Virus record (IMG/VR): IMGVR_UViG_3300046011_003778
Coordinates: 1 to 24,940 of that record
DNA from: a virus
DNA: 24,940 nt
Reading direction: 5' to 3' (one strand)
A program made the position numbers and the translations under genes. Positions 1 through 24,940 of this stretch are shown piece after piece; within the stretch, counting starts at the first letter, position 1, and every line of letters begins with the position of its first letter. The notes beneath the pieces were generated by a model. The model had not been told where the DNA came from. It saw only the letters and a list, made by a program, of their open reading frames with translations, and did not search any database.

Positions 1-460
1 AAGTAATATACTTCACTCGTCCTTGTTCAAGCATTCGGTAAAGCATATCTTCTCGGCCAGGCCAGACGGTATGGAATCTCATTCCTACAGATCGATTCAA
101 AGCTTGGGCTTGTAATTCGTTCATCTTCTTGGTAGTTGCGTATGGGTTATTCCACCATTCTTTTGCATTTGAAGAAGAGGCATATAGAAACTTACACTTA
201 GTTCCATTCACAAAGTTAACAGCGCATTCCATTCCGCCTACGTTGTTATCATAATATTTTTCTGGATCTTCAATTGATTTTCTAACCCCTGCAAATGCAG
301 CAAGATGAATCAGATAATCATGAACATCATACTTATTCCAATTAGATTGTTTACAAGCATCGCCTTCAAAAGAAGTAACTGAATATCCTTTATCAATAAG
401 ATATGCCCTCAGATTGGATCCGATCATACCTTCTGCACCAGTTAAAAGTACTGTCTTCAT
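1..460 (-). CDS. NAD-dependent sugar-nucleotide epimerase/dehydratase (extended SDR), 3' part missing at window edge
   Basis: The visible 153 residues are the N-terminal half of an extended short-chain dehydrogenase/reductase. The start TGAEGMIGSNL gives the Rossmann motif G8-x-x-G11-x-x-G14. HLAAFAGVRKS (about residues 52-62) is the typical nucleotide-sugar epimerase segment, with a YYDNNVGG stretch after it. SSS near residue 95 and Y107-A-T-T-K111 fit the catalytic Ser and Tyr-x3-Lys. Such enzymes act on UDP-, GDP- or dTDP-sugars in the cytoplasm; which sugar cannot be told here. The ATG overlaps the stop of gene 55 (ATGA), so it is translationally coupled and last in that transcript within the window. 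Together with two glycosyltransferases and a sulfotransferase elsewhere it suggests glycan modification. The C-terminal substrate domain lies beyond position 1. Confidence 0.85.
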   Translation of the reverse strand, partial: MKTVLLTGAEGMIGSNLRAYLIDKGYSVTSFEGDACKQSNWNKYDVHDYLIHLAAFAGVRKSIEDPEKYYDNNVGGMECAVNFVNGTKCKFLYASSSNAKEWWNNPYATTKKMNELQAQALNRSVGMRFHTVWPGREDMLYRMLEQGRVKYIT

Positions 461-1056
461 CCGAAAATCTCTCCAAGGTCAGAATCACTAGAAGAAACCG
501 TCTCCCGTTTTTTACGTTCTTTTTTCTTCTCTTCTTTTACAATTGAATCAAAATAAGTATCTTTTTCTTTCAATTGATCGATCTTACCTTTCAATTGGTC
601 GACAAAAGCATGTGCAGCTGCAATCGATTCTTCGTCCGCGTTCGCGAGCGCGAACTCGTCAAATGGGCTTTGAGAGATAAATTTAATCTTAATATCCTGC
701 TGCTTTTTTTCTTTTGCGATCCTACGAAGGAAAGCATACCAGCAGATCTGAGTAAAGTAAGCAAATCCGTTCGGTAATCCAGAACGTGTTGCTGCTTCAA
801 TATCATAGTTGTGGATAGCTTTTAAGCAGTTCTCGACAGCATCCATTACCATTTCATCACGGTAAGTGTATCGAATGAAGTTCACCTTATGGGATAATCC
901 TTCAGCAATCTTTAGGAAAGATATAGCGATGTAGTTGGTAACCTTTGGTATTTCTTTGCCAGCTGCTTCAGCTTCTTTTACTGACTTAATATATTCAACA
1001 AGGGCTTGACTAAAGTCTCTATTATTTACATAGTGTGGTTTATCTTTTGGTTTCAT
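457..1056 (-). CDS. 55: RNA polymerase sigma factor for late transcription, gp55-like
   Basis: This 199-residue protein (T4 gp55 is about 185) would direct host RNA polymerase to TATAAATA late promoters, loaded through the sliding clamp. The N-terminus (HYVNNRDFSQAL) and the blocks IAEGLSHKVNF, CLKAIHNYD and FAYFTQICWYAFLRRI align by eye with T4 gp55 (YVNNKELLQAI, IAEGLSKRFNF, IKGLHNFD, HAYITQACFNAFVQRI). The middle is charged and Lys/Glu-rich. The last residues, DLGEIFG, form an acidic-hydrophobic tail of the kind that binds the clamp. The start is supported by AGGAG upstream and a TTTACA-17-TATAAT promoter at 1082-1110. A GC-rich palindrome at 640-655 interrupts the otherwise AT-rich coding sequence. 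Confidence 0.93.
   Translation of the reverse strand: MKPKDKPHYVNNRDFSQALVEYIKSVKEAEAAGKEIPKVTNYIAISFLKIAEGLSHKVNFIRYTYRDEMVMDAVENCLKAIHNYDIEAATRSGLPNGFAYFTQICWYAFLRRIAKEKKQQDIKIKFISQSPFDEFALANADEESIAAAHAFVDQLKGKIDQLKEKDTYFDSIVKEEKKKERKKRETVSSSDSDLGEIFG
640..655. repeat. GC-rich perfect palindrome inside gene 55
   Basis: GTTCGCG-AG-CGCGAAC is a perfect inverted repeat with a 2-nt centre, coding for part of FALANADE. Its base composition differs sharply from the rest of the gene, and it shares the CGCGAG core with GC-rich islands at 10394, 15441, 22956 and 24843. Confidence 0.6.
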
Positions 1057-1081
1057 TATATACTCCTAGCATATCTTACTG

Positions 1082-1110
1082 ATTATAAATCAGAATCAAG
1101 GGTTTGTAAA
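1082..1110 (-). promoter_or_regulatory. sigma70-type promoter for gene 55 (TTTACA-17-TATAAT)
   Basis: On the minus strand TTTACA (1105-1110) and TATAAT (1082-1087) are separated by exactly 17 nt, about 26 nt before the gene 55 ATG. The -10 is a consensus match and the -35 differs from TTGACA at one base. The same element recurs at 3934, 4535 and 22456. Confidence 0.75.
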
Positions 1111-1133
1111 CAAAATATTTTTAATTTAGGGGA

Positions 1134-1161
1134 TTTACAAATGTAAAAATATCGGTATAAT
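1134..1161 (+). promoter_or_regulatory. Divergent sigma70-type promoter facing antisense to the gene at 1191 (TTTACA-16-TATAAT)
   Basis: TTTACA (1134-1139) and TATAAT (1156-1161) lie 16 nt apart on the plus strand, in the context GGGGATTTACAAATG shared with other promoters here. It stands back-to-back with the gene 55 promoter. Transcription would start near 1168 and run into the 3' end of the Lsm-like gene on the opposite strand. No conventional gene follows, but a Shine-Dalgarno-like GAGGAGG (1176-1182) and a short GTG-started frame do. Confidence 0.5.
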
Positions 1162-1190
1162 AGAAGAGTGCTTCTGAGGAGGATAGAATA

Positions 1191-1586
1191 CTAGTGCATC
1201 CTCGGTCGGAGAGAGACGATCTTATCTTTATCCGAGTCAGACATTTCCTCTAAAACCTCATCGAGAGAAGATTTAGGTATTTTTCTCATATTTTCTAAGT
1301 GGTTAATATATTGTGCTACAATAAAATCATGAGGATTAGCTATAGATGTAATATGATAAAAATTTAAACTAATCAACTGATCAGTTCTTTCCTGATATAA
1401 CATAAAAGGTCTGAAAGTATAATAACGAGTACTACTCTGCCAATCCTCGGCCGAAATAATTAGAAAAGCATTTCGAATAATAACAGATTCGGGTGAATCT
1501 TCTGATTGGAAATCAGGCCAATCGATTACTTCACATATTAACTCTTCTCCGCCTTGAAGGCGCATCTGTTTATATTCTTTATTCAT
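1191..1586 (-). CDS. Conserved hypothetical, Lsm/Sm-like N-terminus
   Basis: This 131-residue protein has an N-terminal stretch, MRLQGGEELICEVIDW, that looks like the first strands of an Sm/Lsm-type barrel. It is followed by a VIIRNAFLII strand and an aromatic-rich middle (RYYTFRPFMLYQERTDQLISLNFYHI). The C-terminus is acidic, then basic (EEMSDSDKDKIVSLRPRMH). I recall similar small proteins beside uvsW in marine T4-like phages but know of no assigned function. The ATG overlaps the uvsW stop as ATGA, so it is translated in the uvsW message. Binding of RNA or nucleic acid would be a guess from the possible Sm fold. The T4 late co-activator gp33 would be a positional alternative, but I see no sequence likeness to it. 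Confidence 0.75.
   Translation of the reverse strand: MNKEYKQMRLQGGEELICEVIDWPDFQSEDSPESVIIRNAFLIISAEDWQSSTRYYTFRPFMLYQERTDQLISLNFYHITSIANPHDFIVAQYINHLENMRKIPKSSLDEVLEEMSDSDKDKIVSLRPRMH
1194..1253 (+). CDS. Possible 19-codon micro-ORF (GTG start), antisense to the Lsm-like gene
   Basis: GTG at 1194 opens a 19-codon frame ending in TAA at 1251-1253. A perfect GAGGAGG lies 11 nt upstream, and a TTTACA-16-TATAAT promoter lies before that. GAGGAT (1179-1184) can pair with ATCCTC (1198-1203), which would place the ribosome site in a stem and the GTG in the loop. The peptide, HPRSERDDLIF and onward, matches nothing I know. The Shine-Dalgarno may be a chance complement of the coding strand, and the transcript could instead be an antisense RNA. 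Confidence 0.2.
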   Translation: MHPRSERDDLIFIRVRHFL

Positions 1587-3085
1587 TTTAGGTCCACTTC
1601 ATAAATTTTATATTCGAACTCTTGCTTTATATACATCTTCACTCTTTCCAGTGAGTGTTCTAAGGTGTAGTTCTTCCGACCTTTCCAATGTAGATCATCA
1701 GCAATATCAAAAAGCCGGGCGATTGATCCATCATCAGATTTTCTTAATCCTCTTCCGATTGATTGTAACACCCTAATCTGGGATTTACTCGGGGAGGCAA
1801 AGATAATGTTGTGGAGATTGCGGATGTTAATACCAGTAGAGAAAGTACCAAGTGACGCCACGATAATCGCATTTTTCTGGGTCTCTACGATCTTACGGAT
1901 AGCTTCACGATCACTCGTGTCCGTATCGCCTGATACGAAAAACACTTTACGATTCTCATGAGCCTTATCCTTGATTAGGTCGTACAACGGCTTACCGTGC
2001 TTATCGACGAAGTTGAATAGTACTAAGGTATTTCCATTCAAGTCCAAAGCAAGATTGCTAATAAGCTTATTACGAGAATCATTTCGAACAATGTAGTCTA
2101 GTTCGGATTGGTAATCTTGTTTTCCCCAGTTTTTACGAACTTCTTCAGGATGTTTTAGTAATAGTATAGTGATATTTAACTTTGATAATGTGTCTTCATC
2201 CTGGAGCTTTTTTGTCGTGGTTACATTATATATCTTTCCAAAAAGTCCCTGGAGAACAAGCTCGTGAGTCTGCGAACCATCGAGTGTACCGGTTGTACCC
2301 CAGCGGTATTCAGCTTCTTTGCACTTATCCATAATGGTAGTCAGAGACTTAGATTTGAACCCGTGGCATTCATCACCAACGACAGCACCAAATTGTTCAA
2401 ACCATTTCGGCGGTAGTTTATAGATTGACTGCCAAGTTGAAATGATGATGTCTTTGTCTGTGTCTTTATCTCGTCCTGAATAAATCCTGTGCGCAACATC
2501 TTCGACAGGCATGCCATAGTCGGCGAAGTCATTGTACATCTGTTCGACCAACGAAGTTGTTGGTACAATAATAAGGACTTTCCTGCCTTTCTGCCGTAGA
2601 CTACAAAGGTATCTTTGGACCAGGGTATAGATAATAAGTGATTTTCCAGATCCCGTAGGGGAGATAAGCACCGCCCTTTTTCTATGAAGTCCTTCGCATA
2701 CTGCATCGAACTGGTAATCTCTGATTCCAATTGGCTTACCCCTGGATTGTAATTCAAGTCCATCGACAAATTCTTTTATCTCTTCGGGATTAATATCATT
2801 ATATGCATCCGGTCTTCCATAAAAGTTATTATGCTCTACTTCAATTTTATAATTACGAGGCTTTGCAAACTCAGCAAGGAATGGATATAGACCTACAGGT
2901 AATTCCATTGTATTGAGATTAAAGAGACGGATCTTTCCGTCCCAGACACGATTCTTATAAAGCGGCATAAACTTATAACCAGGAACAAAGAACGAAAAGA
3001 ACTCGGTTAGTTCATTCGCTATTCCAAAGTCACATCCAATGTGCATTACAGAATGATTTTTATTTTTTACTTTAATAATGTCCAT
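1583..3085 (-). CDS. uvsW: UvsW-like RNA-DNA and DNA helicase (SF2)
   Basis: This 500-residue superfamily 2 helicase matches T4 UvsW along its length. In T4 it unwinds branched DNA and R-loops and switches origin-dependent to recombination-dependent replication. Visible motifs are Walker A SPTGSGKS (residues 142-149), motif Ia VPTTSLVEQM, DECH (238-241) and motif VI QSIGRGLRK near the C-terminus. The frame opens at a TTG at 3151, but the ATG at 3085 gives MDIIKVKNKNHSV, matching the T4 start MDIKVHF; the earlier start would also cover the opposing promoter at 3100. No strong Shine-Dalgarno or own promoter is evident upstream. Transcription may come through from uvsY, which would run antisense across the plus-strand gene at 3128. 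Its stop overlaps the next start (ATGA). Confidence 0.94.
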   Translation of the reverse strand: MDIIKVKNKNHSVMHIGCDFGIANELTEFFSFFVPGYKFMPLYKNRVWDGKIRLFNLNTMELPVGLYPFLAEFAKPRNYKIEVEHNNFYGRPDAYNDINPEEIKEFVDGLELQSRGKPIGIRDYQFDAVCEGLHRKRAVLISPTGSGKSLIIYTLVQRYLCSLRQKGRKVLIIVPTTSLVEQMYNDFADYGMPVEDVAHRIYSGRDKDTDKDIIISTWQSIYKLPPKWFEQFGAVVGDECHGFKSKSLTTIMDKCKEAEYRWGTTGTLDGSQTHELVLQGLFGKIYNVTTTKKLQDEDTLSKLNITILLLKHPEEVRKNWGKQDYQSELDYIVRNDSRNKLISNLALDLNGNTLVLFNFVDKHGKPLYDLIKDKAHENRKVFFVSGDTDTSDREAIRKIVETQKNAIIVASLGTFSTGINIRNLHNIIFASPSKSQIRVLQSIGRGLRKSDDGSIARLFDIADDLHWKGRKNYTLEHSLERVKMYIKQEFEYKIYEVDLK

Positions 3086-3099
3086 GAAAATATATATAC

Positions 3100-3107
3100 T
3101 ATAAATA
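3100..3107 (+). promoter_or_regulatory. T4-type late promoter (TATAAATA) on the plus strand
   Basis: This is an exact TATAAATA, 20 nt before the ATG of the plus-strand gene at 3128, with AAAAGGA between them as ribosome site. It is the only intergenic late element in the window that reads rightward. Confidence 0.7.
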
Positions 3108-3127
3108 AAATGAAAAAGGAATAAGAA

Positions 3128-3469
3128 ATGCCATTTATTGTTACTGAACAACTAACACCACAAAATCCTAGCGTAATTCTTAATTCTTTAGAAGAAGCAA
3201 AAGACTTTTTGATATATGAAGGTATGACTATAGAAGAAAATATATCAATACTAGATAATTTTAATGATCCTTACTGGGCAGCTAATAGAGAATCTTTAAT
3301 TGAAACAATGACTAATATAGATTTTCAATGGGATCAGAATATGCAGACTTTAACGAGAACCCTTGTATTTTCTTCTGAAAGTGCCTATGTTAATCTTAGA
3401 AGAATCCTTAACAAGACAATGCCTGCTATGGAAAGAGATATATCGGTACTTAATACAGATGTTATTTAA
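3128..3469 (+). CDS. Hypothetical protein, late-expressed, inverted between uvsW and uvsY
   Basis: This 113-residue protein has no signal peptide or membrane segment and matches nothing I recognise. It is acidic in the first half (SLEEAKDFL, MTIEENISILDNFNDPYW) and more basic later (SAYVNLRRILNKTMP). A TATAAATA element and an AAAAGGA ribosome site precede the ATG closely. Its TAA (3467-3469) overlaps the uvsY TAA (3466-3468) on the other strand, so the two genes converge with no spacer. A complete promoter, ribosome site and open frame argue for a real gene. The late promoter suggests a virion or late-lysis role. No terminator is visible, so its transcript would run antisense into uvsY. Confidence 0.8.
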   Translation: MPFIVTEQLTPQNPSVILNSLEEAKDFLIYEGMTIEENISILDNFNDPYWAANRESLIETMTNIDFQWDQNMQTLTRTLVFSSESAYVNLRRILNKTMPAMERDISVLNTDVI

Positions 3470-3909
3470 GCTCCGGCTTCAAACATCTTCCACTTAATTA
3501 TATTACCGATTGTCTGATGACGCCATTTAATATTATCTATAATTTCTACTAAGGTCTCTACAATGACCTTCCATTCGTCGATTCGTTCTTGTGATTTACG
3601 GATGTCAATATCGGCATCATAATAGTAATCCATTTCGCCTTTTAATACACGCAAACCATTGAACGGATCGAACTCCCAACCCCGGGATTCTATCTGTTCT
3701 TTTGTCATTTTCCCGTTATAATAAAGCCACTTGTCCTTTAACAGAACTTTTTGTTCTGCTTCGAATCGTTTCAATGCAAGTTTAGCTTGTGATAGCAAAG
3801 GTAAGTACTTTGCGTGCAACATAGGACTTTGGCGGGATGCTTCGTCCAACGATCCTACGATCTTAGAATCTTTTTCCCACATCTCAAGAATTTTTTCAAG
3901 GTAGTTCAT
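3466..3909 (-). CDS. uvsY: UvsY-like recombination mediator
   Basis: This 147-residue protein (T4 UvsY is about 137) would load the UvsX recombinase onto gp32-coated single-stranded DNA. Recognition rests on the block MLHAKYLPLLSQAKLALKRF followed by EQKVLLKDKWLYYNGKM, which parallels T4 (MLYSKWLNKHSSIKKEMLRI, QKKVALKARLDYYSGR). The C-terminus IGNIIKWKMFEAGA parallels T4 FAIKHIQDMRAFEAGK. The ribosome site GGAG and a TTTACA-17-TATAAT promoter (3934-3962) support the start. In T4 uvsY and uvsW are adjacent; here one opposing gene separates them. Confidence 0.92.
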   Translation of the reverse strand: MNYLEKILEMWEKDSKIVGSLDEASRQSPMLHAKYLPLLSQAKLALKRFEAEQKVLLKDKWLYYNGKMTKEQIESRGWEFDPFNGLRVLKGEMDYYYDADIDIRKSQERIDEWKVIVETLVEIIDNIKWRHQTIGNIIKWKMFEAGA

Positions 3910-3933
3910 ACTATTCTCCAGTTAATTCAAAGC

Positions 3934-3962
3934 ATTATATAATTTTTAAAGGGAAATGTAAA
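3934..3962 (-). promoter_or_regulatory. sigma70-type promoter for uvsY (TTTACA-17-TATAAT)
   Basis: On the minus strand TTTACA (3957-3962) and TATAAT (3934-3939) are 17 nt apart, about 25 nt before the uvsY ATG. The -35 box abuts the TGA of the upstream structural gene. Confidence 0.75.
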
Positions 3963-4469
3963 TCAAGAAAACTCGAAAGAGTCGTATCTGAAAGTGATTG
4001 GGAAAGAAATAGACTCCACCGATGTAGTGGATGATGCGAACTCTATAGTACCTATATCGGTAGGAAAGGCGTTCTTATACTGGATTGTTCTAACCTTTAT
4101 ATTCGAACTGTTCAATATTATAACCGAGATATCATACATCGATGTATCTTCTAGACCAGCTCTAAGATGCTGAGGTTTTTGGTTCTCTTGAACCAATCCA
4201 CTCATCCAATCATATATCTCATTATATACGTACATAGATTCATCCATGATTGCATTAATACTAAGTTCACCGAAGACCAGTTTATCCCCTGGTTGATAGG
4301 TGTCAGATCTTCTGAAAGCAGTCATAGCAGGTGATAGACTAACGGAAGGATGAGAAACCCCATTCGCAAAAAACTCTAAGTTACCAAATCTTTTTCTGTT
4401 GATGATAATCTTAAAGCCAGTAGGCTGAAGATAGTTTGGGTTTTGGAGAGTTGTAGTTGTAGTAGCCAT
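3963..4469 (-). CDS. Virion structural protein, tail-tube-like (possible gp3-position protein)
   Basis: This 168-residue protein starts MATTTTTLQNPNYLQPTGFKIIINRKRFGNLEFF. The pattern PxGFK...R...FF, a GDKLVFGELSINAIMDE segment and YNEIYDWMSGL recalls tail-tube-fold proteins common in marine T4-like phages. The C-terminus has a strand-rich TTSVESISFPITFRYDSFEF. A tube or tail-completion role follows from this likeness. Marine T4-like phages often carry the tail-completion gene 3 between 23 and uvsY, so this could be that gene, but I cannot align it to T4 gp3 by eye. An exact late promoter lies 24 nt upstream and a GAGG ribosome site precedes the ATG. Confidence 0.72.
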   Translation of the reverse strand: MATTTTTLQNPNYLQPTGFKIIINRKRFGNLEFFANGVSHPSVSLSPAMTAFRRSDTYQPGDKLVFGELSINAIMDESMYVYNEIYDWMSGLVQENQKPQHLRAGLEDTSMYDISVIILNSSNIKVRTIQYKNAFPTDIGTIEFASSTTSVESISFPITFRYDSFEFS

Positions 4470-4493
4470 GACTAATCCTCTGTTGGTTAACTG

Positions 4494-4501
4494 TATTTAT
4501 A
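4494..4501 (-). promoter_or_regulatory. T4-type late promoter (TATAAATA)
   Basis: This is an exact TATAAATA on the minus strand, 24 nt before the ATG of the tail-tube-like gene. Confidence 0.75.
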
Positions 4502-4534
4502 TGAAAAAAGTTTGGAAAAAATCAACAAAGGGGG

Positions 4535-4563
4535 TTTACATTTGATTCGAAAGGCCTTATATC
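4535..4563 (+). promoter_or_regulatory. sigma70-type promoter for the plus-strand small-gene cassette
   Basis: TTTACA (4535-4540), a 17-nt spacer and TATATC (4558-4563) lie about 27 nt before the first ATG. The flanks GGGG-TTTACA-TTTG match the element at 1134. The -10 is weaker than at the sister sites. Confidence 0.6.
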
Positions 4564-4590
4564 TACTATATCAACAGAAGGAACCACAAG

Positions 4591-4797
4591 ATGATGCTCT
4601 TCAACGAACATAACGAAGCTACCAACTCCATCAAGCCCGTTATGATCCACAAGACGTTTAAAGGTTACACGGTCCTTACCCCCGAAGGTCGTCTTCTCGA
4701 CAACTTCACCTCCGCTGGTCCTTTCGTGGATTTCGAATCGGCTAAGCGTAACGCAGAAATGAATGTTGGTATGGCAATGAACTGGAGCGACTTCTAA
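4591..4797 (+). CDS. Small hypothetical protein, first gene of plus-strand cassette
   Basis: This 68-residue protein is of unknown function. It begins with two consecutive ATGs after AGAAGGA (4576-4582). It contains KTFKGYTVLTPEGRLLDNFTSAG, a short strand-turn-strand pattern, and SAKRNAEMNVGMAMNWSDF at the end. There is no membrane segment or cysteine. Its stop overlaps the next start (TAATG). A non-late promoter on the strand opposite to the head genes suggests expression before the structural genes, as usual for small host-takeover genes, but that is inference. Confidence 0.75.
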   Translation: MMLFNEHNEATNSIKPVMIHKTFKGYTVLTPEGRLLDNFTSAGPFVDFESAKRNAEMNVGMAMNWSDF

Positions 4798-4886
4798 TGA
4801 CCGCAGCAATCATCCCCGTTGTCTTTTTGGTAGTAATCGTGTTTGGTGGAGCTATAATCGAAACCTTCTTTGAGGAAACAAACTAA
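4797..4886 (+). CDS. 29-residue single-pass membrane peptide
   Basis: The frame MTAAIIPVVFLVVIVFGGAI (20 residues), followed by the acidic tail IETFFEETN, is a short hydrophobic helix long enough to cross the inner membrane. Both ends are TAATG overlaps with neighbouring genes, which argues for a real, coupled coding region. The function is unknown; tiny membrane peptides of phages can alter lysis timing or superinfection. Confidence 0.65.
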   Translation: MTAAIIPVVFLVVIVFGGAIIETFFEETN

Positions 4887-5068
4887 TGGTCAATGTCTAT
4901 CCAATCACTGGCAAAGTATGGTATCGCGAAAGTACAGATGAATGGGTGCTAGAGCTTGAAGGTTCTATCAACGATACCCACTTTATTAGTCGACACACTG
5001 AACCAGGTAACACTGCTCCAGAAGATGTTGCAGGACTACCTTCGCTGTATAAAGAGGAAAAGAACTAA
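4886..5068 (+). CDS. Small hypothetical protein, third gene of plus-strand cassette
   Basis: This 60-residue acidic protein has a strand-rich first half (VYPITGKVWYRESTDEWVLE) and a Pro/Glu-rich tail (GNTAPEDVAG). It is coupled by TAATG to the genes on both sides. I do not recognise a family. Confidence 0.7.
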   Translation: MVNVYPITGKVWYRESTDEWVLELEGSINDTHFISRHTEPGNTAPEDVAGLPSLYKEEKN

Positions 5069-5247
5069 TGATTGAGTACAACCTTATTCTGAACCAGATC
5101 TACAAGTTCATCGGTTTCATCGTGTTTATGATTGCAGTCACTGAGCCTGAAACCATCGGTCAATGGAAAGCTCAGATGGATATCGGTTACGATTCTATTT
5201 GGGCAGAATACGTATTTGACTGTGACTGTACAGAAGCTTTAGAATAA
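5068..5247 (+). CDS. 59-residue hypothetical with N-terminal hydrophobic segment
   Basis: The frame opens with ATG overlapping the previous TAA. It carries a hydrophobic stretch FIGFIVFMIAV (residues 14-24) that may be a membrane anchor, followed by a soluble acidic part ending in EYVFDCDCTEALE with a Cys-x-Cys pair. The stop codon at 5245-5247 merges into the A-tract that serves as the U-tract of the opposing capsid-gene terminator. The function is unknown. Confidence 0.7.
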   Translation: MIEYNLILNQIYKFIGFIVFMIAVTEPETIGQWKAQMDIGYDSIWAEYVFDCDCTEALE

Positions 5248-5270
5248 AAAAAGGGCAGCCGAAGCTGCCC
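5246..5270 (-). terminator. Rho-independent terminator of gene 23 (UUCG tetraloop)
   Basis: On the minus strand GGGCAGC-TTCG-GCTGCCC is followed by seven Ts. The stem is 7 bp and perfect, closed by C-G around UUCG, an unusually stable tetraloop. It lies about 45 nt after the gene 23 stop. Confidence 0.85.
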
Positions 5271-5280
5271 AGTTGGAGTT

Positions 5281-5309
5281 GGGAGAGGTTTAAACCTCTC
5301 CCTTTTTTT
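5281..5309 (+). terminator. Rho-independent terminator of the plus-strand cassette
   Basis: This is a perfect 22-bp palindrome (5281-5302), arms GGGAGAGGTTT and AAACCTCTCCC, followed by seven Ts on the plus strand. It lies 33 nt after the last cassette stop. On the minus strand it forms the same hairpin without a U-tract. Confidence 0.82.
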
Positions 5310-5316
5310 ATGCAAA

Positions 5317-6666
5317 TTAGCCGAGGATATTGTCCACGCGGAAGATGCGGTAGTACTGGTTGGTTTTTGCGGTTGCAAGACCATCAGCAGGAGCTGAGCC
5401 AACGAATGGGTTTGAAGCCATACCATAGCGGGTCTTGAAGCCGATTTTAGGCTGGAATGATTCTTCCGCAACAGCACGTACCATGGTTAGTGGAACGTAT
5501 GGGCAGTAGAACACGCCTGCGTCGTATGGGTTTGTACCCTTGTAGCCAACGTTGATATAATCACCGGTTGCATATGGGTCGATGTAGATACGCATACGGC
5601 CGTTGAGAACACCAGCGAAGGTATTGCCGGTATCGTCTACGTTCAGAGCAGTTGACATAGCTGGAGCGTAGTCAAGCATACCTGAAGCTGCAAGAGCTGA
5701 AGCAACGTCTGAAGAAACGATTGCGAAGTTACCCTTGCCACGACGTGTTTCTTTAGCGATAGTATTCGCTTCACGCTCGAGTTGGAGGATAAGTCCCTTG
5801 ATCTTTTCTACTGACCAACGGCCATCAGCATCGGTTGAAAGGTTGAAGATACCACGGATAGCAACGTTTGAAGTAAGCGCACCGGTCTTAGCTTGGCTGT
5901 TGATGGTACGGATAACTTCACGGTTGATTTCTGCAAGAATCTCGGTTGACAGAATGTTTGCAAGCTCTGTCTCTGCGTCAAGACCGTGGATAGCCTTAAG
6001 GTCCTGTGCAAGTTCTAGAGTGTATTCTGCTTTCAGAGCGCGTGACTTTGCAGTAACGGTTGCTTTTTCAATGGTGAATCCCATTTCAGCGAAACCTTCG
6101 CCAACGCCATCACCAAGAGCTTCTGCTTCTGAGGTTGAGTAGTTGTCGCCAAGGTAAGGACCGGTACGTGAGTCGTCGATGCTGCTGTCGGTAGTACGAA
6201 GACCGGTTGAAGAGTCGTCGCTTAGACCAACAAGGCCTGAAGAGCCTGAAGAGCCGTTACCGGTGGTTGAAGAGTCGCCTGAGAAACCAACAGCTGCTTC
6301 GTTGAAGAGAGCTTCGTCGCCGGATACTACGCCAGCTTTGGTTTTTCTGTAGCGTGACTTCATCGCGAAGATAAGGCCGGTAGGACCGGTCATTGGCTGA
6401 ACACCAGCAACGTCATAAGCCATCATGTTAGGCATTGCACGACGTACGAGTGAGATAAGAACTGGGTTCCAGTTAGCAGCAACCGAAGTGTTGTTTACTG
6501 GTGCAGCTTCGTTCAGGTAGTTCTGCTGAGAAGCTTGCTGAGCAAATTCTCTCTCCTGGTTTTCAAGCATAACAGCAGTAACTGCACGACGGTGTGCGTC
6601 CTTAATGCTGTGTCCTTCGTTGAGCACTGGTGCCCATTTTTCTGTTAAACGATCATAAGATTCCAT
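5317..6666 (-). CDS. 23: Major capsid protein precursor, gp23-like
   Basis: This 449-residue protein (T4 precursor 521) would form the hexameric head lattice. The start ESYDRLTEKWAPVLNEG, the HRRAVTAVMLENQERE helix, NPVLISLVRRAMPNMMAYD and VQPMTGPTGLIFAMKSRY are hallmarks of marine T4-like gp23. The N-terminal propeptide should be removed by gp21. The best site is L51-N52-E53 before AAPVNN, matching the (I/L)-x-E rule. Residues about 127-183 are a Ser/Gly/Asp-rich low-complexity stretch. The C-terminus FKTRYGMASNPF is also typical. AGGAG precedes the ATG, a strong terminator follows, and scaffold and protease genes lie directly upstream. Confidence 0.97.
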   Translation of the reverse strand: MESYDRLTEKWAPVLNEGHSIKDAHRRAVTAVMLENQEREFAQQASQQNYLNEAAPVNNTSVAANWNPVLISLVRRAMPNMMAYDVAGVQPMTGPTGLIFAMKSRYRKTKAGVVSGDEALFNEAAVGFSGDSSTTGNGSSGSSGLVGLSDDSSTGLRTTDSSIDDSRTGPYLGDNYSTSEAEALGDGVGEGFAEMGFTIEKATVTAKSRALKAEYTLELAQDLKAIHGLDAETELANILSTEILAEINREVIRTINSQAKTGALTSNVAIRGIFNLSTDADGRWSVEKIKGLILQLEREANTIAKETRRGKGNFAIVSSDVASALAASGMLDYAPAMSTALNVDDTGNTFAGVLNGRMRIYIDPYATGDYINVGYKGTNPYDAGVFYCPYVPLTMVRAVAEESFQPKIGFKTRYGMASNPFVGSAPADGLATAKTNQYYRIFRVDNILG

Positions 6667-6683
6667 CTTCTGATTCTCCTAAA

Positions 6684-7622
6684 TTACTTATTGGTTTTTC
6701 TAAGGGCGTTAATGTAGGCAGCCATGTTACCTGATAGCTGAACTTCTTCAGACTCGGTTTCATCAACTGATTCTACAAGTGATGGTGAAGTTTTAGTAGC
6801 TTTTTTGAAGTAAGCTTCTTTAATAGTCTTAACTTTGTCAGCGAATACTTCTTCGCTTTCAAAATCAAGATCTTCAGATAGCTTAACAAGCTTTTCAACT
6901 TCGGTTTCTGCAAGACCACGAGCTGCTTCACGGATAACTTCGTAACGCTTATAACCTTCTAGCTCTTCTTTCATTGCGATCATTGCTTCGGTCTGTTCGT
7001 TCAGAGAAGCTTCAAGAGCTTCGTTCTGTTCTGCCAGATCATCAACTAGGTCAACTTTGGAATCTGGAACAGCGATATATGACTCTACGAATAGGGCCTG
7101 TAGCTTGTCCATGAACTCTTCTGCGATTTCAGAACGGAGACCGTTATGAATTGCAACTTCGTTCTCTTTCATCCAATTTTCAACTACGTAGTTCAGGTAT
7201 CCATCAACCTTCTCAACCATATCGGCTTTGAATGAATCGACTTCTTCCTGAAGTGAGACTTCGTAATTTTCTTCGAGACGTGCAATTTCTTCGCTTAGCT
7301 TTGATTTAATCGCAGCTTCGAAAATGATTGCGGCTTTACCCTTGAATCCTTCGGATAGGGTAGCTTCTTCAGAGATTAGAGCTTCTAAATCATCTGAGAA
7401 GTCATAGTCTTCTGATTGCTTCTCTGGATCGCCAGTAACTCTTTTACCCATTGGGTCGGAATTACTTTTGTCACCCTTGCGCTTAGTTGCTGTTTTACCA
7501 GCAGCAGCTGCGCTTTTTACGGAAGCAATAGACTGTTCTTCGGCATTGTTAGGATCGTGAGCTTCAACAACATTCTCGTCATCATCGAGCTCAGCATCCT
7601 GTCTTTTAAATTGATCAGTCAT
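6684..7622 (-). CDS. 22: Prohead core scaffold protein, gp22-like
   Basis: This 312-residue acidic, coiled-coil protein (T4 gp22 about 269) lies between protease and major capsid genes, as in T4. It would form the internal core on which the capsid assembles and then be digested by gp21. The N-terminus is charged and low-complexity (QDAELDDDENVV, SAAAAGKTATKRKGDK). The middle (about residues 100-260) is rich in Glu, Leu and Lys with heptad-like spacing. The C-terminus ends NMAAYINALRKTNK, similar to the ends of other T4-like scaffolds. LSEG and related (L/I)-x-E sites give protease targets. AGGAG supports the start. Confidence 0.92.
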   Translation of the reverse strand: MTDQFKRQDAELDDDENVVEAHDPNNAEEQSIASVKSAAAAGKTATKRKGDKSNSDPMGKRVTGDPEKQSEDYDFSDDLEALISEEATLSEGFKGKAAIIFEAAIKSKLSEEIARLEENYEVSLQEEVDSFKADMVEKVDGYLNYVVENWMKENEVAIHNGLRSEIAEEFMDKLQALFVESYIAVPDSKVDLVDDLAEQNEALEASLNEQTEAMIAMKEELEGYKRYEVIREAARGLAETEVEKLVKLSEDLDFESEEVFADKVKTIKEAYFKKATKTSPSLVESVDETESEEVQLSGNMAAYINALRKTNK

Positions 7623-7631
7623 GTGACTCTC

Positions 7632-8288
7632 CTATTTGTTTTTCAGTAACGAGAGGAAATTCTTGAACTCGCGTGTTTGTGCCTCATAAAGGTCCACTCT
7701 CGGAGTTTTTCTAATTTCAGTCTCAATTCTTTCAATTTCTCGAGCTTCGATAATACCATTATTCCATACCCATTCTACACCTTCCATAATTCCATTAACG
7801 AAAGCTTGAGGTGCGGATGGATCTTGGACGATGTCGACGGTATTCAACATGAAATCGTCTTTGACATACATAACGCCATTTCTCTGTTCGAGACTTCCCA
7901 TACCACGAGTTGAAACACCCAGTTGAACACCACCCTCTAGTAAACCTTGAACTATTTTACCCATTGGAGTATTCAGTATGCGTGCTTTACCCATCACATT
8001 ATTACCTTCCATACGAAGATCGGTAATGAGATGGGATACCTTATCAAGATTCACAGTTGGACCATCTGGATGGTTTAATTCCCCAACTGCTCTTCCAGTT
8101 TTAACTTGAGAATCGACGTATTTGTTTACCGCATTTTCCATTACGTTTTTTGGGTAGATACGTCCATTTCTATTCTTACCTTCGGCCTGAGCAAAGATAC
8201 CTTCGATAACGAAGTTCTTATCTCCGTTCTCTTTCTTTTCAACGATGCACTGAACATCATTCTCGGTATATTCTGTGATCAGCTTCAT
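7632..8288 (-). CDS. 21: Prohead core protease, gp21-like
   Basis: This 218-residue serine protease (T4 gp21 about 212) would mature the prohead, cutting after (I/L)-x-E. The active-site blocks are GELNHPDGP, with His73, and QLGVSTRGMG, with Ser126. FVIEGIFAQAEGKNRNGRIYP at the start is typical of herpesvirus-like U35/S78 prohead proteases. VDIVQDPSAPQAFV is the conserved C-terminal block. The ribosome site GGAGG is strong. The ATG overlaps the stop of the upstream 71-residue gene (TAATG). Confidence 0.96.
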   Translation of the reverse strand: MKLITEYTENDVQCIVEKKENGDKNFVIEGIFAQAEGKNRNGRIYPKNVMENAVNKYVDSQVKTGRAVGELNHPDGPTVNLDKVSHLITDLRMEGNNVMGKARILNTPMGKIVQGLLEGGVQLGVSTRGMGSLEQRNGVMYVKDDFMLNTVDIVQDPSAPQAFVNGIMEGVEWVWNNGIIEAREIERIETEIRKTPRVDLYEAQTREFKNFLSLLKNK

Positions 8289-8503
8289 TATTTGCCTCCG
8301 GCCATCTTTATAAACTGAGTTGCGGCTTTCTTAGCATCTTCAGGAGAATTATAAGAATCTAATTTCTCCGAATCGATATAAGCCACATACTTATTCTTAT
8401 CTTTATGAATCATGACATTATGCTTATCTATTTTACCATCAAAGACATGCTGACCCGCAGGCATTTTCTTTTTAGCTTCCCGTATCTGAGCAAAAGTCTT
8501 CAT
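8288..8503 (-). CDS. Candidate internal head protein with capsid-targeting-like N-terminus
   Basis: This 71-residue basic protein starts MKTFAQIREAKKKMP. T4 internal proteins and Alt begin with a capsid-targeting sequence MKTYQEFIAEA, cut by gp21 after the Glu. Here the same spacing and the rule-matching I7-R8-E9 before Ala are present. The rest (HVFDGKIDKHNVMIHKDKNKYVAYIDSEKLD) is Lys-rich and probably a small mixed alpha/beta fold. It sits between the gp67-like core gene and the protease, where T4 has gene 68, and has its own late promoter 30 nt upstream. It could instead be a diverged core protein like gp68. The Shine-Dalgarno is weak (GAGTG). Confidence 0.8.
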   Translation of the reverse strand: MKTFAQIREAKKKMPAGQHVFDGKIDKHNVMIHKDKNKYVAYIDSEKLDSYNSPEDAKKAATQFIKMAGGK

Positions 8504-8533
8504 TTAATACACTCAATAACTTAAATTCTATTT

Positions 8534-8541
8534 TATTTATA
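8534..8541 (-). promoter_or_regulatory. T4-type late promoter (TATAAATA)
   Basis: This is an exact TATAAATA on the minus strand between the sulfotransferase stop and the 71-residue gene. It restarts late transcription for the 21-22-23 block. Confidence 0.75.
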
Positions 8542-8565
8542 TAAATTAACTTTTTTAAATTTTAA

Positions 8566-9303
8566 TCAACACCAACCATTTTCATAGTCTATAAGATATA
8601 ATTGTTCAATACGATCTATCTGTTTTCTGTCTAGATCTGGCTTATTCATACTTGTTTTCATTCTATGAAAATCAGGTGGGTTAGTTTTTATACCTAATTT
8701 ATCGTTCATAAATTCTATACATTTATATGTGTCTTTTATATCAAATATTTTATCAAATCTATCCGGCGTACCCATCCACCAACTTTGAGTTTCTAGATGT
8801 TCATTCCAATATTCTTTACTCTCTAACAGATCAAGTAACTGGTCTATATGATAATTATGTTGACGAAAAGGCCCGAATGCTGTATCTTGATATATTTGCA
8901 AATACCCTGATATGAATCTTTTTATTGGGTCCCTTTTTACAGCTACCCTTATACTATCTTTTCTAAAAAAATCTTTAAAAGTTGTATCTTCATGATTTAA
9001 CCACTGCGACACTCTTCCAGATCTTCTACAACCAGTGTGATTCAAATAGGCAAACTCCGAAAGATGATCTAAATCGTCTTCTTTTAATTCACCGGATTTA
9101 ATACTTTGAATAACCCTTGGATGATCTATTGGATAAAGGGAATTAGCATTCGGGTCTTTTACCCAAGTATAATAAGCCTTTATAGAAGTACAAGCGTTTT
9201 TAGCACAAATATTAAAATCTAATCTTGTATTATTTTTGCTAAAATAAATGACTGGTTGCCAATATTCGATCCGCTTCTTCTTCCACGAATCTAAATAACT
9301 CAT
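8566..9303 (-). CDS. Sulfotransferase family 2-like protein inserted in head operon
   Basis: This 245-residue protein has the two PAPS-binding signatures of membrane-type carbohydrate sulfotransferases: CAKNACTSIKAYY (residues 33-45, 5'-phosphosulfate loop) and VAVKRDPIKRFISGYLQIY (about 120-138, 3'-phosphate site RDPxxRxxSxY). The C-terminus IEQLYLIDYENGW is also typical of the family. The reaction would move sulfate from PAPS to a sugar or protein hydroxyl. There is no membrane anchor, unlike Golgi homologues. It starts 2 nt after the gp67-like stop, with no promoter of its own, so it is co-expressed late with portal and core. This slot holds gene 68 in T4. Codon use looks more AT-rich than the head genes around it, suggesting acquisition. 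The substrate is unknown. Confidence 0.85.
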   Translation of the reverse strand: MSYLDSWKKKRIEYWQPVIYFSKNNTRLDFNICAKNACTSIKAYYTWVKDPNANSLYPIDHPRVIQSIKSGELKEDDLDHLSEFAYLNHTGCRRSGRVSQWLNHEDTTFKDFFRKDSIRVAVKRDPIKRFISGYLQIYQDTAFGPFRQHNYHIDQLLDLLESKEYWNEHLETQSWWMGTPDRFDKIFDIKDTYKCIEFMNDKLGIKTNPPDFHRMKTSMNKPDLDRKQIDRIEQLYLIDYENGWC

Positions 9304-9305
9304 GA

Positions 9306-9587
9306 TTAGTCTTCTTCTTCTTCATCCTCCGCATATTCATCAGCAAGATCTTCTAGATCTTCATCAGTATACTCATCTTCTTCAGAATACTCTTCTTCAG
9401 ATTCTTCTTCCTCGTCAGAATAGACGGATTGAGCAATAGCGATCTTTTCTTGATCCAGTGAATCAGATACTCTTTGGGATAAAAGTTCATTAAAAACATC
9501 ATTTGCTTTTGTATATTCAGATTGAGTAATATAATCAACCATTTTAGAAATTGGATTTACATCCGACACTTCATATTCTTCAGCCAT
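9306..9587 (-). CDS. 67: Prohead core protein, gp67-like
   Basis: This 93-residue protein (T4 gp67 about 80) has an N-terminal helical part, EYTKANDVFNELLSQRV, then SLDQEKIAIAQSV. These parallel T4 SNDLVAARKLFAEAMAARTIDLIKEEKIAIA. The second half is almost entirely Glu and Asp with Tyr. The gene follows the portal gene by 9 nt with a TAAGGAG ribosome site, the T4 arrangement. It would be part of the prohead core and be cut by gp21. Confidence 0.92.
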   Translation of the reverse strand: MAEEYEVSDVNPISKMVDYITQSEYTKANDVFNELLSQRVSDSLDQEKIAIAQSVYSDEEEESEEEYSEEDEYTDEDLEDLADEYAEDEEEED

Positions 9588-9596
9588 AATAACTCC

Positions 9597-11177
9597 TTAT
9601 TTAGCTACTTTCAAATTAATAGTGTGTGAGGTTTTAGGCTCTGGTTTAGCCTGTTGTGCCGCCGCTGTTTCTTGTTCAGCATCAGCTTGGTCTATTTCAT
9701 CTTGAGCAGGTTCTTCCAACTCTACTTGTTTCGTCATTTGTTTAATCTGATCATCATCGAAACGAAGAATGTTTTTCATTACCCATTCCTTCGAGAAATA
9801 TTCACCAACATACTGTTGAACCTGATCCAGAGATTGTAGTTTTTCTCTGAGTAATTCAGCTTCTTTGAGTTCTGTGAAATGGTTATCTCTAGTAAACTCA
9901 AAGTTAATATTATTTGAGATATCTTCCCAATCTTCTTCGGTAATAATACTTTTTAAGACTAACTGACGCTTAAGCATCTCACGGAAAAGCATAGAGAATC
10001 TGCGGCGAAGGCGATCAATAAACTTCTGGAATTTTAATTCATCTCTTGAGATTTCTGTAGAACGGCCAAGAGAGAACTGAGATTCCTGTTCAAGTCTGTT
10101 AATCGGAACGTTCAGTGATCTATATAGTCTTTTCTGGAAGTAGACGATATCATCGATCTGTCCTAGGTTTTCGCCACCAGGGAGTGATGTAATCTCAGTA
10201 CCTCGGTTACCCTCACGGCGCGGTAACCAGAAATCTTCAAGCATCGACATATGCTTACGATCGTCTTTAATTTCACCAGTAGCAGCATCATAGACTAGCT
10301 TATTACGATAGCGAGTCATAATGCCTTTCATATATTCTTCTGCTTTACCCTTTGGTAGGTTGCCGACATCAATATAGAAAATACGACGTTCTGGCGCTCT
10401 CGCGAGTCGATAAATAACTAGAGAGTCTTCCATCATACGAAGCTGGTTAATTGGTTTTAATGCTTTATGAAGATATGAGACAACGTGCTTCTGTGATGCA
10501 TCAAGTAGGCCAGAGGTTACATAAATTACAGAATCTTTTGTAAGCTTAATACCGCTATTCTGTTCACCCGGTTTTTCCTGATAGATGAAGTACTCGTTCT
10601 GTCCTTCTACTATACTTGCACCAGTAATTGGATCTCTTTTTCTAATAATCTCTTTTACTTTGCGAATCTTAGCAGAATCAATAGGACGAATATCAAGAAC
10701 ACCTTTCTTTGGGTTCTTCTCGTCTACCACAAGGTGATAAACTTTTCTTCCATCAACATACCATGATCTGAAGATGTCGTGACCTAAGTCGCCAAACTTC
10801 AGCATATAAAGGATATCATCGAATTCTTCTTGAATTTTATTCTTAATAGATTTGGATAGTTCTACATTATCAAGATCTAGCTTAACAGCAATCTCATCAC
10901 CGCCAGATACGGCTTCATTAGTAATATCTTCAATCGCCGCATCCACTTCAGGATGCATAGCTACACCTCTATATTTTTGGATAAGAGTAGCATTATCCTT
11001 GGATTTGTCGCCGTCAATATCAACATATTGTCCGAAGTGTGATCCAGATGCAGTTACATAACCAGCACCATCTTCATCAACTTTTGGAACAATAGATTTT
11101 AGATTTTTATCTTCTGCTTCTTGAGATTTAGATCTTCGAATTTCGAATCCAAAAAGTTTTAAACTATTATCGGCCAT
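9597..11177 (-). CDS. 20: Portal vertex protein, gp20-like
   Basis: This 526-residue protein (T4 gp20 about 524) would form the dodecameric portal, the head initiator and DNA gate. Recognised blocks are KYRGVAMHPEVDAAIEDITNEAV, DDILYMLKFGDLGHDIFRSWYVDGR, RLARAPERRIFYIDVGNLPKGKAEEY, DFWLPRREGNRGTEITSLPGG and SRDELKFQKFIDRLR. The last 40 residues are a Gln/Ala/Glu-rich tail. The start is supported by AGGA upstream and the conserved MADNSLKLFGFEIRR opening. A perfect hairpin (11199-11220) lies between the gp19 stop and this start. A GC-rich patch with TCTCGCGAG lies at 10394-10409. Confidence 0.97.
   Translation of the reverse strand: MADNSLKLFGFEIRRSKSQEAEDKNLKSIVPKVDEDGAGYVTASGSHFGQYVDIDGDKSKDNATLIQKYRGVAMHPEVDAAIEDITNEAVSGGDEIAVKLDLDNVELSKSIKNKIQEEFDDILYMLKFGDLGHDIFRSWYVDGRKVYHLVVDEKNPKKGVLDIRPIDSAKIRKVKEIIRKRDPITGASIVEGQNEYFIYQEKPGEQNSGIKLTKDSVIYVTSGLLDASQKHVVSYLHKALKPINQLRMMEDSLVIYRLARAPERRIFYIDVGNLPKGKAEEYMKGIMTRYRNKLVYDAATGEIKDDRKHMSMLEDFWLPRREGNRGTEITSLPGGENLGQIDDIVYFQKRLYRSLNVPINRLEQESQFSLGRSTEISRDELKFQKFIDRLRRRFSMLFREMLKRQLVLKSIITEEDWEDISNNINFEFTRDNHFTELKEAELLREKLQSLDQVQQYVGEYFSKEWVMKNILRFDDDQIKQMTKQVELEEPAQDEIDQADAEQETAAAQQAKPEPKTSHTINLKVAK
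10394..10409. repeat. GC-rich patch in gene 20 related to the TCGCGGGCG islands
   Basis: GCGCTCTCGCGAGTCG contains TCTCGCG, shared with the island in gene 16. It encodes the conserved RLARAPE segment, so protein constraint could explain it. Confidence 0.3.
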
Positions 11178-11198
11178 TTCATATCCTATCTTTAAAGA

Positions 11199-11220
11199 GA
11201 CTGGGCGTTTCCGCCCAGTC
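11199..11220 (-). terminator. Perfect GAAA-loop hairpin between genes 19 and 20
   Basis: On the minus strand GACTGGGCG-GAAA-CGCCCAGTC forms a 9-bp stem with a GNRA tetraloop, followed by TCTCTTTAAAG. The U-tract is poor, so it may be a partial terminator, an RNA-processing site or a 3'-end stabiliser that sets tail-tube output above portal output. Confidence 0.6.
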
Positions 11221-11240
11221 TAATCTTATATATCCACTTA

Positions 11241-11768
11241 TTAGGAAGTAGTATTTGATTCCCAATATTGAACCTGGAATTCCACGGTGAATCTCTCGAT
11301 ATCATCATTTGTTCCGTAGGCTAGATCGATTGGAGCAACTGCTGTTGGGAAACATCCGCGGAAGGTATAGGTCTTTAGGATAGATCCGTCACGGTCAAGT
11401 TGTTCAATAAGAAGATCTGCTTCATAATCGATTGGTGCTGTTAGACCGGTATTTGCTTTGTGGGCATTAATACCATTCATCCAACGTTCCATTGCGTTAC
11501 GAATAGCAAAGTCTGTATCGTTAATAATCGTTGGTGACCAAGTATCGAATGTACGGTCACCCGCTAGCTTAAGCTGACGTCCACGGAATGGTATAGTAAT
11601 GACACCCATTGTGGATCCAGGTAGTTGTGCAGCTTCGCAAAGGAATGAAGTGATTTCCACATCACCATTTGCATATGCTGGGAAGTTAATGGTCGCTTTG
11701 AACAGATTCGGTCTAGCGCCACCGCCTTTTAGTTTGGCTTTAAAATCGTCTACTCCAAGAATAGCCAT
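11241..11768 (-). CDS. 19: Tail tube protein, gp19-like
   Basis: This 175-residue protein (T4 gp19 163) would stack as hexamers to form the inner tail tube. It opens MAILGVDDFKAKLKGGGARPNLFKATINFP. The blocks FLCEAAQLPGSTMGVITIPFRGRQLKLAGDRTF and RGCFPTAVAPIDLAYGTNDDIERFTVEFQVQYW are the tube-family signature. It follows the sheath gene by 21 nt with a GGAG site, as in T4. Confidence 0.95.
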   Translation of the reverse strand: MAILGVDDFKAKLKGGGARPNLFKATINFPAYANGDVEITSFLCEAAQLPGSTMGVITIPFRGRQLKLAGDRTFDTWSPTIINDTDFAIRNAMERWMNGINAHKANTGLTAPIDYEADLLIEQLDRDGSILKTYTFRGCFPTAVAPIDLAYGTNDDIERFTVEFQVQYWESNTTS

Positions 11769-11789
11769 TTTATTTTCTCCTGCGCTCTA

Positions 11790-13523
11790 TTATACCGTAC
11801 CAACAACTTCAGCGAAGTCTACACCGGTTCTAACTGCCACAAAGTTTAGTGTGACATAGTTAATAGAACGGGCAGGCTTGATGAAGAGGCTGCATACGAA
11901 TTCGTTTCTGTCAATAACTGCCGGTGTATTATTTGTTTCGTCACAAACAACACGGAAGTCGGTGATACCACGTCTACCTTGGATTTCTCTTAGGAATGGT
12001 TCGATAATATTTTTAAATTCAGCGCGAGTAAATTCATCGTTGAATTCAAACATTACGTTGCGGGCTGCAACTGAAACCGCTCTTTCGATACCAAGGAACA
12101 GACGACGAACGTTGATTCTATCGAATGCACTTGGGCGAGCAAGTTTTGTTTTATCCCCGTAAAGAAGTACGCCTTGACCAGGAATATTAGCGATTGGGTT
12201 AATACCTGCCTTATAAAGTGTATCTCTCTGGCTTTGATTTGGTGAGTAAGCAAGTGAGGTAACACCCAGAACTTGTCCACGACGTGGTCCAGCTGGTGAG
12301 AACCAAGGAGCTGCAACTGCATCTGTAGATGCCATTATACCTGCAACTGATGATGCAGCTGGAATCCAGATGTACTGATCGTTATACTTATCATATACCT
12401 TTAGGTAGTTATTATCTACAATAAGATATGAAGAAGAAGTGAAAGTATTTGCAGTTGTTACTGAAGCTGTAACCGGGCTTGCGTTTCCGATAATATCAGA
12501 TCTTGCTGGTGAGGTTACAACCACGCAGTCTTTACGGGTTGATCCTGCAATTGTAACTAGATCGTTTACTACGGTTGTCTGGTCCGCTCTGCTTGATAGT
12601 CCTGGTGCAATCAGGAAGTCTACTAGAAGAGCTTCTTTGTCTTCGAATAGATCGAAACCTGTAGCATATTCAGAAGTACCAATAGCACTACCATTTGCAC
12701 CACCAACAAAGTTTACTGTCTTTGTTACTGTTCCAGTCTTAGCATAGTTCTTACTGCTAGAAACATTTGTACCAGCAAGTGCACTGAACTTACCCGCAGC
12801 ACCAAATCCAGCCATCCACACATAGTTTGAACCATTGTTAATCACATCTAGAATGTAGTTTGATGAACCATCTTCTTTTAGTGCACCTTTTGCAAGTGAT
12901 ACGAATGGGAAAATTTCTAGAACGGAACCACGGGTCCCTGAAATTTCTCCTAGACGATCTACTACAACTACGTGCGCTTCATCATTTAGTGCTGATGCAG
13001 CAGTAGCCCATGTTGAGGTTTTTGGCGCCGCATCGAAGCTTGATTTATAGGTCCAGGCGTCAAAGTCGGTAGTACCAGAAGAGTCTGCTGTCACATAATG
13101 TACAGAAATAGAGTTACCAGCATCACCAGGATATTTGGCAATGAAAGAATGATCGCTATCTGCAAGAGCTGCGATTTGATCATCAAAGTTATCTCTATTC
13201 TTTACGAGTGGTGGAGATGCAGAATCTGCATCTGAGTCATAAGCGTTAGTAGCAGAAGCTACGACACGAACAACCTGAAGCTCGTTTGAATATCTTAAGA
13301 AGTAAGCAGCTGAATGCCACTCTACTGTGTTGTCACTGTCTGGTGAACCGAATACTTCAACAAGACCGCTTTCGTTTGAAATTAGTACTGGCTCTTCAAC
13401 TGGACCCCAGTTAAATTCGCCAACGAATGCGCCGGTGCTTGTTGGAACGTTAGGTACAACCCCAGTGAGATCTATCTCTCTAACAAAAATGCCAGGAGAT
13501 TGTAATGGTGTTGAAATTGCCAT
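11790..13523 (-). CDS. 18: Contractile tail sheath protein, gp18-like
   Basis: This 577-residue protein (T4 gp18 659) would form the contractile sheath. The N-terminus STPLQSPGIFVREIDLTGVVPNVPTSTGAFVGEFNWGPV is the classic sheath opening. The C-terminal third carries AYSPNQSQRDTLYKAGINPI, RPSAFDRINVRRLFLGIERAV, FEFNDEFTRAEFKNIIEPFLREIQGRRGI and ends RSINYVTLNFVAVRTGVDFAE, the sheath core that binds tube and neighbours. The middle is the variable protrusion region, shorter than in T4. A late promoter lies 62 nt upstream. Confidence 0.97.
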   Translation of the reverse strand: MAISTPLQSPGIFVREIDLTGVVPNVPTSTGAFVGEFNWGPVEEPVLISNESGLVEVFGSPDSDNTVEWHSAAYFLRYSNELQVVRVVASATNAYDSDADSASPPLVKNRDNFDDQIAALADSDHSFIAKYPGDAGNSISVHYVTADSSGTTDFDAWTYKSSFDAAPKTSTWATAASALNDEAHVVVVDRLGEISGTRGSVLEIFPFVSLAKGALKEDGSSNYILDVINNGSNYVWMAGFGAAGKFSALAGTNVSSSKNYAKTGTVTKTVNFVGGANGSAIGTSEYATGFDLFEDKEALLVDFLIAPGLSSRADQTTVVNDLVTIAGSTRKDCVVVTSPARSDIIGNASPVTASVTTANTFTSSSYLIVDNNYLKVYDKYNDQYIWIPAASSVAGIMASTDAVAAPWFSPAGPRRGQVLGVTSLAYSPNQSQRDTLYKAGINPIANIPGQGVLLYGDKTKLARPSAFDRINVRRLFLGIERAVSVAARNVMFEFNDEFTRAEFKNIIEPFLREIQGRRGITDFRVVCDETNNTPAVIDRNEFVCSLFIKPARSINYVTLNFVAVRTGVDFAEVVGTV

Positions 13524-13584
13524 GACTCTTTTCCCTTTGAGTTGAATTATAAGTGATTCATAATACGATTATATTCATTACTTC

Positions 13585-13592
13585 TATTTATA
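13585..13592 (-). promoter_or_regulatory. T4-type late promoter (TATAAATA) for genes 18-19
   Basis: This is an exact TATAAATA on the minus strand in the 81-nt gap between gene 17 and gene 18. It would give sheath and tube extra late transcripts, consistent with their high copy number in the virion. Confidence 0.78.
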
Positions 13593-13604
13593 GGAAATAG
13601 TATT

Positions 13605-15218
13605 TTAGAAATGAGAAGTTCCCCATTCTACAGCCCATGGGTTATCCCTATCTTTTTCTTTTTGTTCCCATTCAGAAATAGCATCACTACCATCATCAAT
13701 AAAGCCGAATGGAACAATGTCGTTTTCAATCTGTGCCATTCGATCTTTAAACATCATTTCTTTGATATTAATATCAGTCATATCCTTAAACATTTCAGTG
13801 GTAGCAAAGTAACCAAACATAACAAGATTCATCATCAGATCGTCATGGTTACCTTCACTTGCTTCATAGGATTGACCTTTTGCAACAAATGTAGAACATT
13901 CTATAATCGTATTTGAATCATTAATTTTTAATTTGTTGTTCTCAATAATATCTTTAATACCAGAACAACCTAATCTTTTTACCCTACGAGTCATTTCAAT
14001 ACCAATACCATCTGACTTAGTTGCAGATGATACGTGGATGTTTTCATATTCAAGTTCATGATATAATCCACGAGTAACAAGCACACCTTGGTCATTTGAT
14101 TCAATAATGACATATGCCTGATTGTAAGAAGTTGCGTACTTATAAATAATATCAGGGAAGAGTATTGGAGAGATAGAATTACATCGATAAACTGCAACCT
14201 GGTTAAACGGGCTGGAAGTTACATCGATCACATTAAATGTGGAATAGTCCTGTCCTCTTCCCTTACTTACATCTACGCAAACGATATAATTATGATTCTC
14301 TTTCGTCTTCTCATAGATGAACATGTTGCCACCTTCGAGAATCTCAATCGGCTGTATCGCTTTCATTTTCATAAGAGCTTCAGCACCAATTAACGTATCC
14401 CCAGTACCAAAGAATGTATTACCAAATTCCTGGTCAAACTGTAGCTGGGAAGTGTTCGAGATAGTTTCCAGCTTCCACTTTTCGTCTCGTCCTGGTACAT
14501 CCCACCAATCAACCCTGAAAGATGCAAACTGGTTTGTCTTCTGTATAGCACCTTGCCAGATAGTATAGAACATGTTACCAATACCATTTGCGGTAGAGGT
14601 AATAATAACCTTTGTCTCTTTACCGGAAGAGATAACAGGATAGGTTGATGTATAGAATTCCGCAGCTCGTTCAACGAATGCAAATTCGTCAAGATAAAGC
14701 AATGAAACAGACATACCACGAATAGAGCTACCGGAAGTAGCAGCAGCAATAATTCTAGAGTTATTACTGAACTCTATAGAACCTTTATTGAGTGCTTTTG
14801 TTCCTGGCTGAAGAAAATATGGCAGGTTTTCTAACATAAGAGTAATACGAGCAAGCATTTCTCTTGCTGTTGCACCCTTGTTTGCTAGAATCGCAATTGT
14901 CTTTTCTGAATGAAACACCGCATACCATAGAAGATATGCCACAGAAGAGATAGACTTACCAGACTGGCGACAAGCAAGAACAATCGAGAATCGATTGTCA
15001 TTAAAGTGATTAAACATTTTATCCTGATAAGGATAAAGTTTAAAGTTCACTAGTCCTTTGTCAAGCGAAATAATCTTACAATAGGTCCTAGCAAAATACG
15101 CTGGATCTTGCATACACTTTATATATTCTTGGATAGTCTCTTCTGACCAACCTTGGATAACACCATCACGCTTTACGTTGTTATTACCAAGATATCCATC
15201 TTTTTCATTCTTTGTCAT
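13605..15218 (-). CDS. 17: Terminase large subunit, gp17-like (packaging ATPase and nuclease)
   Basis: This 537-residue protein (T4 gp17 610) would pump DNA into the prohead and cut it. ATPase motifs are Walker A ACRQSGKS (residues 82-89), Walker B LLYLDE (173-178, D177/E178) and coupling motif TSTAN (207-211). The nuclease domain shows CVDVSKGRGQDYS with D316, IIESNDQG with E373, and NHDD with D459/D460, matching the three acidic metal ligands of T4. The start overlaps gene 16 by 14 nt and has only a weak ribosome site, so translation is probably coupled. An earlier start is not available without entering gene 16 further. Confidence 0.97.
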   Translation of the reverse strand: MTKNEKDGYLGNNNVKRDGVIQGWSEETIQEYIKCMQDPAYFARTYCKIISLDKGLVNFKLYPYQDKMFNHFNDNRFSIVLACRQSGKSISSVAYLLWYAVFHSEKTIAILANKGATAREMLARITLMLENLPYFLQPGTKALNKGSIEFSNNSRIIAAATSGSSIRGMSVSLLYLDEFAFVERAAEFYTSTYPVISSGKETKVIITSTANGIGNMFYTIWQGAIQKTNQFASFRVDWWDVPGRDEKWKLETISNTSQLQFDQEFGNTFFGTGDTLIGAEALMKMKAIQPIEILEGGNMFIYEKTKENHNYIVCVDVSKGRGQDYSTFNVIDVTSSPFNQVAVYRCNSISPILFPDIIYKYATSYNQAYVIIESNDQGVLVTRGLYHELEYENIHVSSATKSDGIGIEMTRRVKRLGCSGIKDIIENNKLKINDSNTIIECSTFVAKGQSYEASEGNHDDLMMNLVMFGYFATTEMFKDMTDINIKEMMFKDRMAQIENDIVPFGFIDDGSDAISEWEQKEKDRDNPWAVEWGTSHF

Positions 15219-15573
15219 TCAATCTCGGTGTAATATCAATCACATTATCTGGTTTTTTCATCTGACCTTGTAGCATTCGCTGTAGGTCTGTGGTAGAACC
15301 TAAGAAAAGGTTATTCGTAGTATTGCCTACCTGTTTTGATGATTCTTCTTTTGCATGAACTTCTTTATGTTTCTTATTCAGATCCATAAGTTTATCGTTT
15401 ACATCAGCGACATTCTTAATCAGCCCAGAAAGAACTTCGAACGCTCGCGGGTGCTCGCTCTCGCGGGCGACCTCGATCATATCCTCAAGAGCATTTCTAC
15501 CCTTCTGAATTAGATCATATAGGGTGTCTCTCGAATATTCAAAATCACTTTTTATTTTGTCTGAATCAATCAT
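15205..15573 (-). CDS. 16: Terminase small subunit, gp16-like
   Basis: This 122-residue protein (T4 gp16 164) lies directly before gene 17 and would recognise DNA and stimulate the large subunit. It is mostly helical: SDFEYSRDTLYDLIQKGRNALEDMIEVA, then RAFEVLSGLIKNVADVNDKLMDLNKKHKEV, the central coiled coil used for ring assembly. The C-terminus is polar. The start lies 1 nt after the gene 15 stop (TAA-T-ATG) without a clear ribosome site. A 35-bp GC-rich patch (15441-15475) with direct repeats lies in the middle of the gene. Confidence 0.9.
   Translation of the reverse strand: MIDSDKIKSDFEYSRDTLYDLIQKGRNALEDMIEVARESEHPRAFEVLSGLIKNVADVNDKLMDLNKKHKEVHAKEESSKQVGNTTNNLFLGSTTDLQRMLQGQMKKPDNVIDITPRLNDKE
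15441..15475. repeat. GC-rich island with tandem CTCGCGGG inside gene 16
   Basis: In this 35-bp stretch 27 bases are G or C. It contains CTCGCGGG twice (15444-15451 and 15460-15467), 16 bp apart, plus further CTCGC words. TCTCGCGGGCG at 15459-15469 recurs exactly, inverted, at 22966-22976. It codes for EVARESEHPRAFEV. By position it is a candidate packaging-recognition region. Confidence 0.55.
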
Positions 15574-15574
15574 A

Positions 15575-16339
15575 TTATGGAATCAACGTTGTTATGGTTT
15601 CGGTAAATCCGTAATCGCTATCAACGGACACATTTAATGGGTTTGGTTCAACGGTTATAGTCGAAACTTTATAATCAGAATCTGCCATAAAATAAATCTC
15701 GCCATTAACTTCTCGAATAATCTTAGCCTCATCAAACCCTTGATAGAAGTTAATATGCATTTGGAAATCTAACTGATAAACGATTGCTCTTCTATCACCT
15801 AGCCCACCTTCGTAATCATCACTATAAGAAATACCATTTAATATAATCGGAACGTCTTCTTTCATTTCAGGATGGTCTGAAAATGGTTTAATGGTTAAAT
15901 TGTACTGAGGACTAAAATAAGGTAAAATCTGTTCTACAATTTGTAAGGCATCATCTTGGGTTTTAGTATAAATGTTTAACTGCATATCAATTAAATAAGG
16001 GACATAATTATATATCTTTTTACTTACTGTGATACTATCACCAACTTTATTTCTATGACCCATCTTATTCAGCTGTCTAGCAGCATCATATTGATATCCA
16101 ATTATTTCAAAAGACATCCTTGGTAGTTTTAAAGCTACCTTACTATCTGTACTAAGATCTGGATTTTCTCTTAATCTATCAAGGTAATCCCTTTTAGGTG
16201 CATATGATAAAGGAACTTTCATAGTATTTAGTACTTTATTATTCGGTCCTCTTCTCAAGATATAGATGTTATTAAACATCGAACCAAACATGGCAACGCT
16301 TTTACGAATACGCTCGTGGTAGAAATAAGTACCAAACAT
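15575..16339 (-). CDS. 15: Tail sheath stabiliser / tail completion protein, gp15-like
   Basis: This 254-residue protein (T4 gp15 272) would cap the tail and join it to the neck. The opening MFGTYFYHERIRKSVAMFGSMFNNIYI parallels T4 MFGYFYNSSFRRYATLMGDLFSNIQI. YVPYLIDMQLNIYTKTQDDALQIVEQILPYFSPQYNLTI and RRAIVYQLDFQMHINFY also align with T4. The ATG overlaps the gene 14 stop (TAATG), with GGAGA as ribosome site. The last 40 residues are less conserved. Confidence 0.95.
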   Translation of the reverse strand: MFGTYFYHERIRKSVAMFGSMFNNIYILRRGPNNKVLNTMKVPLSYAPKRDYLDRLRENPDLSTDSKVALKLPRMSFEIIGYQYDAARQLNKMGHRNKVGDSITVSKKIYNYVPYLIDMQLNIYTKTQDDALQIVEQILPYFSPQYNLTIKPFSDHPEMKEDVPIILNGISYSDDYEGGLGDRRAIVYQLDFQMHINFYQGFDEAKIIREVNGEIYFMADSDYKVSTITVEPNPLNVSVDSDYGFTETITTLIP

Positions 16340-17457
16340 TATCTAGGGTCTCCGAATGGGTTATCTTCTGTAAAATCTAAGAAATCTAGATTATTCGTTC
16401 CAAAGTCTTCATTCTGTTCGTTTTCAGAAAGCTGATTTACTTCTGCCACAGATGTGATTCTTCCAGCGGCAAGAGAGGTAAGCCCATATATTGCACCATT
16501 TACTAGGCTATGGAATTTACCATCATCACCACCAATTCCGACAACTTCTAGTTTATAATCTGAATCATTCCAGTTAACCACTTCACCTGTAATAATTGTT
16601 CCATCGCTAAGAGTCTGTCTTACTGTTTCGCCTACCAAGAATACTGGATTATCTGGTGAATCAATAATCGCCGTTGCGTCTAAATAACCGCCACCACCGT
16701 TGATAATATTAAATCCTGTTATCTTACCTAGATCACTATCAATTAGAGATCTGATAATAGCACCGGAACCAACACCGGTTGTAGTAATTGTAATTGGCGG
16801 TGCATAGAAGTATCCATCACCAGAATCTAGTAAATTCACCTGAACAATAGCGCCGGTGAGTGATATACCCACACCCGCTGTTGCTCTCGATCTGAGAGAA
16901 GAAAGTGTAAGGACATATTTGTAATTATAGCGTTCTTCAATTTCATCAATATCACCATGGCCAGTATCCAGACTTTCTCCGCTGTATTCAAAGAGTTCAC
17001 AACGCATTTTATAGGTAGGAAGATTACTTAATTGATAGAACGGCTGATCGTGTTCTACGTGCATGATCTGGAATAAAGAATTAGATAATGGAAGATAAAT
17101 TAAATCCCCTTCGCGTGGGCGAACAGAATTAATCTCGTTATCATATCTGCTAACAACAGCATTCCATCTTTTTCGCGAGACAATAAAAGTTGCCTGGTCT
17201 CGAATCTGTACACCAAACTTAGTAAATAGATCGCCTTCCCCATCAAAGCCTTCAGTATTCTGGATGTACATCTCTATTCTGTATGAGGAGTTAAAACTAG
17301 ATTGAATATCGTCGCCAAGGATTCGATCTTCTCTGATAATATCTCTAGGAAGATAGTAAATATCCTGACCATACATTTTGAGCGACTCTATGATAATATC
17401 TTCATAAAGATTCTGTTCAGATTTTACTTTTTGGCTGAAGTAGATATTCGTTGCCAT
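16339..17457 (-). CDS. 14: Neck protein, gp14-like, with large C-terminal insertion
   Basis: This 372-residue protein exceeds T4 gp14 (256). Residues 1-165 match T4: IIIESLKMYGQDIYYLPRDI, EGFDGEGDLFTKFGVQIRD, REGDLIYLPLSNSLFQI, FYQLSN and FEYSGE. The acidic end DFTEDNPFGD matches T4 SSPFDNDF. Between them, about residues 185-340, is extra Gly-rich beta sequence. It holds two copies of a Gly-Tyr turn motif, LLDSGDGYFYAPPITI and IINGGGGYLDATAII, followed by an FLVGETVRQ...GEVVNW segment as seen in phage fibre and baseplate proteins. The core would join head to tail; the insertion is probably surface-exposed on the neck. Confidence 0.92.
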   Translation of the reverse strand: MATNIYFSQKVKSEQNLYEDIIIESLKMYGQDIYYLPRDIIREDRILGDDIQSSFNSSYRIEMYIQNTEGFDGEGDLFTKFGVQIRDQATFIVSRKRWNAVVSRYDNEINSVRPREGDLIYLPLSNSLFQIMHVEHDQPFYQLSNLPTYKMRCELFEYSGESLDTGHGDIDEIEERYNYKYVLTLSSLRSRATAGVGISLTGAIVQVNLLDSGDGYFYAPPITITTTGVGSGAIIRSLIDSDLGKITGFNIINGGGGYLDATAIIDSPDNPVFLVGETVRQTLSDGTIITGEVVNWNDSDYKLEVVGIGGDDGKFHSLVNGAIYGLTSLAAGRITSVAEVNQLSENEQNEDFGTNNLDFLDFTEDNPFGDPR

Positions 17458-17460
17458 GGT

Positions 17461-18216
17461 TTATCCTATAAAGAAGTCTGCAGGCATTTCAAAGTCTAGA
17501 CGAATCTTTTCTCTCAGTCTCTCAATCTCTACTGTGGAATCATCATAGATCTGTCTTCCATTAAGCATTACCCCACCAGGAAGTTGCATACCTTCGAATT
17601 TAATTAAGTTTGATCCCCACTGCTGTTTAATCAATGCGGTGGAATATTCCTTTAGCCACATATCATTCCAAACTTTTGTATGAGCTGTAGGTGAAACAGG
17701 CTTATAAGCTTCGTAGATAATATACTGGCCAGCTTGAATATCTTCATCCTTAAAGTCTCCGTGGATGTAAAGACGATTCATGTGTCTAGAATATGTCGTC
17801 TGTGGATATCCATTCAGTGTCATATCAAGGAGTGAAAGATACTGATTCAGTTGATCGTAATATGCAAGGTCCCCAGCAAAGTTCTGTAGGTCAGCAATAT
17901 CATTTAACATCATCTGATACTTAATATCAAAGAAGTTAAAGTTTCCATTAAATGCAGAGGAAATACTAAACAGTCTTGTGACTGAAATAGTATCAGAGCT
18001 TACTTCGATATATTCTCTCGAAACATCACTATCACCAACAAGGTGGGAAACATAAGTTCTATAGGTTGCATCGGAATGATATTCCTGCCAATACTGTAAA
18101 GCCTCGTCGATACGATCTTCTAGCTGATCTGGATCAACGTTGATTTCGATTACAGGTGCGCCCAGTCTTCTTAAGCAGTAATCTATTAGACCTTGTCTTG
18201 TACTTGGATTAGCCAT
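17461..18216 (-). CDS. 13: Neck protein, gp13-like (head completion)
   Basis: This 251-residue protein (T4 gp13 309) would seal the portal after packaging. RQGLIDYCLRRLGAPVIEINVDPDQLEDRIDEALQYWQEYH parallels T4 [37 protein letters not shown]. The C-terminal WLKEYSTALIKQQWGSNLIKFEGMQLPGGVMLNGRQIYDDS parallels T4 [46 protein letters not shown] late promoter lies 20 nt upstream, and AGGATAA provides the next gene's ribosome site across its stop. Confidence 0.95.
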   Translation of the reverse strand: MANPSTRQGLIDYCLRRLGAPVIEINVDPDQLEDRIDEALQYWQEYHSDATYRTYVSHLVGDSDVSREYIEVSSDTISVTRLFSISSAFNGNFNFFDIKYQMMLNDIADLQNFAGDLAYYDQLNQYLSLLDMTLNGYPQTTYSRHMNRLYIHGDFKDEDIQAGQYIIYEAYKPVSPTAHTKVWNDMWLKEYSTALIKQQWGSNLIKFEGMQLPGGVMLNGRQIYDDSTVEIERLREKIRLDFEMPADFFIG

Positions 18217-18236
18217 ATCTTATTCCTATTTTCAAC

Positions 18237-18244
18237 TATTTATA
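18237..18244 (-). promoter_or_regulatory. T4-type late promoter (TATAAATA) for genes 13-17
   Basis: This is an exact TATAAATA on the minus strand, 20 nt before the gene 13 ATG and abutting the stop of the upstream fibre gene. It heads the neck-terminase block. Confidence 0.78.
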
Positions 18245-18982
18245 TTAGTTTAAAAGTACGCCAGAAGCATTATAGACGTTAATACGGTAGTAAGAACCCT
18301 GTTGACCGTCAAGAAGGTCTGCATCTAGTCCTGATGTCGTGCCATCAACGGTCTTAATAGCATCTAATAGATTCGTAGCAGTAATATTACCCTTTAGCGA
18401 GTTGACACTTAAAACAGCTCTATCGGAATCAATTCTAAAAGTTGAACCATTTAATTCTATTCCATACCCTGCACTAAACAGACTTTTTATTTGATCTGAA
18501 TCTACTGAAAGTGTTCTAGACGCGGTTATATCACCGCCTCCGTTAAGACCCCAGCCTGCTAGGATAGAAACTGAACTATGATTTATATGCTCATTAGCTA
18601 CGAAGTCGTTAAAATTATCATGTTTATATTGACTATAAAGTTCGGCAGAATCAATCGATATATTACCAGTAGTAATAGCAATGCCTTTACCACCAGTGAA
18701 ATGTGCTCTTACTTCAGTAGCGCTTGGACCAGTATATGTAATTACACCGGTTGAATTATTATAAGATAAGGATCCGTCTCCTCCCGCATCAGTTATAGAA
18801 ATAGATTTTCTAGAAACCGATACTGTTCCGGCAGAATCTACAAATTTCTTAATTATATTAGAGGAGTTTTTATAATATAATCTTCCATCAGCATAGTTAA
18901 TGGCTAATTCGCCGTAATCTAAATTGCCCGTGGTAGGGACATTACTCGGTACGGAAGATTTTTTAAGTAATACTTTTGCCAT
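18245..18982 (-). CDS. Tail-fibre-like protein (short)
   Basis: This 245-residue protein opens MAKVLLKKSSVPSNVPTTGNLDYGELAINYADGRLYYKN. That is a common N-terminal module of phage fibres, in which GELAIN and GRLYYKN form the attachment fold. The middle is Ser/Gly/Asp-rich beta sequence (SVSRKSISITDAGGDGSLSY). The end SGLDADLLDGQQGSYYRIN is the repeat motif of T4-type fibre shafts. It stops soon after that motif, so it may be the proximal part of a fibre completed by another protein, or a truncated fibre. AAAGGATC is the likely ribosome site. It is the last gene before the gene 13 late promoter. Confidence 0.82.
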   Translation of the reverse strand: MAKVLLKKSSVPSNVPTTGNLDYGELAINYADGRLYYKNSSNIIKKFVDSAGTVSVSRKSISITDAGGDGSLSYNNSTGVITYTGPSATEVRAHFTGGKGIAITTGNISIDSAELYSQYKHDNFNDFVANEHINHSSVSILAGWGLNGGGDITASRTLSVDSDQIKSLFSAGYGIELNGSTFRIDSDRAVLSVNSLKGNITATNLLDAIKTVDGTTSGLDADLLDGQQGSYYRINVYNASGVLLN

Positions 18983-19012
18983 ACTAGATCCTTAAAAAAG
19001 GTTTTAGTTTAG

Positions 19013-19040
19013 AGTCCGGATTATAAAAATAATCCAGACT
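19013..19040 (-). terminator. Hairpin between the two fibre genes
   Basis: On the minus strand a 12-bp stem with one G-U pair encloses a TTTT loop: AGTCTGGATTAT-TTTT-ATAATCCGGACT. Six Ts follow about 12 nt later. This is possibly a weak terminator or mRNA-stabilising hairpin after the 652-residue fibre gene. Confidence 0.5.
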
Positions 19041-19045
19041 GTCTA

Positions 19046-21004
19046 TTAGAATGATCCGCCATCAATAGTGGCAAGAACAACATATCCTGAAGTAACTGTG
19101 AATTCATCGGAGTCAAATCTAGCAACGCCATTATTATTCTTAGTTGCCAATTCAGCAGCGAAAGTAATAGTACCAGCACCATCATTGTAGGTAATATCCA
19201 TACCCTCGCCTTCGAGTAGTACTTTATTTACAAGATGATCTTCAAGTACTTCTTTCCAAACGATACCACCAAACATAAGAGAGTTGGAATCTGTAAGATC
19301 AAGAGTCTTATTCATATTCCAGCGGTTTGTGGATCCGTTATAGGTAAGAGTTGCTGGGATTGCAGGACCGTTGATAGTTAGACCAGCCCCATCAGCTTCA
19401 CCAGCTGTAGAGGCAGAATCAGCAAGAACGAGGTTCTTATCGTTAATCGAAACCGTAGTAGAGTTAACAGTAGTAGTAACACCATTAACGGTAAGGTTAC
19501 CACGGATGATAACATCACCGCCATCAGAGTCAATCGGGTTAGGATCAAGGTAAAGAACGCCGGTAGATGATGCGATTGTATTATCCAGGATTCTAATATT
19601 GTCTACATCAATCTGGGTTAGACCAGCAAGAGTAGTTGTTGTTCCACCGAGAGTAACTGCGGTTGAACCGATAGTAATATTCTTTGAAGAAACAGCACCA
19701 GATGTTACTGTAAAGTTAGTGGTACTAAAACTTGCAATACCCTTATTGGTAGTTGTAGCATCTTCCCCAGCAACAGTAATGGTTGAGCTAGCGTGTGTAA
19801 CGTCTATGCCTTCACCGCCAAGGATTGAAACACCGTGGCTAGCAATTGTTAACGCGCCTGTATCGGTTGTAATAGCCCTAAGAACAGTATCTTTAAGTTC
19901 AACTGCGCCGGTGGTAACGTTAAAGTCTGCAGTAGCAAACGATGCCACACCCTTTACGGATGTTGTTGCATCAATACCAGCTAAGGTAATAGCAGCAGTT
20001 TCAGATCCAGAACCTGATACGCTGATACCGGTTCCTGCAGTGGCAGCGACAGTTGCTACGTAGTTACCTGTTGTTTGTGTACCAAGGTTAACATTTTTAA
20101 TGGTTACAGCACCAGAAGTGACTGTAAAGTCTGCAGTAGCAAACGATGCAATACCTTTGTTTGTTGTGGTTGCATCTTCTCCAGCAATCGTGATGGTTTG
20201 GCCAGACGCTGTAGTATCAATACCTTCCCCCGCAGCAATTGTAAGGGTTTGGGTAAGTAGGTTAATAGACCCAGTGCCGGTTTCGGCTGCAGTGTTTAAA
20301 GTTGTTGCAACTGATACAGTGCCAGCAGAATCGACGTGACCATTTTTGTTAATTCTTAAAACGGGAATAGCTGTCCCGGAGCCATATACACCAGCAGTAA
20401 CACTTGAAGTTCTATGAGTAATTGTTATTCTGTTAGAAGATGCTGTTGTTAAGATGTCTGAATCGCCAGCGACTGTGAAGGTCTCAGCACTCGCAATCGC
20501 ATCAGGGGTTCCGGCATCACCAGCAACTGTAAATAGAGTTACAGCAGAGCCCGTGAATCTAGTATCAACATAATTTTTAGTAGCTGCATCCTGAGCAGAA
20601 GCAGGATCAGTAACGTTGATAATCTTAGAAGTGTCTACGTTTACAGATCCCGTGCCGTTCGGACTAAGAACGATGTTACCATTCGTATCAGTGGAACTGA
20701 TAGTATTTCCATTAATATCAATGTTATCAACTTTCAGATTATCGATCTTACTCGAAGCGTCTGTGATAATTGCGCTAGACGCAGTAAGCGTACCAGCAGC
20801 ATGATCGAGCATATTGGTAAAATATTCACCGCCGACAACTACGACAGTTGTTGCGTTGCCTGAACCATCGTCACCTTTACCAAAGAATAGTCTGTCACCA
20901 CCGTTTGCTTGGGTGCCTGTACCCATTGCATAGGCGATTTCGGCCGTCTTCAGTGAACCTGGTGCCGAAGTGCCCGTAGATCTTTTAATTCTAATTACGG
21001 CCAT
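19046..21004 (-). CDS. Tail-fibre-like protein with internal repeats
   Basis: This 652-residue protein opens [26 protein letters not shown], then GDRLFFGKG, the same kind of N-terminal fibre module as the gene downstream. [12 protein letters not shown] (about 139-150) is a classic fibre motif. A repeat of about 29 residues, of the form [23 protein letters not shown], occurs at residues 272-300, 340-368 and 410-438, and a diverged copy at 616-642. Each is preceded by a GEGID-like turn. The end TIDGGSF resembles the end NFNGGNF of the next gene upstream. The composition is Thr, Ala, Gly and Ser with almost no Cys, as in trimeric fibre shafts. A receptor-binding or shaft role is inferred. Confidence 0.85.
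19079..20191 (-). repeat. Four imperfect copies of a 29-residue fibre repeat
   Basis: Copies lie at 20105-20191, 19901-19987, 19691-19777 and, diverged, 19079-19159. The first three are spaced 204 and 210 bp. Copies 1 and 3 are nearly identical in protein but differ at many third codon positions, so the repeat is not a recent duplication. Confidence 0.8.
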
Positions 21005-21268
21005 TTAGAAATTGCCTCCGTTGAAGTTTGTATTTACATTATCAATGTTTACAGTGGCTTCAAAATTTTCCGATGTGGAATTATAAACTAACATCGCACC
21101 GTCGGACAGGTTTGTTACATCTACACTTCCTATAGTTTTAATATCAAAAGCACCTGCAGTTACTCTTTTTATAGGAGTACCAACAGTAACCTTTTTTACT
21201 ATAGTATTTGGACCAGTTATGATAGTTTTTACTATCGTATTTGATCCAGTAACAACCCTAATTGCCAT
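21005..21268 (-). CDS. Short fibre-associated structural protein
   Basis: This 87-residue protein has an N-terminal tandem pattern: VVTGSNTIVKTIITGPNTIVKKVTVGTPIKRV, with TGxNTIVK twice, about 10 residues apart. LSDGAMLVYNSTSENFEATVNID is a common phage-fibre strand pair. The end NTNFNGGNF matches the style of the following fibre. Its stop directly abuts the start of the 652-residue fibre, so they are co-translated. It could be a fibre tip, connector or chaperone; I cannot tell which. Confidence 0.75.
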   Translation of the reverse strand: MAIRVVTGSNTIVKTIITGPNTIVKKVTVGTPIKRVTAGAFDIKTIGSVDVTNLSDGAMLVYNSTSENFEATVNIDNVNTNFNGGNF

Positions 21269-21270
21269 TC

Positions 21271-21621
21271 TTACCTCGTAACAGAAGGAGTTACTTGGAT
21301 ATTACCTTCAAGAATTCTTTCTACGATAGTATTACTAGCACTATCGACAAATGAGATTTCTACATCATAAACATATCTTCCAGCATTTAACGAATTCGTT
21401 TGAGTGTTTGTTAATGCTAAAACTATGACACCACCAGATGCATCAGTTATACTAGAGGTAAATGTAGTGGTGTCTGCGGAATCACTATTATAGGTTTTCT
21501 TCATCTTTGCCGCAACGATATGATTAGTCAGGTCCTTTATAGAACCATTTTTATTTACGACCTCGAGCTGGATTGCTACATCAGCACCCTGATCAATCTC
21601 TAAATCCTCGTGTTGCGACAT
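21271..21621 (-). CDS. Structural protein, beta-sandwich (baseplate-upper-protein-like)
   Basis: This 116-residue protein has strands ADVAIQLEVVNKNGSIKDL, GGVIVLALTNTQTNSL and AGRYVYDVEISF, ending RILEGNIQVTPSVTR. The L-N-x-G-x-Y-x-Y-D-V-E-I strand is typical of BppU/Ig-like baseplate or fibre-attachment domains. The start is fixed by GGAGA and a late promoter 27 nt upstream. It heads a four-gene fibre operon down to position 18245. Confidence 0.75.
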   Translation of the reverse strand: MSQHEDLEIDQGADVAIQLEVVNKNGSIKDLTNHIVAAKMKKTYNSDSADTTTFTSSITDASGGVIVLALTNTQTNSLNAGRYVYDVEISFVDSASNTIVERILEGNIQVTPSVTR

Positions 21622-21648
21622 AAAGAAAATCTCCGTATTTCTTACCTT

Positions 21649-21656
21649 TATTTATA
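21649..21656 (-). promoter_or_regulatory. T4-type late promoter (TATAAATA) for the fibre operon
   Basis: This is an exact TATAAATA on the minus strand, 27 nt before the ATG at 21621. Confidence 0.78.
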
Positions 21657-21671
21657 ATAAAAAACTTTTAA

Positions 21672-22427
21672 CTATTTGTGGTAATTAGAAAAGAATTCGT
21701 ATACTTGGTCCAATATTCCCGCTTCAGAACACCCGTTAAGAATACAAACTGGAAGATGAGGTATATAATAACCGGTACAAGATCCTCTTCTTCCAAGGTC
21801 GTCTTTGGTTTCAAATCTTTCTTTAGTTTCATATTTCTTATGAGGATCACCCATATCTTTTACGACCTGAGGTACTCGAATAAACGAATAGAAATCTTTC
21901 ATCGGAATAAAAAAATCCAATTCTTCCCTATGAATTTGCCAAAGATATCTACAAACCCCTTCATACTGTATAATATTATAGTCCGGGTTCTTTAGAAACC
22001 TTTCTCTAATATAATTAGTTTTAGAAGGGATAAAAAGCATTATAGAGGAGTTAATCCCAGTTGGCCATTTAAGAGAATCTGATTCTCTTAATTCACCGGA
22101 GTAACCTATCTTTATACTTTTCTCAGGACGATTAAAAAGATGATCAATATTATTTTGTATTATAGTATCAAGGTCAAAGTAAAAAGTAGGTACGTCATCA
22201 ATATAAAGTGATGCATCAAATATACAGAACTTGTACCAGAAACTTTCAAGATCAAGATCTAAATCTAATTTTCTTACTATAATATCAGGATGTAATTCAG
22301 ATCCATTGTCGGTTAAACAATAAAATAAAAATGGTAAGGAAGTATTTCTCCTTACCATTTCATATAATCTATTCACATGAGAAGCATTATACTTTGTGCC
22401 GTACTTAACACAAACTATATTAACCAT
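21672..22427 (-). CDS. Glycosyltransferase-like protein (GT-A, DxD)
   Basis: This 251-residue protein opens MVNIVCVKYGTKYNASHVNRLYEMVRRNTSLPFLFYCLTDN, the nucleotide-sugar-binding start found in small phage and bacterial glycosyltransferases. FWYKFCIFDASLYIDDVPTFYFDLDTII supplies D85-x-D87, the metal/sugar-nucleotide site. SSIMLFIP fits the acceptor-side strand. The frame extends to a TTG at 22442, but the ATG at 22427 suits the family start and leaves room after the promoter at 22456-22483. That promoter is of the TTTACA class, unlike the late promoters around it, suggesting expression before the fibre genes. The sugar and acceptor are unknown. Confidence 0.82.
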   Translation of the reverse strand: MVNIVCVKYGTKYNASHVNRLYEMVRRNTSLPFLFYCLTDNGSELHPDIIVRKLDLDLDLESFWYKFCIFDASLYIDDVPTFYFDLDTIIQNNIDHLFNRPEKSIKIGYSGELRESDSLKWPTGINSSIMLFIPSKTNYIRERFLKNPDYNIIQYEGVCRYLWQIHREELDFFIPMKDFYSFIRVPQVVKDMGDPHKKYETKERFETKDDLGRRGSCTGYYIPHLPVCILNGCSEAGILDQVYEFFSNYHK

Positions 22428-22455
22428 ATCTAACCCACCCAAAGTACGCTTATTT

Positions 22456-22483
22456 ATTATACCAGAATAAAAAGATTTGTAAA
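22456..22483 (-). promoter_or_regulatory. sigma70-type promoter for the glycosyltransferase (TTTACA-16-TATAAT)
   Basis: On the minus strand TTTACA (22478-22483, context GGGATTTACAAATC) and TATAAT (22456-22461) are 16 nt apart. The -10 runs on into AATAAATA (22451-22458), one base from the late consensus, so the site might serve both phases. Confidence 0.68.
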
Positions 22484-22487
22484 TCCC

Positions 22488-23156
22488 TTAAATCGGATTT
22501 TCGATATCCTCGATGATATCTTCCCACATAGCTTCTTCTCTTCCCCAGATATATGCAACACTGATGCGAAGACAGTCAGTTGATGCAGCATGATAGCAAA
22601 GTTTATCAGACTCATCATAAGATCCGAAATAAGTCATTTTACACTGCCAACCGGAGTGGTCTGGAACGCGTACTCTTTCCTTCTTATCTAGATCCCAGTA
22701 ATCAAACCAGCCATCGCCATTTTCTGACCAAGAGAAAATAACGTTATAACCTGCAGCGTTTGCATTATTATGCCAGCTAATCCACCCACCAGGCGGGTAA
22801 ACTGTAATCAAAGTATTTCTTTTTGCAGATAGCTCTGTCATTAGCTCATTATTTAATTTCGTAGAGGCTTTACGATAATCCTCGTAGGATTCTTTATAAC
22901 CTCCACTACCAGCTGGCATTAATCCATGATAGGAACGCATACTCTCAGGAAATCCCTCGTGCGCCCGCCCGCGAGACATAATTCTTTCCATATAATCATC
23001 TGCTAACCAACGATCCCGAGTATGATCTCTAGCATTCAGATCTAACTCTTTATCAAGCAATTCCTTTGATCTTTTATCTAAAATAAAGTCTTTAAATTCA
23101 TTCAAAGCCTTTAAAACAGACTTATTATTGATTTCTACGTCACGTACTTCAAACAT
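22488..23156 (-). CDS. 2OG-Fe(II) oxygenase-like protein
   Basis: This 222-residue protein has a beta-rich core from about residue 115: TLITVYPPGGWISWHNNANAAGYNVIFSWSENGDGWFDYWD. After it comes CYHAASTDCLRISVAYIWG. H129, H189 and R197 fit the first His, distal His and 2-oxoglutarate Arg of the double-stranded beta-helix oxygenases that are common in marine T4-like phages. The usual HxD acid is Asn131 (H-N-N), which is a departure. Residues 40-100 are helical and charged. It is coupled to the glycosyltransferase upstream by TAATG. The possible hydroxylation substrate is unknown. Confidence 0.72.
   Translation of the reverse strand: MFEVRDVEINNKSVLKALNEFKDFILDKRSKELLDKELDLNARDHTRDRWLADDYMERIMSRGRAHEGFPESMRSYHGLMPAGSGGYKESYEDYRKASTKLNNELMTELSAKRNTLITVYPPGGWISWHNNANAAGYNVIFSWSENGDGWFDYWDLDKKERVRVPDHSGWQCKMTYFGSYDESDKLCYHAASTDCLRISVAYIWGREEAMWEDIIEDIENPI
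22956..22976. repeat. GC-rich island in the oxygenase gene
   Basis: This stretch contains CCCGCCCGCGA (22964-22974), found again at 24847-24857. It also contains CGCCCGCGAGA (22966-22976), the exact inverse of 15459-15469 in gene 16. It is read here as SRGRA, in a different codon phase from the other two sites. Confidence 0.6.
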
Positions 23157-23950
23157 TAATATACTGCGTCCTTCTTCATAGATGCCGAATGATGTATAAC
23201 GATAGGCTGTTTATTAACTAGATTATGTTTTCCCGTAATAGGATTGATTCTAAAACTAGTAAACCAGTTCCATCTGTAGTTGTCTTTAAATCTTCCAATC
23301 TTTAGATCTTTATATTTACTCTCTTTATTTGTTAACCACCAAAGAGTAAATTGATCCCATCTTAACATAGTTCTTGGCGTACCCTCTGGCCACCATACCT
23401 CTTCATTTTTTTGATGATTCCACGATCTTTCTTGGGCTTGGAATTTTATCCACCAATCTTTCATAAATTCTTTTACTAGGGGATTCTTGTTATTATAAAG
23501 ACAAACCCCACCGCATAAAATTAAATCTATCTTGTCCCCGGTACTTTGAATAGTTCCTTCTACCTCGACAAAAGAATTTTGGGCACTTTTATCTTTGGTG
23601 AGTTCTACGAAAACTAGATCATTATCACCTAACTGTTCCCAGATAGTCGTAATATCTTCGTGCTCTACCTCACAGTCAGCATCGATATAAAAGGTAATAT
23701 CGAAGGGGGAATTTGCCATACCGTAGAGTTTTGCTCTAATGTGATCATCACAATAAAATAGTTGAATATTAGGATGATCTTTACAACGATGATCTACGAA
23801 TCTTTCCTCTGTGAAAAGAGCAAATTGAGCATCGGGATAATAATCTAGAATCGATTCAATAAGATTAATTGCTGAATAGTAGAATGCAATCTTTTTTGAA
23901 GCTACGATTACAAAACCTTTACTCAGCGGCTTCTCTTGCTGATTCTGCAT
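23156..23950 (-). CDS. Glycosyltransferase-like protein (GT-A, DxD)
   Basis: This 264-residue protein carries GFVIVASKKIAFYYSAINLIESILDYYPDAQFALFTEE, then FDITFYIDADCEVEHED with D90-A-D92 as the sugar-nucleotide/metal motif. LILCGGVCLYNNKNPLVKEFMKDWW and a late PIVIHHSASMKKDAVY, with paired His, fit the GT-A pattern of marine T4-like phage proteins. The start overlaps the coiled-coil gene upstream by 32 nt, with an AAGAAGAA-type purine run as ribosome site. The stop overlaps the oxygenase start (TAATG). It may modify virion or host surface glycans; the acceptor is unknown. Confidence 0.82.
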   Translation of the reverse strand: MQNQQEKPLSKGFVIVASKKIAFYYSAINLIESILDYYPDAQFALFTEERFVDHRCKDHPNIQLFYCDDHIRAKLYGMANSPFDITFYIDADCEVEHEDITTIWEQLGDNDLVFVELTKDKSAQNSFVEVEGTIQSTGDKIDLILCGGVCLYNNKNPLVKEFMKDWWIKFQAQERSWNHQKNEEVWWPEGTPRTMLRWDQFTLWWLTNKESKYKDLKIGRFKDNYRWNWFTSFRINPITGKHNLVNKQPIVIHHSASMKKDAVY

Positions 23951-24383
23951 TTTCTAATTCTTCTTTCATCAACATAGTGGTCCAAGCGATCAATTCAAAC
24001 TGGTTCTTGGATTTTCTGATCTTGGCTTTCAGTTTTCTATTTGTAGAGTTCTTTATCTCTTCAATCTCAAAAACTTCAAGCTTAGAATTGAAAAGCTGCT
24101 CTAACTTCTGAGCCTGCTTTCTCTCTTCATCAGCTTTTTTATTTGCTTCATGTCTTTTCTTATGACGTTCTTCTCGCTCACGAGTATTCTCGTCAATCTT
24201 CTCTAATGGATTCTGTTGAAGAATTTCTTCAAAGTCAGGATTAACAGTACCGGTTGCGGTATATTTACTAACTGTCGCAGTTGAAGAAGTTTCTTTCCCA
24301 TCCTCATGAAGAATCACTAGTTTTGCTGTAATTCTATCCTTTTGGTAATTTTCCCAAAAAGGATGCCGCCATTCTTTTTTCAT
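23919..24383 (-). CDS. Coiled-coil hypothetical, probable virion or fibre-associated
   Basis: This 154-residue protein has an N-terminal beta-type segment (MKKEWRHPFWENYQKDRITAKLVILHEDGKE). Then comes a long charged helix, NTREREERHKKRHEANKKADEERKQAQKLEQL, almost certainly a coiled coil. The C-terminus contains IRKSKNQFELIAWTTMLMKEELENAESAREAAE. I recall similar proteins beside fibre genes in marine T4-like phages, without a known role. GAGG precedes the ATG, 7 nt after the tetrad-repeat gene stop. Confidence 0.75.
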   Translation of the reverse strand: MKKEWRHPFWENYQKDRITAKLVILHEDGKETSSTATVSKYTATGTVNPDFEEILQQNPLEKIDENTREREERHKKRHEANKKADEERKQAQKLEQLFNSKLEVFEIEEIKNSTNRKLKAKIRKSKNQFELIAWTTMLMKEELENAESAREAAE

Positions 24384-24390
24384 AATAACC

Positions 24391-24940
24391 TCACGCTATT
24401 CTTACGTATAATGTATATATCTCTACTGTTTGGGAGCTAGATTGGATCGTTGAAGCGACATAGTTACCTATAAAGTTACCGGTATAATCTCCTATAAAGT
24501 TACCTATATAATCCCCAGTGTAATCCCCAGTGTAATCAGCTGTATAATTACCAAGATAGTCCGCTGTATAATCTGCTGTGTAGTTACCAGTGAATTCGCC
24601 AGTATACTCACCTTCGTAGTTACCAATGAAATTGCCAAGATAATCAGCAGTATACTCTCCAACGAAGTTACCTAGGAAATCCGCAGTATAGGCTCCGATA
24701 TAATCTCCGATATAGTCAGCAGCATAGTTACCTATAAAGTTTCCTAGATAGTCTGCTGTATAATTACCTATATAATCGCCAAGATAATCAGCTACGTAAT
24801 TTCCTGTATAGTCTGCTGTATAATTACCCGTATATTCGCCCACGTACCCGCCCGCGAAAGTAGATTCCCTTGTTCTAGTAAAATTATTTGTGGAAGTTAT
24901 AGTAAAATCTGTAGTAGAAGTTCTACTATAAACCCCAGAT
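24391..24940 (-). CDS. Tyr-rich tetrapeptide-repeat structural/fibre protein, N-terminus beyond window
   Basis: The frame is open to the window edge, and a GTG at 24843 is not its start. The visible 182 residues begin with Thr/Ser/Arg-rich SGVYSRTSTTDFTITSTN and TRTRESTFA. Then 33 uninterrupted tetrads follow the rule [G/A]-[N/D/E]-[Y/F]-[T/I/L/V], for example GNYT, ADYL, GNFI. A 21-residue non-repetitive end, ASTIQSSSQTVEIYTLYVRIA, follows. Marine T4-like phages carry similar YTGN-type repeat proteins among their structural genes. A regular aromatic every fourth residue suggests a solenoid or stacked beta fold. A fibre or decoration role is inferred. Confidence 0.85.
   Translation of the reverse strand, partial: SGVYSRTSTTDFTITSTNNFTRTRESTFAGGYVGEYTGNYTADYTGNYVADYLGDYIGNYTADYLGNFIGNYAADYIGDYIGAYTADFLGNFVGEYTADYLGNFIGNYEGEYTGEFTGNYTADYTADYLGNYTADYTGDYTGDYIGNFIGDYTGNFIGNYVASTIQSSSQTVEIYTLYVRIA
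24457..24852 (-). repeat. 33 tandem 12-bp (tetrapeptide) repeats
   Basis: The 396-bp block is made wholly of 12-bp units with variable third bases. TA-rich Tyr codons appear every fourth codon. There is no spacer and no frameshift. Near-identical units would allow slippage or recombination that changes length in multiples of four residues. Confidence 0.88.
24843..24857. repeat. GC-rich island before the tetrad repeats
   Basis: CCCGCCCGCGA at 24847-24857 is identical to 22964-22974. It sits at the junction of the Thr/Ser-rich part and the first tetrad, coding for FAGGY. Confidence 0.5.

Follow-up and report, generated by a model that had tools for sequence, protein, structure and literature searches.

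A sulfotransferase (ST) gene within a set of head genes arranged as in T4 raises the question of what such an enzyme does for a phage and why its gene lies at this place. The window, that is, the whole stretch of DNA analysed, is a virus record of 24,940 bases whose genes follow the T4 order 17-18-19-20-67-ST-(71 aa)-21-22-23. The positions of the features discussed are given in Table 1.

Table 1. Features of the window and of related loci. Positions refer to the window unless ST residues or another contig are named.
Feature	Position	Strand	Remarks
Prohead protease gene 21	7632-8288	minus	PF03420 E 1.4e-42; first large gene of the next putative late unit
71-aa ORF	8288-8503	minus	Conserved; precedes gene 21
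Late-promoter site TATAAATA	8534-8541	minus	Between ST and the 71-aa ORF
ST gene	8566-9303	minus	ORF of 245 aa; ATG at 9303
5'-PSB loop	ST residues 34-42		AKNACTSIK, with K35
3'-PB site	ST residues 122-134		VKRDPIKRFISGY, R124...S132, spacing 8
Gene 67-like prohead core gene	9306-9587	minus	Directly upstream of ST
Portal protein gene 20	9597-11177	minus	PF07230 E 5.8e-178
Tail tube gene 19	11241-11768	minus	Homologue of the C48C1 tail tube gene, 68.6%; in putative late unit 18-19-20-67-ST
Tail sheath gene 18	11790-13523	minus	First gene of putative late unit 18-19-20-67-ST (Pfam, PHROGs)
Late-promoter site TATAAATA	13585-13592	minus	62 nt upstream of gene 18
212-214-aa gene at the 67/71-aa-ORF junction of ST-free relatives	L150:1213-1854, L170:4153-4797, L177:4160-4798, L181:1026-1664
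ST at genes 44/62	L009-L014, L038-L106, e.g. L076:4970-7349

Identity of the sulfotransferase

The gene is confirmed as a real feature of these phages. The same ORF occurs in L001-L004 at 97-100% identity and, at the same place, in L032-L037 at 43-46% identity. The dN/dS of ST was 0.070 against L003 and 0.048 against L004; the neighbouring genes 21, 22 and 23 had values of 0.099, 0.18 and 0.041. Because the ORF is shared by these loci and has such low ratios it is more than a chance reading frame, and the ratios show that ST is under strong purifying selection and is thus a used gene.

A search of Pfam matched ST residues 30-241 to Sulfotransfer_2 (PF03567) with an E-value of 9.6e-6 and a score of 26.3 bits, above the curated cut-off of 22 bits for this family. 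This was the sole family match above cut-off in Pfam and PHROGs; the PHROGs match, phrog_3542, is annotated as 'unknown function'. No match was obtained with NCBIfam or in a sequence search of the PDB with the single ST protein, and scanning 84,980 prokaryote species twice, with strict conserved patterns as the query, yielded 0 cellular relatives. Among the phage homologues, 25 of 33 family members matched PF03567 individually (E 0.01 or better).

The initial annotation had reported both PAPS-binding signatures, and they are well conserved in an alignment of 33 diverse phage ST members (alignment A3). K35 of the 5'-phosphosulfate loop and the residues R124, D125 and P126 of the 3'-phosphate site are present in 33/33 homologues and S132 in 32/33, and H169, D239 and W244 are invariant across the 33. 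The spacing of eight residues between the Arg and the Ser is usual in PAPS enzymes. A profile built from the 33 sequences matched heparan sulfate 2-O-sulfotransferase (HS2ST; E 0.007) across both PAPS regions, with the R124/S132 site aligned to the HS2ST sequence RDPIERLVS. HS2ST has its catalytic His before the 3'-PB motif, whereas no conserved His or Glu could be recognised upstream of this motif in the alignment of the ST family; the invariant H169 comes after it.

Structure prediction led to the same family. The AlphaFold2 model of ST had a pLDDT of 81.9 and a pTM of 0.81. Foldseek alone gave weak matches to the PDB, the best being HS2ST with an E-value of 0.02, and none had an E-value below 0.001. 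Structural re-alignment placed HS2ST at the top, with a Z of 9.4 over 177 residues (rmsd 4.3); the 6-O-sulfotransferase HS6ST (Z 9.1), HS3ST and NDST came next, and all of the 50 re-aligned PDB matches listed are sulfotransferases (Z 7.5-9.4). The best solved folds, HS2ST (4ndz, 3f5f) and HS6ST (5t03), align over about 175 residues with an rmsd of 4.1-4.3 and share 13-16% identity with ST; both are from animals, and their heparan acceptors are known. Among viral models, the best match was the sulfotransferase of phage ACG-2014f (E 1.2e-10; BFVD, TM 0.63/0.73), and further matches were to giant-virus and phage sulfotransferases (P-SSM7, SIO1 gp5.1, RSL1). Together, the Pfam match, the conserved signatures and the resemblance of the model to sulfotransferases agree with the identity first proposed. 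That ST belongs to the PAPS-type sulfotransferase family is well supported by the sequence and the model, and its activity is predicted from them.

The enzyme is a phage sulfotransferase of an already known kind; its genomic placement is unusual and informative. ACG-2014f, a T4-like Synechococcus phage of the Kyanoviridae, encodes a sulfotransferase (AIX44149.1, phrog_3542) with the same PAPS signatures and 28.7% identity to ST over the C-terminal half (E 5e-5). It lacks the N-terminal extension of ST, and its gene lies in a fucose/glycan cluster beside the tail fibre, whereas that of the window lies in the core operon. The sulfotransferases of OM43-phage-like genomes and S-SRM01 are likewise marine, phage-encoded and of the PAPS type, but they belong to Sulfotransfer_3 (PF13469) rather than PF03567, and none is reported inside the core operon (PMC10580990). 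Phage sulfotransferases have been found repeatedly in aquatic viromes, their function being stated as 'unclear' (PMC10580990), and have been described as auxiliary metabolic genes (PMC8290583; PMC10829341; PMC12285232). The view that a sulfotransferase is unusual for a tailed phage therefore had to be given up, since such genes are also present in ACG-2014f, P-SSM7, SIO1 and RSL1 (see also PMC10580990). Our incomplete coverage of the literature yielded no description of a sulfotransferase gene inside a head operon or flanked by genes 44 and 62.

Insertion next to gene 67

As first noted, ST starts 2 nt past the gene 67-like gene, the gap consisting of positions 9304-9305 (the upstream gene ends at 9306, stop included). 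The assignment of this neighbour as gene 67-like is suggested by weak but consistent matches to PF17634 (E 4.7e-5, below cut-off), phrog_1064 (E 1.1e-7) and T4 gp67 (BLASTP, E 2e-5 over 39 residues).

The minus strand has five exact TATAAATA sites, and 5/5 precede a gene start by 21-62 nt, even though the 80-nt zones upstream of genes make up just 9% of the window. No exact late-promoter site belonging to ST itself was found within 18-19-20-67-ST, which bears out the earlier statement that ST has no promoter of its own; the nearest exact site upstream is the one ahead of gene 18. The purine-rich 3' end of gene 67 is the sole ribosome-binding-like stretch ahead of ST. Since one site precedes gene 18 and another follows ST, ST would be the terminal gene of a putative late unit 18-19-20-67-ST, and the 71-aa ORF and genes 21-22-23 would form a separate putative late unit starting behind it. 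The description of ST as embedded in the head operon needs the correction that a late-promoter site separates it from 21-22-23. A plus-strand gene (3128-3469, 113 aa) that is conserved (also in L004) lies amid the minus-strand genes of the window, between helicase-like and uvsY-like genes, and has its own TATAAATA at 3100.

In ST-free relatives such as L113, the late-promoter stretch TTTAAAAAAGTTAATTTATATAAATAAA comes within a few bases after the gene 67 stop, and an almost identical stretch follows the ST stop in the window. On this comparison ST is a precise insertion between gene 67 and the promoter that left both intact. Its G+C of 0.317 is the lowest among the head genes. The initial annotation had placed ST at the gene 68 position. 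In T4 the order 67-68-21 is contiguous, whereas here ST lies between gene 67 and the conserved 71-aa ORF, for which no similarity to T4 gp68 was found. A replacement of gene 68 by ST was ruled out; the 71-aa ORF is retained in relatives with or without ST, and ST matches Sulfotransfer_2. ST is an insertion beside gene 67 and no substitute for gene 68.

A survey of relatives at this locus, which had been called for at the outset, found ST in 7/85 of the related head loci listed. The closest named syntenic phage, C48C1 (OQ984149.1), has the same order 20-67-(small ORF)-21-22-23 and no ST at the junction or elsewhere in its 156 kb. In other loci the junction holds a different gene of 212-214 aa, methyltransferase-like by eye and with no Pfam match, and in L037 a GT25 gene lies between genes 20 and 67 (PF01755 E 1.2e-10). 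Because ST, the 212-214-aa gene and the nearby GT25 gene all occur here, the gene 67/71-aa-ORF junction is, judged from gene content, a cargo site. In L036, a gene similar to the methyltransferase-like one (1591-2187) comes after ST.

Two alternative homes of the ST family

A profile-guided scan of viral contigs combined with labelling of neighbouring genes gave 96 ST loci; each scan contributed its best 80 matches and the contigs are partly redundant. Among the matches listed, ST adjoins the clamp-loader genes 44 and/or 62 in about 73 T4-like loci out of the 96 and is at the head junction in 10. The remaining loci listed are four in glycan clusters, eight in another phage type and one other. 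At the second site the order is 44-ST-62-regA, with extra cargo in some loci, and the 44/62 interval is itself variable in content, with dCMP deaminase, MazG-like and epimerase genes. A census of gene 44 found ST in 21/80 loci listed, and in 20/72 of those with gene 62 visible. L017-L024, which come from another phage type, have a divergent sulfotransferase (VRNNKAGSTTI...YRDPIDKI) by 2-oxoglutarate-oxygenase-like arrays, and L018 has a further sulfotransferase-like ORF (1364-2155).

Eight contigs with ST at 44/62 have a gene 21 that is 75-78% identical to that of the window, which places these phages in the same broad group, and their 67/21 junction is ST-free in 8/8 cases. Both sites are visible in G001, which has an ST of 97% identity; its head site is filled and its 44/62 interval contains other cargo. 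ST is present as one copy each in 13/14 records with a match (records of up to 151 kb), the exception being ACG-2014f with a second weak ST-like gene. That sulfotransferase-like gene (KJ019152.1, 166205-166771; E 8.5e-9 with the family profile) lies in the same glycan cluster. These data show that the ST family has two alternative syntenic homes, the head junction or 44/62. In a tree of ST, with L002 and L035 counted as head-type, a supported branch (99/97) parts the 44/62 sequences from the head ones, while long branches leave the deep joins unsure. This split fits a history of few relocations between the two sites, followed by apparently stable inheritance.

Acceptor, sulfate donor and proposed role

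Sugar genes recur near ST. The ACG-2014f cluster contains GMD, epimerase, GT11, GT6 and GT25 genes close to the tail fibre, L015 has the gene order GMD-GMER-GT11-ST, and a sugar-nucleotide epimerase adjoins ST in L010/L011. The sister contig G001 encodes an epimerase, a member of the UDP-glucose/GDP-mannose dehydrogenase family, a cytidylyltransferase and an FkbM methyltransferase. These neighbours favour a carbohydrate as the most likely acceptor of ST. No complete sugar pathway was found in the window.

Two glycosyltransferase-like genes surround a 222-aa gene by the tail-fibre genes of the window (21672-23950, minus strand), and G012 and G018 retain this block. A homologue of the 222-aa gene adjoins the tail tube gene in C48C1. 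The fibre-side glycosyltransferase was considered as a mark of ST-bearing phages and rejected because ST-free C48C1 also has one. A further minus-strand gene (24391-24843) encodes a protein that is almost wholly a short repeat (GNYTADYTGDYIGNF...) and weakly matches a tail-fibre family (phrog_30742).

A search of 17 records detected no APS kinase in the window or in any of the ST-bearing records among them, in line with the initial remark that genes for PAPS synthesis are not visible, so the host is the expected source of PAPS. The sole APS-kinase-like match (G020:60152-60400, E 2.4e-7) is in a T4-like contig, 135 kb long, that has no ST.

We propose, with a probability of about 0.55, that ST is a PAPS-dependent sulfotransferase of the carbohydrate type that acts on a surface glycan; we infer its catalysis, acceptor, timing and benefit. 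With PAPS taken from the host as donor, the enzyme would sulfate a hydroxyl on a sugar in whose synthesis or remodelling the phage takes part. In the clade of the window, ST would be transcribed late as the close of the 18-19-20-67 unit and its translation would be coupled to gene 67, so that the enzyme would be on hand during virion assembly. The sulfated glycan would be placed on a virion fibre or on the host envelope and could alter adsorption of new virions or of competing phages. Location in a late unit suggests a virion target, and the 44/62 placement suggests an earlier, host-directed role. Since most homologues are at 44/62, where early or middle expression is expected, late timing does not seem essential to ST function.

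Other explanations for these data were considered. ST may sulfate a host small molecule or lipid as an auxiliary metabolic gene, for example in stress or sulfur handling. This would fit the sharing of the 44/62 interval with metabolic cargo (dCMP deaminase, MazG-like) and the listing of phage sulfotransferases as auxiliary metabolic genes (PMC8290583, PMC10829341, PMC12285232). We regard it as unlikely given that the nearest folds are glycan O-sulfotransferases and that glycan genes adjoin ST in three separate contexts. If ST were incidental cargo of little benefit at a permissive intergenic site, its operon position would say nothing about function. Strong purifying selection, family-wide conservation of the PAPS residues and the single copy at one of two fixed sites in divergent phages make this quite improbable, even though ST occurs in just 7/85 of the related head loci listed, has the low G+C described above, shares its junction with other genes elsewhere and left gene 67 and the promoter undamaged.

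Tyrosine sulfotransferases share the general sulfotransferase fold, and modification of a capsid or fibre protein by a protein (tyrosine) sulfotransferase would explain a gene in the virion operon, as in the late virion unit of the window's clade. However, the replication operon holds most ST members, and 0 of the 50 PDB matches listed are tyrosine sulfotransferases, a count that by itself does not exclude such an activity; this reading seems very unlikely to us. The chances are slimmer still that ST retains the fold but is no longer catalytic, and binds PAP/PAPS or sugar while serving a structural or regulatory function in the head in the place of gp68. Its location beside gene 67 and the lack of a clearly recognised catalytic base in the alignment are what such a protein would predict, but the same residues are kept in homologues outside the head operon and the 71-aa ORF is still beside ST.

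A bolder form of the surface-glycan proposal, which we consider rather doubtful, is that in one T4-like aquatic phage group ST is a quasi-core single-copy gene located at 67/21 or at 44/62 and not at both, its late version sulfating a virion glycan. The family is tractable in that it involves one gene with conserved PAPS residues at two fixed positions, for which expression is expected at different times, and the relatives beside fucose-type and GT25 glycan genes add to this. If the surface-glycan proposal is true, sulfation of a glycan on the virion or the infected cell would add a new layer to the surface chemistry between phage and host, and if the either-or single-copy gene with a late virion-glycan role is also true, it would mean that the virion of a tailed phage has a sulfated surface.
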